DNA from: an uncultured SAR86 cluster bacterium
GTDB lineage: Bacteria; Pseudomonadota; Gammaproteobacteria; Magnimaribacterales; Magnimaribacteraceae
NCBI GenBank assembly: GCA_902618945.1
Contig: CACNCK010000008.1
Coordinates: 1 to 59,211, forward strand
DNA length: 59,211 nucleotides
Reading direction: 5' to 3'
The translations under genes were made by a program, and so were the position numbers. Positions 1 to 59,211 of this stretch are shown in pieces (positions within the stretch are counted from its first letter, which is position 1; each line of letters starts with the position of its first letter). Below the pieces are notes generated by a model. That model saw nothing but the letters and a program-made list of their open reading frames with translations. It made no database searches and was not told the origin of the DNA.

Positions 1-1229
1 TCCATTACAACGACTACAGCAATTAGTAGCGATGTACCTCCTAAATAAAAAGGTACATTTGCAGAAACTATTAAGAACTGAGGCATAAGACATACCAAAA
101 TTAAGTAGCCCGAACCCCAGACAGTAAGTCGAGTCATAACACCATCAATATAATCGGCTGTTTGATCTCCTGGTCTTATTCCAGGCATATAAGCTCCTGA
201 GCGCCTTAAGTTCTCTGAAATTTCTTTTGGATCAAACTGGAGAGCAGTGTAGAAAAAACAAAAGAAAGCTATCAAAACCGAAAATAGAATAACATACAAA
301 GGTTGTCCGGGGCCTAAAGCCAGTGCAATTTCTTGCAACCACTCAAACCCTTCCCCTTGACCAAACCAAGTAGATGCAGATGCAGGGAAGAGTAGCAAAC
401 TGCTTGCAAAAATAGCGGGTATAACTCCTGCTTGATTAATTTTCATGGGCAAATAAGATGCTTGCCCTTGGACCATTTTTCTTCCTTGCTGTCGTTTGGC
501 ATAATTGACAGTAATTCTTCTTTGTCCTCTTTCTATCCAGACAATAAAAGCAATAGCAGCAATAGCCACTAAAGCAATTGAAAGAAGCATAATTAAATTT
601 ATATCGCCTTGCCTTGCACCTTCAAATGCTTGCCCTACAGCTCTTGGAAGACCTGCAACAATACTTGAAAAAATTATGATAGAAATTCCATTACCTATTC
701 CTTTTTCAGTTACTAGTTCACCAAGCCACATTAAAAAGACAGTCCCTGAAACTAAAGATGTTACTGCTATGATTTGGAACATTAAGCCTGGCTCCAATGC
801 CAGCCCTTGATTCTGTAAACCTAGTGCCAAGCCGCTTGCTTGTATTAATGCCAAGAAAACAGTTCCATATCTGACATAGGATGTTCTTAATCTTCTTCCC
901 TCTTCACCTTCTTCTCTGAATCTTTTTTTCAATGAAGGTGTAGTACCTTCAAGTAAACTCATGATTATTGAAGCAGTAATGTAAGGCATTATATTTAATG
1001 CCATGATGCTCATTCTTTCTAAAGCACCTCCTGAGAACATATTGAATAGATCTAATAGAGTTCCTTGATTTTGCTGGAAAATGTTAGCTAACTTATCAGG
1101 ATCTATACCTGGGATAGGAATATGAGTCCCAATTCTATAAATGATTACAGCCATAAAAACAAAACGAAGTCTTTTCCACAACTCGGAAAGACCTTTATTT
1201 TGTCCTATTGCTGAAGGATTGACTGACAT
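1..1229 (-). CDS. secY: SecY, protein translocase channel subunit (3' end cut by window edge)
   Basis: This encodes the ten-helix channel of the SecYEG translocon in the inner membrane. About 409 codons are present, so roughly the last 30 residues of a typical 440-residue SecY lie outside the window. The N-terminus reads MSVNPSAIGQNKGLSELWKR, followed by RIGTHIPIPGID and a plug-region-like MFSGGALERMSIMALNIMPY, all classic SecY. The start is an ATG at 1229 preceded by a GAGG ribosome-binding site seven bases upstream, one base downstream of the rplO stop codon. It is the last visible gene of the spc cluster, its usual place; rpmJ, rpsM and rpoA would be expected beyond the edge. Confidence 0.97.
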   Translation of the reverse strand, partial: MSVNPSAIGQNKGLSELWKRLRFVFMAVIIYRIGTHIPIPGIDPDKLANIFQQNQGTLLDLFNMFSGGALERMSIMALNIMPYITASIIMSLLEGTTPSLKKRFREEGEEGRRLRTSYVRYGTVFLALIQASGLALGLQNQGLALEPGLMFQIIAVTSLVSGTVFLMWLGELVTEKGIGNGISIIIFSSIVAGLPRAVGQAFEGARQGDINLIMLLSIALVAIAAIAFIVWIERGQRRITVNYAKRQQGRKMVQGQASYLPMKINQAGVIPAIFASSLLLFPASASTWFGQGEGFEWLQEIALALGPGQPLYVILFSVLIAFFCFFYTALQFDPKEISENLRRSGAYMPGIRPGDQTADYIDGVMTRLTVWGSGYLILVCLMPQFLIVSANVPFYLGGTSLLIAVVVVM

Positions 1230-1230
1230 A

Positions 1231-1665
1231 TTAAACCTCTACAGAGCCTCCTGCTTCTTCAATTAATTTCTTAACTGAAGCTGTAGTATGTATACCCTTA
1301 AGATTCATCTTTGTAGACGAATCGGTGTCCAAAAATACTTTTACTTTTTTGGTTGAATTTCTTATTAAGTCTGCCTCGATTAAGGTTTCTATACTTACTT
1401 CCAATATGCCAGAAGAAACTAAAGTACTTAAACGAAGTTGCTCGGTATTTCTATTCTTTCTAGATGTAAAACCAAACTTAGGGACCCTTTTTTGAAGCGG
1501 CATTTGACCACCTTCAAAGCCAATTCTTACTCTTCCACCTGAACGAGATTTGAGTCCCTTGTGACCCTTGCCACTTGTTTTACCAAAGCCACTTCCGAGA
1601 CCTCTACCAATACGTTTTCTATCCTTTACTCTTTTCGGATTGGGTTTTAATTCATTGAGTTTCAT
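1231..1665 (-). CDS. rplO: 50S ribosomal protein L15
   Basis: This is a large-subunit protein of 144 residues, the usual bacterial length. The N-terminal half has the glycine- and arginine-rich extension typical of L15 (KRIGRGLGSGFGKTSGKGHKG), which threads into 23S rRNA. The C-terminal half ends in the family signature KKLIEEAGGSVEV. It sits between rpmD and secY, the conserved spc order, with one base separating it from secY, so translation is probably coupled. Confidence 0.98.
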   Translation of the reverse strand: MKLNELKPNPKRVKDRKRIGRGLGSGFGKTSGKGHKGLKSRSGGRVRIGFEGGQMPLQKRVPKFGFTSRKNRNTEQLRLSTLVSSGILEVSIETLIEADLIRNSTKKVKVFLDTDSSTKMNLKGIHTTASVKKLIEEAGGSVEV

Positions 1666-1675
1666 TTCTCTACCT

Positions 1676-1855
1676 TTAATTAACTTCTAGTAAATGAATA
1701 GCTTTATTGATCATTCCTCTGTTTTCAGGAGTATCTTGGACAGACACAACTTGCCCTAACTTAGACAAACCTAACCCCCTAACAGATTGTTTCTGATAAT
1801 CTTTAGACCCTATAAGGCTTTTTTTAAGTTTAACTGTTATATCTTTATCAGCCAT
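1676..1855 (-). CDS. rpmD: 50S ribosomal protein L30
   Basis: This short gene of 59 codons was read directly on the minus strand. It starts MADKDITVKLKKSLIGSKDY and contains the L30 core LGLSKLGQVVSVQDTPENRG, which places it in the L30/L7e family. It ends with TAA at 1676-1678. It fills the gap between rpsE and rplO, exactly where L30 is expected in gammaproteobacteria. The start ATG lies two bases after the rpsE stop. Confidence 0.96.
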   Translation of the reverse strand: MADKDITVKLKKSLIGSKDYQKQSVRGLGLSKLGQVVSVQDTPENRGMINKAIHLLEVN

Positions 1856-1857
1856 TT

Positions 1858-2352
1858 TTAACCTCTACCTAATCTTTTTGCAACTCTTGCAGGAGATTCC
1901 ATCTCCCTTAAAGCCTTAAGCGTTGCTCTTACAACATTAACGGGAGTAGTAGAGCCATAACACTTTGCCAAGACATCTTTTACACCTGCTAATTCAAGAA
2001 CAGCTCTCATTGCACCACCAGCTATAATTCCTGTCCCAGGGGCAGCAGGCTTCATATAAACTACGGAAGCACCAAATTTAGTTTTTATTGGATACTGGAT
2101 AGTGTCACCTTTCAACTCAATACTGACCATATTTCTTCTAGCGTGGTCTAAGGCTTTCTGAATAGCTATAGGTACTTCTCTTGCCTTGCCTCTCCCAAAA
2201 CCTATTTTTCCATTTCCATCACCAACAACCGTTACTGCAGTAAATCCAAAAATTCGGCCTCCTTTGACAACCTTAGCCACTCTATTTACTTGGACTAATT
2301 TTTCTTCTAAAACTTCTGAGCCAAGATTTTCTGTTACGGCAGTATTTTCCAT
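1858..2352 (-). CDS. rpsE: 30S ribosomal protein S5
   Basis: A small-subunit protein of 164 residues that takes part in decoding accuracy and mRNA helicase activity. The S5 N-terminal double-stranded-RNA-binding fold is seen as [20 protein letters not shown], followed by [18 protein letters not shown]. The C-terminal domain carries [20 protein letters not shown]. The start is the MENTAVTEN methionine five codons after the end of rplR. It is part of the compact spc cluster. Confidence 0.98.
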
Positions 2353-2360
2353 ATTCTTTC

Positions 2361-2711
2361 CTAAAATGAGAGACCAGCTTCGCGAGCCGATTCAGCTAGA
2401 GCTTTAACACGACCATGATATTTATAACCTGATCTATCAAAAGCTACTTTGTTAACACCTTTTTCTAATGCCCTTTCTGCAATTAATTTACCTACTTTAG
2501 TGGCAGCTTCTATGTTCCCATTGTTTCCGGCTTTCAAAGAAGCTTCAGTTGTAGAAGCGCTGACAATTACCTGTGATCCGTCAAAATTAAAGATTTGAGC
2601 ATAAATATGCGAATTAGATCTAAAAATAGTTAGCCTATTATTTTCAGAGAGTTCAATTTTAGATCTGCTCTTTTTAGCTCTTTTGAGCCTTTTTAAATTC
2701 TTTATAGCCAT
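2361..2711 (-). CDS. rplR: 50S ribosomal protein L18
   Basis: This 116-residue protein binds 5S rRNA in the central protuberance. A basic N-terminus ([16 protein letters not shown]) precedes the L18 fold with [16 protein letters not shown] and the C-terminal [20 protein letters not shown] signature. It lies six bases after rplF and eight before rpsE, the conserved order. Confidence 0.97.
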
Positions 2712-2717
2712 CTTTTA

Positions 2718-3251
2718 TTATGCTTTCTTAGATTCTTTTCTTATTATTCTTTCTTCGGAATACTTAACACCTTTACCTTTGTATGGTTCTGGTGGTCTAT
2801 AATCTCTAATCTCTGCAGCAACCTGTCCAACAAGTTGTTTATCCATAGATTTGAGAATAATTTCTGTATTACTTGGGAGTTCTGCTGTCACTCCTTCCGG
2901 CAAGTCATGTTTTATTGGATGAGAGAAACCTAAGCTCAAATTTATAGAATTGCCTTCAAGAGCCGCTCTGTAACCTACTCCATTTATTTCTAATTTTTTT
3001 TCAAACCCTGTATCCACTCCTTCCATACAGTTAGCAGTTAAGGCCCTCATCGTTCCAGTAATAGCAAGAGATTCTTTTGTCTCCTTATTAGGACTAAAAC
3101 TAATACTGCCTTCATCTTTATTGATATCCACATCTTCATGAATTTCTAAAGATAAATTTCCTAATTTTCCTGTAAAAGTAATTACACCTTGATTATTTTC
3201 AAGAGTAACTCCTTCAGGTATTTCTAGAGCTTTTAAGGATGTTCTGGCCAT
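2718..3251 (-). CDS. rplF: 50S ribosomal protein L6
   Basis: A 177-residue protein made of two repeats of the L6 fold, located near the factor-binding site of the large subunit. The family C-terminal signature is seen as RDYRPPEPYKGKGVKYSEE, and the middle has NGVGYRAALEGNSINLSLGFSHP. Length matches the bacterial norm. It lies 13 bases after rpsH. Confidence 0.98.
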   Translation of the reverse strand: MARTSLKALEIPEGVTLENNQGVITFTGKLGNLSLEIHEDVDINKDEGSISFSPNKETKESLAITGTMRALTANCMEGVDTGFEKKLEINGVGYRAALEGNSINLSLGFSHPIKHDLPEGVTAELPSNTEIILKSMDKQLVGQVAAEIRDYRPPEPYKGKGVKYSEERIIRKESKKA

Positions 3252-3264
3252 AATTTTATATTTT

Positions 3265-3657
3265 TTAAAAAACTGAACAAATTAATTCCCCACCAACCTT
3301 TTCTTCTCGAGCTTGTTGATCGGTCATTAGTCCTTTATTTGTTGAAACAATTGCTATTCCGAGACCGCCATTTATCTCAGGTAGATCTTTATAATTGGAA
3401 TATTGTCTTAATCCCGGTTTACTTATCCTCTTCAGCTGCTTTATGACAGGAGCGCCTTCAAAGTATTTAAGCTTAATCTCTATTTCTGGTTTAGAACCTT
3501 CAGAAGTAGAATAAGAATGGATATATCCTTCTTGTTTAAGCATTGATAAAAGTGCAATCTTCTTAGAAGAGGATGGGACTTTCACAAACTCTTTATTCCT
3601 AGCTTGTGCATTATTTATGCTTGAGAATAGGTTTGCGATTGGATCTTGTATACTCAT
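3265..3657 (-). CDS. rpsH: 30S ribosomal protein S8
   Basis: A 130-residue primary 16S rRNA-binding protein and, in E. coli, the translational repressor of the spc operon. It starts SIQDPIANLFSSINNAQA and has the C-terminal S8 signature GLGIAIVSTNKGLMTDQQAR. I did not find a clear copy of the S8-binding hairpin near the rplE start, so feedback through that site is unproven here. Confidence 0.98.
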   Translation of the reverse strand: MSIQDPIANLFSSINNAQARNKEFVKVPSSSKKIALLSMLKQEGYIHSYSTSEGSKPEIEIKLKYFEGAPVIKQLKRISKPGLRQYSNYKDLPEINGGLGIAIVSTNKGLMTDQQAREEKVGGELICSVF

Positions 3658-3664
3658 ACTCTTT

Positions 3665-3970
3665 TTACCAACTTGATTTAACTAATCCTGGAATATCTCC
3701 TTTCATAGCCAGTTCTCTTAATTTATTACGTGCAAGGCCAAACTTTCTATACACAGCATGTGGTCTCCCTGTAATAGCGCATCTTCTTTGCATTCTTACA
3801 GGGCTTGCGTCCCTAGGCAGTTTTTGGAGTTTTATCTGCGCTACATCTTTCTCTTCTTGAGAGAACTTTGGGCTACGAATAATTTCTTTCAACTCTGCTC
3901 TTTTTGCAGCATACCTAAGAACTGTTTTTCTTCTTCTTTCTTCTCTTGCTTTCATTGATGCTTTAGCCAT
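3665..3970 (-). CDS. rpsN: 30S ribosomal protein S14
   Basis: A 101-residue S14 of the long, zinc-independent type. The C-terminal signature is [20 protein letters not shown], with only one cysteine where the zinc form has four. It starts [15 protein letters not shown] and lies between rplE and rpsH as in other gammaproteobacteria. Confidence 0.98.
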
Positions 3971-3980
3971 AACTTATCCT

Positions 3981-4520
3981 TTAACTTTTAAAGGGGAACT
4001 TCATTGCTCTAAGAAGAGCCTCACCAGACTCATCATCTATTGCTGAAGTGGATATGCATATATCCATTCCTCTAATTTTGTCTACCTTGTCATAATCTAT
4101 CTCCGGGAAAATAATATGTTCTTTGATTCCCATAGAATAATTTCCTCTTCCATCGAAAGATTTTGTTTCTAGACCTCTGAAATCTCTTTCTCTAGGAATT
4201 GCGATTCCAATCAGCCTGTCCAAAAATTCATACATTCTGTCACCCCTTAAAGTGACCTTGCAACCGATAGGCATCCCATCTCTAATTTTGAAATTAGCTA
4301 CAGATTTTCTAGCTTTCGTTACTAATGGTTTCTGACCAGCGATTAGGGTCATGTCTTCAACTGCCCGTTCCAAAAGTTTTTTGTCATTCATAGCCTCACC
4401 GACACCCATATTGAGCGTTACTTTTGTAACTTTTGGTACAGCCATTATTGATTCAAGCCCTAATTTACCTTTGAGTTCAGAAACCACATTGGTTTTATAA
4501 TGTTCTTTTAATGGCATCAT
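3981..4520 (-). CDS. rplE: 50S ribosomal protein L5
   Basis: A 179-residue protein that contacts 5S rRNA and P-site tRNA. Visible signatures are [20 protein letters not shown] and [20 protein letters not shown]. Two adjacent ATG codons (4520 and 4517) follow a GGAG motif. Either could start translation; the downstream one has the more typical spacing. Confidence 0.98.
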
Positions 4521-4522
4521 AG

Positions 4523-4834
4523 TTATATCTCCTTACCTGAAGATTTATAAACTCTTTTTTTTGAACCATCTTCTTGAGATTGGATAAGTACCTTGTCAGC
4601 TTTTTTTGTTGACGGATTGAAAATAGATATATTAGACATATCTATTGAGGATTCCTTTTCGATAACACCACCGGCAATGCCTGCATTGGGATTTGGCTTA
4701 GTATGTCTTTTAACCATTTGGACACCAGAAACAAAGCATCTTCCGTTAGTGAGTATCTTTGTTACTGAGCCCTGCTTACCTTTGTCCTTGCCAGCTATGA
4801 CAATAACTTGATCACCTGTCTTTATCTTATTCAT
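4523..4834 (-). CDS. rplX: 50S ribosomal protein L24
   Basis: A 103-residue protein that initiates large-subunit assembly. The KOW motif is seen near the N-terminus as [20 protein letters not shown], followed by [18 protein letters not shown]. It lies two bases from both rplN and rplE, suggesting tight translational coupling. Confidence 0.98.
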
Positions 4835-4836
4835 AA

Positions 4837-5205
4837 CTATAAAACCTCAGGAGCTAATGAAACTATTCTCATGAATTCTTCACTTCGTAGTTCCCTTGAT
4901 ACAGGTCCAAAGACCCTCGTTCCTATTGGTTGTTTTTGAGGATTAATTAATACCGCTGCATTATCATCAAACCTAATTGCGGATCCATCTGACCTACGAA
5001 GTTTATTTTTAGTTCTTACGATTACGGCATCTACAACTTCGCCCTTTTTCACTCTTCCAGTAGGTATTGCTTCTTTGATAGTAACTTTTATAACATCGCC
5101 GACCTTAGCAAATTTCTTCTTTGATCCACCAAGAACTCTTATACACATGAGCTTCCTGGCACCACTGTTATCTGCGACTTCTAAATAGCTTTGCTCTTGT
5201 ATCAT
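4837..5205 (-). CDS. rplN: 50S ribosomal protein L14
   Basis: A 122-residue protein at the subunit interface. It begins [20 protein letters not shown] and ends in the L14 signature [12 protein letters not shown]. In E. coli it opens the separate spc operon behind its own promoter. Here only seven bases separate it from rpsQ, so there is no room for that promoter and it must be read from the S10 promoter or from one inside an upstream gene. Confidence 0.98.
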
Positions 5206-5212
5206 TTTTAAA

Positions 5213-5473
5213 TTATATCTCTTGTGATTTCTCTTCTACTTTCAATAAATTCCAAGATTTTGTCTTGGATATAGGCCTACATTCTTGAATAGTGACAAGG
5301 TCGCCAGTATTACAGATATTATCTTGATCGTGTGCCTGTAACTTTGAAGATCTGCGCATAATCTTTTTATATAAAGGGTGCCTGACCTTTCTTTCAACAA
5401 GTACAGTTATGCTCTTGTCTCGAGAGGAGCTTATCACTCTGCCTGTTTCTGTTCTTGTTCTTTTATCCGTCAT
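5213..5473 (-). CDS. rpsQ: 30S ribosomal protein S17
   Basis: An 86-residue primary 16S rRNA-binding protein with an OB fold. Visible signatures are [20 protein letters not shown] and the conserved [11 protein letters not shown]. The start overlaps the end of rpmC by 11 bases, implying coupled translation. Confidence 0.97.
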
Positions 5474-5678
5474 TATTTTCTTGTGCTTCTTGTTCTTTAT
5501 TTAGAGTCTTAAGTTGAGCAATTGATCTTCTTATCTCTCTAATTTTATGAGTTTCTTTGAGTTGTCCTGATGCATGTTTAATTTTAAGTTCTAATAATTC
5601 TTTTCTAAGCTTTCCTTCTTCATCAAGCACATCAGCTGGTTTACTTCTTAATCTATCTAATAAGCTCTCCTTTGCCAT
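5463..5678 (-). CDS. rpmC: 50S ribosomal protein L29
   Basis: A 71-residue helical protein at the polypeptide exit, part of the binding site for trigger factor and SRP. The family core [19 protein letters not shown] is followed by [14 protein letters not shown]. The acidic tail is slightly longer than usual and overlaps rpsQ. It shares one base with the rplP stop. Confidence 0.97.
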
Positions 5679-6085
5679 TAGACTCTCCTGATAAAAGTGG
5701 TTGAAATAGGCATTTTTGCAGAAGCTAATGCAAATGCTTCTTTAGCAAGCTCTTCATCTACGCCTTCCATTTCATATAAAATTTTTCCTGGTTTTATAGG
5801 ACATACCCAGTACTCAACATTTCCTTTGCCTTTACCTTGTCTAACTTCTAGAGGTTTTTTAGTTATTGGCTTATCAGGAAAAACTCTTATCCAAATTTTT
5901 GCACCTCTCTTAACATGACGAGTCATTGCTCTTCTGGCAGCCTCTATCTGTCTAGAGGTTAACTGTCCTCTTTCAGTTGCTTTTAATCCAAAGGTACCGA
6001 AACTAAGGGTAGCACCTCTCTGAGCATTCCCTGTATTTCTACCCTTTTGCTGTTTTCTATATTTTGTTCTTTTAGGTTGAAACAT
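5678..6085 (-). CDS. rplP: 50S ribosomal protein L16
   Basis: A 135-residue protein near the A-site tRNA elbow. It starts [20 protein letters not shown] and shows the arginine-rich [20 protein letters not shown]. The [20 protein letters not shown] segment is present. One-base overlap with rpmC. Confidence 0.98.
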
Positions 6086-6097
6086 TAATATTGCCTT

Positions 6098-6748
6098 TTA
6101 GTCAGAATCTTTATTAGGGTTATCTAGTACCTCTCCTCTAAAAACCCATGCTTTAACACCAATTACACCATAAGTTGTATTTGCTTCAGCTAAACCATAA
6201 TCTACGTCAGCTCTCAGTGTATGTAGAGGTACTCTTCCTTCTTTCTGTATCTCAGCCCTAGCTATTTCAGCGCCACCAAGTCTTCCTGCAACTCTTATCT
6301 TGACACCCTGTGCTCCTTGTCTCATTGCATTTTGGACTGCTCTTTTCATTGCTCTTCTGAACATAACTCGTCTTTCAAGTTGCTGTGCAACACTTTCAGC
6401 CAAAAGTTTAGCGTCAAGATCTGGTTTCCTAATTTCTTGAATACTGAGAGTTACAGGTATACCCATCCTGTTAGTTATGTCTTCTCTCATTTTATCTATA
6501 TCTTCACCTTTTTTTCCTATCACTATTCCTGGCCTTGCAGTGTGAATGAGAACTCTTGCATTATCAGCTGTTCTCTCAATATCAATTCTACTCACGGAAG
6601 CATGAGAAAGTTTTTTAGTTAGATGCTCTCTTACTTCAATATCTTTAAGTAGATTTTGAGTATATTGAGATTTCTCTGCATACCAATTAGAGGTATGCTT
6701 AGTTGTTATTCCTAACCTAAAACCTATTGGATGTACCTTCTGTCCCAT
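6098..6748 (-). CDS. rpsC: 30S ribosomal protein S3
   Basis: A 216-residue small-subunit protein lining the mRNA entry channel. It opens [13 protein letters not shown], has the KH-domain [15 protein letters not shown], and the C-terminal S3 signature [20 protein letters not shown]. It is somewhat shorter than the E. coli protein (233) because the C-terminal tail is trimmed. It shares one base with rplV. Confidence 0.98.
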
Positions 6749-7089
6749 TATTTAACTTTTTCCTCTAATGTAAGTGCTATATTGCAGCTTCTTTTAAAAA
6801 ATCTATCAGCTCGTCCTCTTGCTCTGGCTCTTACCCTTTTCATGGTAAAGCTCTCATCTACAGCAATAGTTGAAACAAACAATGAATCAATATCCAGTCC
6901 TTGATTATGCTCTGCGTTAGCTATTGCTGATTCAAGTATTTTTTTGATTATGTGAGCAGACTTTTGAGGAGCAAACGAAAGAATACCAAGAGCTTCTTCA
7001 ATATGTTTTCCTCTAATTTGGTTGGCAACCAGTCTTGCCTTTTGGCTAGAGACTCTTGCACTTCTTAGTTTTGCTGATGCTTGGTTCAT
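6748..7089 (-). CDS. rplV: 50S ribosomal protein L22
   Basis: A 113-residue protein whose hairpin lines the nascent-peptide tunnel, a macrolide-resistance hotspot. Family signatures are [20 protein letters not shown] and the C-terminal [20 protein letters not shown]. No insertion or deletion is visible in the tunnel loop. Confidence 0.98.
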
Positions 7090-7091
7090 TA

Positions 7092-7358
7092 TTACTTTCT
7101 ATCTCCAGAGTGCATTTTGAATGTTCTTGTTAAGACAAATTCACCAAGTTTATGGCCAACCATATCCTCTTGAATGAAGATAGGAACATGTTGTCTGCCG
7201 TTGTGCACAGCAATATTTAACCCAACCATGTCTGGCGTTATCATTGATCTACGAGACCAAGTTTTGATGGGCTTTTTATCATTAGTCGCCACAGCTTGAT
7301 CTACTTTCTTAAGCAGATGTAAATCAACAAACGGTCCTTTTTTCAATGATCTTGGCAT
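7092..7358 (-). CDS. rpsS: 30S ribosomal protein S19
   Basis: An 88-residue protein of the small-subunit head that contacts the A-site finger. It starts [18 protein letters not shown] and has the family signature [20 protein letters not shown]. It lies between rplB and rplV, the conserved order. Confidence 0.98.
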
Positions 7359-7362
7359 AATT

Positions 7363-8193
7363 CTAGTTTCTTCTTCTTACAATCATTCGATTGCTTGATT
7401 TATTTTTCTTGCGTGTTTTGAATCCCTTTGTAGGTACACCCCATGGAGTAACCGGATGTCTGCCTCCCGAAGTCTTACCTTCTCCACCACCGTGGGGATG
7501 ATCAACTGGGTTCATAGCCACACCTCTGACAGTAGGACGAATTCCTAACCATCTTTTTGCGCCTGCTTTGCCTACTGAACGAAGTGAATGTTCGGAGTTA
7601 GATACACTACCTATAGTAGCCCTGCATTCAGATAAAACTCTTCTAACTTCACCGCTTCTGAGCCTTAAAGTGACATATCTTCCTTCTATAGCCAATATCT
7701 GTGCAGATGTGCCAGCACTTCTCGCCATCTGCGCACCTTTTCCAGGAAATAACTCGATGCCATGAACTACAGTACCAAGAGGCATATCTTTGAGTGACAT
7801 ACAATTTCCTGCAGAAATTGGTGAATCTTTACCGGATAGTAGTGTGTCACCAACTTTTAAGCCATCAGGAGAGATTATGTAAGTTCTTTCTCCGTCTGCA
7901 TAAAGTAATAATGCAATGTTTGCAGATCTATTGGGATCATATTCGATTGTTTCTACTTTGGCAGGTATACCATCTTTTAATCTCTTGAAATCAATAATTC
8001 TGTAATGTTTTTTATGCCCACCCCCGCGGTGTCTTGTAGTTATTCTGCCTTGATTATTTCTGCCGGATTTTTGTTTTTTCTTTTCTAAAAGAGGGGCATA
8101 AGGATCACCTTTATGTAAGTCATCTCTTGAAACCCAAGATCTAAATCTTCTTCCGGGAGAAGTAGGTTTGGACTTTTTAATTTGAGTAGCCAT
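7363..8193 (-). CDS. rplB: 50S ribosomal protein L2
   Basis: A 276-residue protein needed for subunit association and peptidyl-transferase activity. The C-terminal signature [20 protein letters not shown] contains the histidine implicated in peptidyl transfer. The N-terminal half has TPGRRF-like and [16 protein letters not shown] segments. One-base overlap with rplW. Confidence 0.98.
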
Positions 8194-8483
8194 TATTCTG
8201 AAGTAACCTCTATAGATTGTCCGTCAGCTAATCTGACATAAGCTTTTTTCCAGTCAGACTTCTTTCTAATTCTGTATCTAGACCTTTTGGTTTTTCCTTT
8301 AACTTTAATAATATTCACATCTTCAACGCTGACGGAGAAATAACCTTCCACTGCCTTTTTTACTTGTAGTTTGGTTGCATTTATATCAACTTTAAAAGCA
8401 TATTGATTTGATTCACCCATTAAAGAGGAAACCTTTTCTGTTAAGTAAGGCGACTTAATGATTGAGTAGAGTTCTGTTTTCAT
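8193..8483 (-). CDS. rplW: 50S ribosomal protein L23
   Basis: A 96-residue protein at the tunnel exit that docks trigger factor and SRP. It shows [19 protein letters not shown] and [20 protein letters not shown], the family core. One-base overlaps with rplD and rplB make a tightly coupled run. Confidence 0.98.
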
Positions 8484-9106
8484 TATGAAAGCACCTCTGT
8501 TAATTTTTCCAATGTTGCTGATGTTACAATCACCTTTTCAGCTTGAATCAGAGCTGATGGATCTATGGAACTGATAGTTTGAACTTTGCATTGAGATAGA
8601 TTTTTTGAAGCTTTATTCAGATTATCATTACTTCTGGATAGAACAATTAGAGCAGTGTTCAAACCTAAATCTGCAAGTATAGTCTTAACTTGAGAGGATT
8701 TTACTGGCTCGTCTATTCTTAGGTCATTAACCGCCACAAGCCTATTCTCTTCGGCAAGCTTAGACCAAATTGATCTCATTGCAGACCTATACATTTTTTT
8801 GTTTATCTTTTTAGGTTTGATGTCGCTATAGGTGTGAGCAAATGTCATTCCACCGCCTCTCCAAATTGGAGATCTTATTGTTCCAGCTCTTGCCCTTCCA
8901 GTTCCCTTTTGCTTCCAGGGCTTTTTACCTCCTCCTCTAACTGCCGATCTATTCTTTTGTCCTTTTGTTCTTTGGTGACTGTTATGGATATAAGTAGTTA
9001 CTAGTTGATGAACAAGATCCTGATTAAATTCTTGATTAAATACACTGTCAGCCAGAGAAACTTTAGAGTCTCCGGAACCATTCTGGTTTAGTACTTCTAG
9101 TTCCAT
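8483..9106 (-). CDS. rplD: 50S ribosomal protein L4
   Basis: A 207-residue protein with an extended loop lining the exit tunnel (RGGGKKPWKQKGTGRARAGT). In gammaproteobacteria L4 is also the autogenous repressor of the S10 operon, acting on the mRNA leader ahead of rpsJ. A candidate leader is present at 10066-10190. Length is normal. Confidence 0.98.
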   Translation of the reverse strand: MELEVLNQNGSGDSKVSLADSVFNQEFNQDLVHQLVTTYIHNSHQRTKGQKNRSAVRGGGKKPWKQKGTGRARAGTIRSPIWRGGGMTFAHTYSDIKPKKINKKMYRSAMRSIWSKLAEENRLVAVNDLRIDEPVKSSQVKTILADLGLNTALIVLSRSNDNLNKASKNLSQCKVQTISSIDPSALIQAEKVIVTSATLEKLTEVLS

Positions 9107-9107
9107 A

Positions 9108-9743
9108 TTATTTAACTGCAGGTTTGAGGATTACATTTGAACCTGTGGGACCCGGTATAGCTCCTTTGATGAGTAACAAATTGTTCTCCACATCTATAGA
9201 GGCAATTTTCAAATTTTGTATAGTCTTTTTCGCATCTCCCATGTGGCCTGACATTTTCTTTCCTTTCCATACTTTGCCTGGGGTTTGGCATTGTCCTATT
9301 GAACCAGGTGCCCTATGTGAAATTGAATTTCCATGAGTAGCATCTTGCATTTTGAAATTCCATCTTTTGACGGTTCCAGCAAAACCTTTACCTTTAGACT
9401 TGCCCTGAACATCTATCTTTTGACCTTCTTCGAACATATCAATATTCAGCTGACTTCCAATTTTCAAATCCTCAAGATCTTTAACATTTACTTTAAATTC
9501 CCAAAGTCCGTCCCCGGGATTTACCGCCCCCTTTTTGTAATGACCCGATAGAGGTTTAGAGACATGCTTGTCTTTCTTTTGGCCTGTTGTGACTTGAATA
9601 GAGGAATAACCATCAATTTCTTCAGATTTTATTTGGGTAATGATATTTGGATTGACACTTACTACACTCACAGCAAAAGCATCACCTTCAGGTGTAAATA
9701 GCCTTGTCATGCCTTGTTTTTTGCCTACTAATCCAATACTCAT
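9108..9743 (-). CDS. rplC: 50S ribosomal protein L3
   Basis: A 211-residue protein that starts large-subunit assembly. It begins [20 protein letters not shown], and the loop near the peptidyl-transferase centre contains [20 protein letters not shown], including the glutamine that PrmB methylates in relatives. It starts one base after the rpsJ stop. Confidence 0.98.
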
Positions 9744-9744
9744 T

Positions 9745-10065
9745 TTACTTGTTCTCGTCTAGACTAATTTGTACAACAACTCCAGCAGATAGCTCTAATT
9801 TTGTTAAAGCATCTAATGTTTTTTCTGAAGGTTCTAGGATATCTAGAGTTCTTTTGTGTGTTCTGATTTCGTACTGGTCTCTGGCGTCTTTGTCTTTGTG
9901 CGGGGATATTAGGATGGTAGTCTTATGTTTCTTAACCGGCATCGGTATAGGACCTTTAACCTTTGCTCCAGTGCGTTTGACCGTTTCAACTATCTCTTTA
10001 GCAGAACGGTCAATTAGCTTATGATCAAAAGCTTTTAGCCTAATTCTAATGCTTTGATTTTGCAT
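9745..10065 (-). CDS. rpsJ: 30S ribosomal protein S10 (NusE)
   Basis: A 106-residue small-subunit protein that also joins NusB in transcription antitermination. It has [20 protein letters not shown] and the family signature [15 protein letters not shown]. The ATG at 10065 follows a GGAAAG ribosome-binding site. It is first in the S10 operon, with its own promoter and a 125-base leader upstream. Confidence 0.98.
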
Positions 10066-10190
10066 ACTTTTCTTTCCAAACTCTAATATACAGAGCGTAA
10101 AAAATCCCCCCTACAGTGTAGGTTGGTTTATTAAATAAATTCGCCTTAATCCCAGAATTTTCCAGGTTTAAAGCCCCTCCAACAAAACGA
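10066..10190 (-). promoter_or_regulatory. S10 operon mRNA leader, candidate L4-responsive attenuator
   Basis: About 125 bases separate the predicted transcription start from rpsJ. On the minus strand a perfect 5-base-pair hairpin (10110-10122, CCTAC-ACT-GTAGG) is followed by a G-run and six T residues (10104-10099), a terminator-like arrangement ahead of the first gene. In gammaproteobacteria L4 represses the S10 operon through such a leader, by attenuation and translational block. The hairpin and T-run are seen; L4 control is inferred. A 60-codon reading frame crossing this region has no recognisable protein features. Confidence 0.6.
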
Positions 10191-10196
10191 GCGTGA

Positions 10197-10225
10197 ATTC
10201 TAGTTTTGTGGCCCTCTTGTGTCAA
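10197..10225 (-). promoter_or_regulatory. Sigma-70 type promoter of the S10 operon
   Basis: On the minus strand a perfect -35 box TTGACA (10225-10220) is followed by a 17-base spacer and a -10 box TAGAAT (10202-10197). It lies downstream of the fusA terminator and upstream of the rpsJ leader. The sequence after the -10 box is CACGCTCG, moderately GC-rich as in growth-rate-controlled promoters. Confidence 0.85.
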
Positions 10226-10236
10226 CAAAAATGTGC

Positions 10237-10262
10237 AAAAAACCTTTATTGAAAAGGGTTTT
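10237..10262 (-). terminator. Rho-independent terminator after fusA
   Basis: On the minus strand AAAACCCTTT and AAAGGTTTT form a stem with one bulged C around a five-base loop, followed by six T residues. It begins about 20 bases after the fusA stop and separates the str operon from the S10 promoter. Confidence 0.75.
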
Positions 10263-10282
10263 CTCGTTTTTGGGTTATTTGA

Positions 10283-12388
10283 CTAGTCGTTTTTGTTAAT
10301 TATTGCCTCTGCTACATTTGAGGGCACTTCAGAGTACTTTAAAGGCTCCATGGTAAACGTTGCTCTTCCTTGAGAGGCGGACCTTATGTCTGTTGCATAA
10401 CCAAACATTTCCGCAAGAGGAACATCACCAGAAACGATCTTTCCGGAAGGTCCATCTTCCATTCCATGAATTACTCCTCTTCTTCGGCTTAAATCCCCAA
10501 CAATATCGCCCATATATTCTTCTGGAGTTACAACTTCGATACTCATAATGGGTTCTAGAATAACGGGATCAGCCTTTTGAGCTCCTTCCTTCAAAGCCAT
10601 AGAACCTGCAACTTTAAATGCGACTTCACTTGAATCTACATCATGAAAAGAACCGTCATATAGAGATATTTTTACATTTACAAGTGGGTATCCTGCTATA
10701 ACTCCAGCTTCCATCTGTTCCTTGCAACCTTTATCAACAGCCGGAATGAATTCCCTAGGTATTGCTCCACCAACTATTTCATTCACAAATTCATAATTTT
10801 CATCTGAATCTTCATCGGGTATTAAAGGTTCTATCCTGAGATATACATGTCCATATTGACCTCTACCACCAGACTGCCTGACAAACTTCGACTCTTGCTC
10901 AACTTGCTTTTTGATTGTTTCGCGATAGGCAACCTGAGGTTTACCCATATTTGCCTCTACATTGAATTCTCTTCTCATACGATCAACCAAAACATCCAGA
11001 TGAAGTTCTCCCATTCCGGATATTATTGTTTGACCTGACTCTTCGTCTGTCCTTAGCCTAAAGGAAGGATCTTCCTGAGCTAACCTGCCTAGAGCTATTC
11101 CCATTTTTTCCTGATCTTCCTTAGTCTTTGGCTCAACAGCAACAGAAATTACCGGCTCAGGAAAGTTCATGGACTCTAAGGTTATTTTATTTTTTTCATC
11201 GCAAAGAGTTTCACCAGTTATTGCTTCTTTTAAACCAATTACAGCACATATATCCCCCGCCCTAGCTTCAGATATCTCGTCTCTTTTATTAGAGTGCATT
11301 TGTAGCATTCGACCAATTCTCTCTTTCTTGCCTTTAATAGGTAAAAAGACTGAATCTCCTGTATTGAGAACTCCAGAGTAAACCCTAACAAAGGTTAAAG
11401 ACCCCACGAAAGGATCAGTAGCAATCTTAAATGCAATACCTGCAAACGGAGCTTCATCGTCTGCCTCTCTACTTCCTTCTTCTTCGCTTTCTAAAGTTCC
11501 AGAAACCGCCTTGACTTCGTTAGGGGCAGGAAGGAAATCAACAACAGCATCGAGCATTGTTTGAACTCCCTTATTCTTAAATGCAGAGCCACAAAGACAA
11601 GGGACAATTTCATTAGCTAATGTTCGGATCCTTAGTCCCTCCTTTATATCATCTTGAGATAGTTCTCCTTCCTCAAGATACTTGTCCATAAGCTCTTCAT
11701 TCGCTTCAGCAGCCGATTCAATCATTGTTTCTCTCCACTCTTCTGAGATAGAAACTAGATCTTCTGGTATATCTTCTTCTGTGAAAGTTGTCCCCATGTC
11801 ATCACCATTCCAGTAGATGGCTTTCATCTTTACAAGATCAACGACACCCTTGAATTCGTCTTCAGCTCCAATTGCAAGTTGAATAGGTATAGCATTTGCT
11901 CCTAAACGTTTCTTCATTTGATCTATAACTTTAAGGAAATCAGCACCTGCGCGGTCCATCTTGTTAATAAAGGCTATTCTGGGAACCTCATATCTATTAG
12001 CCTGTCTCCACACAGTTTCTGATTGTGGCTCAACTCCAGAACTACCACAGAAAACTACGACAGCTCCATCCAAAACTCTTAACGATCGTTCAACTTCAAT
12101 AGTGAAGTCAACGTGACCAGGAGTATCAATTATATTTAACCTGTGTTGCTTGAACTGTTTCGCCGTACCTTCCCAAAAGCAAGTTGTAGCGGCAGAGGTA
12201 ATAGTAATTCCTCTCTCTTGCTCTTGTTCCATCCAATCCATCACAGCAGCTCCATCATGAACTTCGCCTATTTTATGAGATATGCCTGTATAAAAAAGAA
12301 CTCTTTCAGTTGTAGTAGTTTTACCTGCATCAACATGAGCACATATACCAATATTTCTATACAGTTCTAACGGTGTAGTTCTGGCCAT
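10283..12388 (-). CDS. fusA: Elongation factor G
   Basis: A 701-residue translocation GTPase, the normal length. The G domain shows the P-loop [13 protein letters not shown] near residue 18, DTPGHVDF near 89 and NKMD near 143. Domains III-V carry [14 protein letters not shown] and the C-terminal [14 protein letters not shown]. It is the third gene of a short str operon (rpsL-rpsG-fusA) that ends in a terminator. The tufA copy that usually follows fusA is absent. No resistance-type oddities were noticed. Confidence 0.98.
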
Positions 12389-12406
12389 AATTTTCTTAAG
12401 TTGTAA

Positions 12407-13251
<845 letters not shown>

Positions 13252-13274
13252 AATTATTTTTATAAAGGTCGCGA

Positions 13275-13303
13275 ATTGTAAAGAGAGGCATGTTCCACGT
13301 CAA
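13275..13303 (-). promoter_or_regulatory. Sigma-70 promoter of the str operon (rpsL-rpsG-fusA)
   Basis: On the minus strand TTGACG (13303-13298), a 17-base spacer and TACAAT (13280-13275) are each one mismatch from consensus. The discriminator after the -10 box is TCGCGACC, GC-rich as in promoters shut off by ppGpp. It sits in the 56-base gap right after the rpoC stop. Confidence 0.85.
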
Positions 13304-13307
13304 CGAA

Positions 13308-16300
13308 TTACTCAGCCTCTTTAAGAGCATCGCTAAGCGCTTTCTCAAGATCGATCTCAAATTCTTCTTCAACATTTTCCACTTGAGAATTCAATTTCGC
13401 TAGACCCGAACCAGCAGGAATTAATCTTCCTACAACTACGTTCTCTTTTAGACCTCTCAAATGATCTACTCTTCCGGTAGTAGCTGCTTCTGTAAGCACT
13501 CTTGTAGTCTCTTGGAAAGATGCTGCCGAAATAAATGATTCAGTAGCAAGTGAAGCTTTTGTAATTCCAAGAAGAATTCTCTCAAATTTTATTTCAGCTT
13601 TTTTTGCCTCTTTCAAAGATAAGTTAATTTCCCTCACTTTAGAAAATTCTGCTTGCTCCCCCAGGATCAATTCAGAATCACCAGGATCTGTTATTACAAC
13701 TTTTCTAAGCATTTGATTTAGTATCACCTCAATGTGCTTATCGTTGATACTGACGCCTTGAAGTCTATAAACTTCTTGAATACCATCGACAATGTATTCT
13801 GTGAGCTCCTCTAGACCTCTAAGGGCCAGAATATCATGCGGGCTCATTGCACCATCAGAAACTATATCTCCCTTTTCAACTCTTTCACCTTCAAAGACAT
13901 TTATATGCCTTGTTTTAGGTATGAGAGTAGCATTTTCATCTCCATCTTCGTCAGTAATGATTAGTCTCTCCTTGCCCTTAGTAGGCTTACCCCATGATAC
14001 GATTCCGGACTTTTGAGCTAAAATTGCTTGTTCTTTAGGCTTTCTAGCTTCGAATAGATCTGCCACTCTAGGAAGACCGCCTGTAATATCCTTTGTTTTG
14101 GTAGATGCCTGAGATATTCTTGCTATTACTCCACCGACTTCAATTTCTTGACCATCTGTAAGTTGTAAAAATGCATTTCCAGGTAAAGTATATATAGCGG
14201 GAGCTTCAGAATCAGGAAGAGTCTTTTCTTTGCCTCTACCGTCAACTATGTGAATTGCAGGACGTTTATCCTGAGCATCTCCTTTTGGTCTTTCCGTAAC
14301 ATCTATGATTTCGATATTACTCAGTCCAGTTATATCATCTTGTTTAACTCTTGCAGTTATACCATCTTCAATATCAACAAATTTTGCCTTACCAGCAACT
14401 TCTGCAACAACAGGTCTTGTAAGCGGATCCCATTTAGCTAATACATCGCCAGCCTCGACTTTACTGTCAGAAGAGTAATTTAGAACTGTTCCGTATGGGA
14501 CTTTATGACTTTCCACTACCATACCTTTGTCATCAATAACATTTATTTGCGAAGACTGAGCTAGAGTAATGAAAGTACCATCCTTCTTCTTAACGGTCCT
14601 GGTGCTGTAAGAAACTCTTCCTGCAAAATTAGTTTCAATATTGTCTTCAGCTGAAGTTCCAGAGGCAGCTCCTCCTATATGAAATGTTCTCATAGTAAGC
14701 TGAGTACCTGGCTCTCCAATTGACTGCGCTGCAACTATTCCAACTGACTCACCAATATCGACTTTGTGACCTCTTCCGAGATCTCGTCCATAACATTTCG
14801 CACAAATACCATGAATTGTTTCACAATGAATTGCAGACCTTACCTTAATTTCATAGATATTTTTTTCATCTAAACTGTCGACGATATCTTCATTTATCAA
14901 AGTTCCTTTCTTTAGAAGAACATCTTTTCCATCTTGTGACATGACATCTATGGCAACAGTTCTTCCTAGTACTCTATCTCCAAGAGGTACAAGAACTTGA
15001 CCTCCGTCGATTATTGGTCTCATTAAGATACCATTCTCAGTTCCACAATCTTCTTCACTCACAACCATATCTTGAGCTACATCAACTAAACGTCTGGTTA
15101 AGTATCCAGAGTTGGCTGTTTTAAGAGCCGTATCAGCGAGACCTTTTCTAGCACCATGGGTTGAAATAAAATACTCTTGAGCGGTTAGACCTTCTCTGAA
15201 ATTAGAAGTCACAGGAGTCTCGATTATCGATCCATCCGGTTTAGCGAGTAAACCCCTCATGCCAGCTAATTGTCTTATTTGAGCTGGTGATCCTCTAGAT
15301 CCAGAATCTGCATACATAAAGACTGAGTTAAATGAATCAGAAAGAATTGTCTTGCCCTCTGAATCTTCAACTTCCTCTTGAGAAATATTGTCCATCATTG
15401 ACTTAGCAATCATTTCATTTGCTCTTGTCCATATGTCAATTGCTTTATTATATTTTTCGCCCTTTGTGACAAGTCCCGAAGCAAACTGTGACTCGATATC
15501 TTTTACTTCCTGTTCAGCCTCACTAACTATTTTTTGTTTGTCATCAGGAATAACAAAGTCATCTATTCCGATGGAAGAACCTGATTTAGTAGAAAATTCA
15601 TAGCCCATATACATCAGTCTATCTGCGAAAATAACTGTACTTTTTAGACCTGCTTTTCTGTATACAAAATCGATAAGTGTAGAAATCTGTTTGCTATCCA
15701 ATGTTCTGTTTACAAGATCAAAGGACATTCCTTCAGGTAGAAGTTCATAGAGAAGAGTTCTCCCAGTGGTTGTTTCTACTATCTGAGAAGGTTCATCATC
15801 TAATTTATTAGGTTTTAATCTAACCTTAATTTTGGCCTGAAGACCAACAGTTCCAGAATAATAAGCTCTATTTACCTCATCGGGTGAGGACATGATTCTT
15901 CCCTCACCAAGGTCATTGATCTTTTCTCTGGACATATAATAGAGTCCTAGAACTACATCCTGAGAAGGATCGATGATGGGCTTACCATTTGATGGTGAGA
16001 GTATATTGTTTGTGGCCATCATCAAAGCTCGACATTCAAGCTGTGCCTCTAATGTTAAAGGGACATGCACGGCCATCTGATCTCCATCAAAGTCGGCATT
16101 GTATGCCTTACAAACTAATGGATGAAGTTGAATTGCCTTACCTTCAACTAAAACCGGTTCAAAAGCTTGAATACCTAATCTATGTAATGTTGGTGCACGA
16201 TTCAGCATGACAGGATGTTCTCTTATGACTTCGTCTAAAATATCCCAAACCTCAGGTTCCTCTCTATCCACCATACGCTTGGCAAGTTTAATTGTATTAG

Positions 16301-17471
16301 CCAATTCCAATTGTTGGAGTTTTCCAAAAACAAATGGTTTGAAAAGTTCAAGAGCCATTTTCTTAGGCAATCCACATTGATGTAATTTAAGAGTAGGTCC
16401 TACTACTATTACTGAACGTCCTGAATAATCGACCCTCTTGCCAAGAAGGTTTTGTCTGAACCTTCCTTGTTTACCTTTGATCATGTCTGCAAGGGATTTT
16501 AAGGGTCTTTTATTAGAACCAGTTACTGCTCTTCCTCTTCTTCCGTTATCCAATAATGCATCAACTGATTCCTGCAGCATTCTTTTTTCATTTCTTGTAA
16601 TAATATCTGGAGCATTTAGGTCAAGTAGACGCTTCAATCTATTATTCCTGTTTATTACTCTTCTATACAAGTCATTTAAGTCAGACGTTGCAAATCTACC
16701 TCCTTCTAAAGGTACTAGGGGTCTCAAGTCAGGTGGCAAAATAGGAAGAACTTCTAAAATCATCCATTCTGGTCTATTACCTGATTCTTTAAATGATTTA
16801 AGTAATTTTAGTCTCTTAGCATACTTCTTCAGCCTAGCTTCTGACTTTGTTAAAGGCATTTCATCATGGATGTCATTAATAGAAGCCTCTAGATCTAGTT
16901 CTTTCAATAGAGTTTGAATAGATTCCGCACCCATTCCTGCCTCAAACTCATCACCCCATGTCTCTAAAGCTTCGTAGTATTCTTCATCTGTAAGGAGCTG
17001 ACCTACTTCTAAATCTGTCATTCCTGGTTCTGTTACTATGAATGACTCAAAGTATAAAACTCTCTCTAAATCCTTTAGTGTTAAGTCTAATGCCAAAGCA
17101 AGCCTAGAAGGTAAAGACTTTAAAAACCATATGTGAGCTACCGGAGCGGCTAATTCAATATGACCCATTCTTTCTCTTCTTACTTTTGAAAGTGTCACCT
17201 CAACACCACATTTCTCACACACAACTCCTCTGTGCTTCATTCTTTTATACTTACCGCATATGCATTCATAATCCTTGATAGGGCCAAAAATTTTGGCGCA
17301 GAATAGCCCATCCCTCTCAGGTTTGAAGGTCCTATAATTGATGGTTTCTGGTTTTTTAACTTCTCCGTAAGACCAGGATCTGATTTGCTGTGGTGAAGCC
17401 AAGCCAGCTCTAATTGAATTGTATTCAACTCCGTGGCCTTGTGTTTTTAATAAATCTACTAAATCTTTCAA
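13308..17471 (-). CDS. rpoC: RNA polymerase subunit beta'
   Basis: A 1387-residue catalytic subunit, close to the usual 1400. The N-terminal zinc-binding [20 protein letters not shown] is seen near residue 70. The active-site magnesium loop [15 protein letters not shown] is near residue 458. The second zinc site shows [19 protein letters not shown] near 890. Length and motifs suggest the standard gammaproteobacterial domain layout. It starts nine bases after rpoB and ends just before the str promoter. Confidence 0.99.
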
Positions 17472-17480
17472 ATTATTCTC

Positions 17481-20400
17481 CTAGTCGATCTGTTCTAAAT
17501 CAATATCAATTCCTAAAGATCTTATTTCTTTTGTAAGAACATTAAATGATTCAGGAACACCTGTTTCCATTTCAAAATTTCCGTCAACTAAATTTTTATA
17601 AACTTTAGTTCTACCCGCCACATCATCTGACTTAACAGTTAGCATTTCTTGAAGCGTATGAGCGGCTCCGTATGCCTCGAGAGCCCAAACTTCCATTTCA
17701 CCAAATCTCTGACCACCAAACTGAGCCTTTCCTCCGAGAGGTTGCTGTGTAACAAGACTATAACTACCTGTTGATCTAGCATGCATTTTATCTTCAATTA
17801 AGTGATTTAATTTAAGGATGTACATGTACCCTACAGTAGTTTTTCTATCGAACTTCTCACCGGTTCTTCCGTCATATAATTGTGTTTGTCCGCTAGAAGG
17901 TAAGCCGGCAAGCTCGAGCATAGATTTAACTTCAGATTCTTTGGCACCATCAAAGACTGGAGTAGCCATTGGAACACCCTCTCTAAGGTTATGTGCCAAA
18001 TCTAATATTTCCTTTTCATTTAAAGAACTCAGATTTTGAGAACCATCTTTTTCATAAATCTCTGAAAGAAGACCTCTAAGCTCATTAACTTTCACTTCAG
18101 AATCTATCATCTCTCCAATTTTGGTACCTAGTTCTTTCGCAGCCCACCCCAGGTGTGTTTCTAAGACTTGACCTACATTCATTCTAGATGGGACACCTAA
18201 AGGATTGAGCACAATATCTACTGGCTGTCCATTTTCATCAAAAGGCATATCTTCCTCAGGCATAATTACTGAGATAACCCCTTTGTTTCCATGCCTTCCA
18301 GCTAGCTTATCTCCCGGCTGAATTCTTCTCTTGATTGCCAAATAAACTTTAACTATTTTGAGAACACCAGGTGCTAAATCATCGCCATCTGTTACTTTGG
18401 ATTTTCTTTTTCCAAATGCTATGTCCAAATCTTCTTTATATTCCTTTAAGCTCTTGGCGATATTTTCAATTTGTTTGTTTGCATTTTCATTACTAAGTCT
18501 AATCTTGAACCAATCATCTTCAGGAATTTCTTCTAGATCGGAAATTTTAATAGTGGAGCCTTTTTTTAATCCTTTACCTGATGCAACTTTTTTTCCAACT
18601 AAAATAGACTGCAGACGAGCCAGAGCAGCTTGTTCAAGTATTTTTAATTCATCGTCTATATCTTTTTGAATTTCAGCTAATTGTGATTCCTCTATGGATT
18701 CTGCACGTCCATCTTTTTCTATTCCATCCCTTGTAAATACATGAACATCTATTACCGTGCCATCTGCGCCTGAAGAAACTCTCAAGGAGCTATCCTTAAC
18801 ATCAGAGGCCTTCTCACCAAAAATTGCTCTAAGCAGTTTTTCTTCTGGGCTTAATTGTGTTTCACCTTTTGGTGTTACTTTACCGACTAAAATGTCACCT
18901 GACTTAACCTCAGCTCCAATGTGTACAATTCCAAATTCATCTAACTTTGAAAGAGCACTATCTCCAACATTAGGTATATCAGCTGAGATTTCCTCCGGCC
19001 CTAATTTGGTATCTCTAGCCACACAAGTTAGCTCTTGTATGTGTATGCTAGTAAATTTATCGTCTCTTACAAGCTTATCTGAAATAAGAATTGAGTCCTC
19101 AAAGTTATAACCATGCCAAGGCATAAAGGCAATTCTTACATTCTGGCCTAGCGATAATTCACCTAGGTCAATTGAAGGGCCATCAGCCAAGATATCATTC
19201 TTATCGATTGTATCTCCCAAAGAGACAATCGGTCTCTGATTTATACAAGTATTTTGGTTAGAACGTGTGTATTTAATTAAGTTATATATATCAACTCCAG
19301 AATCACCGGCTTGGATTTCTTTTTCATTGACTCTTACGACTATCCTACTTGCATCTATACTCTCTATCGTACCTCCTCTTGAGGCAGTAACACATGAACC
19401 TGAATCTCTAGCAACAAGTCTTTCAACGCCTGTTCCAACTAGAGGCTTTTCAGCTTGCAAAGTAGGTACAGCCTGTCTCATCATATTAGAACCCATTAAT
19501 GCCCTATTTGCATCATCGTGCTCTAAAAAGGGAATAAGGGAAGCAGCAACTGAGAAGGCCTGCTGGGGAGATACATCCATAAAATCAACTCGTTCAGGAG
19601 GCATGAAAGAGAATTCGTTTTTATATCTTACTGGCACCAATTCCTCTGTAAATTTATTGGAAGAATCCAATAAAGCGCTTGCTTGTGCTATTACGTAATC
19701 TCCTTCCTCTATCGCTGAAAGATAGTGGAAACTGTCGACAACTTTTCCATTCTCAGCCTTTCTAAATGGGCTTTCTAAGAACCCATATTCATTAGTTCTT
19801 GCGTAAGCAGCTAAAGAATTAATCAAACCTATATTTGGACCCTCGGGCGTCTCTATAGGACAAACCCTGCCATAATGAGTTGGATGAACATCTCTGACTT
19901 CAAAGCCTGCTCTTTCTCGCGTGAGGCCTCCTGGACCTAATGCAGAGACCCTTCTTTTATGGGTTACTTCAGATAAAGGGTTATTTTGATCCATAAATTG
20001 AGATAATTGACTTGATCCAAAAAACTCTTTGACTGCAGCAGACACAGGCTTCGCATTAATTAAATCTTGTGGTCCTAAATCATCAGCCTCAGCAGTTGCC
20101 AATCTTTCTCGTACAGCCCTTTCAACTCTCACAAGTCCTATTCTGTACTGATTGGAAACCATTTCACCTACAGACCTAATTCTTCTATTTCCTAGGTGAT
20201 CAATGTCATCGACATTGCCTTGTCCATTTCTTATTGATACCAGAGTCTTTAAAGTATTTAAAATATCATCATCACTTAAAATACTACTACCTTCAAGATC
20301 TTCAATTCCTAGCCTTTTGTTGAATTTCATTCTTCCAACAGCAGATAGATCATATCTTTCGGCATTAAAAAATAGGTTATTAAATAAGGTAGTAGCAGCT

Positions 20401-21545
20401 TCTTTAGTTGGTGGCTCTCCTGGTCTCATCATCCTATAAATTTCCACTAAAGCTTCTATTTCATTAGTAGTTGAATCTGCTCTTAGGGTATCAGCAATAT
20501 AGGGTCCTGATTCAATATCATTAATATAAAGTGTCTCGAGTTCTGATAAATTTAATTCATCAAGAATAGGCATAGTTTCTTCATCAATGATCGTATTAGC
20601 TTCAATGATGATTTCACCAGTGGACTTATCTAAAATATCTTTAGCTATAACTTGACCAAACAGCGCTTCTTTGGGCATATCAAGGTGTTTTATTTTTGCG
20701 CTTTCAATTTTTCTTATATGCCTTGCACTAATCCTGTCTCCTTTTTTGACAATGACATCACCCTTAAAAACTATTTCAACAGGTGAAACTCTCCCCATAA
20801 GTCTTCTAGGTATGACCTGTAACTGGAAAATATCATTCTTTTTATTTTTATAAATTTCCGTCTCATAAAATCTTTCAAGGATCTCTTGATTAGTTAGTTT
20901 CAAAGCCTTTAAAAGGATAGTAGCTAATAGTTTTCTTCTTCTATCTATTCGAACATATACTAAATCCTTGGCATCAAACTCAAAATCTAACCATGAACCT
21001 CTGTAGGGTATTACTCTCGCACCATACAAAACTTTTCCAGAAGAGTGACCTTTTCCTTTATCATGATCAAAAAATAATCCGGGAGATCTATGTAGCTGAG
21101 AAACAACGACTCTTTCTGTTCCGTTTATTATGAAAGTTCCATGATCGGTCATAAGAGGAACAGTACCCATATAAACACTTTGAGACTTTCCTTCCTTTAG
21201 CTTTCCTGAGTCTTTATCTATAAAAAAGAGATCACAGCTAATATGCAAGGATATCTCGTAGGTTATACCTTTAAGCTTGCATTCTCTTTCGTTAAAAATA
21301 GGTTCGCCTAAAGTGTAACCAGAATACTCCATCCTAGCGAAACCATTATGGCTCTCAATAGGAAAGATCGAATTTAAGACCTGTTCAAGCCCTGCATTCA
21401 ATCTTTTTTCGCTATCCACGTATCTTTGTAAAAAAGCATCATAAGACTGGACTTGAGTTGCAAGTAGATTTGGAAGCTCCATAACACTGGAGATTTTTTC
21501 AAAACTCCTTCTAACTCTTTTTTTCTCAGTATATGAAAAACTCAT
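17481..21545 (-). CDS. rpoB: RNA polymerase subunit beta
   Basis: A 1354-residue subunit forming one pincer of the polymerase. The rifampicin-binding cluster reads [20 protein letters not shown] and [20 protein letters not shown], which is the sensitive form. The C-terminal [20 protein letters not shown] signature is present. The rplL-rpoB gap is only 40 bases, against about 320 in E. coli, so the attenuator and RNase III site found there cannot be present in that form. Confidence 0.99.
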
Positions 21546-21585
21546 AAAGACCTCTTTTTTAATTTATTTATATTTTTGAAGTTTG

Positions 21586-21975
21586 TTATTTTAATTCAAC
21601 AGTTGCACCAGCATCTTGTAATGCCTTTGCATGCTCATCGGCTTCAGCTTTATTAACACCTTCTTTTATAACTGAAGGAGCTTCATCGACCATAGCTTTG
21701 GCATCCTTAAGACCTAGACCGGTAATTGCTCTTACCGCTTTTATTACATCTACTTTCTTATCACCAACTTCTGATAGGTGAATATCAACGGGGGCATCGT
21801 CTGCTTCCGCTTCACCACCTGCATCACCACCGGCTGCTGCTGCTGGAGCTGCGGCTGCTACAGGAGCTGCAGCTGATACTCCGAATTTTTCTTCCATTGC
21901 CTCTATAAGATCAACAATGTCTATGACGCTCATTTCAGCTATAGCGTCCAATATTTCTTCTTTACTAAGTGCCAT
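21586..21975 (-). CDS. rplL: 50S ribosomal protein L7/L12
   Basis: A 129-residue stalk protein, present in several copies per ribosome, that recruits translation factors. The N-terminal dimerisation helices are followed by a long alanine- and glycine-rich hinge (about residues 34-58, richer in Ala and Gly than in E. coli). The C-terminal factor-binding domain contains [20 protein letters not shown]. It follows rplJ after 30 bases. Confidence 0.98.
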
Positions 21976-22005
21976 TTTTATTCTCCAAATGTTAGTTAAT
22001 TAAGG

Positions 22006-22533
22006 TTATGCCGATTCTTTTTGTTCTTTCACTGCTTGTAGGGTTCTGACAAGTTTAGAAGGTACTTGATTAAGAATATTTACGAATTGATTCAAAGGTG
22101 CATTTAATAAACCTGCTAATTGACTTAGCGCCTGTTCTCTAGAAGGCATATTCGCTAATGCAGAGAGCTTTGAAAGCTCTAGCAAGGAATCTCCAAGAGA
22201 AATCCCCTTTACAGCAAATTTACTATTGATCTTTGAGAAGTCATTGACTAGTTTTGCTGCACTTGTTGGATCCTCTAAAGAGAAAGCCAGCATAGTTGGG
22301 CCAACTAATAAGTCTTCAAAACAAGAATACTTAGTGTCAGTCAGAGCTCTTTTTGCAAGAGTATTTCTAATAATCTTCAGATGAACTGAATTCTCACGAG
22401 CATCCTTTCTAAGTTTAGTTAACTCAGTCACGGACGTACCATGATAATCAGCAGCGACAGCTGAAGTTGCTTTATTAGCTATATCTTTTAGCTCGTCGAC
22501 AGAAATTTTCTTGTCATCAATGCGCATTGGCAT
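22006..22533 (-). CDS. rplJ: 50S ribosomal protein L10
   Basis: A stalk-base protein of 175 residues from the chosen ATG at 22533, which has a GGAGG motif eight bases upstream. A longer frame to 22596 exists, but its extra 21 residues would be read from the leader RNA. Family features are SAVAADYHGTSVTELTKLRK and KIIRNTLAKRAL. L10 with L12 normally represses this mRNA by binding the leader just upstream. Confidence 0.96.
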   Translation of the reverse strand: MPMRIDDKKISVDELKDIANKATSAVAADYHGTSVTELTKLRKDARENSVHLKIIRNTLAKRALTDTKYSCFEDLLVGPTMLAFSLEDPTSAAKLVNDFSKINSKFAVKGISLGDSLLELSKLSALANMPSREQALSQLAGLLNAPLNQFVNILNQVPSKLVRTLQAVKEQKESA

Positions 22534-22574
22534 CTTCTTATCCTCCAAATACCAATAATTGGTATTATCTTTTT

Positions 22575-22691
22575 GGTTATGACTGCAAGCAGTCAATCAC
22601 CATCTGCGTAGGTCAAAATAATTAAGCAAGGAACCTTTCCTCGCACCTACGGTCTCCGATGGGCGAATCTTCGCACCATACTGAAGAAACC
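22575..22691 (-). ncRNA. L10 leader (autoregulatory mRNA element)
   Basis: Between rplA and rplJ the minus strand contains CGGAGACCGTAGGTGCGAGG and, further down, GACCTACGCAGATGGTGATTG. These complementary blocks match the conserved core of the gammaproteobacterial L10 leader that binds the L10-L12 complex. A 7-base-pair hairpin, TGACTGC-TT-GCAGTCA (22595-22580), follows before the rplJ ribosome-binding site. The family is assigned from memory of its sequence; boundaries are approximate. Confidence 0.85.
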
Positions 22692-22709
22692 TTTTATCTT
22701 TTTTAATCT

Positions 22710-23396
22710 TTAGAAGACTAAAGAAGATAAATCAATTTCAACTCCAGCTCCCATAGTAGAAGAGAGAGTTGCTTTTTTAATGAAAACTCCTTTTGCTGAA
22801 GGGGGCTTATTCCTCTTCAAGTCATCTAAAAGCGTTTCCAAGTTCTGTTTAATCTGTTCAGGTGTATAGCTTATATCACCTATTCTTCCATGGATAATTG
22901 CACCTTTATCTGTTCTATATCTAATTTGCCCTGCTTTAGCATTTTTTACTGCAGAAGCTACGTCTTTAGTAACTGTACCTGTTTTAGGATTAGGCATAGT
23001 TCCTTTTGGGCCTAAAATCTTGCCTAGAGGACTAACAATTTTCATAGTATCCGGCGTTGCTATGATGACATCATATTCAATTTCACCTTTTTTAATTTCT
23101 TCTGCGAGGTCTTCCATGCCGACAGTATCAGCACCGGCTTCTTTAGCTGCAGCAGCTTGATCGCCTTCAACAAAAACAGCTACTTTACAGGGCTTGCCTG
23201 AACCTGCGGGCAAAGTTGTAGCACCTCTAACATTTTGATCTGACTTTGTGGGATCGACACCCAAATTAATGGCTACATCAATTGATTCATTGAACTTAAC
23301 CTTTGGAGAAGCTTGAATAAATGCCATTGCCTCCGAAACATTATATTTTTTTTCTTCTAAAGAGTTGATGTATTGTTTTCTTTTACTCTGTGTCAT
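22710..23396 (-). CDS. rplA: 50S ribosomal protein L1
   Basis: A 228-residue protein of the mobile L1 stalk, also the repressor of the L11-L1 mRNA in E. coli. Signatures are [20 protein letters not shown] and the L1 motif [19 protein letters not shown]. It starts one base after the rplK stop. Confidence 0.98.
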
Positions 23397-23397
23397 T

Positions 23398-23826
23398 TTA
23401 ACCTTCTACTTCTATACCAGCGCTTCTAGCGCTTCCAGATAAAGTTCTTACAGCGGCATCCATATCAGCGGCAGTGAGATCTGGATCTTTTATTTTTGCA
23501 ATTTCTTCTAATTGAGCTCTTGTTACCTTTCCAACTTTGACACTATTGGGGGTTCCGCTACCTGATTTAATACCAGCAGCTTTTTTAATAAGTACTGATG
23601 CTGGTGTTGTCTTAATAATGAAATCGAAGCTCTTATCTTCATAAACTGTTATAACGACTGGGCAAGGTAACCCTTGTTCTAAGTCTTTAGTTCTTGCATT
23701 GAATGCGTTGCAAAAATCCATTAAAGGCAATCCATGTTGACCTAATGCAGGGCCGACAGGTGGACTTGGTGAAGCTTGACCAGCGGGTACTTGGAGTTTT
23801 ACATATGTCTCTATTTCTTTTGCCAT
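23398..23826 (-). CDS. rplK: 50S ribosomal protein L11
   Basis: A 142-residue protein of the GTPase-associated centre, needed for RelA activation. The proline-rich N-terminus [20 protein letters not shown], the thiostrepton-binding region, is intact. The start overlaps the nusG stop by one base, so the usual L11 operon promoter and leader would have to lie inside nusG. Confidence 0.98.
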
Positions 23827-24359
23827 TATCCTTTCTCGATTTGATTGAATTGCAATTCAACAGGTGTTGATCGACCAAAAATCAATACAGCGACTCTAAC
23901 CTTACTTTTTTCGTAATTAACTTCTTCAACGACTCCACTGAAGTCATTAAAAGGTCCATCGACTACTCTTACCATTTCACCTGGCTCGAAAGACACTTTC
24001 GGTTTAGTGATGTCTGATCCCTGCTCAAGCTGTTGCATAATTCCTTGCGCTTCGACATTTGAAAGTGGAGAAGGTTTTTCTTTAGTACCTCCTATGAATC
24101 CCATTACTCGAGGAGTATCTTTGACGAGGTGCCAACTATCATCATTTAGTTCCATATTAACCAAAACATAACCTGGGAAGAATTTCCTTTGAGTTTTCCT
24201 CTCTTGACCGCCTTTCATTTCAACAACTTCTTCGGATGGAACCATAATCTCTCCAAATAAATCATGCATTCCCAGTCTTTCTATTCTCTCAATTAAAGCT
24301 TCTCTAACTTTAATCTCATATCCAGAATAAGCATGTATTACGTACCACTGTTTTTCCAT
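23826..24359 (-). CDS. nusG: Transcription termination/antitermination protein NusG
   Basis: A 177-residue factor from the chosen ATG at 24359 ([15 protein letters not shown]), the usual start of the family. An upstream in-frame ATG at 24389 lies inside secE and would add ten residues without resemblance to NusG. The NGN domain occupies the first 120 residues ([20 protein letters not shown]). The C-terminal KOW domain has [20 protein letters not shown] and binds Rho or S10. It couples transcription to translation. Confidence 0.97.
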
Positions 24360-24361
24360 GT

Positions 24362-24700
24362 TTAACCTAATAAAGCTGCTGTTGCCCAACCAAACAAGGA
24401 ATCAAGTCCCCATAGGATAAGAGCTGCTATTGTTATTGCCACCAAGACGATGAGGGTAGTTTGAGTTGTTTCTGTCCTAGTAGGCCAAACTACTCTTCGA
24501 ATCTCAGTTCTTGAATCTATTACAGTTTTAAGGGCCTCTTTACCTTCTAGGGTTGTAGTTAAAATAAAGAGACCTAAAATTGATATGACGATTACGCCTA
24601 TTACTCTGTAAAGAAGTGGTTCTTGAAAATAATAAGAATTACCGTATACGGCTAGTCCCACAACAGCGAGTCCAACAATCCAACGGATATAATTTTGCAT
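24362..24700 (-). CDS. secE: SecE, protein translocase subunit
   Basis: A 112-residue inner-membrane subunit that clamps SecY. Three membrane segments are visible: about residues 4-20, 27-45 and 83-104. The conserved cytoplasmic motif [13 protein letters not shown] lies before the last. The start at 24700 ([10 protein letters not shown]) is preferred because a GGAG motif lies 11 bases upstream. An ATG at 24718 would add six residues but has no ribosome-binding site. Confidence 0.94.
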
Positions 24701-24745
24701 TTTTATACTATCTCCCATTTCATAAGGCTAAGCTTTTTGGCTGAG

Positions 24746-24821
24746 TGGCAGGCCAGGAGGGAATCGAACCCCCAACCTACGGTTTTGGAGACCGTCGCTC
24801 TGCCAATTGAGCTACTGGCCT
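24746..24821 (-). tRNA. tRNA-Trp (anticodon CCA)
   Basis: This 76-base cloverleaf was read on the minus strand. The acceptor stem pairs AGGCCAG with CTGGCCT, the anticodon loop is CTCCAAA flanked by ACGGT and ACCGT, and the T-loop contains GGTTCGATTCC. The 3' CCA is encoded. It lies one base after the tuf stop codon and is probably cut from the tuf-secE transcript, as in many gammaproteobacteria. Confidence 0.97.
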
Positions 24822-24822
24822 A

Positions 24823-25920
24823 CTAATCAATAATCTTAGTAACTACTCCAGAACCAACCGTTCTTCCGCCTTCTCTTATTGCGAAGTTCATTCCATCTTC
24901 CATCGCAATTGGAGAAATTAGTTCAACGGTCATATCTATATTGTCGCCAGGCATTACCATTTCAACTCCATCAGGAAGTTCTACAGCTCCTGTTACGTCA
25001 GTAGTTCTTACATAAAATTGTGGTCTATATCCTTTGAAGAAAGGTGTGTGTCGGCCGCCTTCTTCCTTAGATAATACATATACGGTAGCTTCAAACTTGG
25101 TGTGAGGATTAATAGCTCCTGGCTTGGTGAGGACCTGCCCTCTTTCAACAGCATCTCTCTCCGTTCCTCTTAAAAGAATACCAACGATTTCTATTTCTTC
25201 GTTTACTTTAATTTCACCTCTTTCTATTCTACCTGTTACAACAGTTCCACGACCTTGGATAGTAAATATATCTTCAATAGGCATTAAAAAAGGTTTATCA
25301 GTGTCTCTAACTGGCTCAGGGACAAAATCATCCAATGCTTGAACTAGCTCTTGAATTTTTGCAGCATATTCTGCGTCTCCTTCTAAAGCTTTCAATGCAG
25401 ATCCTACGATCACAGGTGTATCATCACCTGGGAAATCGTATTCAGTAAGTAATTCTCTTACCTCCATTTCAACTAATTCGATTAATTCAGCATCATCAAC
25501 CATGTCGGCTTTGTTTAGAAAAACTACTATATGGGGAACTCCTACCTGCCTAGCTAAAAGTATGTGCTCTCTTGTTTGAGGCATGGGACCATCTGCAGCA
25601 TTAACTACCAGTATCGCACCATCCATTTGAGCGGCACCTGTGATCATATTTTTAATATAGTCGGCGTGACCTGGACAGTCTACGTGAGCATAATGTCTTG
25701 ATTCAGAATCATATTCAACATGAGAGGTAGATATCGTGATGCCACGTTCTTTTTCTTCTGGTGCGTTATCAATTCCATCAAATGCAATCGCTTCTCCACC
25801 GAGAGCTTCGGCTTGAACTTTAGTTATCGCAGCAGTTAAGGTTGTTTTACCATGGTCAACGTGTCCAATTGTTCCTACGTTGACATGAGGTTTGGTTCTT
25901 TCAAATTTTTCTTTAGCCAT
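24823..25920 (-). CDS. tuf: Elongation factor Tu with a 29-residue internal deletion in domain 2
   Basis: EF-Tu delivers aminoacyl-tRNA to the ribosome. This copy has 365 residues instead of about 394. The G domain is intact ([13 protein letters not shown] near 19, DCPGHADY near 81, NKAD near 136), as is domain 3 with its normal C-terminus. In domain 2 the text runs EEIEIVGI directly into [13 protein letters not shown], at residues 246-252. In other EF-Tu proteins VGI is followed by a stretch containing [20 protein letters not shown] and a second VGV or VGI before LLRG. The missing stretch is 29 residues, in frame, bounded by what would be a direct repeat. It includes the residues known in E. 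coli as Glu259, Arg262 and Asn273, which bind the aminoacyl end. This is a true deletion, a dead copy or an assembly error. No other tuf is in the window. Confidence 0.95.
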
Positions 25921-25951
25921 TTTTTTTTCCTAAATTTAAATTACTGTTATC

Positions 25952-26027
<76 letters not shown>

Positions 26028-26145
26028 AGAAACCTTTATTTTTGCTGCTTTTTTAGGGTGTAGAGTATTTTTTCTGATAAACAGAGGAACGAAATTATTT
26101 ATAAAATCTAACGAAATAAAACTACAACCCAAAGCTCGGAGCGCT

Positions 26146-26174
26146 TTTATAGTATTTTTAGGCCTCTAATGCAA
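26146..26174 (-). promoter_or_regulatory. Promoter of the tRNA-Thr(GGT)-tuf operon
   Basis: On the minus strand TTGCAT (26174-26169), a 17-base spacer and TATAAA (26151-26146) are followed by the GC-rich discriminator AGCGCTCCGAGC. This is typical of stringently controlled tRNA and tuf promoters. It lies between tRNA-Tyr and tRNA-Thr, so the two tRNAs need not share a transcript. Confidence 0.75.
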
Positions 26175-26206
26175 GTGTTTTTGCATCTTTTGGAGAGAAT
26201 TTTTAG

Positions 26207-26291
<85 letters not shown>

Positions 26292-26319
26292 TATACATTA
26301 GGTTAAAAAACAGCGCGCA

Positions 26320-26348
26320 ATTCTGTAACTGCAAGCTTACTATGTCAA
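26320..26348 (-). promoter_or_regulatory. Promoter of tRNA-Tyr
   Basis: On the minus strand a perfect TTGACA (26348-26343), a 17-base spacer and CAGAAT (26325-26320) are followed by the GC-rich TGCGCGCTG. It occupies the 90-base gap shared with the divergent birA gene. Confidence 0.7.
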
Positions 26349-26381
26349 CTTAAATTCATATAATTTCAAAAATTTTAGGTC

Positions 26382-27185
26382 ATGAACGACAATTTTATTT
26401 CTCTAGATATAGATTCATTAAAAGGTTTCCTAGATAAAGATCTACTAAATTCAAATATCGAGATCTTTATATCCCAATCTACAGGTTCCACTAATGATGA
26501 TGCAAAGAATCACTTGTTAAATCAATCATCTCTTTTATCAATACACACATCAGAACAACAAACTGCAGGAAAAGGTAGAAATGGCAAGCAATGGATTAGC
26601 CCAAAAGGAAAAAATATATACCTTTCTATAGGATGGCTGTCCAAACTGAACTATTCGCAGCTTGAAGGATTAAGTTTAGCGGTTGGAACTATTATCGCAT
26701 CTAGCCTTAACAAATTAACTCAAAATAAAGTTGGCATTAAGTGGCCTAATGACTTGTTGATAAAAAAAAAGAAGATCTCAGGAATCTTGATCGAAACTAT
26801 CGATTTGGATAATCAAGTAGGAGTTGTAATAGGTGTAGGCATAAATGTACACATGTCCAAGGAAGAAGGTAAAGAGATTGATCAGTCATGGATTGCATTA
26901 GATGGAGCTACTAACACGAAAAATAATAGAAATGAAATTATAGGGGAAATTGTAAATAAGCTTTTTAAGCTCACTTCTGTATTTGCCGAAGAAGGTTTTA
27001 AACCTTATAAAAAAGATTATGAATCATTGGATGTGCTCACTGGAAAAGAATGCAGTATAAATATTGAAGGTGCTGATAAAACTGTAGAGGTCTTAGGTGT
27101 GAACGACAAAGGAGAAATACTTGTCAAAGATGGTTCAGAAAATCTTAGTCTTCGTTATGGCGAAGTTTCCATAAGAGAACTATAA
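26382..27185 (+). CDS. birA: Biotin--[acetyl-CoA carboxylase] ligase, catalytic domain only
   Basis: This 267-residue enzyme activates biotin as biotinyl-AMP and attaches it to the carboxyl-carrier protein of acetyl-CoA carboxylase. The nucleotide and biotin loop is GKGRNGKQW (residues 63-71), with KWPNDL at 120-125 and KISGILIE after it. A small C-terminal SH3-like domain ends in RYGEVSIREL. E. coli BirA (321 residues) has an N-terminal winged helix that represses biotin genes. This one lacks it, so it is a pure ligase. A TATAAT box at 26359-26364 lies 17 bases before the ATG. Confidence 0.95.
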   Translation: MNDNFISLDIDSLKGFLDKDLLNSNIEIFISQSTGSTNDDAKNHLLNQSSLLSIHTSEQQTAGKGRNGKQWISPKGKNIYLSIGWLSKLNYSQLEGLSLAVGTIIASSLNKLTQNKVGIKWPNDLLIKKKKISGILIETIDLDNQVGVVIGVGINVHMSKEEGKEIDQSWIALDGATNTKNNRNEIIGEIVNKLFKLTSVFAEEGFKPYKKDYESLDVLTGKECSINIEGADKTVEVLGVNDKGEILVKDGSENLSLRYGEVSIREL

Positions 27186-27186
27186 T
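27181..27186 (+). promoter_or_regulatory. -10 box of tRNA-Thr(TGT) promoter, overlapping the birA stop
   Basis: A perfect TATAAT is embedded in the last codons of birA, followed by GCCCCTCGCG, a strongly GC-rich discriminator, and the tRNA ten bases after the box. No good -35 box is visible at 16-18 bases, so strength is uncertain. Confidence 0.55.
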
Positions 27187-27195
27187 GCCCCTCGC

Positions 27196-27271
27196 GCTGG
27201 CGTAGCTCAGTTGGTAGAGCAGCTGATTTGTAATCAGCAGGTCGTAGGTTCAAATCCTATCGCCAGCTCCA
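27196..27271 (+). tRNA. tRNA-Thr (anticodon TGT)
   Basis: A 76-base tRNA with acceptor pairing GCTGGCG/CGCCAGC, anticodon loop TTTGTAA between GCTGA and TCAGC, T-loop GGTTCAAATCC and encoded CCA. It corresponds to thrU of E. coli, which there heads the tufB tRNA operon. Here it lies on the opposite strand behind birA. Confidence 0.97.
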
Positions 27272-27302
27272 TTCATTGGAGAGATCTAAACCACTTTTGA
27301 TT

Positions 27303-27794
27303 TCAGGATTTTTCAGGTGCTTCGTTCAATTCACCGTAATCTAAAATTGGTGCGGCATCTATCTCTTCAGCACCAATGAATTGAGCCACTCTTTGCAAGC
27401 AAGAGACTATCATGCTTTGCTCCCAATCATTTAAATTAGAGAACTGTTCTTTAAATTTATCTTGTAAAACGTCGGGTGAAGATTCAAGAATTTTAAAACC
27501 CTTTTCGGTAATATTTAGATATTGAATTCTTTTATCATTTACACCTCTTTCTCTTGTTATCAAATCATTTGAGAGCAATTTATTTATAACAGTAGCGATA
27601 GTTGTATGTCGAAGAGTTGTTATGTAAGAGATATGACTAGGTGTAGTGTGTTTTTTATTTGCGATAATCTGCAGAACAATATGTTGTGTTGGAGTGAGTT
27701 GGGATTTCTTTGCTAAGGATAGAGAATTAATTTCAGTAGCCCTCATGACTCTTCTTATTGCAATTAGGGCCTCCTCTAGATGATTATCTTCCAT
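27303..27794 (-). CDS. MarR-family transcriptional regulator
   Basis: A winged-helix regulator of 163 residues from the ATG at 27794. A longer frame from 27821 would overlap the transporter gene by 38 bases. The recognition region reads HTTPSHISYITTLRHTTIAT and INKLLSNDLITRERG, and the wing contains DKRIQYLNITEKG, both typical of MarR dimers. It overlaps the end of the BCCT gene by 11 bases, so it is made from the same transcript. The likely target is the operon's own promoter, where palindromes lie at 34163-34181 and 34212-34234; the inducer is unknown. Confidence 0.88.
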   Translation of the reverse strand: MEDNHLEEALIAIRRVMRATEINSLSLAKKSQLTPTQHIVLQIIANKKHTTPSHISYITTLRHTTIATVINKLLSNDLITRERGVNDKRIQYLNITEKGFKILESSPDVLQDKFKEQFSNLNDWEQSMIVSCLQRVAQFIGAEEIDAAPILDYGELNEAPEKS

Positions 27795-29376
27795 TTGTGT
27801 CTTCCATTTTCTGCGGATCATATACCTCTATATATACTCCTCGCAATAGGCTAAGCATTGCTGCGATAAGAATAAAAATAAAAGGTAAAGCCATTGATAT
27901 GGCTCCTGATTGAATTGCCGAAAGTGCGTAAGAGCCACCTCCTACTAATAGAACAACGGCAATCAAACCTTGAATGATTGCCCAAATCACCCTTTGAATT
28001 CTTGGTGTATTATCTTTTCCGCCCGAAGTAATAGTATTGATTACTAGTGATCCTGAATCTGAGGAAGTAACAAAAAATAGTACCAACATGAATAAGGCAA
28101 ACAAACTTGTAAAAGTTGGGAATAAAAGATTATCTAGCATATAAAAAAGTACTAGAGAAATATCACTCACTGGTTGGCTTAACTTACCTATTCCTTCTTG
28201 AAATTGAAAAATTGCAGCCTCTCCAAAAGAAGAGAACCATACTAAGCAAAATAAAAGTGGTGCAAACATAACAACTGTTAAAAATTCTCTTATAGTTCTG
28301 CCCTTCGAAATACGCGCAATGAACATTCCAACAAATGGAGACCAAGAAATCCACCAAGCCCAATAAAAAATGGTCCAATCGCGATACCATTGTTGATCAT
28401 TTGGCCTATTCCAATTACTTAGTTCAGTTAAGTCCTGAAAATATGAAACTAAATTTCCTCCATAACCTGAAATAATTTGATAAGTTGGACCAGCTATCAC
28501 TACAAAACTTAATAAAAGCAGGGCAAGTCCAATATTGATATTGCTCAAAACTTTTACGCCTTTGTCTAGACCTCTAAAGACAGAAAATATAGCTACTGCA
28601 GTTATGAAAATAATAACTAAAGATTGACTTAACAAAGTGTTTGGAATTTCAAATAGGTAATACAGACCAGAAGATGCTTGTTGAGCTCCTAGTCCAAGAG
28701 AAGTTGCTAAACCAAATAAAGTTGAGAGTACTGCAATTATGTCAATTAAATCGCCCTGCCATCCCCAAATCTTATCGCCCAACAAAGGATAAAATATTGA
28801 TCGAATTGTCAAAGGTAGTTTCCAGTTGTAACTAAAGAATGCTAGAGATAATCCTATGACAGCATAGACAGACCATGCATTGATTCCCCAATGAAAAATA
28901 GTTGCACTAAAGGCTAATCGATGTGCCTCTTCAGACTGAGGTATTACGTTGAAAGGTGTACCAAAAACCCCTGTGTAATATGAAAGAGGTTCTGCAGCAC
29001 CATAGAAAGTCATGCCTATCCCTACACCTGCAGCAAATAACATACATACCCATGACAAAAATCCGAACTCTGGTGTTGAGTCCTTACCTCCAAGAATAAT
29101 CTTTCCAAATGGAGAAATAATTAAGAAGAGAATAATTATGGTAAATGCTGACATGCATAGAGTGAATAAAGTATCAAAACGAGAGACAACAAAATTTCTT
29201 GTATCCGATAACAATTGGTTTGAAGCTTCAGGATAAAGGAGAACTAAACAAGAAAAGATTATTGCAAGTCCAGAACTTATAAAAAAAACTGGAGAGTTAA
29301 TATCTAAACCAAGAAAGTTTATATTTTTTCGAGCATGAGCTTCTATAGAAGATAAATTTCCTAATTTTGTATTCAT
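27784..29376 (-). CDS. BCCT-family transporter (betaine/carnitine/choline type)
   Basis: A 530-residue inner-membrane carrier with about 12 hydrophobic helices. The family glycine-rich segment is GVGIGMTFYGAAEPLSYY, near residue 116. The tryptophan-rich helix-8 region reads WAWWISWSPFVGMFIARISK and is followed by GRTIREF. These are hallmarks of carriers for quaternary ammonium compounds such as glycine betaine or DMSP, driven by sodium or protons. The exact substrate cannot be told. It starts eight bases after the sulfotransferase gene and is followed by its probable regulator. Confidence 0.92.
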   Translation of the reverse strand: MNTKLGNLSSIEAHARKNINFLGLDINSPVFFISSGLAIIFSCLVLLYPEASNQLLSDTRNFVVSRFDTLFTLCMSAFTIIILFLIISPFGKIILGGKDSTPEFGFLSWVCMLFAAGVGIGMTFYGAAEPLSYYTGVFGTPFNVIPQSEEAHRLAFSATIFHWGINAWSVYAVIGLSLAFFSYNWKLPLTIRSIFYPLLGDKIWGWQGDLIDIIAVLSTLFGLATSLGLGAQQASSGLYYLFEIPNTLLSQSLVIIFITAVAIFSVFRGLDKGVKVLSNINIGLALLLLSFVVIAGPTYQIISGYGGNLVSYFQDLTELSNWNRPNDQQWYRDWTIFYWAWWISWSPFVGMFIARISKGRTIREFLTVVMFAPLLFCLVWFSSFGEAAIFQFQEGIGKLSQPVSDISLVLFYMLDNLLFPTFTSLFALFMLVLFFVTSSDSGSLVINTITSGGKDNTPRIQRVIWAIIQGLIAVVLLVGGGSYALSAIQSGAISMALPFIFILIAAMLSLLRGVYIEVYDPQKMEDTNGR

Positions 29377-29384
29377 AAAATATC

Positions 29385-31415
29385 CTAATTATTTATATAA
29401 GCTACATCTTCTGCTTTAAGCAGATCCTTGTCTAAAACATTAAGGAGTGGCTTTAGATATTTTGCATAAGGTTTCCATCTTCCCATGCCGTCTTTATTAA
29501 CTGGGCGTCTAACTTGTTCCGAACTTGCTGTTCTAACCGATCTATCTGTTTCATAAAAAGATATACAATCTTCCTCGAAAGGTAAATCTAGAAAATTAAG
29601 AATCCTATGAACTTGCCCTTCTAAATCCTCTACTACATCTTCGTTGTTTACCCGCAGTATCTTTTCCGGCAAAACTTTGTCCCAATGATCCATTAATTTG
29701 ACATAGCTAGTATAGTAACTTCCTGCCTCTTCAAGACCATATGTAAATTCTTGTCCTTGTGCAAAAAGTTGCTTAAACATACTGAAGCAACAGTCTAATG
29801 GATATCTTCTTGCATCAATTATCTTGGCATTTGGCATGATTAAGTGAATCAAACCAATATGCCTGAAGTTGTTTGGCATTTTATCAGTAAACATTGGAGC
29901 ATCTTTTCTATGCATCCTTGTGTCTTCAATAAAACCTCTTCCTAGTGCTTCTCTTTGCTCTGCACTTAAATTCTTCAAACTTTTAGGATAGTTTCCTTCT
30001 TTCCCATAAATATCATCACCTCTCAGACTTTGGGCAATTGATAGAATATTTGGTAGCTCTAACGTTCCATCTATCATTGAATGAGAGGCTAAGATCTGTT
30101 CTATTAATGTAGATCCAGCTCTAGGTAGACCCAGAATAAATATTGGGTCTTTAGTGTGATAGCCTCCATCGCCTAAATCGTTGAAAAAATTTTCATTACA
30201 GACATCTATTTGGGCCTGTAATTCTTTGTCCATTCTCTCAATAGAATATAGACTTTGATTTTTCTTTATCTGGTTGCCCCTAACTAAATGATGAAATGCT
30301 TCTTCAAACTCATTATTGGCCTCACATCCCTGAGCAAGAGCAAAGTGAAAATATGCTTTATCCCTTAAAGACAAATCTACCCTTTCAACTTGCCTTCTCA
30401 TTTCATCCATTTCTTTTCTGGAGAAAGTGTAAGTCTTTAAATTTGCTAGAGAAAAGAAAGCTTCTCCATGATCGGGCTTAATTTGATAAGCAGATTTATA
30501 ACTTTCTATTGCTTTATCAGTTTGACCCAAAGTTTTTTGTGCATGTCCTCTTGAGGTAAGAGTACTGAAATTGAAAGGATTCTTTTTAAGGATATCATCA
30601 AGCAAGCTAATAGCTTCTTCATGACCTCCGTTTTGCATTATCTCACTCGCCTTGTGAGCTTGATAGTTGAGATTATTTGGAAATTGATCACAAAGAATAT
30701 TTACTTGTTCCATGGTTTTAGAAAACTTCTGTTTCTTTCTTAGTATGGTGGCATATTTCATCCTTAAATCACCATCTTGAGGCTTAAACTCCACGGCCTT
30801 TTCAAGCAAAAATTCAGCATCATCAAAATAACCTAACCTGTTAGCTATTTCAGCCAATAATGCCATTGCATAGGTGTGTGTAGGATGTTCTTTTAAAAAA
30901 GCTCTACACTTTGCCTCAGCCAAGCCAAGCCTGCCTTCATTAAGAATCTGATCTATATATAGAAGGGAGCCAGGAAGAGATTGAAGTTTTTTAATTTGTT
31001 CTGCAGCATGTTCAGCAGCTGGCTCATTTTTATTCTTTACAAAATATTTATATAAGAAACTCCAGGAACCAATCAAAGCAGGATTCAACTCGCAAGCCTG
31101 CCTATAGTGCATAACTGCTTTTTCTTCATTACCCATATCTCTATTAAGATGAGCTAATTCTTGATAAGCTCGCCCCATATCAGGAGCATTGACCAGCAAG
31201 TCTTCGATATATTTTTTTGATTCTTTAAACTGTTTTAAATATCTTGTAGAAACTGCAGCAAGATACAGACTGTCAATATTGCTCGGATTTTCTTTGAGAA
31301 TAACTCTTAATAGATTTATGGCATCCTCAAATCTATTATCCTTTACTGCTTGAGTTGCATCACTTAAATCAACAGATAAAGTTTTTTCATCTATATTGAA
31401 ATTATCTTCTTTCAT
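29385..31415 (-). CDS. TPR-repeat sulfotransferase
   Basis: A 676-residue two-part protein. Residues 1-385 are tetratricopeptide repeats (for example EEKAVMHYRQACELNPALIG and TDKAIESYKSAYQIKPDHGE), a scaffold for partner binding. From about 420 a sulfotransferase domain starts, with the PAPS phosphate-binding loop GLPRAGSTLIEQIL at 429-442 and a second motif near DARRYPLDCCFSMFKQ. Such enzymes move sulfate from PAPS to a hydroxyl or tyrosine on an acceptor. No signal peptide is visible. The gene lies between a TonB receptor and a transporter, an arrangement I recall as common in marine Proteobacteria. The acceptor is unknown. Confidence 0.9.
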   Translation of the reverse strand: MKEDNFNIDEKTLSVDLSDATQAVKDNRFEDAINLLRVILKENPSNIDSLYLAAVSTRYLKQFKESKKYIEDLLVNAPDMGRAYQELAHLNRDMGNEEKAVMHYRQACELNPALIGSWSFLYKYFVKNKNEPAAEHAAEQIKKLQSLPGSLLYIDQILNEGRLGLAEAKCRAFLKEHPTHTYAMALLAEIANRLGYFDDAEFLLEKAVEFKPQDGDLRMKYATILRKKQKFSKTMEQVNILCDQFPNNLNYQAHKASEIMQNGGHEEAISLLDDILKKNPFNFSTLTSRGHAQKTLGQTDKAIESYKSAYQIKPDHGEAFFSLANLKTYTFSRKEMDEMRRQVERVDLSLRDKAYFHFALAQGCEANNEFEEAFHHLVRGNQIKKNQSLYSIERMDKELQAQIDVCNENFFNDLGDGGYHTKDPIFILGLPRAGSTLIEQILASHSMIDGTLELPNILSIAQSLRGDDIYGKEGNYPKSLKNLSAEQREALGRGFIEDTRMHRKDAPMFTDKMPNNFRHIGLIHLIMPNAKIIDARRYPLDCCFSMFKQLFAQGQEFTYGLEEAGSYYTSYVKLMDHWDKVLPEKILRVNNEDVVEDLEGQVHRILNFLDLPFEEDCISFYETDRSVRTASSEQVRRPVNKDGMGRWKPYAKYLKPLLNVLDKDLLKAEDVAYINN

Positions 31416-31460
31416 TTTTTTTATTCAGTAAAGGATACAAAATATTATTAATTTTAAGAA

Positions 31461-31486
31461 TTAAAAAGGGAGCCTCAGCTCCCTTT
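31461..31486 (-). terminator. Rho-independent terminator after the TonB receptor gene
   Basis: On the minus strand AAAGGGAGC-TGAG-GCTCCCTTT forms a perfect nine-pair stem followed by a run of T residues. It lies 21 bases after the receptor stop. It probably sets receptor mRNA above the downstream sulfotransferase-BCCT-MarR genes, if those are read through. The stem could also work on the plus strand. Confidence 0.9.
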
Positions 31487-31507
31487 ATTATTAGCCATTT
31501 GTGATAT

Positions 31508-34120
31508 TTAAAAGTTGAGCTTATACCTTAAACCAACAGTCATGGGTCTTATAACAGCAACTCTTTGTCTATCAAAAACATAATTATTACTAATTTCTGC
31601 TCTTTCATCTGTAATGTTATCTATATAGATTTCTGCTACCCAACCATCATTACTGATGCCTGCCCTTACATTCGCATAGCTATAACTATCTTGTTTTGCC
31701 TTATTAGGCTCAATAATATCTGAATAACTTTTATCAGAAGCTATAAGCTGACCTTGAATATGACCTAGGTTGCCCGAAGACATTCCCCACTCATATCTGG
31801 CGGCTACATTAGCTTGCATACCTGGTGCAAAAGCCAAATCTTTTCCTGCTACAACATCACTTGTAGTAAGTGACTTTTTGATTTCAGTGTCTAATAAAGA
31901 GAAAGCTCCCGATAACATTAATCCTTCGATATTTGGATAGTAAATAAAGTCTCCCTCTATACCTGTGATATCTGCATCGGCAGCATTATCGGAGAAGAAT
32001 AAATTAGCAATACTAGGATCGAATATTGTTGTTTGCAGTCCCGATACATCAACCATAAACACACTACCGTTAAATCTCAATCTACCATCTTGTAAGACTG
32101 TCTTCCAACCGAATTCATAGTTAGTCACTTCATCTGAATCAGTAACCGGTCTGACGGTATAAGAACCATCTGGGGTTGATTGACCCGCCGGACGATTTAA
32201 TAATCCCGGTCTGAAACCTTCTGACCAAGTAACGTAATACATAACATCATCGGACTTGTTCCAAGAAAGGGTGGCCTTTCCTATCACTCCATCAGATTCA
32301 GCTTTATCAGGATAATTTAATTCGTCAATGAAAGGATTGCCTGTTAGCACTCCTGGTTTATTAAACGCCGCTGATAAATTCGTACCAAACCTTTGTTGAT
32401 CTCTTTGCTCTAATCCTCCAAGAAAACCAGTAGTAAATGAAGCATTAGCTGAACCTTCTAAATCTACTGCTATGTCATACCATCGAGCACCGACAGTTAG
32501 TTCTACACTGTCTGATAAATCAATAGCTAGCTCACCGAAAACCCCTTTTTGTTTATCAGTTCTCTTAATATCATTGATAAACATTACAGGTGGCATATAT
32601 GGACCTCTGCCAGAATGCCATCCGGGAGCAGCATACTGCTTAGATTTAAGGTTGCCATCACTGTCCAGTAAGGCTTGATAGCCAGCTACAGAAGTATCCG
32701 TTAAGGCGTAATTTGGTCCCCATCCTATGTCACTTTCAACAGCACCAGGATAGGTAAACATATTATGTTCTAGCAATTCCAGATCACTCATAAAGGCGCC
32801 AGCAGTGATACTCATTCTGTCGTTGATGGGTGCATTTATTCTAATTTCATGTGTTTTAACTTTGGAATCTGTAATCGAATCAACGAACATATCAGGGGCC
32901 GGACAAGCACCAGTAGGTACATTTCCAGGTGCATATTTCGTATAAGTTACATAGTAATCACAAATATAATATGGCAAGTATTGGCCAACAAAAAGATAGT
33001 CAGTGTAATCAATAATTTGATCAGAATTTCTATCTGTATAAGCACCGGCGTAAACAACTTCCAAATCTCCTATTGAACCCTCAATCGTTAAGCTCATATT
33101 GTCGAATTCATCTTCTAAAGTATCGTTGTGATATCTTTGGATTTCCAAATCACCTAATGTAGGATCTGTAAAAAATACTCCATCAGACTCAATTGTTTGA
33201 TTAGATACTGAAAGTAAAGCGTCCCAATTATCGTTGATCTCTTGAGCTAAACTTAATCTAAAGCCTTCATAAGTGACTTCGTTTATATCTTCTTTAACTA
33301 TAGCATTCGCATCTGCAAAAGTTACTCCTGAAAGGTCTGCTCCAGCTTGAAAGCCATTTCTTGCAGCAGAAACGGGAAGTCCATTACTTCTAATTGTTCC
33401 TGAAGGTCTAAAACGAGCAGACTGGCTGGCATCTACTGTTCCAGCCACTTGATCGATATAGCCACCTTTTCTGTCTCTGTAAGCAACAAATCTAGCAGCT
33501 GTAGTTTCACCAAGAGGAATATTAGAAACTAACTCTACCTTACCTCCGTTATCACCTTCAGACATATGTCTAAATTCTGTTTCTATATTTGTTTCAGCCA
33601 CTCCAATTTCAGGTTTGTTTGTAATCATTCTTACCACACCTGCCTGAGAGCTAGCTCCAAAAAGAGTTCCTTGAGGTCCTTTTAAGACTTCTATACGACC
33701 AATATCAGCAGCATAAACATCCAAATTTCTTCCAGGCTGAGCTAGTGGTTGCTCATCTAGGTAGAAAGATACGTTTGGAGCTAAACCACCTACACCTGCT
33801 GTTGTGAGGTTAGGTGTCGTTGATGCAAGGCCTCTTATATAAATGGTACTTGTACCAGGCCCTGCTCCTCCCGCGGTTACACTCGGGAGTTGTAATAAAT
33901 AATCTTCAAATACATTTACACCTAGCTCTTCTAAAGAACTTTCTCTAAGAGCAGAAACAGATAAAGGTACATCTTGCAGGCTTTCTGCTTTCTTTCTTGC
34001 TGTGACGACAATTTCTTCTACCGCATCTTGCGAAAGCACATATCCACTGAAAGCTGAAGCATTAAAAAGAATAAAAGTTGAAAAATAGAAGGTCAATTTT
34101 TCTCGAATTTTTCCAAACAT
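31508..34120 (-). CDS. TonB-dependent outer-membrane receptor
   Basis: An 870-residue outer-membrane receptor for energised uptake. A signal peptide covers about the first 30 residues (hydrophobic FYFSTFILFNASAFSGYVLS). The TonB box lies in EEIVVTARKKAESLQDVPLS. The plug domain shows IYIRGLA and the signature IEVLKGPQGTLFGASSQAGV, and the protein ends in a beta-signal, VGLRYKLNF. The organisation resembles the large marine group often annotated as iron-siderophore or sterol/terpenoid receptors. The ligand cannot be inferred. An AGGGGA ribosome-binding site precedes the ATG, and a palindrome overlaps the predicted promoter. Confidence 0.96.
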   Translation of the reverse strand: MFGKIREKLTFYFSTFILFNASAFSGYVLSQDAVEEIVVTARKKAESLQDVPLSVSALRESSLEELGVNVFEDYLLQLPSVTAGGAGPGTSTIYIRGLASTTPNLTTAGVGGLAPNVSFYLDEQPLAQPGRNLDVYAADIGRIEVLKGPQGTLFGASSQAGVVRMITNKPEIGVAETNIETEFRHMSEGDNGGKVELVSNIPLGETTAARFVAYRDRKGGYIDQVAGTVDASQSARFRPSGTIRSNGLPVSAARNGFQAGADLSGVTFADANAIVKEDINEVTYEGFRLSLAQEINDNWDALLSVSNQTIESDGVFFTDPTLGDLEIQRYHNDTLEDEFDNMSLTIEGSIGDLEVVYAGAYTDRNSDQIIDYTDYLFVGQYLPYYICDYYVTYTKYAPGNVPTGACPAPDMFVDSITDSKVKTHEIRINAPINDRMSITAGAFMSDLELLEHNMFTYPGAVESDIGWGPNYALTDTSVAGYQALLDSDGNLKSKQYAAPGWHSGRGPYMPPVMFINDIKRTDKQKGVFGELAIDLSDSVELTVGARWYDIAVDLEGSANASFTTGFLGGLEQRDQQRFGTNLSAAFNKPGVLTGNPFIDELNYPDKAESDGVIGKATLSWNKSDDVMYYVTWSEGFRPGLLNRPAGQSTPDGSYTVRPVTDSDEVTNYEFGWKTVLQDGRLRFNGSVFMVDVSGLQTTIFDPSIANLFFSDNAADADITGIEGDFIYYPNIEGLMLSGAFSLLDTEIKKSLTTSDVVAGKDLAFAPGMQANVAARYEWGMSSGNLGHIQGQLIASDKSYSDIIEPNKAKQDSYSYANVRAGISNDGWVAEIYIDNITDERAEISNNYVFDRQRVAVIRPMTVGLRYKLNF

Positions 34121-34154
34121 TGTTGGTTTCCCCTTTAAGCAAAATAGCTTAATA

Positions 34155-34181
34155 ATTATATTTACTACGTAAAGTGTAGTA
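34155..34181 (-). promoter_or_regulatory. -10 box and overlapping palindromic operator ahead of the TonB receptor
   Basis: On the minus strand a perfect TATAAT (34160-34155) lies just after an inverted repeat, TACTAC-N7-GTAGTA (34181-34163), which would occupy the promoter spacer. That is a typical place for a repressor. The -35 region is weak. A second inverted repeat, AATAGTT-N9-AACTATT (34212-34234), lies upstream. The MarR protein encoded at the end of this operon is a plausible ligand, but this is inference. Confidence 0.55.
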
Positions 34182-34275
34182 TATGTTATGAAATAATCAA
34201 GTTAGTTAGTCAATAGTTCTATCTTATAACTATTTTTTAGTTGATTTTACGTAATGAAGACGTTCTGAGTTGGTT

Positions 34276-34413
34276 TTACTGGTAAAGAATGAAAATTAAT
34301 AAAGGAGTAATTGAAAGAGCACTTGCTATTGTTACTAGTTTAGTGGGCTTTAAAGCAACTAAAAGACATAAAAGAAATATAAAAATAGCTGCTAAGAATG
34401 ATGTTAATTCCAT
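34276..34413 (-). CDS. Small two-helix membrane protein (45 residues)
   Basis: This unannotated small reading frame starts at an ATG two bases after the VOC gene stop (TAA-CT-ATG), as expected for translational reinitiation. The product begins MELTSFLAAIFIFLLCLLVA, has a short KPTK turn, then a second hydrophobic stretch, LVTIASALSITPLLIFIL. That gives two membrane helices and almost no charge elsewhere. It has no recognised family. A 52-residue two-helix protein lies at the other end of the same operon. The opposite strand also holds a 55-codon frame without a ribosome-binding site, which I consider the shadow. Confidence 0.5.
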   Translation of the reverse strand: MELTSFLAAIFIFLLCLLVALKPTKLVTIASALSITPLLIFILYQ

Positions 34414-34415
34414 AG

Positions 34416-35336
34416 TTAAAGCTTTTGGACAAGTCTGGTTAAAATATTACCTTTAAGGCCTGATTGAATAGAAGCAATCTTATCATCGTCTGAAACTTGT
34501 AAAATTTGTGTACCTTTAGCCTTAAAGCGATCTATCTCTTTTTGAATATCCGAGACTTCAAATATGATTTCAGTAACACCCTCTCCACGTTTCTTTATGG
34601 ACTCGGAATAAATACTACCTTCCTCTGACTTCATCAACTCAAAATGAATTCCACCCAGTGAGAATTCTTGACAGATGGTCTTCCATTCTTTCCTTTTAAT
34701 TGAATTGTTTAATTTCTCATAACCCAAGTCTGAGTAATAACTTGCTGCAGACTCAAGATCATTTACACTTATCCCTATTCCCATAAATTTCCATTGATTT
34801 ACCAAGGGATGAGATTCATTATTCTTGCGCCAAGATTTTTCCCAATCGTCAGCTGGAGGTCTTAATGAGATCATCAAGTCTCCATGTAACCTAGTATCTA
34901 TATAATTTTCTATCGTTTTACCGTTTGTTGTTACATTAAAAACCAGATCACAGCCGCGATCTAAAAAATACTGGGTGTCATTTTCAATATCGGTAGTATT
35001 GAAAGCTATGTGGTTAATGCCATTGCCCTTTTTTTCTAAATAACGGCTTATAAACATTCCAGGACCGGGTTTCATAGGGAAAATTTCGAGCTGACAGTTG
35101 CCAATCTGAGATTGGCCATCTCTAAAATGATGAGCTCCACCAGTTTGGTATTTATGAGAAACAGGATCTCCATCGAGCTCTCTAAAGAAAGTTATTTCTC
35201 CTTCTCCTGCGATAAAGGGTTGTAATGGTTGAGGTCCTACGCTTACACCTAAGCCTATTGATTGATAATATTCTAAAACCTCATCACGATCGGTAACCAT
35301 CATGCCCAGGTGATTAAAAGACCAATTAAATTTCAT
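34416..35336 (-). CDS. VOC-superfamily (glyoxalase/dioxygenase fold) protein
   Basis: A 306-residue protein of two vicinal-oxygen-chelate halves. The first half keeps probable metal ligands His9 (FNHLGMMV), Glu84 (CQLEIF) and His109 (GINHIAF), an order seen in methylmalonyl-CoA epimerase and related enzymes. In the second half the matching positions are Gly187 (MGIGISV), Glu233 (IHFELM) and Glu256 (GVTEIIFEV), so it probably binds no metal of its own. Possible activities are an isomerase or epimerase on a CoA thioester, a lyase or an extradiol-type dioxygenase; I cannot choose. Its start overlaps the dehydrogenase stop by four bases (ATGA), so the two are made together. Confidence 0.8.
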   Translation of the reverse strand: MKFNWSFNHLGMMVTDRDEVLEYYQSIGLGVSVGPQPLQPFIAGEGEITFFRELDGDPVSHKYQTGGAHHFRDGQSQIGNCQLEIFPMKPGPGMFISRYLEKKGNGINHIAFNTTDIENDTQYFLDRGCDLVFNVTTNGKTIENYIDTRLHGDLMISLRPPADDWEKSWRKNNESHPLVNQWKFMGIGISVNDLESAASYYSDLGYEKLNNSIKRKEWKTICQEFSLGGIHFELMKSEEGSIYSESIKKRGEGVTEIIFEVSDIQKEIDRFKAKGTQILQVSDDDKIASIQSGLKGNILTRLVQKL

Positions 35337-36163
35337 GCCATGTAACCGCCATCTACGTTCAAAATTGTACCGTTTATATAACTTGATGCATCAGAAGCAA
35401 GAAAAACTGCAGCATTAGCCATTTCATTGAAAGTAGCAACTCGGCCTAAGGGTATATTTTCTGGACCAGTTGACCAAGCTTCAAATTTTTCTTGATCAGA
35501 TACTTCTTTTTTTTCTTCCTCAATATTTGTTCTTTTCTTTTTGATATTTTCTTGTCCTGGAAATTCTTCCCACTCTACCAAGGAAGGGGCTATAGCATTC
35601 ACTCTTATGTTATGAGGTCCTAAATATCTAGCATACTGTCTGGTCATCATAGCAATACCAGATTTAACAATTGCATAGTTACCCATAGCTTTGTCAGCAT
35701 GAGCTTTTAGGCCTCCACGCGATGTTAAATTTATTATGCTGCCGCTGCCTTGCTTCTTCATTATTGGAGATACTTCTTGAATTGTGAGCCAGTAACCCTT
35801 CAAGTTAACATTACTGAGCTGTTCCCAACTTTCTTCATCTAAATCAACAACCGATTTCATGTGATACATCACTGCCACATTCATCAAGATATCAATACCA
35901 CCAAATTCAACCATCACCTTATCAACCATTTTTTTTACATCCTCTTGAGAAGAGATGTCGGTTTTTAGAAAAATAGACTTTCTTCCCATTGCCTCAATTT
36001 CTTCACTTACTGCCTTAAGTTGACCAGATTCAATATTTATATCAGTAACAGCGACATCAGCCCCAGCTTCAGCAAGACCTAAAGCAAAACCCTTACCCAT
36101 ATTTCTTCTTGCACCAATAACCAAAGCTTTCTTACCGCTTAATGAAAATTCTGAAAGTGACAT
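35333..36163 (-). CDS. Short-chain dehydrogenase/reductase
   Basis: A 276-residue classical SDR. The nucleotide-binding turn is GARRNMGKG at residues 17-25, and Asp41 after strand 2 (VAVTDIN) favours NAD over NADP. Asn120, Ser148, Tyr163 and Lys167 (NYAIVK) form the catalytic tetrad, and the C-terminus NGTILNVDGGYMA is typical. An unusual charged insertion, rich in Lys and Glu (about 206-226), sits in the substrate-loop region, so the substrate pocket may be special. It likely oxidises an alcohol to a ketone or aldehyde in the pathway of this operon. Confidence 0.9.
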   Translation of the reverse strand: MSLSEFSLSGKKALVIGARRNMGKGFALGLAEAGADVAVTDINIESGQLKAVSEEIEAMGRKSIFLKTDISSQEDVKKMVDKVMVEFGGIDILMNVAVMYHMKSVVDLDEESWEQLSNVNLKGYWLTIQEVSPIMKKQGSGSIINLTSRGGLKAHADKAMGNYAIVKSGIAMMTRQYARYLGPHNIRVNAIAPSLVEWEEFPGQENIKKKRTNIEEEKKEVSDQEKFEAWSTGPENIPLGRVATFNEMANAAVFLASDASSYINGTILNVDGGYMA

Positions 36164-36218
36164 AAAACCAATAATTAAAATTAATAAATATTTACATTAG
36201 GTTCTTTTAAGAAAAGGA

Positions 36219-37880
36219 TCAACAACAACTGCACTTATTAAGACTGGAAGGTAGTACTAATCGCGAAGTTGAACTCGTAAAATGTTTTGACCTGGAAATG
36301 TCTCCACCTTTTGTTTCTTTAAGTTTTTTATTGAAAACCTGTTCTTCCTGCTCAGATAAATAATACCCGGTATCAATTTCGAAACTGTGTTTTCTTACCT
36401 GAGTATTTATGGAAATTCTCGAATTATCTAAGATTTTATATTCATTAAATTTCTTTCCATCACATAAGACTGTTATCTCCTTGGCATCTGGCAGATTAAA
36501 TACTTCAATGTTTGTCTTTTTATTTGTTTTTGTTTTATCACCATCAGAAATACTAAAGTGCAATTTTCCCTTTCGGTCATTATGGAATGCTTTCTCAATA
36601 GATACTGAAGGAAAATCAACGCCTTCAATACTAGGAGAATAGAACTTTGTTAGATTAGGTTTATTAAAGAGACTCTCCCAAGCTTCAGGTTCGCAAACTT
36701 CAGCACACATTGCTAAAGCAGAGAGCTGTCCTCTGGGCCATTTTTCACCAAGATTAAACCAAAATCCAAATTGACTGTCGTTGATGCCAAAGAATTGAGG
36801 TTCAAAGTTTTCTTCGGCATATTGTCTTAATCTTTCGTAGGTTATCTGATCGTCAAATTCCCTAGACATAGTTAATCCAAGGGCAAACATTCTTGGATCC
36901 GGCATAAATTCGTTTGTAATTGGAATAGAAGGATTATCCCATCCCAAGAAGTTAATAGCTCCTCGATAGAGAAGTTCTGCAAATTGCGGGTCTTGGGGCT
37001 TTGCGTAAAATGATACTGCAAGTCCATGAGTTGGTAATGTTCTGTGATGGTGATCATTGATCTCATCAAAATACATGGTTACCCATTCTAAAGATCCATT
37101 CTTGTTGAACCCATAGTATTTATCTTTAGTAAAAGATAACCAATTTGAATATGAACTATGAAAATTATTGTCAAAAATTTTATCGTACATCATCAAACCC
37201 AGTCCTGCGGCTGATAAACAAAAAGGCCATGCTTTGGTATTTTCACAATGCGGTCCCATTGGGGTCTTTGCCCACTGTTGATGTAAGTGGTCAGCTAGTT
37301 GGTGCTGAGTCCATTCAAATCTGGAATTGTAAGCTCCTGCCACACTAAAAGGTGAAGACCACTTATCGTAACCACTGACATATGTATGCATTGACTGAGT
37401 CAAGTTCAGCCAGCCCTTAAAAAATAAATTTCCATCGGCACCTATTGGATCAGCGTGAAATCCCCATGGGGCGACACCATTTGCTGTCCAGCCAGGTGCA
37501 TCATATTCTCCCCAAAACTCTTCGGGTATAAGCGTGCCTCTCCATGCCTCTGGGTAATCTTTTCTATCAGGATCATGACCAAATTGTGTTAGCCAGTCTA
37601 CGGCTGCCCAATAAGTGATAGAGCGTTCAGCTATTTCATCTAATATCTCAGAGTAGATTTCCCTCCAGGCTGGAGTTGTATCAGCCATTAAACCAATAGC
37701 ATATGTTGATTCTTGCAGATCAAAACGAGGGAAAGCACACATCGGTGCTGTTGAAATTTGGTCCCACCATTCATTTGGAGACCCATCTTCGGACCAATCA
37801 TCTGGTGTAGTAGCCTTTTGATAAAGAAAATTTAACCATCCTTGAGCTCTATTATTTAGTTCTGGATGATTGGTTGGCAT
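36219..37880 (-). CDS. Linalool dehydratase-isomerase-like protein with extra C-terminal domain
   Basis: This 553-residue protein is rich in Trp and aromatic residues and looks like an (alpha/alpha)6-barrel. I align its middle (HCENTKAWPFC, residues 211-221, then LGLMMYDKIFDNNFHSSYSN) with linalool dehydratase-isomerase of Castellaniella defragrans. As I recall, that enzyme uses Asp39, Tyr45, Cys171 and Cys180. Here Asp54/Tyr60 and Cys212/Cys221 keep both spacings (6 and 9). The recalled Met125 and His129 appear replaced by Phe153 and Trp157, so the substrate may differ. Residues from about 410 form an added beta-rich domain ending in CSCC. No clear signal peptide is seen; the C. defragrans enzyme is periplasmic. 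The likely role is water removal from, or addition to, an allylic or tertiary alcohol. It starts eight bases after the GST gene. Confidence 0.6.
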   Translation of the reverse strand: MPTNHPELNNRAQGWLNFLYQKATTPDDWSEDGSPNEWWDQISTAPMCAFPRFDLQESTYAIGLMADTTPAWREIYSEILDEIAERSITYWAAVDWLTQFGHDPDRKDYPEAWRGTLIPEEFWGEYDAPGWTANGVAPWGFHADPIGADGNLFFKGWLNLTQSMHTYVSGYDKWSSPFSVAGAYNSRFEWTQHQLADHLHQQWAKTPMGPHCENTKAWPFCLSAAGLGLMMYDKIFDNNFHSSYSNWLSFTKDKYYGFNKNGSLEWVTMYFDEINDHHHRTLPTHGLAVSFYAKPQDPQFAELLYRGAINFLGWDNPSIPITNEFMPDPRMFALGLTMSREFDDQITYERLRQYAEENFEPQFFGINDSQFGFWFNLGEKWPRGQLSALAMCAEVCEPEAWESLFNKPNLTKFYSPSIEGVDFPSVSIEKAFHNDRKGKLHFSISDGDKTKTNKKTNIEVFNLPDAKEITVLCDGKKFNEYKILDNSRISINTQVRKHSFEIDTGYYLSEQEEQVFNKKLKETKGGDISRSKHFTSSTSRLVLPSSLNKCSCC

Positions 37881-37888
37881 ATCGATAA

Positions 37889-38506
37889 TTAAACTTTAGA
37901 GCTTGGTCTAGACAGAATTTGTTTATGCCATCTGGATAGATTTTCTAACCCGTGATCTGGTTTTAGATCAACCATGCTAGAAGCAAAATCTATTGCAGAC
38001 AAAAGGGTGATGTCGGCAACGGTGAACTTATCTCCCGCTACGTATTCTGAGTTAGAAAATTCTGTATCCAATCTTGCATAGTAGGCTATAACATTCTTAT
38101 CACTCGCTTTCTTAGCATCTGGAATTTGTTTAAATAAACCCATTGAACCTACAATTGGACCATTCACCCAGGAAGTTCCAATTTGCGTCCATAGCTCCAA
38201 CTCTATGTGTCTATTTCTGCTCTCTATAAAAGATACCTCAAAAGCGTCCTCACCAAATAAGTTGGGATCAGGTACTAAACTCTCCAAGTATCTACAAATA
38301 GGTATGGACTCAGAAATGCATCTTCCGTCATCTAACTCTAAGACAGGAATTTTGCCGCTTGGATTTTTTTTTAAGAACTCCGGAGATTTATGCTCTCTCT
38401 TTGTCATATCACAGTTAATTAACTCTAAAGTGATATTCTTTTCTTCTGCAAAAATCTTTACTCTTCTAGGATTAGGAGCACCAGGAAAGTCGTAAAGTTT
38501 CATCAT
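37889..38506 (-). CDS. Glutathione S-transferase family protein
   Basis: A 205-residue soluble enzyme. The thioredoxin-like N-terminal domain has the glutathione-site motifs NPSGKIPVLELDDG (about 48-61) and SESIPICRYLE (about 64-74). The helical C-terminal domain contains YVAGDKFTVADITLLSAID. The start overlaps the acyl-CoA synthetase stop by four bases (ATGA). In isoprene and some terpenoid pathways a GST of this kind opens an epoxide or serves as isomerase, so its place in this operon is suggestive. Confidence 0.9.
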   Translation of the reverse strand: MMKLYDFPGAPNPRRVKIFAEEKNITLELINCDMTKREHKSPEFLKKNPSGKIPVLELDDGRCISESIPICRYLESLVPDPNLFGEDAFEVSFIESRNRHIELELWTQIGTSWVNGPIVGSMGLFKQIPDAKKASDKNVIAYYARLDTEFSNSEYVAGDKFTVADITLLSAIDFASSMVDLKPDHGLENLSRWHKQILSRPSSKV

Positions 38507-40047
38507 GAGATGGCCGGGGCATCTGAACCTAATAAATCTTCTCTTAAATTTCTTTTTAGGACTTTACCGGTAGCATTACGAGGTAAAGCATCTATAAATT
38601 TAACTGAACTGGGTACCTTAAATTTAGCCAGATTGTTTATGCAGTGTTGAATGATGTCTTTTTCTTCAAGCTTCTCATCGGCCTTTAGGCTTATAAAGGC
38701 CACTCCAGTTTCTCCCCATCTCTCATCAGGAACACCAAGAATTGCAGCTTCGGCGATTTGAGGCAGCTGATAGAGAACATTTTCAACTTCCGCCGGATAA
38801 ACATTCTCTCCACCTGATATATACATATCTTTCCAGCGATCTACGATATAGATAAAGCCTTCATCATCAAATCTAGCTGCATCACCAGTTTTAAGCCAGT
38901 CGTCTTCGAAAGAGTTCTTTGTAGCCTCTTCATTATTCCAGTAACCAGGTGTGATATTAGGACCTCTAATATAGAGCTCACCTACTTCTCCCCAAGGGAG
39001 TTCCTTGCCTTCATCATCAACAATTTTAACTTCTGTATGTAATAATGGTTTTCCTGCAGAGCCTAACTTTCTTTCTGCATCTTCAGCGGGTAGTCCTATT
39101 CCTCCAGGACTTGTCTCAGTCATACCCCAACCCTGAATCATAGAAACGCCTCTATCTGACCAGGTTCTGAGTATTGCCTCAGCGCATGGAGCACCACCTA
39201 CTCCCGCAACTTTCAGACTTGATAAATCAGTGCTATCAAAATCAGGATGATTCATCATGAATTGATAAGGGGCTGGAACTGCAAAAAAATGAGATACCTG
39301 AAATTCGGGATTTCCAAGAATTGACAATGCTAAGCCAGGATCAAAATCTCTAATAAGAATTAATTCCCCACCAGCATGCAAAACAGGATTTGCATAGCAG
39401 TTCATACCCCCGGTATGAAAAAGCGGTAAAACCACTAGCTGAACAGTATCTGAGGATACAAATGCAGGTGAGGCAAGATTGATGACATTATACAGTTGCA
39501 TTTGATGATTAATCATCGCCCCTTTTGGGTGACCAGTTGTACCAGATGTATACATAATCATTATCAAATCTTCTTGTGTAATTTCCGGTTGATCATAATC
39601 AAAACTAGATTCCTTTAGAGTAATTTCATACTCGCTTTCTAAATCTTCCTTATTAATCTCCAAAGAGCTAGAAATATTGCAGTCTTTTACTAATTCGTTT
39701 GAGATATCAGAAAAAGATATATCATAGATGAGAACTTTAGGCGTGCTGTCATTAAGGATATATTCAAGTTCAGGTTTTGTTAATCGCCAATTTAAGGGGA
39801 GCTCAATAGCTCCTATTTTTGCACATGCAAATTCTAGTTCGAAAAATTCAGCACAATTCTGAGATAAAATTGCTATCCTATCGCCCTTTTTTACTCCCAC
39901 ACTTTGCAACCAATTTGCTAGAAGACAAGCCCTATCATCAAGCTCTTTGTAAGTTAAAGTTTGTTTTGCGCTCAGGTCATGAATCGCTATCTTTGTTGGC
40001 CTCACGTAAGCATGATAAGCTGACCAATCATAATGTTTGACAGACAT
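38503..40047 (-). CDS. Acyl-CoA synthetase (AMP-forming)
   Basis: A 514-residue member of the adenylate-forming family that activates a carboxylic acid to its CoA thioester. The phosphate loop YTSGTTGHPKGAM is at residues 166-178, GWGMTETSPGG near 314, YISGGENVYPAEVE near 415, and the catalytic lysine lies in NATGKVLKRN near 498. Overall form matches medium- or long-chain ligases of the FadD/FadK type. It follows the small membrane protein after 12 bases with a GGGG ribosome-binding site. It supplies CoA intermediates for the operon's other enzymes. Confidence 0.93.
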   Translation of the reverse strand: MSVKHYDWSAYHAYVRPTKIAIHDLSAKQTLTYKELDDRACLLANWLQSVGVKKGDRIAILSQNCAEFFELEFACAKIGAIELPLNWRLTKPELEYILNDSTPKVLIYDISFSDISNELVKDCNISSSLEINKEDLESEYEITLKESSFDYDQPEITQEDLIMIMYTSGTTGHPKGAMINHQMQLYNVINLASPAFVSSDTVQLVVLPLFHTGGMNCYANPVLHAGGELILIRDFDPGLALSILGNPEFQVSHFFAVPAPYQFMMNHPDFDSTDLSSLKVAGVGGAPCAEAILRTWSDRGVSMIQGWGMTETSPGGIGLPAEDAERKLGSAGKPLLHTEVKIVDDEGKELPWGEVGELYIRGPNITPGYWNNEEATKNSFEDDWLKTGDAARFDDEGFIYIVDRWKDMYISGGENVYPAEVENVLYQLPQIAEAAILGVPDERWGETGVAFISLKADEKLEEKDIIQHCINNLAKFKVPSSVKFIDALPRNATGKVLKRNLREDLLGSDAPAIS

Positions 40048-40059
40048 AAATTTCCCCAG

Positions 40060-40218
40060 TTATAAAAAAACAACCATAAATAAGTAGAATACTATTACTG
40101 CTCCCCAAATATTTAATAAGAAACCAATTCTTCTTCCAACTTGCTCTCCTTTCGAATATTGCCAAAGAAAGAATAAAAGGCTAATAAATATTAAAGAAAT
40201 AATAATTCCAATATGCAT
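40060..40218 (-). CDS. Small two-helix membrane protein (52 residues)
   Basis: This unannotated small frame has its ATG at 40218 and TAA at 40060-40062, 12 bases ahead of the acyl-CoA synthetase ATG. The product begins MHIGIIISLIFISLLFFLWQ, has a charged turn YSKGEQVGRR, and continues with IGFLLNIWGAVIVFYLFMVV. That gives a hairpin of two membrane helices with a positive loop. The ribosome-binding site is weak. No family is recognised. Its position at the head of the catabolic operon suggests a small subunit or a helper of an uptake or ligase complex, but function is unknown. The 127 bases upstream, shared with rnr, show no convincing promoter on either strand. Confidence 0.5.
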   Translation of the reverse strand: MHIGIIISLIFISLLFFLWQYSKGEQVGRRIGFLLNIWGAVIVFYLFMVVFL

Positions 40219-40345
40219 AACACAACTTTAATAGCTAAGTTAGTAGCAAGCAACCTTGTCCTAATACAAAAATCACTCTTAAATAACTTAATGATTTAAA
40301 ATACTCTAACAAGTTAAAAGCAAAATACTTAACAGAAAGCATCCA

Positions 40346-42283
40346 TTGAAAAAATCATATAAACAAACCTCTAAAGCACTTAGAGGGATTGTAAAAAAAT
40401 CTAATAAATCTAGAGGATTTTATGTCAATGATTCCAAATATGATTCTCAATTCAAACTTGGCAAGAAAGAACTGTTTAAAGCAATGCCTGGAGACCTAGT
40501 TCAATTTTCTCTTACTCCAAAAGGTTGGGCAAAAATAGATAAAGTCATTACAGAAAATACAAGTGAATTTATAGGTAAGATATTTAAAAGAGGCAAAAGG
40601 TTATACACAAGTCCCACGGGCTATGAAAATGATTTAAGGGTTTTAATCAAAGAGCCATATCCTAAAATGATAAAAGATGGTGGCATCGGTAAATTTTCGA
40701 TGCATAAACAGCCCAGTCTAGAAGCGCTGCCTGAAGCAAATCTTATTTCTTTATTCGATTTAGATAATGAATTTAGTTTGGCATATGAGATGGCCGTAAC
40801 TAATCATAATCTTAGATGTGAATGGCCTAAGGCGGTAATTAATGAATCGAGAAAGTTAAAAGATAAGAATTTTGATATTGAATCTGTAGTAGATCTCAAG
40901 GATAAAACTTTTGTGACTATAGATGGAAAAAGCGCAAAAGACTTTGATGACGCTGTGCTAGGAGAGGAGGATGAGTATGGAAATCTAATTTTATATGTAG
41001 CAATAGCTGATGTTGCACGTTATGTAGATGAAGGAAGTCATCTAGATAAAGAAGCTTTTGATAGAGGAACCTCAGTTTATTTTTCGCAGAGAGTAATTCC
41101 TATGTTACCCGAGGAATTAAGTAATGACTTATGTTCATTAAAACCTGATGAGGATAGATTCTGCATAGTTTGTAAAACTACTGTCAGTGAAGATGGAAGT
41201 CTCTCAGATACTTCTTTTTTTGAAGCAGTAATCAATTCTAAGTCTAGATTGACTTACCATACAGTTACGCGGGAAATAGAGAAAAAACAATTTAAAAAGC
41301 CCTACGCAGATTCTTTAAGAGTTTTATTAAAAATTTATAGAAGATTAAAGAAAAATAGAGTTGAAAGGGGTTCGCTAGAACTAGAGGTACCAACATACAT
41401 CCCTAAGGTAGAAAATCACAAAATTGTAAAATTTATTGATTCACCAAGAGAGATTTCTCATATGATGATCGAAGAATTCATGCTAGCTGCAAATATATCA
41501 GCTGCTGAATTATGTTTGAAACACAAAATACCATCCGTTTTCAGGGTTCACCCAAAGCCAGATATATTGAAAATAAAAAGTCTTGAAAAATTTTTAAGGA
41601 GTAGAAAAATTAATGCATCTTTAGATGACGGTAGCGACATAAAAAAATTAACATCTCTTGCTGAAATAGCCAAGGATAGAAAAGATAAGGGCATCATTCA
41701 CTCGCAAATTTTATATTCTATGAGCTTGGCTACTTACGAAGCTGATGTTGCAATCCACTATGCCCTTAATTACTCAAACTATTCTCACTTCACTTCTCCG
41801 ATAAGAAGATATCCTGATTTACTTGTTCATAGAGCAATAAAATGTCTAATAAAGTCTAATCATGGAAATATTAAAATTGCTGAAAATCGCATAAAAACTA
41901 AACCTGTTTATAGCCATGACCAGTTAATAGAATCGTCAAAAAGTTGTTCGATAAAGGAAAGGATTGCCGAAAAAGCGGAAAGAGAAGCCCTAAATCACCT
42001 AAAGTGTGCTTTTGCTTCTGAGAATATTGGAAATACTTTTAATGGTCAGATAATTGGTGTTACTAATTTTGGTCTATTTATTCACTTAAAAGAGATAAAT
42101 ATTGAAGGTCTCTGCCATATAAAGTATTTACCGCGTAATGAGTATTATGTCTTCGATGAAGATACTAAGATGTTACAAAGCAATAGCTCAAGACACTCAT
42201 ACTCTCTTGGGGACCAGGTGAAAGCAACAATTGAAAAAGTGGAAGTCTTCTCTCAGAAAGTAGACCTTAGATTAGTTAAATGA
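40346..42283 (+). CDS. rnr: Ribonuclease R (RNB-family 3'-5' exoribonuclease)
   Basis: A 645-residue processive exonuclease that degrades structured RNA, shorter than E. coli RNase R (813) because the N-terminal helix-turn-helix and basic tail are reduced. Cold-shock-like RNA-binding segments cover about 10-110. The RNB catalytic domain has the magnesium motif TIDGKSAKDFDDAV (191-204) with Asp193, 199, 201 and 202, and HYALNYSNYSHFTSPIRRYPD. An S1 domain forms the last 80 residues (GQIIGVTNFGLFIHLKE). The best start is a TTG at 40346 after AGAAAG; no ATG in frame fits. It overlaps rlmB by four bases. Confidence 0.93.
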   Translation: MKKSYKQTSKALRGIVKKSNKSRGFYVNDSKYDSQFKLGKKELFKAMPGDLVQFSLTPKGWAKIDKVITENTSEFIGKIFKRGKRLYTSPTGYENDLRVLIKEPYPKMIKDGGIGKFSMHKQPSLEALPEANLISLFDLDNEFSLAYEMAVTNHNLRCEWPKAVINESRKLKDKNFDIESVVDLKDKTFVTIDGKSAKDFDDAVLGEEDEYGNLILYVAIADVARYVDEGSHLDKEAFDRGTSVYFSQRVIPMLPEELSNDLCSLKPDEDRFCIVCKTTVSEDGSLSDTSFFEAVINSKSRLTYHTVTREIEKKQFKKPYADSLRVLLKIYRRLKKNRVERGSLELEVPTYIPKVENHKIVKFIDSPREISHMMIEEFMLAANISAAELCLKHKIPSVFRVHPKPDILKIKSLEKFLRSRKINASLDDGSDIKKLTSLAEIAKDRKDKGIIHSQILYSMSLATYEADVAIHYALNYSNYSHFTSPIRRYPDLLVHRAIKCLIKSNHGNIKIAENRIKTKPVYSHDQLIESSKSCSIKERIAEKAEREALNHLKCAFASENIGNTFNGQIIGVTNFGLFIHLKEINIEGLCHIKYLPRNEYYVFDEDTKMLQSNSSRHSYSLGDQVKATIEKVEVFSQKVDLRLVK

Positions 42284-43029
42284 GTTCAAATTCAGATCAG
42301 GAATTGGTGTGTGGCTTAAATACAGTCCATCAAATAATCATCTCAAGACCTAAATCGGTTCAATCTCTATATGTTGGCGAAGTGCTGAATGCAAGGATCG
42401 AGTCTGTTGTTGATGAGGCAGAAAAAAATAAAATAAAAATCAGTAAAAAGGATCCTGAATTTTTTGAAAAGGAATTTAAAGATATTAATCATCAAAGTAT
42501 TGCGGTGATATGTAATAAGAGATTAGAAGAATCTGAAGCGTTCATCCAATCAATAATTGAAAAACCTAACCTTACATTTCTTATTTTAGATGGGCTCTCG
42601 GATCCTCACAATGTCGGAGCATGCTTAAGAAGTGCGGCTGCAGCGGATGTCGATGCAGTAATAGTCCCAAAGAATAGATCTTGTCATCTTACCCCTACAG
42701 TTAGAAAAATATCCTGCGGAGCTTCAGAACTTGTTCCATTTGTTATTGTCACTAACATAGTGAGGACAATTAATAATCTTCAAGAAATGGGAGTAGCAAT
42801 ATATGGAAGTGATCTGAAAGCCTCATTAGGTCATAACGAAATTAATTACCCCAAGAAGATGGCTTTGATAATTGGATCTGAAAATAAAGGAATTAGAAGA
42901 CTAACTAGAGAAAATTGTGATGAACTTATAAAGATAAAGATGTCGGAAAAAATGGATAGTTTAAATGCATCAGTGAGTACTGGGATAATGCTGTTTGAGA
43001 TCAAAAAACAAAATAATTCTTTTAATTAA
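42280..43029 (+). CDS. rlmB: 23S rRNA (guanosine-2'-O)-methyltransferase RlmB
   Basis: A 249-residue SPOUT-fold enzyme methylating the ribose of G2251 in the P-loop of 23S rRNA. The N-terminal substrate-binding domain starts LVCGLNTVHQIIISRPKSVQ. The knotted SAM domain shows LDGLSDPHNVGACLRSA, GSENKGIRRLTRENCD and MDSLNASVSTGIMLFE. It follows rnr as in E. coli with an ATGA overlap. It normally has no ties to lpxC, which is next here. Confidence 0.95.
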   Translation: MSSNSDQELVCGLNTVHQIIISRPKSVQSLYVGEVLNARIESVVDEAEKNKIKISKKDPEFFEKEFKDINHQSIAVICNKRLEESEAFIQSIIEKPNLTFLILDGLSDPHNVGACLRSAAAADVDAVIVPKNRSCHLTPTVRKISCGASELVPFVIVTNIVRTINNLQEMGVAIYGSDLKASLGHNEINYPKKMALIIGSENKGIRRLTRENCDELIKIKMSEKMDSLNASVSTGIMLFEIKKQNNSFN

Positions 43030-43051
43030 ACTTTATCTATAGAATAACAAT

Positions 43052-43972
43052 ATGCTCACTCAAAGAACCCTGCAAAATCCAATTAAGGCATTTGGGGTCG
43101 GTTTACATACGGGAAATCCGATCATACTGAAGATTCTTCCTGCTCCTACGAATACAGGGATTATTTTTAAAAGAGTTGATTTAGATCCTGTTGTAGAAAT
43201 AAAGGCTTCGGCAGAGAATGTTGGCGATACTTCATTATCGACTTGCCTAACTTCAGGAGAAACAAGAATCTCAACTATTGAGCATCTCATGTCTGCTATA
43301 GCAGGACTAGGTATTGATAACGCATATGTAGAAGTGAATGGACCTGAAATTCCTATAATGGATGGAAGCGCTGCACCATTTGTATTCTTATTAGAATCTG
43401 CTGGTTTACTTGAACAAGACCAAATAAAAAAATTCATAAGGATAAAAGATACTGTGAAAGTATCCTATGAAGATGCTTGGGCTCAAGTATCACCTTTTGA
43501 TGGATTCAAAGTTGATTTTACAATGTTATATGACCACCCGGTTCACAAGGATCATGCCACAAAAGCCTCAGTTAACTTCAATAGCACTTCATTTGTAAGA
43601 GAAGTAAGCAGGGCAAGGACTTTTGGATTTATGAGTGAGCTAGAAACTTTAAATGAAAATAATCTTGCCCTAGGAGCGAGTGTAAAAAACACTATCGCCA
43701 TAGGTGATGATTGCATATTAAATGAAGATGGTTTGCGGGTTGAGAATGAAATGATCAAGCATAAAATCCTTGATGCTATTGGGGATTTATACTTACTCGG
43801 TCATAATTTAGTAGGCTCTTTCGAAGGCTATAAGTCAGGTCATAAAGTAAATAATGCACTCCTAAGAGAACTCATTGCTAGACCAGATACATGGGAAGTT
43901 AAAACTTATGATGATCCAGTGAATTCTCCCATCAAATACCTCGAGCCCATCATTGATCCTAGTTTGGGATAA
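43052..43972 (+). CDS. lpxC: UDP-3-O-acyl-N-acetylglucosamine deacetylase
   Basis: A 306-residue zinc amidase, the committed step of lipid A synthesis. The zinc and catalytic residues are visible in [20 protein letters not shown] (around residue 77) and in [20 protein letters not shown] (around 237), plus [16 protein letters not shown] for the catalytic His near 265. Normal length. It usually closes the dcw division cluster after ftsZ; here rlmB precedes it, so that link is broken. Confidence 0.97.
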
Positions 43973-43998
43973 TTTTTTATCTGATATTCGTTAGCAAC

Positions 43999-44018
43999 TG
44001 TTAGAATTGCGTCTAACA
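43999..44018 (+). promoter_or_regulatory. Hairpin between lpxC and secA, over the expected ribosome-binding site
   Basis: A seven-pair inverted repeat, TGTTAGA-N6-TCTAACA, ends seven bases before the secA ATG and is followed by AATTTTT. It could be a weak terminator for lpxC or a structure limiting secA translation. No Shine-Dalgarno sequence is visible in front of secA. No secM-like frame fits in the 53-base gap. Confidence 0.5.
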
Positions 44019-44025
44019 AATTTTT

Positions 44026-46707
44026 ATGGGTTTATTAGATAAAATATTTGGTTCAAAAAACCAGAAAGTATTAAAAAAAATTCAACCTTTGGTGAATTCT
44101 ATCAATTCCCTTGAGGAAGAGTATTCAAAGCTCACCAACGAAGATCTCAAGAAAAAGAGAGAAAATTTTATTGACCGCCATAAGAATGGAGAATCGTTAG
44201 ATGATCTACTCCCTGAAGCTTTTGCTGTCGTTAGAGAGGTAAGCAAAAGACAGCTTGGTTTAAGGCACTACGATTGCCAGCTCATAGGTGGAATAGCCCT
44301 TCACAATTGTCAAATAGCTGAAATGGCTACTGGAGAAGGTAAAACGCTTGTAGCTACCTTGCCTTCCTACCTCAATTCCATTACAGAAAGAAAAGTTGTA
44401 CTAGTTACAGTGAATGATTACTTAGCAAAAAGAGATGCAGAATGGATGGGGCCAATATATGAAAATCTAGGTATGTCTGTATCTTTTATCATTCCAGGAC
44501 AGCAACTAGAAGAAAGAAAAGCTGCTTATGAAGCAGATGTCATATACGCAACTAATAATGAGCTTGGTTTTGATTTTCTTAGAAATAATATGGTTGTGAA
44601 TACAAATGATAGGATGATGAATGACTATTATTTTGCAATCATTGATGAAGTTGATTCTATTCTTATAGATGAAGCAAGGACTCCTCTTGTTATTTCTGGA
44701 CCAGCAGAAAATACAGCTCAGATCTATCAAAAAATTAGCAAATTTATTCCTAAATTAGAAGAACAAATAATTATTGAGGCAGATGAAGAGGATGACCAAG
44801 ATCAAAATAAGGAAGATGCGGGTCATTTTATTATAGATGAGAAATCAAAGCAGGTTGAGCTTACCGATTTCGGACATGATTACATCGAGCAACTACTAAA
44901 AGATGATAATCTGCTCGAAGAAGATCAAAGTCTTTACTCTTCAGGAAATTTAAGACTTCTTCACTATATTCAATCCTCATTAAGAGCTCACTTTCTTTTT
45001 AATAAAGATGTTGACTACATGGTCCAAAATAACCAAGTAGTATTAATTGACGAAAATACAGGCAGAGCCATGCCGGGAAGAAGATTGGCTGATGGTTTAC
45101 ATCAAGCAATAGAGCAAAAAGAAAATGTACCCATACAAATGGAAAGTCAGACTCTGGCGTCTTGTACTTTCCAAAATTATTTCAGGCAATATGAGAAATT
45201 ATCTGGGATGACTGGCACAGCAAGCACAGAGGCTGAGGAATTTGCTGAAATCTATGGTCTCAATGTTCTGGAGGTTCCAACAAATGAACCGATGATTCGT
45301 GATGATAAGAATGATCTTGTGTATTTAACCCAAGCTGAAAAATATAAAGCTGTAATAAATGAAATTAAAGACTATAAAAATAAAGGTAATCCTATATTAG
45401 TTGGCACAGCATCTTTAGAAAGCTCAGAGCTTTTATCTAGCCTTTTAAAAAAGGAGAATATTGAACATCAAGTTCTCAATGCAAAAAATCATGCAAAAGA
45501 AGCTGAAATAATTTCACAAGCTGGTAAACCAGGCGTCATTACTATTGCTACCAATATGGCAGGTAGGGGAACAGATATAGTTCTGGGCGGGAACTGGGAA
45601 GCAGAGCTTGAAAAGCATAAGGATGATTCGAAAAAAGAAGAATTGGAATCTAAATGGAAAATTTTAAATTCAGAGGTTATTAATTCTGGAGGTTTACATG
45701 TCATTGGGACTGAAAGAAATGAATCAAGAAGAATGGATAATCAACTTAGAGGACGTTCAGGCAGACAAGGTGATCCTGGCTCTTCTAGATTTTATATTTC
45801 TCTTGAAGATAATTTGATGAGAATATTTGCATCCGATCAATTCAAAAATATTATGCAAAGAGTAGGTTTTGAGGAAGGAGAATCTATCGAACATAGGATG
45901 TTGAGCGGGGCTATAGAAAGAGCACAAAAAAGAGTCGAAGGAAGAAATTTCGATATTAGGAAAATGCTACTTGAATATGATGATATGGCTAACGAGCAAA
46001 GACAAATTATCTATTCACAAAGAAATAATATTCTTGAGGCTGACGTTATAACTGAACTGCTTGATTCTATGCGAGAAACCATAATTTCAGATGAATTAGA
46101 TTCTGTTTCTCTTGGAGATTTAGAACCTCACGAATGGAATACTGATATGTTGGAAAGTTCTTTATCAAATATATTTGGACAGGAAATCCCAGTCAAGGAA
46201 TGGATTGCCTCAGAGAGCAATATGACGCGAGAAGATGTAGAGCAAAAGATACTCATGTCTGCTAATCATGCTTATATTGAAAAGTGTAGCAACATTGGCC
46301 CAGTTATGAGAGATTTTGAGAAGCAAATACTCCTTCAGATCATTGATAATGCTTGGAAGGATCATCTAGCAGAGATTGATGCATTGAGACAAGGTATTGG
46401 CCTAAGGAGTTATGCGAGTAAAAATCCTAAACTTGAATTTAGGAGAGAATCCTTTGAGTTATTTGAAAACCTTTTAAATAAGATAAGATTAGAGGGCATA
46501 AGATTCTTATCTAGAGTGGAAATTGAATTGGAAGATTCTGGAGATTTGAACCTTCCGAAACAAAACCAAGCTCAGAATCTAGATCATCCAAGTCCTGAAT
46601 CTGCATTGACTCCAGCCAGGCAAGAAGCAAGTACTAAAGAACAGGGCAACAGAAGACTGAGAAGAGCAGAAGCAAAAATGGCTAGGAAAAATGCCAGAAA
46701 AAAATAA
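44026..46707 (+). CDS. secA: SecA, preprotein translocase ATPase (no C-terminal zinc motif)
   Basis: This 893-residue motor pushes unfolded preproteins through SecYEG. The Walker A motif MATGEGKTLVATLP lies near residue 100 and the DEVDSILIDEARTPL box near 210. GTASTEAEEFAEIYGL belongs to the second nucleotide fold, with TNMAGRGTDIVLGG and RGRSGRQGDPGSSRFY after it. The C-terminus is a basic tail (RRLRRAEAKMARKNARKK). The usual CxCGSGKKYKxCH zinc finger that binds SecB is absent. The helical scaffold is complete. Confidence 0.97.
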   Translation: MGLLDKIFGSKNQKVLKKIQPLVNSINSLEEEYSKLTNEDLKKKRENFIDRHKNGESLDDLLPEAFAVVREVSKRQLGLRHYDCQLIGGIALHNCQIAEMATGEGKTLVATLPSYLNSITERKVVLVTVNDYLAKRDAEWMGPIYENLGMSVSFIIPGQQLEERKAAYEADVIYATNNELGFDFLRNNMVVNTNDRMMNDYYFAIIDEVDSILIDEARTPLVISGPAENTAQIYQKISKFIPKLEEQIIIEADEEDDQDQNKEDAGHFIIDEKSKQVELTDFGHDYIEQLLKDDNLLEEDQSLYSSGNLRLLHYIQSSLRAHFLFNKDVDYMVQNNQVVLIDENTGRAMPGRRLADGLHQAIEQKENVPIQMESQTLASCTFQNYFRQYEKLSGMTGTASTEAEEFAEIYGLNVLEVPTNEPMIRDDKNDLVYLTQAEKYKAVINEIKDYKNKGNPILVGTASLESSELLSSLLKKENIEHQVLNAKNHAKEAEIISQAGKPGVITIATNMAGRGTDIVLGGNWEAELEKHKDDSKKEELESKWKILNSEVINSGGLHVIGTERNESRRMDNQLRGRSGRQGDPGSSRFYISLEDNLMRIFASDQFKNIMQRVGFEEGESIEHRMLSGAIERAQKRVEGRNFDIRKMLLEYDDMANEQRQIIYSQRNNILEADVITELLDSMRETIISDELDSVSLGDLEPHEWNTDMLESSLSNIFGQEIPVKEWIASESNMTREDVEQKILMSANHAYIEKCSNIGPVMRDFEKQILLQIIDNAWKDHLAEIDALRQGIGLRSYASKNPKLEFRRESFELFENLLNKIRLEGIRFLSRVEIELEDSGDLNLPKQNQAQNLDHPSPESALTPARQEASTKEQGNRRLRRAEAKMARKNARKK

Positions 46708-47906
46708 TGCCAAAAAGAATACATAAGATCCAAGGCATAAGCCTTGGGACAGCTTCAAGTAATACACGATATGGGAAAAAAGAAGATAGTCTGCTTGTTA
46801 CTCTTCCTCAAGAATCAATACTTAGCGGAAAATTTACCTCCAATAAACTAAAAGCTGCGCCAGTAAAATTAGCCATTGAACATTTATCTAATTCTAGAAA
46901 AGCCAAAAAGATTTTATTGATTAATGCTGGCAATGCAAACGCTGCTACAGGGCCCAAAGGCTTGAAGGATGTTAGAAAATACTGTAGAGAAATTGCGCTA
47001 GATTTTAAAACCAGTCAAGAGAATGTTATACCCTTTTCAACTGGTGTCATCGGTGAGCCTTTAGCTACAGAAAATTATCTGAGTGCCTTTAGAGAGGCAT
47101 CAAAAAGTTTAAGTGAGAATAAATGGAAAAAAGCTGCTGAGGCTATTTTAACTACTGACACAAAGCCGAAGATAGTTTCTAAAGAAGTCAAAGTTGGTAA
47201 GACTTCTTATTTTGTAACTGGATTTGCAAAAGGTTCAGGAATGATCAGACCCGACTTTGCTACTTTGCTGAGTTTTGTATTCATAGATGCAAAATTAAGT
47301 CAAAAATCTCTTAACAATATCCATTCAAATGCCCTCAAAGTTAGTTTTGAAGCTATAACTGTTGACGGAGATACTTCTCCCAATGATTCTTCTTTATTAG
47401 TTGCAAATGGTAATAAAGAAAAATCTATAAAAGTTGGTTCTGTTGAAGAAAAGAGACTTTCTGATGAAATTACAGAAATCTTCAAGGATCTTTCCGAACT
47501 ACTCGTAGAAGACGCAGAAGGAGCTACAAAAAAAATTAAAATCAAAATAAGTAAAGCTAAAAATACTGAACAAGCTAGATCTGTAGCGTTCACAATAGCT
47601 GAATCTCCTTTGGTTAAGACAGCCATGTTTGGAAGTGATGCTAATTGGGGAAGAATACTTTCCGCAATAGGTAGAAATAAAGATATAGATAGAATCGATA
47701 AAGTTAAAATTCAATTAAATGGACAGCCACTTGTGAAACAAGGCTATAAGGATGCTAAATACTCAGAAAAACATGCATCAAAGGAAATGAAAAAAAAGGA
47801 AATTCTAATCGAAGTAAGTCTCGGATTGGGTAAGAAAGGCTTTGAGGTAATGACTTCCGATCTCTCTGAAGATTATGTTCTGATCAATAGCGATTACAGA
47901 AGTTAA
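46707..47906 (+). CDS. argJ: Glutamate N-acetyltransferase / ornithine acetyltransferase ArgJ
   Basis: A 399-residue enzyme of the arginine acetyl cycle, moving acetyl from N-acetylornithine to glutamate. It is made as a precursor that cuts itself at the Ala-Thr bond in KGSGMIRPDFATLLSF; the new N-terminal nucleophile would be Thr186. Other signatures are TVDGDTSPNDSSL and TAMFGSDANWGRILSAIG. The start shares one base with the secA stop, an order I recall from Pseudomonas. The stop overlaps the convergent yacG stop. Confidence 0.95.
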   Translation: MPKRIHKIQGISLGTASSNTRYGKKEDSLLVTLPQESILSGKFTSNKLKAAPVKLAIEHLSNSRKAKKILLINAGNANAATGPKGLKDVRKYCREIALDFKTSQENVIPFSTGVIGEPLATENYLSAFREASKSLSENKWKKAAEAILTTDTKPKIVSKEVKVGKTSYFVTGFAKGSGMIRPDFATLLSFVFIDAKLSQKSLNNIHSNALKVSFEAITVDGDTSPNDSSLLVANGNKEKSIKVGSVEEKRLSDEITEIFKDLSELLVEDAEGATKKIKIKISKAKNTEQARSVAFTIAESPLVKTAMFGSDANWGRILSAIGRNKDIDRIDKVKIQLNGQPLVKQGYKDAKYSEKHASKEMKKKEILIEVSLGLGKKGFEVMTSDLSEDYVLINSDYRS

Positions 47907-48085
47907 TGGCGCGTTTCAAAATCCTCTTCTGGCTCAAAAACTTTTTCTCCTGCTATCTTCCTATCTTCACTTGCCCAAGCTCCTAAATCCAGAAGTTGGC
48001 AGCGTCGGCTGCAAAAAGGTCTATGCTCATTTTTTTCAGAATATTCTGCTTTTTGTCCACATTCTGGACATTTGACATATTTCAT
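47903..48085 (-). CDS. yacG: DNA gyrase inhibitor / zinc-binding protein YacG
   Basis: A 60-residue protein with four zinc cysteines in CPECGQ and FCSRRCQLLDLGAWASE. The family binds gyrase B and blocks DNA binding. It overlaps coaE by four bases (ATGA) and lies tail to tail with argJ, sharing four bases. The coaE-yacG pairing is conserved in gammaproteobacteria; zapD, usually between them, is missing here. Confidence 0.93.
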   Translation of the reverse strand: MKYVKCPECGQKAEYSEKNEHRPFCSRRCQLLDLGAWASEDRKIAGEKVFEPEEDFETRH

Positions 48086-48669
48086 AGTTCAGCAATAAAT
48101 TGTTGATGAAGTTTTTTCACGGCTAACTGCAGAGTCTCAAAAGTACTATCATTGACGATAACTTCGTCAGCATGCTCCAATCTCTTTTGTCGAGAAACCT
48201 GAGCTTTAATTATGGATTTAACTTGCTCTTCAGATACGCCATCTCTTTTCAAAGTTCTCTCTACTTGAGTTTCGACAGGAACATCAACCACTAAAACTTT
48301 ATCACAAAAATCTTTTTGGTTTGTCTCTAGTAAAAGCGGTGAAACTAAAACTGTATAAGGACTTGTTGAAGCTTTAAGTTCATCTTGAATTTGTCTTGCT
48401 ATGGCTGGATGTAATAAAGATTCAAGCCAATCCTTCTCTTCATCAGAATTAAAGATTATTTCTCTCAATTTAGCTCGATCTAACTCGCCTGATCCTTTCA
48501 GGATATCTTGACCAAAGCGTTCAGATATTTTTTCCAGGCATGGCTTACCTTTTTCTACTACTACTCTTGAAGCTAAATCAGCATCTACTATAACTATCCC
48601 AAGCTCTTCAAAGCAATCTGAAACTGCTGTCTTACCGCTTCCTATTCCACCAGTTAAACCAATTATCAT
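48082..48669 (-). CDS. coaE: Dephospho-CoA kinase
   Basis: A 195-residue kinase carrying out the last step of CoA synthesis. The P-loop GLTGGIGSGKTAV is at residues 4-16, followed by DADLASRVVVEKGKPC and the lid region LLHPAIARQIQ. LLLETNQKDFCDKVLVVDVP completes the CoA-binding part. Normal length. Confidence 0.95.
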   Translation of the reverse strand: MIIGLTGGIGSGKTAVSDCFEELGIVIVDADLASRVVVEKGKPCLEKISERFGQDILKGSGELDRAKLREIIFNSDEEKDWLESLLHPAIARQIQDELKASTSPYTVLVSPLLLETNQKDFCDKVLVVDVPVETQVERTLKRDGVSEEQVKSIIKAQVSRQKRLEHADEVIVNDSTFETLQLAVKKLHQQFIAEL

Positions 48670-48699
48670 GTGATTGATATTATCAAAAGGTATTCTAAA

Positions 48700-49578
48700 T
48701 TACTCTGAATTTAAGGTCTTTTGTAGAAATGAAATAGCTGCGTTAGCAAAAATATCATTTCTATCTCCAGCTATCATATGGGCAGCACGATCTATCTCAA
48801 TGAATTCAGCATGTTTAATAGTTTCCAAGAAATCATCAACCTCGTCCTGAGTGACAACATTACTTAAAGCTCCCCGAATGAGTAAAGTAGGAATATTGAC
48901 TGATTCAGCATACATTTTCTGTCTTAATTTATAATCAGTTCTGTTACTTGTTCTAGATTCTATGAATCTGGGATCCCAGTGCCAGTAATATCTTCCATCT
49001 TCCTTCAATCTTAAATTCTTTTTTAATCCCGAGACATCTTTTGGTTTTTCTCGATGTGGAAGATAGGAAGCTATTGAATCAGATGCTTCTTCTAACGAAC
49101 TAAAACCTTTAGAGCCTGAACTCATAAATTTAAGAATTTCGTTCGATCCTTCTTCATTTGGATAAATTCCTATATCAACCATCACTAGTGCATTACATAG
49201 GTCACTACATTCTCTATCACCTGCGGTGCACAAAGAAATCATCCCTCCAAGAGATGCACCTATCAAGGAAGCAGATTTGCCTAATTGATTAATAATATTT
49301 TTCAGATCTTCTTTATAGCTCTCAATTGCATAATCTCCATCTTCGCTCCAGTCACTATCTCCATGACCTCTTAAGTCAATAGCTACAGCATAGAATCCTG
49401 CTTGAGATAGTTTCCCAGCAGTACCCCTCCAGGCATGTCTTGTTTGACCGCCTCCATGAAGTAAAATTACAAGAGGATCGTCAGGATTACCTAGGGCAGT
49501 TGCTTGAATATTTAGGCCCGAGCTAACTTTAAATTTCATTAGTGCTAATTTTCTGAAAGAATTAAGGAATTGTTCCAT
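48700..49578 (-). CDS. Alpha/beta-hydrolase fold protein
   Basis: A cytoplasmic hydrolase of 292 residues, or 279 if the ATG at 49539 (MKFKVSSGLNIQ) is used. That shorter form leaves more room for promoters towards the divergent transporter 25 bases away; neither start has a good ribosome-binding site. The oxyanion motif LLHGGGQTRHAWRG, the nucleophile elbow GASLGGM and a C-terminal AAHMIAGDRND with the catalytic His are present. IDLRGHGDSDW is typical of haloperoxidase, epoxide-hydrolase or esterase relatives. The substrate is unknown. Confidence 0.85.
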   Translation of the reverse strand: MEQFLNSFRKLALMKFKVSSGLNIQATALGNPDDPLVILLHGGGQTRHAWRGTAGKLSQAGFYAVAIDLRGHGDSDWSEDGDYAIESYKEDLKNIINQLGKSASLIGASLGGMISLCTAGDRECSDLCNALVMVDIGIYPNEEGSNEILKFMSSGSKGFSSLEEASDSIASYLPHREKPKDVSGLKKNLRLKEDGRYYWHWDPRFIESRTSNRTDYKLRQKMYAESVNIPTLLIRGALSNVVTQDEVDDFLETIKHAEFIEIDRAAHMIAGDRNDIFANAAISFLQKTLNSE

Positions 49579-49603
49579 ATTTAGTGAGAAAATCTATACA
49601 AGA

Positions 49604-50938
49604 ATGCAAGAAGCACCAAAAACCTTTTTAGAAAGATTAAAATTTATTGGCCCAAGCGTGGTTGTTACTGGGAGTGTTGTAGGCAGTGGATCGATAGTAA
49701 TGACGCCTTTATTGGGGGCAGCCGCAGGGTTTATGCTTTTGTGGTGGTTGCTGTTAAGCATGTGGAGTAAACCAATCATCCAAGCTGAGATAGCCCGATA
49801 TATAGTTGTTTCGAAAAAGACATTTTTAGAAGCTTTTGCCGATATGCCTGGCTTCAAAACAACCATCCAAGGAAAAACTACATCTTGGTTAGTTTGGTTC
49901 ATGTTTATCGGAGTCATACCTTCAATTGCCGGTATGGGTGGATTAGCAGGAGCTGTAGCTGAGGCTGGCAATACAATGTTCCCTTTTCTAACTGTAGAAA
50001 TATGGGTTGTAATCTCTTGTTTAGTTACTTGGATGTTGCTCTATTTCGGATCTTATAAGAGCTTAGAGAAGACCTTGCTTGTAATGGTATTGTTCTTCTC
50101 TTTTATGACGATGATTATCGCAATTGCAATGCAATCTACTGATTATCAAGTTAGTGTTGCACAAATCTCATCAGGTCTTAGCTTTTCTTTTCCATCGGAA
50201 TACTTACCACTAGCTCTAGCTGTTTTTGGTTTTACCGGAATAAGCTATGGAGAAATAATGGCGTATACGTATTGGTGTTTAGAAAAAGGATATGCAGAAA
50301 ATAGTGGAAATAATGTTGAGGAAACTAAACATTGGATAAAAACTATGCAGACTGATGTTTGGGTGACAGTCTTTTTTATTACTCTTGGAACACTGCCCTT
50401 TTTCTTTTTAGGAGCAGGTGTTCTTTACAATATCCCTGAATTACAACAAGCTTTAGCGACAAGCTCTTTTTGGGATATAGATGTTATAAGATCACTTCAA
50501 AATATGTTCTCTCTGGTGTTGGGCGGTTGGGCTAAATGGCTTTTTATAGTTCTGGCATTTTTTGTTTTATTCTCTACTCTATTATCAGGAACTGCTGCAT
50601 TCACAAGAACCATATCTGACTATTTAATTTCTATGGGTCTAGTAAAAGAGCAAGCAAATACAAGAAAAAAGTTAATCAAGCTGATAGCTTTCCTTATCCC
50701 ATTTCTATCAGGTTTATTCTATTTTGTTTTACCAAATCCCTTCACTTTACTTCTCATAGCAGGCATATGGGCCGCCATGGGGTTACCTATAGTTAATATA
50801 GGTGCGCTCTATTTAGTCAATAAGCTTGAGCCAGAGTTACAACCCAAAATTACAACTAAATTTATTTTATGGGCAAGTTTAGTATTACAATTGAGTATGG
50901 CAGTTTTAATCATAGATGACATACTTTTAGCATTCTAA
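49604..50938 (+). CDS. NRAMP-family-like membrane transporter lacking the metal motif
   Basis: A 444-residue protein with about 11 membrane helices and overall resemblance to the NRAMP (LeuT-fold) family, starting RLKFIGPSVVVTGSVVGSGS. Metal-transporting NRAMP proteins have DPGN in the first helix; here the matching place reads GSGS (27-30). The helix-6 MPH motif is also absent (TGISYGEIMAYTYWCLEKG, near 211). So manganese or iron transport is doubtful. Since an aminotransferase gene follows after nine bases, an amine or amino acid substrate is a reasonable guess. Confidence 0.75.
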   Translation: MQEAPKTFLERLKFIGPSVVVTGSVVGSGSIVMTPLLGAAAGFMLLWWLLLSMWSKPIIQAEIARYIVVSKKTFLEAFADMPGFKTTIQGKTTSWLVWFMFIGVIPSIAGMGGLAGAVAEAGNTMFPFLTVEIWVVISCLVTWMLLYFGSYKSLEKTLLVMVLFFSFMTMIIAIAMQSTDYQVSVAQISSGLSFSFPSEYLPLALAVFGFTGISYGEIMAYTYWCLEKGYAENSGNNVEETKHWIKTMQTDVWVTVFFITLGTLPFFFLGAGVLYNIPELQQALATSSFWDIDVIRSLQNMFSLVLGGWAKWLFIVLAFFVLFSTLLSGTAAFTRTISDYLISMGLVKEQANTRKKLIKLIAFLIPFLSGLFYFVLPNPFTLLLIAGIWAAMGLPIVNIGALYLVNKLEPELQPKITTKFILWASLVLQLSMAVLIIDDILLAF

Positions 50939-50947
50939 GGTGAATTA

Positions 50948-52273
50948 ATGGAACAAATAAAATGGCCTTTTCTCAAGCAGACGTGGGGAATAGAATTTGA
51001 AAGTTCTAAGGGAGCTTACTTATATACTAAAGACGGAAGAAAAATTCTGGATGCAGCCGGCGGAGCGATAGTCAATAATATTGGATATGGAAGGGAAGAA
51101 GTCGCTGAGGCTATTTCCAGAGCGGTAATAAATAATTCATACATACTCCCTCCCTTTCTTACCCCTGAAAGAGAAGCTTTATTAGACGAATTGAGGAATC
51201 ACTGGCTTCCATCTCATTTAACTAGAATACATCTCTCATCTGGTGGATCAGAAGCAAACGAATCAGCTGTCAAGCTTGCAATTCAATATCAAGCGAGTAG
51301 AGGAAAGCCCGAAAAGAATATCATTCTTACCAGAAGTCTTTCCTATCATGGCACTACATTAAATATGTCAGGTATTTCGGGTCATGAAGCTCGAAAAAGA
51401 GGACTGGAAAGTTATGTTCCATCACCAACCACAATAGAGACACCTTACCCACTTAGATGTCCTTTAGGTAGTTTTCATCCTGACTCAAAAGATTATTATT
51501 TAGATAATCTGAGAGATACGATCAAGAGATTAGATCCAAGAAATATAGCTGCCCTTTTAATGGAACCTATAAATGGATCTAGCGGCGGAGCAATTACTCC
51601 TCCAGAAGGATATTGGGAAGAAGCAGAGAAAATACTTAAGGAAAATGATATTTTACTGATTGCTGATGAGGTGATGACAGGCTTTGGAAGAGTCGGAATA
51701 GACTTCGCGTGTAATTTTTACAATACTCGACCAGATATCCTTGTAGCAGGCAAAGGAATGGGTGGAGGATATGCAGCTATTGGTGGAACCTACAGCACTG
51801 ATGTGATAGCTGATTCTATTCAATCAGCAGGTTATGAGGTTATGTTTCATACATTTGCTGCCCTACCTAAATCATGTGCAGCTTCTGCTGAAGTTCTCAA
51901 AACACTTAGAGAAGAAAATTTATGTGAAAGAGTTCAGCCCCTTGGTGAAAAGTTATTACAAAAACTCAATTCCGAAGTAGGACAACATCCAAATATTGCC
52001 GAGATAAGAGGCAAAGGACTTCTTATAGGTATAGAAATTGTAGAGGATAAATCCAACTTAAAACCATTTGATGAATCTAAGAAAATTACAAGTAAAGTTA
52101 TGCAAAAAGGTCTGGAGGAAGGTGTCTTTCTATACCCAGGGGGTACTGGCCAATATCGGGATATTATTTGTCTGGGTCCTGCATTTATTATAGGGGATCA
52201 TGAAATTGATTTAATGGTAGACGTGCTAAAACAATCGGTTGATTTTGCCGTAGAAAATCAAAATACCATTTAG
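50948..52273 (+). CDS. Class-III aminotransferase (PLP-dependent)
   Basis: A 441-residue fold-type I enzyme. PLP contacts are visible as LSSGGSEANESAVKLA (about 97-112), SYHGTT near 132, the aspartate of LIADEVMTGFGRVG (Asp240) and Lys269 in LVAGKGMGGGY. The class usually moves an amino group from an omega-amine (beta-alanine, GABA, putrescine, taurine or similar) to pyruvate or 2-oxoglutarate. It is coupled to the preceding transporter, suggesting uptake then transamination of one amine. Confidence 0.92.
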   Translation: MEQIKWPFLKQTWGIEFESSKGAYLYTKDGRKILDAAGGAIVNNIGYGREEVAEAISRAVINNSYILPPFLTPEREALLDELRNHWLPSHLTRIHLSSGGSEANESAVKLAIQYQASRGKPEKNIILTRSLSYHGTTLNMSGISGHEARKRGLESYVPSPTTIETPYPLRCPLGSFHPDSKDYYLDNLRDTIKRLDPRNIAALLMEPINGSSGGAITPPEGYWEEAEKILKENDILLIADEVMTGFGRVGIDFACNFYNTRPDILVAGKGMGGGYAAIGGTYSTDVIADSIQSAGYEVMFHTFAALPKSCAASAEVLKTLREENLCERVQPLGEKLLQKLNSEVGQHPNIAEIRGKGLLIGIEIVEDKSNLKPFDESKKITSKVMQKGLEEGVFLYPGGTGQYRDIICLGPAFIIGDHEIDLMVDVLKQSVDFAVENQNTI

Positions 52274-52277
52274 ATTT

Positions 52278-53345
52278 TCAAATTTCTTGAACATATTTTG
52301 ATATCAATGAATCAACTTCATTGATGGACTCTAAATTTCCCTTTGCATATGAATCTGCTAGCCCAAACAACTCAGCAAATAAAAGTTTTTCTTTATTTGC
52401 CTTTAGAACTTGAACCTGACCAGATTTTTCTAAAGTGTCCTTCCAGTAGTTTCGAACCTCAAGCCAAAAAAGTTTTGTTTTGTCCCAGTATTCCTCTCCA
52501 GCACTCCAATCAAAATCGCTCACCATTTGATATCTGGCAAGACCTATTTCTTTAGCAAGTACTTTGCCATTTAATAAAACCTTTGAATTATTCTGCTCAT
52601 GAACCCATCCAGAAGGAGTAATAGTGTGGAGATTAGTACCTGAAAGCAAATCATAGTCGTCTCTAATGGTAGTTTCTCTCCTTGGCAGAGGTCGGTTTGT
52701 TTCTTCACTAACCCAAGTAGAGGTATTTTTATAATGTTTCCATTCTCCATATCCCTGATATCTGGGAGAGTCATCGACCTGATAAACAGACTGTGACCAT
52801 TTACCCTGAATTTCCTTATCTGAGACAGTTTGTTTTTTCCAGATATTATCTCCCATGTAAACATTTATGGTTTTATCTTCATAATGCCAATCCTGTCTCC
52901 AATGTTTCACTACGATTGGATCAGAAATAGAACCATCATCTTGTTCAAAAAACATCACCATGATGTGCTGTAGGCTGATGAAATCTTCTTTATCTTCTAT
53001 GACTTTCACAAATTCTGTTCCCCAAGATTGATACGGTCTCGAAGGTGAGTAATTTTCAGAGAAACCCATCGTTTCCATAAAATCAAAATTTGCTTTATAG
53101 CCTCCCTGCATGCCAAGAATAGCCAACCTATCCTTTTCATATTTTGACAAGCCCGGATTTTGAAGTTCAAGCCAATAAGAGTTAGGATCTTCATCAATAT
53201 CAATCTTAGGACCTGTGGTTGATCCTCCTATTGGTGTTTGCAGATCCGGGTCAGCTAAGTGCGTCCAGCCAAATACATAGCCAGGTTCTTCAGAACTTAC
53301 AATGCCGAAGAAAAAGAATGAAATGAGTATTGCTGATAATTTCAT
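52278..53345 (-). CDS. Secreted protein of unknown function (resembles DUF6607)
   Basis: A 355-residue protein with a signal peptide (MKLSAILISFFFFGIVSS, cleavage near residue 18). The mature part has many Trp and Tyr, with LQHIMVMFFEQDDGSISDPI and VVKHWRQDWHYEDKTINVY, then a lipocalin-like series of beta segments such as DSPRYQGYGEWKHY. I believe this is the DUF6607 family, but that is from memory. It is probably periplasmic. It is convergent with the aminotransferase, four bases apart, and lies nine bases after the GST gene, so GST and this protein form a pair. Confidence 0.7.
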   Translation of the reverse strand: MKLSAILISFFFFGIVSSEEPGYVFGWTHLADPDLQTPIGGSTTGPKIDIDEDPNSYWLELQNPGLSKYEKDRLAILGMQGGYKANFDFMETMGFSENYSPSRPYQSWGTEFVKVIEDKEDFISLQHIMVMFFEQDDGSISDPIVVKHWRQDWHYEDKTINVYMGDNIWKKQTVSDKEIQGKWSQSVYQVDDSPRYQGYGEWKHYKNTSTWVSEETNRPLPRRETTIRDDYDLLSGTNLHTITPSGWVHEQNNSKVLLNGKVLAKEIGLARYQMVSDFDWSAGEEYWDKTKLFWLEVRNYWKDTLEKSGQVQVLKANKEKLLFAELFGLADSYAKGNLESINEVDSLISKYVQEI

Positions 53346-53354
53346 TCAAATGGA

Positions 53355-54170
53355 CTATTCATTTAACCCGCACAACAAATGATAATTTTTGTAATAACTA
53401 GCATAGTTAGTTGAACCCACTGTAGGCATAGAATCTCTGCTAGATTTTAAACTGGTGTAATATTCAGAAATTACTTCTATATTCCCAACTGCTCTTATGC
53501 ATTTCTCGATTTTTGGTCTACTTTTCAACATCATATCCATATTTGGAAAAGCTGCAGCTCCCCACCATGAGATAGCTGCAAAAAGCAAGATATCTGCGCA
53601 AGAAAGATTAGAGCCTAATAAAAAGGGACCTTCATCACTCATAGCCTTTTCTAAAAAATCAAACTGGTTTGATAAATCACCAGTTCCTTTTTCCATCTTA
53701 GATTTTAGAAATTCATCTAAAGTGCCTAAACCCAACATTGTTGAATATAAAGGCGCCGTTTCTATCGAATCTGTTCCATTAATACCAAGTAAAATAGGCC
53801 AGATGTCTTCCATCATATCCATCAATCCATCTACTCTTGCTGAAGCCTCGGGCTCTTCTGGATAAAGGTAATTTCCTTCATACTTAATCAATTTACCCAG
53901 ATATCTTAGAATTGCTCTTTGCTGCCCAATGATTTCCCCTGAGGGCAAGAGTAGTGTTGGCAGAGTTCCCCATGGAGTTTTGGGTTTGAGCTCACCCCAA
54001 GTACCATCATCAAACGGAGGAGGATTTTGATTCTCAGGATTTTCTAAAGGTAATGGTAAAGGTATGAAATTATTTTCAAATTTTTTTCCGCCAATGGCTA
54101 AGATCACTCTTATGCTCTCTCCACGACCAGGCACATTAAAATAATTTAAAGTGTATAAACCTTGACTCAT
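53355..54170 (-). CDS. Sigma-like glutathione S-transferase
   Basis: A 271-residue GST whose N-terminus (LYTLNYFNVPGRGESIRVIL) resembles the animal alpha/mu/pi/sigma classes more than common bacterial ones. The conserved Tyr (Tyr7 or Tyr10) would activate glutathione. QRAILRYLGK completes the glutathione site (usual form SxAIxRYLA). The protein is about 60 residues longer than usual, with a proline-rich insertion near residues 38-55 (PLPLPLENPENQNPPPFD). Roles could be isomerisation or conjugation of electrophiles. Confidence 0.85.
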   Translation of the reverse strand: MSQGLYTLNYFNVPGRGESIRVILAIGGKKFENNFIPLPLPLENPENQNPPPFDDGTWGELKPKTPWGTLPTLLLPSGEIIGQQRAILRYLGKLIKYEGNYLYPEEPEASARVDGLMDMMEDIWPILLGINGTDSIETAPLYSTMLGLGTLDEFLKSKMEKGTGDLSNQFDFLEKAMSDEGPFLLGSNLSCADILLFAAISWWGAAAFPNMDMMLKSRPKIEKCIRAVGNIEVISEYYTSLKSSRDSMPTVGSTNYASYYKNYHLLCGLNE

Positions 54171-54246
54171 CTTATTTGCTCCAAATTTAACAATTTAAGT
54201 ATACCAATAAAATTATTAAGAAATCCTTCAGAAAAATTCAAATTTT

Positions 54247-54741
54247 CTACAAGTCTAGCAAAGACAAAATCTTTTGAATGCAATCTTTCATCGAACCGTT
54301 ATTGGTCACGGAATAATCCGCATAGTTCATATATAAGGCTAACCTTTCCATATAAGCTTCTTCAATTGATTGATGTGATTCTTTTATAAAACCTCTTTCT
54401 TTAAAATCCAAAACTCTCTCGGAAATATTTTCAAAGCTGACTTCCAAATATATGACATCAGAATTATCTCTTAAGTATTCCATAGCCAAGGGAGAAAAAA
54501 CTGCACTACCTCCAGTAGCTAGTAAAGTATTCTTAAATTTTGTGGAAAGTAGAACTTCTTCTTCTATAGCTCTAAATCTATCTTTACCTTCAGAATCAAT
54601 AATATCTTTAGATTTTCCATAAGAGATTTCTATTATTTTGTCTGTGTCCAGAAATTCATAACCAAGTTCAAGGGATAAAGCCTTTCCTACAGATGTCTTC
54701 CCTGCACCAGCCATTCCTATTAATGAGATTGAATTTTTCAA
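54247..54741 (-). CDS. aroK: Shikimate kinase
   Basis: A 164-residue kinase of the chorismate pathway. The P-loop GMAGAGKTSVGK is at residues 8-19, the shikimate-binding Asp in FLDTDKIIEIS, Arg and Glu in RFRAIEEEVL, the glycine pair in LATGGSAV, and the lid and adenine-site arginines in ERGFI and YMERLALYMNYADY. It is not in the usual aroK-aroB pair. The C-terminus is a little short, but all key residues are present. Confidence 0.88.
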   Translation of the reverse strand: MKNSISLIGMAGAGKTSVGKALSLELGYEFLDTDKIIEISYGKSKDIIDSEGKDRFRAIEEEVLLSTKFKNTLLATGGSAVFSPLAMEYLRDNSDVIYLEVSFENISERVLDFKERGFIKESHQSIEEAYMERLALYMNYADYSVTNNGSMKDCIQKILSLLDL

Positions 54742-54764
54742 AATACGGGTAGAGTTTTAATAAA

Positions 54765-54840
54765 TGGTGGAGCCAGTCGGGATCGAACCGACGACCTCAT
54801 CCGTGCAAGGGATGCGCTCTCCCAGCTGAGCTATGGCCCC
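54765..54840 (-). tRNA. tRNA-Ala (anticodon TGC)
   Basis: A 76-base tRNA on the minus strand. The acceptor is GGGGCCA/TGGCTCC with the G3-U wobble pair recognised by alanyl-tRNA synthetase. The anticodon loop CTTGCAC lies between CATCC and GGATG, and CCA is encoded. It stands alone, not in an rRNA spacer. Confidence 0.97.
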
Positions 54841-54861
54841 ACTCAGGGATGCGTAGATTAA

Positions 54862-54888
54862 CAAAAACTAACTACTAAGTAAGTTTTT
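54862..54888 (-). terminator. Rho-independent terminator after the crotonase gene
   Basis: On the minus strand AAAACTTACT-TAGT-AGTTAGTTTT forms a ten-pair stem with one mismatch, followed by TG. The A-rich upstream and T-rich downstream arms could also serve the other strand. It lies nine bases after the crotonase stop and separates it from tRNA-Ala. Confidence 0.65.
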
Positions 54889-54896
54889 TTTTCAAT

Positions 54897-55589
54897 TTAG
54901 AAAGGATTAGCCATCTCTTCGATGGAATCATTTATTCTTTTGACAACGTCTTTTTGATCAAGATCTTTTGTGAGTTTATAGTGAGGATGGCTCAATGTTG
55001 CTAAGTCTTTAGCTACTTCTAGAGCTTTTGTCATGAGTTCTTCAGGCTCGACAACTTCATCTAGATAGCCAGCATTCACAGAATCAGAAATAGGATAGGC
55101 TTCAGCATTTAAGATTGCTCTATACCAATGATTCTTGAGAATCCTTGACTTAGAAATTTCTAAAATTGGAGTTGGAATCGACATCCCATTTCGAGTTTCA
55201 TTTGCTTGTACTATAAATTGACCCGATGCTCCAACTCTGTAATCAGCACAGCACAAAAGGAAAGCTCCTAAAGCGATTGCATGACCGCTAGACGCTGCTA
55301 TGACAGGCCTTGGAAAGTTATAAATTCTAGATAAAAGCTTGAAACCAGCTTGTGTCATTTCGAGTGCAGCCTTTGGATCTCCTCCTGAAATAGTTTTTAA
55401 ATCAAAACCAGCAGAAAATAAACCTTCTCGACCAGTAATTAATAAAGAGCCTTTGTCTTCAGGTACTGAATCTAGAAGAGAATTGATTGTATTACTCATG
55501 ATAGTTGAAAAAACATTAGCCTTTCCATCATCTAAAGTAATAATTGAAACATCTCCATCCTTCGTTAAAGTTGCTGTTTGATCCGTCAT
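54897..55589 (-). CDS. Enoyl-CoA hydratase/isomerase (crotonase) family protein
   Basis: A 230-residue crotonase-fold enzyme acting on CoA thioesters. The first oxyanion segment reads EGLFSAGFDLKTISGG, the second ASSGHAIALGAFLLCCADYR. One of the two usual catalytic glutamates is not evident (AIALGAFLLC, where hydratases often have AxGGGxE). It may be an isomerase or a hydrolase rather than a hydratase. It is divergent from the dehydrogenase gene that follows. Confidence 0.87.
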   Translation of the reverse strand: MTDQTATLTKDGDVSIITLDDGKANVFSTIMSNTINSLLDSVPEDKGSLLITGREGLFSAGFDLKTISGGDPKAALEMTQAGFKLLSRIYNFPRPVIAASSGHAIALGAFLLCCADYRVGASGQFIVQANETRNGMSIPTPILEISKSRILKNHWYRAILNAEAYPISDSVNAGYLDEVVEPEELMTKALEVAKDLATLSHPHYKLTKDLDQKDVVKRINDSIEEMANPF

Positions 55590-55659
55590 AGTTTTTCCTT
55601 TTAATTTGTCTGTGTTCGTATAATCTTATAAGTAGTCGAATAACTCAAATATTTTAAAT

Positions 55660-56439
55660 ATGAAAATCTTTAAAAAACTTTCTAGATCAGTCAAAGGAAG
55701 AGTCGCAATCATTACAGGTGCTGGTAGTGGTATGGGCGAAGCAACAGCTAAAGTTTTTGCATCAGAGGGAGTTAAAGTTATTGCTACCGATGTAAATCAG
55801 GAGGAAGTCAATAGAATTTCAACAGAAATAATAACAAGTGGCGGAGAATGTATGCCCTTTCTTTTAGACGTAACAGATAGTGCTTCAATAAATAAATGCA
55901 TAGATGCCACCATCGAGACATATAAAACTATTGATTTCGTTATCAATAATGCAGGGATATCTTCTGTTACTGCGGTAGATGATGAAAATTTTGAAAATTA
56001 TTGGGATGATACTTTAAATGTAGTTCTTACAGGTCAAGTAAGATTAATTAGAGCCTCACTTCCACATCTTCTTGGATCTGATAATGGAAGAATAGTAAAC
56101 ATATCTTCTACTGAAGGCTTTGGTGCATCACCATTTCATAGTCCTTACACTGCTGCCAAACATGGGGTGATTGGTTTAACTCGCTCTCTCGCTCTCGAAT
56201 TAGGCCCAAAAGGGGTAACAGTAAATTGTGTTTGTCCTGGTCCTATCAATACAAACATGACCGCGGCTATAGATCCTAAAGACAAAGAAACCTATGCTAG
56301 AAGAAGAGTTGGTCTAAAAAGATATGGTGAACCTGAAGAGGTTGCACATGCTACTCTCAATCTATGCCTCCCCTCTTCATCCTATATTAATGGCGTTTAT
56401 TTGCCTGTGGATGGTGGTCTTTCTATAAGACGGGCTTAA
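55660..56439 (+). CDS. Short-chain dehydrogenase/reductase (FabG-like)
   Basis: A 259-residue classical SDR with the cofactor turn GAGSGMGEA at 20-28, Asp44 (IATDVN) favouring NAD, INNAGI at 95-100 and the catalytic Ser149/150, Tyr163 and Lys167 (SPYTAAK). The end is SYINGVYLPVDGGLSIRRA. It likely oxidises a hydroxyacyl-CoA or an alcohol. Being divergent from a crotonase, the two could be consecutive steps of a beta-oxidation-like route. It converges with the carboxylesterase gene, the 3' ends overlapping by four bases. Confidence 0.9.
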   Translation: MKIFKKLSRSVKGRVAIITGAGSGMGEATAKVFASEGVKVIATDVNQEEVNRISTEIITSGGECMPFLLDVTDSASINKCIDATIETYKTIDFVINNAGISSVTAVDDENFENYWDDTLNVVLTGQVRLIRASLPHLLGSDNGRIVNISSTEGFGASPFHSPYTAAKHGVIGLTRSLALELGPKGVTVNCVCPGPINTNMTAAIDPKDKETYARRRVGLKRYGEPEEVAHATLNLCLPSSSYINGVYLPVDGGLSIRRA

Positions 56440-57989
56440 ATACCCTTGAATTCAAAATCTTTTAGTAAATCGTAGATCTCTATCCTATCTATATCTTTTT
56501 TTCCTACTTCAGATCCCAGTACCTGCCACTTATTTTCACCAGGCAATAATTTTTCCCACTCAGGCAGCTCTTCTGAATTTGGATTTCCTGATTCAGCAAA
56601 ATTTGTCCAATAAGAAAGCATAATATCTGATAGCTCTTGATTCTCTATAATGCCCAAGCCTCCGACTCCAAAGACATAGCTTATTTCGTAGGCATGGAAA
56701 GACCCTAATATTTCTCCAGCCTTGCCTGAGGGTTTCTGATTAAAATGATAAAAATAAATATCTTCAGATCGTTCAGCCATAAATTTAGAGGCGAAGAAAG
56801 ATGGTGCTCCAAACAAAGAGTCTCCCAATAATCTCTTGCTCGATTTGATCATCTCTTCTTTATCAGAGGCTGGATAGATAGAAAGAATTTTTTCAGCTTT
56901 TTCTTCAAATTTATCCAAAATCACCAGCTTATATTTTTCTACTGAATTAACCGGAGGTGCAACATCTGCCAAAGGACTTCCCCAGTAAAGCGCCGTCCCT
57001 TCATCCGCATTGGTCCCGATGATTGTTGGGACCTTATGATTTGCACCTTCTTCAAAACTCTTCATCACAGGGGCGAGAATGGTTTTATCATCAACATAAA
57101 ATGAAGAAGAAAATCCAATTTTTCCCGCCTCAATTATCTTATCTATACGCAATTCTCTCATCAGCTTTAACTGATCATCATTATTTGGGATACCACAAAA
57201 TTCTCCGAATCTTGATCCAAGATCTGCAGCAGAAAAGCCATTACTCGATTTATCAGATGAATGGAGGGCCATTCTTGAAAAACCACCACTTTGGACAATT
57301 GCTTTGTGAAAAAGACCTTTTGAGAGAGGAGATACTAAAAGTGCGGCAACTGAAAATCCTCCAGCAGATTCCCCGAATATTGTGATATTAGATGGATCAC
57401 CACCAAAGTTTTCTATATTTTCCCTTACCCAATGCAAAGCCTTAATTTGATCCAGCAAGCCAAAATTAGTTTTAAACTCTTCTTCACTTTCATTTATAGA
57501 TGGATGAGCAAAAAAACCTAATTCTCCTAATCTATAATTTATTGTTACAAGTATTTTTCCTTTCGAGAGTATTCCATCTGGTAAATAATTATCTCCCGAT
57601 CCAAATCTTAAAGCACCGCCATGAATCCAAAACATAACTGGTAACTTTTCTTTAGGTGCTAAATCTCCTGAATATATATTCAGTCTTAAGCAATCTTCTG
57701 ATTCTTGTGGCGGTTCCTCTTCAGGTATTTCAATTTCGTAAGCATTCGCAATTGAATCTCTAAATCCTCCCTCTCCTCTTCTAAATTGAGGACATTGTGG
57801 TCCAAAAGAACTGGCATCAAAATTTTCTACCCATGATTCAACATCCTGAGGAGCACGCCATCTATTATTACCTGATGTATCTGCTGCATAAGGTATGCCT
57901 CTGAAACTGTAGCCCTTAATTCCATTAAATTCTTCAATTAAACCTTCTACTGGTCCGCTTTTAGTTTCTACAACTGGTCTCACAAGCAT
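56436..57989 (-). CDS. Type-B carboxylesterase
   Basis: A 517-residue esterase. The oxyanion loop WIHGGALRFGSG starts at 121, the nucleophile is Ser208 in FGESAGGFSVAALL, and the acid is probably Glu330 (GTNADEGTALYWG) with His432 (GSFHAYEISYVFGVGG). SEDCLRLNIY near 97 is the second family signature. There is no clear signal peptide, so it is probably cytoplasmic. It would cleave esters of aliphatic or aromatic acids. Confidence 0.93.
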   Translation of the reverse strand: MLVRPVVETKSGPVEGLIEEFNGIKGYSFRGIPYAADTSGNNRWRAPQDVESWVENFDASSFGPQCPQFRRGEGGFRDSIANAYEIEIPEEEPPQESEDCLRLNIYSGDLAPKEKLPVMFWIHGGALRFGSGDNYLPDGILSKGKILVTINYRLGELGFFAHPSINESEEEFKTNFGLLDQIKALHWVRENIENFGGDPSNITIFGESAGGFSVAALLVSPLSKGLFHKAIVQSGGFSRMALHSSDKSSNGFSAADLGSRFGEFCGIPNNDDQLKLMRELRIDKIIEAGKIGFSSSFYVDDKTILAPVMKSFEEGANHKVPTIIGTNADEGTALYWGSPLADVAPPVNSVEKYKLVILDKFEEKAEKILSIYPASDKEEMIKSSKRLLGDSLFGAPSFFASKFMAERSEDIYFYHFNQKPSGKAGEILGSFHAYEISYVFGVGGLGIIENQELSDIMLSYWTNFAESGNPNSEELPEWEKLLPGENKWQVLGSEVGKKDIDRIEIYDLLKDFEFKGI

Positions 57990-58030
57990 TTCTCCCTATT
58001 ACTTATAAAAGAGTTAACATATCACGAAAT

Positions 58031-59011
58031 ATGAAAAAGAAAATAATAATTGATACTGACCCAGCAATGGGAACAAAGGGTGGTGATCCTGAAGATTGTT
58101 TTGCAATTATGCTTGCGATGAATTCTCCTGAGCTTGAAATACTGGGCATCACAACCGTACAAGGGAATGTTCCTGTAGAGAGAGGTTTTAGCAATGCTAG
58201 CTATTTAGTTGAACAGCTTAGAAAAGATATACCTGTTCACACTGGAAAACCTGGAACATATAGTCAGGATAGAAATGAAAAAAGAAAATGGCTTGGCCAG
58301 AGGGAGGAAATGGAACAATTGACTCCAATATTACCAATTGAAAACGATAAGAAAGGTGCACCAGCCTTTATTGCTGAAACAGCAAAAGAAAATTCTGGTG
58401 ATATTGAGCTTGTGACTATTGGCCCTCTAACTAACATCGCTCAAGCTTTAGACTTAGATCCTGAATTGCCAACTCACATAAATAAAATAACCATGATGGC
58501 CGGAGCATCAACTGTGCAAGGAAATGTTACGCCAGCTGCAGAGTTTAATGTATGGGCTGATCCTGAATCAGCCGCTCGAGTCTTTGGCTCCGGCATTCCA
58601 ATTAGAATGGTTCCATTAGATGTCTGTCATAAAACTAGATTTGGTAGAGAGCAGCTGAATTTAATTGGAGAAAATGAACATCCCTTTTGTCAATTTGTTC
58701 AGAAATCAGTAGATCCATGGTTAAAAATAAATCCAAATAAAGAAATAATTGATCAAGGACTTCATTTATATGACTCTTTGGCTGTTGCCCTCTCGTTTAT
58801 GCCTGAAATAGCAGATTTCAAAAAGGCCTATGTTTCTATAGAAACTAAAGGTGAATTTACTGATGGACAAACAGTTAGCGAATTTAATGAATCTATCATG
58901 GGACAGATCTTCAAACCGAAGCCCAACTCTGAAGTTGCTTTAGATTTGGATGTTGAAGCTTTTAATTCCCTATTTAAGGAAAGGGTAATAGATTTTTTGG
59001 TAGAACTATAA
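58031..59011 (+). CDS. Nucleoside hydrolase (inosine/uridine-preferring type)
   Basis: A 326-residue enzyme splitting N-glycosidic bonds of ribonucleosides into base and ribose. The calcium-binding N-terminus reads IDTDPAMGTKGGDPEDCFAI, in which seven extra residues separate the two aspartate clusters compared with the usual DTDPGxDD. Further signatures are LVTIGPLTNIAQALDLDPEL, EFNVWADPESAARVF and MVPLDVCHKTRF. It converges on a sugar kinase gene, one base apart, and the two would feed ribose into the pentose phosphate pathway. Confidence 0.9.
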   Translation: MKKKIIIDTDPAMGTKGGDPEDCFAIMLAMNSPELEILGITTVQGNVPVERGFSNASYLVEQLRKDIPVHTGKPGTYSQDRNEKRKWLGQREEMEQLTPILPIENDKKGAPAFIAETAKENSGDIELVTIGPLTNIAQALDLDPELPTHINKITMMAGASTVQGNVTPAAEFNVWADPESAARVFGSGIPIRMVPLDVCHKTRFGREQLNLIGENEHPFCQFVQKSVDPWLKINPNKEIIDQGLHLYDSLAVALSFMPEIADFKKAYVSIETKGEFTDGQTVSEFNESIMGQIFKPKPNSEVALDLDVEAFNSLFKERVIDFLVEL

Positions 59012-59012
59012 T

Positions 59013-59211
59013 TTATCCAAACTTTAAGATTTCTTGAGTAGTTGGCATAGATGCCGATGCACCTTTCTTTGTCACAGAGATAGCGGCAGCTTTATTAGCA
59101 AAAATAGCAGCCTCTGATAAATCATGCTTCTCAAGAAGGGAGCTTGCTAATGCTCCGATAAAACAATCTCCCGATCCAGTTGTATCGACAGCATCTACTT
59201 TATGACTCTCG
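59013..59211 (-). CDS. PfkB-family sugar kinase, probably ribokinase (5' part outside window)
   Basis: Only the last 65 or so codons are present. They contain DAVDTTGSGDCFIGALASSL, the anion hole and catalytic Asp of the PfkB family, then NKAAAISVTKKGASASMPTT, as in ribokinase. TAA at 59015-59013. Placement beside a nucleoside hydrolase supports ribokinase. Confidence 0.85.
   Translation of the reverse strand, partial: ESHKVDAVDTTGSGDCFIGALASSLLEKHDLSEAAIFANKAAAISVTKKGASASMPTTQEILKFG

Follow-up and report, generated by a model that had tools for sequence, protein, structure and literature searches.

A seven-gene minus-strand operon in a 59,211-nucleotide contig of an uncultured SAR86 bacterium (the window) encodes a member of the linalool dehydratase-isomerase (Ldi) superfamily together with an acyl-CoA ligase, a glutathione S-transferase (GST), a short-chain dehydrogenase (SDR), a vicinal-oxygen-chelate (VOC) protein and two tiny membrane proteins. 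The operon is a modular set, not one obligate or fixed pathway, and part of it shows mosaic identity to close relatives. Our preferred reading, put forward tentatively, is that of a catabolic operon of modular build, the divergent Ldi-type lyase/isomerase of which would act on a substrate that is perhaps hydrophobic.

Gene Organization and Presumed Transcription Unit

All seven genes (34276-40218) were confirmed in the contig from open reading frames and Pfam, in the transcript order 52-aa membrane protein, CoA ligase, GST, Ldi-like protein, SDR, VOC protein and 45-aa membrane protein (Table 1). The successive spacings calculated from the coordinates are 12, -4, 8, 55, -4 and 2 bases, with the two 4-base overlaps located between ligase and GST and between SDR and VOC, confirming the original prediction of seven minus-strand genes that overlap or are separated by no more than 55 bases; its compact operon around the Ldi-like protein likewise agrees with the gene order and the family calls. 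Homologues of all seven genes, the two encoding tiny membrane proteins among them, are found in related genomes, and the order of the seven is identical in eight genomes (window included), indicating that the gene set is not due to chance. The two small proteins are hydrophobic; the 52-aa protein shows 75-100% identity within its own genus and in genus g4, and 45-79% in further genera. Identity of the 45-aa protein is 42-84% within the same genus, and its gene was not detected in g4.

Table 1. Features of the operon and its downstream neighborhood in the window.
Feature	Coordinates	Strand	Basis
52-aa protein, two hydrophobic segments; first operon gene, divergent from rnr	40060..40218	-	
AMP-binding acyl-CoA ligase	38503..40047	-	Pfam, NCBIfam
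Glutathione S-transferase (GST)	37889..38506	-	Pfam
Ldi-superfamily protein, 553 aa	36219..37880	-	Pfam PF18566, Foldseek
Classical SDR dehydrogenase	35333..36163	-	Pfam
Two-half VOC protein, 306 residues	34416..35336	-	Pfam, NCBIfam
45-aa hydrophobic protein	34276..34413	-	Sequence recurrence, hydrophobicity
TonB-dependent outer-membrane receptor	31508..34120	-	Pfam
TPR-sulfotransferase	29385..31415	-	Pfam
Putative recombination block	34816..38865	no strand	Nucleotide identity per 150-base bin

The operon genes are presumably co-transcribed, and the transcript may extend through the TonB receptor as its last gene. The receptor follows on the same strand, 155 bases past the 45-aa gene, and also comes next in seven of the eight genomes with the full order (window included); no terminator-like site was reported in the 155-base gap, and a terminator-like hairpin is located past the receptor at 31486-31465. 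The TPR-sulfotransferase, which adjoins the receptor in all 10 same-genus loci showing a complete receptor (window included), is probably a separate unit beyond this hairpin. Hairpins are weak evidence here, since seven terminator-like sites were observed in the region compared with a mean of 6.9 in shuffles. Promoter-like sites (22 observed, below the 35.8 in shuffles) were left out of the argument.

A Divergent Branch of the Ldi Superfamily

The 553-aa protein belongs to the Ldi superfamily. It scores 46.9 bits against PF18566 in Pfam (cut-off 26.1) and matches Ldi in the PDB by profile (E 3.7e-06), and hhalign of seven subfamily rows against six Ldi/Lis-like rows aligned residues 52-498 (probability 99.2, E 1.5e-19). 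In a Foldseek search of the PDB with the predicted model, which is moderate (pLDDT 71.5, pTM 0.80), the first 27 of 355 matches are all Ldi chains (probability 1.00, TMt 0.60-0.66), superposing with an rmsd of 6.2-7.8 and TMq of 0.41-0.46. Thus, the homology claimed in the original prediction is borne out by both sequence and predicted fold, and the structural comparison that it had proposed gave Ldi chains as the leading matches. A phage tail protein is found among the non-Ldi rows (E 2.3e-4).

The predicted architecture comprises a helical barrel-type domain and a C-terminal β-domain, with a CSCC tail at the C-terminus. C212 and C221 align with Cys171 and Cys180 of Ldi and are invariant in three overlapping alignments (18/18, 19/19 and 7/7 rows), C212 being located in a low-confidence stretch of the model (209-217). 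The DPI motif is kept, and the catalytic His129 that follows it in Ldi (printed as H128 in the available part of PMC12455561) aligns with W157, the position being Trp throughout all three alignments. The N-terminal region is not reliably alignable at Ldi Asp39 and Tyr45. Judged from these aligned residues, the protein is a separate, divergent branch of the superfamily, in which the Cys pair is kept and Trp replaces His129. To our knowledge, few members of the superfamily have been characterised.

With Ldi/LinD of Castellaniella defragrans the SAR86 protein shares the Pfam family, the predicted fold and the Cys171/Cys180 and DPI motifs, but it is 39-49% longer (553 compared with 371-397 residues in PDB chains), carrying the additional β-domain and approximately 40 extra residues (roughly 99-138) ahead of the DPI motif. 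Furthermore, it has no hydrophobic N-terminal segment over the threshold used, whereas Ldi is described as periplasmic and Lis of Thauera linaloolentis, likewise a long form, as having four predicted N-terminal transmembrane segments (both in the available part of PMC4791888). Three Lis-like proteins (L152-L154), which we infer to be Lis orthologues from their size and hydrophobic N-terminus, combine barrel and β-domain as the SAR86 protein does.

Partner Enzymes and a Possible Pathway

The ligase matches AMP-binding with 321 bits (Pfam) and the NF004837 subfamily with 526 bits (cut-off 476). The GST matches GST_N and GST_C (64.9 and 43.5 bits, Pfam), and its closest solved relative by sequence is yeast Gtt2 (3erf, E 5.8e-32). 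The SDR matches adh_short_C2 (193.8 bits, Pfam) and has a YxxxK motif and an Asp ending β2, which we take to suggest NAD as cofactor. The VOC protein matches Glyoxalase_4 (66.9 bits, Pfam), and its score against methylmalonyl-CoA epimerase TIGR03081 (64.4 bits) is far under the equivalog cut-off of 114.95. With this epimerase it shares VOC halves, two of them within its single chain, and two histidines and one glutamate: H9, E84 and H109, which are invariant in five aligned rows and presumably correspond to the ligand positions of the epimerase.

In the catabolic operon that we tentatively favor, we infer every chemical step, the step order and the substrate. The TonB receptor would probably take the substrate in, and the Ldi-superfamily enzyme would dehydrate, hydrate or isomerise an alcohol via the conserved cysteine pair. 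The SDR may then oxidise an alcohol step and the ligase form a CoA thioester that enters acyl-CoA metabolism, while the VOC protein would epimerise or isomerise an intermediate and the GST conjugate or isomerise a reactive one.

Distribution and Modularity

The Ldi-like gene (LDI) matched 27 genomes, six of which (family f3) were set aside as noise, with only about 115 C-terminal residues aligned and 5-7 stops inside, leaving 21 SAR86 carriers among 199 genomes. The gene is full-length in 18 of these, cut by contig ends in two (G037, G069) and a 47-codon remnant inside a contig in one (G049). A further search listed two of 398, one being the genome of the window itself and the other a weak match over 69 residues, which was set aside. 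One locus set took in 18 of the 21 loci, without L052, L060 (a second copy) and L070 (partial). Members of the branch are also found in an Alphaproteobacteria MAG, in Streptomyces plasmids and in genomes belonging to another class; plasmid searches with the VOC protein gave no matches, and in those with SDR and GST the best 12 matches each were all relatives below 60% identity.

The neighborhood proposed in the original prediction held in part: the seven-gene order recurs as described above, but LDI is located away from the rnr-side operon in 5 of the 21 SAR86 carriers (one being the G049 remnant) and, outside SAR86, lacks the operon's neighbor set in every relative whose surroundings were read. 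Beyond the operon its neighbors are highly varied. In one such genome (G663) MaoC and an AMP-binding ligase come after LDI in the same orientation, suggesting a CoA link outside SAR86 as well. Also at the site beside rnr (24 loci tabulated) each module is absent from some genomes: in G005, G009 and G081 the ligase and SDR have no GST-LDI between them, SDR-VOC is missing in G025 and G033, and G041 lacks the ligase together with GST-LDI. Ligase and SDR-VOC thus look like a wider core and GST-LDI like an optional module.

Across the 35 genomes of the family, presence of LDI is associated with presence of GST (20/1/4/10; Fisher p 5e-5, or p 1.5e-4 with the G049 remnant scored absent), in hand-counted presence tables and tests that ignore shared ancestry. 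The association is gone in the 10 genomes of genera without adjacency (4/1/3/2 or 3/1/4/2, p 1.0), indicating that it arises because the genes are adjacent, and we rejected it as a sign of shared function. Co-occurrence of LDI and VOC is not significant (p 0.18).

Apparent Block Exchange Among Relatives

Related SAR86 appear to swap a block with a 3.75 kb core. Against the relative G017, the putative recombination block (Table 1) shows 94-99% nucleotide identity per 150-base bin, with edge bins of 89 and 91%. Its core (34966-38715), which contains the 3' part of the ligase gene, GST, LDI, SDR and the 5' part of the VOC gene, is 96.9% identical to G017 and 77.5% to G013, while the upstream DNA (38866-40300) is 96.5% identical to G013 and 77.3% to G017; this switch suggests that relatives exchange the block. 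A second discordant case is G109 compared with G025 and G033 (95-96% in partial rnr, 78% in LDI). Sufficient sequence for the comparison was present in 66 of 136 possible pairs of 17 genomes, and faulty assembly of the window's genome could account for some of the mosaic. GST-LDI has probably been gained, lost and exchanged beside rnr by homologous recombination.

Alternative Explanations

The original prediction of a terpenoid-type pathway, in which LDI would convert linalool-like or longer (phytol-type) isoprenoid alcohols before SDR oxidation and activation by the ligase, found no specific support and is in our view quite improbable. It draws on the Ldi homology and on the acceptance by Ldi of tertiary alcohols up to C13, as reported in the available part of PMC12455561. 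However, the invariant Trp at the His129 column and the insertion ahead of DPI argue against it, and no terpene-specific partner gene was found. The same column is Phe in the Lis-like proteins with membrane N-termini, so that loss of the His would be compatible with alcohol isomerisation if these are true linalool isomerases. All 35 family genomes, whether they carry LDI or lack it, have acyl-CoA carboxylases (PF01039), which are thus uninformative on terpenes. A glutathione route following the IsoI, IsoH and IsoG logic of isoprene degradation (GST adduct, SDR oxidation, CoA thioester) seems highly improbable. The operon does share GST, dehydrogenase and CoA-ester step with the isoGHIJ-aldH cluster, as the latter is described in the available part of PMC10057887, but has an AMP-binding ligase where that cluster has the IsoG CoA-transferase, lacks a monooxygenase and an aldehyde dehydrogenase among its genes, and adds the Ldi-like enzyme and the VOC protein; moreover, GST and LDI are absent from several loci that retain the rest. 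The diiron oxygenase family PF02332 matched none of the 35 genomes, with controls equally silent.

It is improbable that the Ldi name misleads and that the enzyme, like other helical-barrel enzymes, has a carbohydrate or another polar compound as its substrate. Among the best 50 of 355 Foldseek matches 23 rows are not Ldi, and the majority of these are glycan enzymes (GH127, GH9 and others) with E-values of 1e-3 or weaker; in other genera, moreover, LDI has a sulfatase as neighbor and an alkyl sulfatase is located close to GST. Yet the best Ldi match has an E-value about 200 times better than the best non-Ldi match, and even the weakest Ldi match about 18 times; TMt for these other rows among the best 50 is 0.12-0.33, well below the Ldi range, and the C171/C180 motif is retained. 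Rather unlikely, finally, is a loose cluster on one transcript, with ligase, SDR-VOC and GST-LDI serving separate lipid, aromatic or detoxification tasks. The absence of every module somewhere and the independence of LDI and GST when unlinked would fit such a cluster, as would the many steroid and aromatic degradation genes, VOC-type catE/gloA included, reported for SAR86 genomes in the available part of PMC11582366. The gene order conserved in eight genomes, with the receptor next in nearly all, and the 4-base overlaps argue against it.

Implications

Among the matches listed in the open-licence literature, none dealt with this operon or with an Ldi of SAR86. A more speculative and improbable extension of the catabolic operon is that the Trp-for-His branch, from SAR86 to Streptomyces plasmids, would start a CoA- and glutathione-linked route for degrading a marine isoprenoid or some different tertiary alcohol, with SAR86 lineages trading a recombining GST-LDI cassette in a conserved operon. 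With its conserved genes for uptake and for enzymes, the operon offers a concrete target for study, and a branch without the catalytic residue of the type enzyme could reveal whether Ldi chemistry reaches past monoterpenes. The block exchange, if true, would be a clean case of a metabolic step moving among close lineages at one site.

Operon Structure and Extent

The seven minus-strand genes are present as originally predicted, each overlapping its neighbor or lying no more than 55 bases from it: a 52-aa membrane protein, an AMP-binding CoA ligase, GST, LDI (a 553-residue protein related to linalool dehydratase-isomerase, Ldi), SDR, VOC and a 45-aa membrane protein. The Pfam families of the five larger genes agree with the names previously given, and both small genes are hydrophobic. 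Upstream, rnr, rlmB, lpxC and secA (named by eye from their sequences) run in the opposite direction, while a TonB-dependent receptor lies on the operon's strand, 155 bases downstream. The order small gene then receptor recurs in the window, in G017, G109, G077, G112, G057, G013 and G025, as well as in four genomes that lack LDI; it is not seen in G091 and G033. A terminator-like hairpin 3′ of the receptor is weak evidence for the transcript end, since the scan total of 7 terminator-like sites is not above shuffles (mean 6.9). A TPR-sulfotransferase gene adjoins the receptor in all 10 same-genus loci (window included) showing a complete receptor.

Features of the window, with nucleotide identities to two related genomes where compared
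Feature	Positions	To G017	To G013
TPR-sulfotransferase, after TonB receptor	29385-31415		
TonB-dependent receptor (identity over half its length)	31508-34120	75%	83%
Segment downstream of block	34000-34815	75.4%	67.4%
Operon	34276-40218		
Switch point inside VOC (150-base bin)	34816-34965		
Core of block	34966-38715	96.9%	77.5%
LDI	36219-37880		
CxCC tail of LDI	36222-36233		
Switch point inside ligase (150-base bin)	38716-38865		
Segment upstream of block	38866-40300	77.3%	96.5%
rnr-rlmB-lpxC-secA	from 40346		

Family and Conserved Residues of LDI

LDI scores 46.9 bits against PF18566. In a PDB profile search the hits were eight Ldi sequences, the best at E 3.7e-06, followed by a chance match at 0.24. 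In a Foldseek search with an AlphaFold2 model built from 19 sequences (mean pLDDT 71.5, pTM 0.80), Ldi chains were the first 27 of 355 matches, of which the best 50 were listed (TMt 0.60-0.66, TMq 0.41-0.46, rmsd 6.2-7.8); 136 residues of the model are under pLDDT 50, in stretches including 29-51, 109-144 and 209-217, the last containing C212. Homology spans residues 52-498 and takes in the C-terminal beta domain that longer proteins of the family have. Taken together, these lines of evidence confirm the Ldi family assignment made earlier.

In the alignment to Ldi, a 20-residue Ldi stretch corresponds to GFHADPIGADGNLFFKGWLNL in LDI, placing Trp157 at His129, and CEPDNYFVQC corresponds to CENTKAWPFC, with Cys171 and Cys180 kept. 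The key residues reported for Ldi are H128, Y44, D38, C179 and C170 (PMC12455561), a numbering taken here as one lower than usual. Trp157, Cys212 and Cys221 are invariant in three overlapping alignments (18, 19 and 7 rows). Alcohol chemistry may still be possible without His129, since that column holds Phe in the proteins found that resemble linalool isomerase (Lis) and Tyr in locus L071. The Lis-like proteins of L152-L154, with Phe at this column, have hydrophobic N-termini. The C-terminal CxCC tail, in which one cysteine is replaced in 1 of 18 SAR86 rows, also stands close to the C-termini of distant relatives (L069, L149, L150) and is missing from the Streptomyces protein; it may have a metal or redox role.

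Distribution and Neighborhoods of LDI

Close relatives of the window belong to SAR86; for LDI, the best named match is in SAR86 cluster bacterium AG-447-A08 (97% identical). AG- designations are used for single-cell genomes. A scan for two exact peptides, which reaches near relatives only and may omit the window's own records, gave 21 loci, titled SAR86 (15), Gammaproteobacteria only (4), Rhodobacteraceae (1) and Alphaproteobacteria (1). The Rhodobacteraceae-labelled contig L065 is probably misbinned, since it is 3.4 kb long, carries a SAR86-type amidase-like neighbor and encodes an LDI 67% identical. Within the SAR86 family of the window, 21 of 35 genomes carry LDI (18 full-length, two cut by contig ends, one remnant). 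The remnant, 47 codons inside a contig of G049 (L049 15708-15848) with the same downstream genes as G065, is a recent loss. Absence is often real, because none of the four family genomes at least 90% complete has LDI. The gene was found in no other family among 199 genomes of the order, six noise matches being set aside; a protein search of 397 other genomes of the phylum gave no convincing match, and across 398 genomes of the phylum PF18566 matched in three, the window's among them. More distant relatives occur on two plasmids of Streptomyces (39% identity at 90% coverage), in an Alphaproteobacteria MAG (L069, 50%) and, within 297 genomes from the order to which G487 belongs (same phylum, other class), in G663 (45%), G722 (44%) and G627 (52%, cut by a contig end).

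LDI lies directly 3′ of GST in 16 of the 21 SAR86 carriers, window counted; SDR follows in 12 of these, is absent in G025 and G033, and two end at a contig edge (G037, G069). The other five (G045, G115, G065, G097 and the G049 remnant) have different neighbors: in one genus a PF04909 amidohydrolase, DUF1330 and an amidase (Pfam on G115 only), in a second a sulfatase, a desaturase and, by eye, a DUF1330-like gene, and in a third a PF04199 protein. Outside SAR86, the next genes after LDI on its strand encode MaoC and a CoA ligase sharing 30% identity with that of the window (G663), or LDI adjoins a HAD hydrolase and cupin (G722), an enolase-superfamily gene (L069), or an alpha/beta hydrolase and one further gene (Streptomyces plasmid). 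At L130-L133, from another genus, GST lies near an alkyl sulfatase and amidohydrolase (Pfam on L130), with enoyl-CoA hydratase and aminotransferase by eye.

Modularity and Apparent Exchange

At the site beside rnr, compared across 24 loci other than the window, GST-LDI is absent with ligase and SDR-VOC kept in G005, G009, G081, G103, G045 (ligase match in two pieces) and G115; G041 lacks the ligase as well, and G065 and G061 keep ligase and GST with no LDI, SDR or VOC detected. In G045 and G115, about 3.8 kb of other genes, including a luciferase-like monooxygenase, separate ligase and SDR. At L127 4207-7926 and L128 1862-5580, the extra genes between ligase and SDR comprise a luciferase-like monooxygenase and GNAT, together with genes named by eye as aminotransferase and sulfotransferase-like. 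L040 (G118:C14) bears two inverted part-cluster copies on a single contig where rnr is split into two opposed pieces, and looks like an amplification artefact.

Identity along the window is mosaic: against G013, secA, lpxC, rlmB and rnr are 95-96% and the ligase 93% identical, whereas GST, LDI and SDR reach 77-81%; against G017, the flank is 71-80% and the same three genes 96-97%. Neither relative is close just downstream of the block, as the identities of that segment show, which a two-source assembly chimera would not fully account for, though a chimera may still have played a part. A second discordant set is G109 versus G025 and G033; for G109 the flank comparison was limited to the portion of rnr that its contig contains.

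Possible Pathway

Alongside the observed gene set, families, conserved cysteines, modularity and mosaic, a pathway may be proposed in which the receptor would take up the substrate, LDI would dehydrate or isomerise an alcohol, SDR would oxidise, a CoA activation step would occur, and GST and VOC would have roles. In VOC, H9, E84 and H109, which we take to be ligand positions, are kept in five aligned rows, with no clear fourth ligand. An aromatic or steroid-like substrate is no less open than an isoprenoid one, because SAR86 genomes have been reported to hold a broad potential for degrading steroids and aromatics, with catE/gloA among the genes concerned (PMC11582366). Nothing found speaks for terpenoids as such, which the original prediction had favored; what stands is an operon that is real and conserved, contains a divergent enzyme of the Ldi superfamily and varies in content between close relatives.
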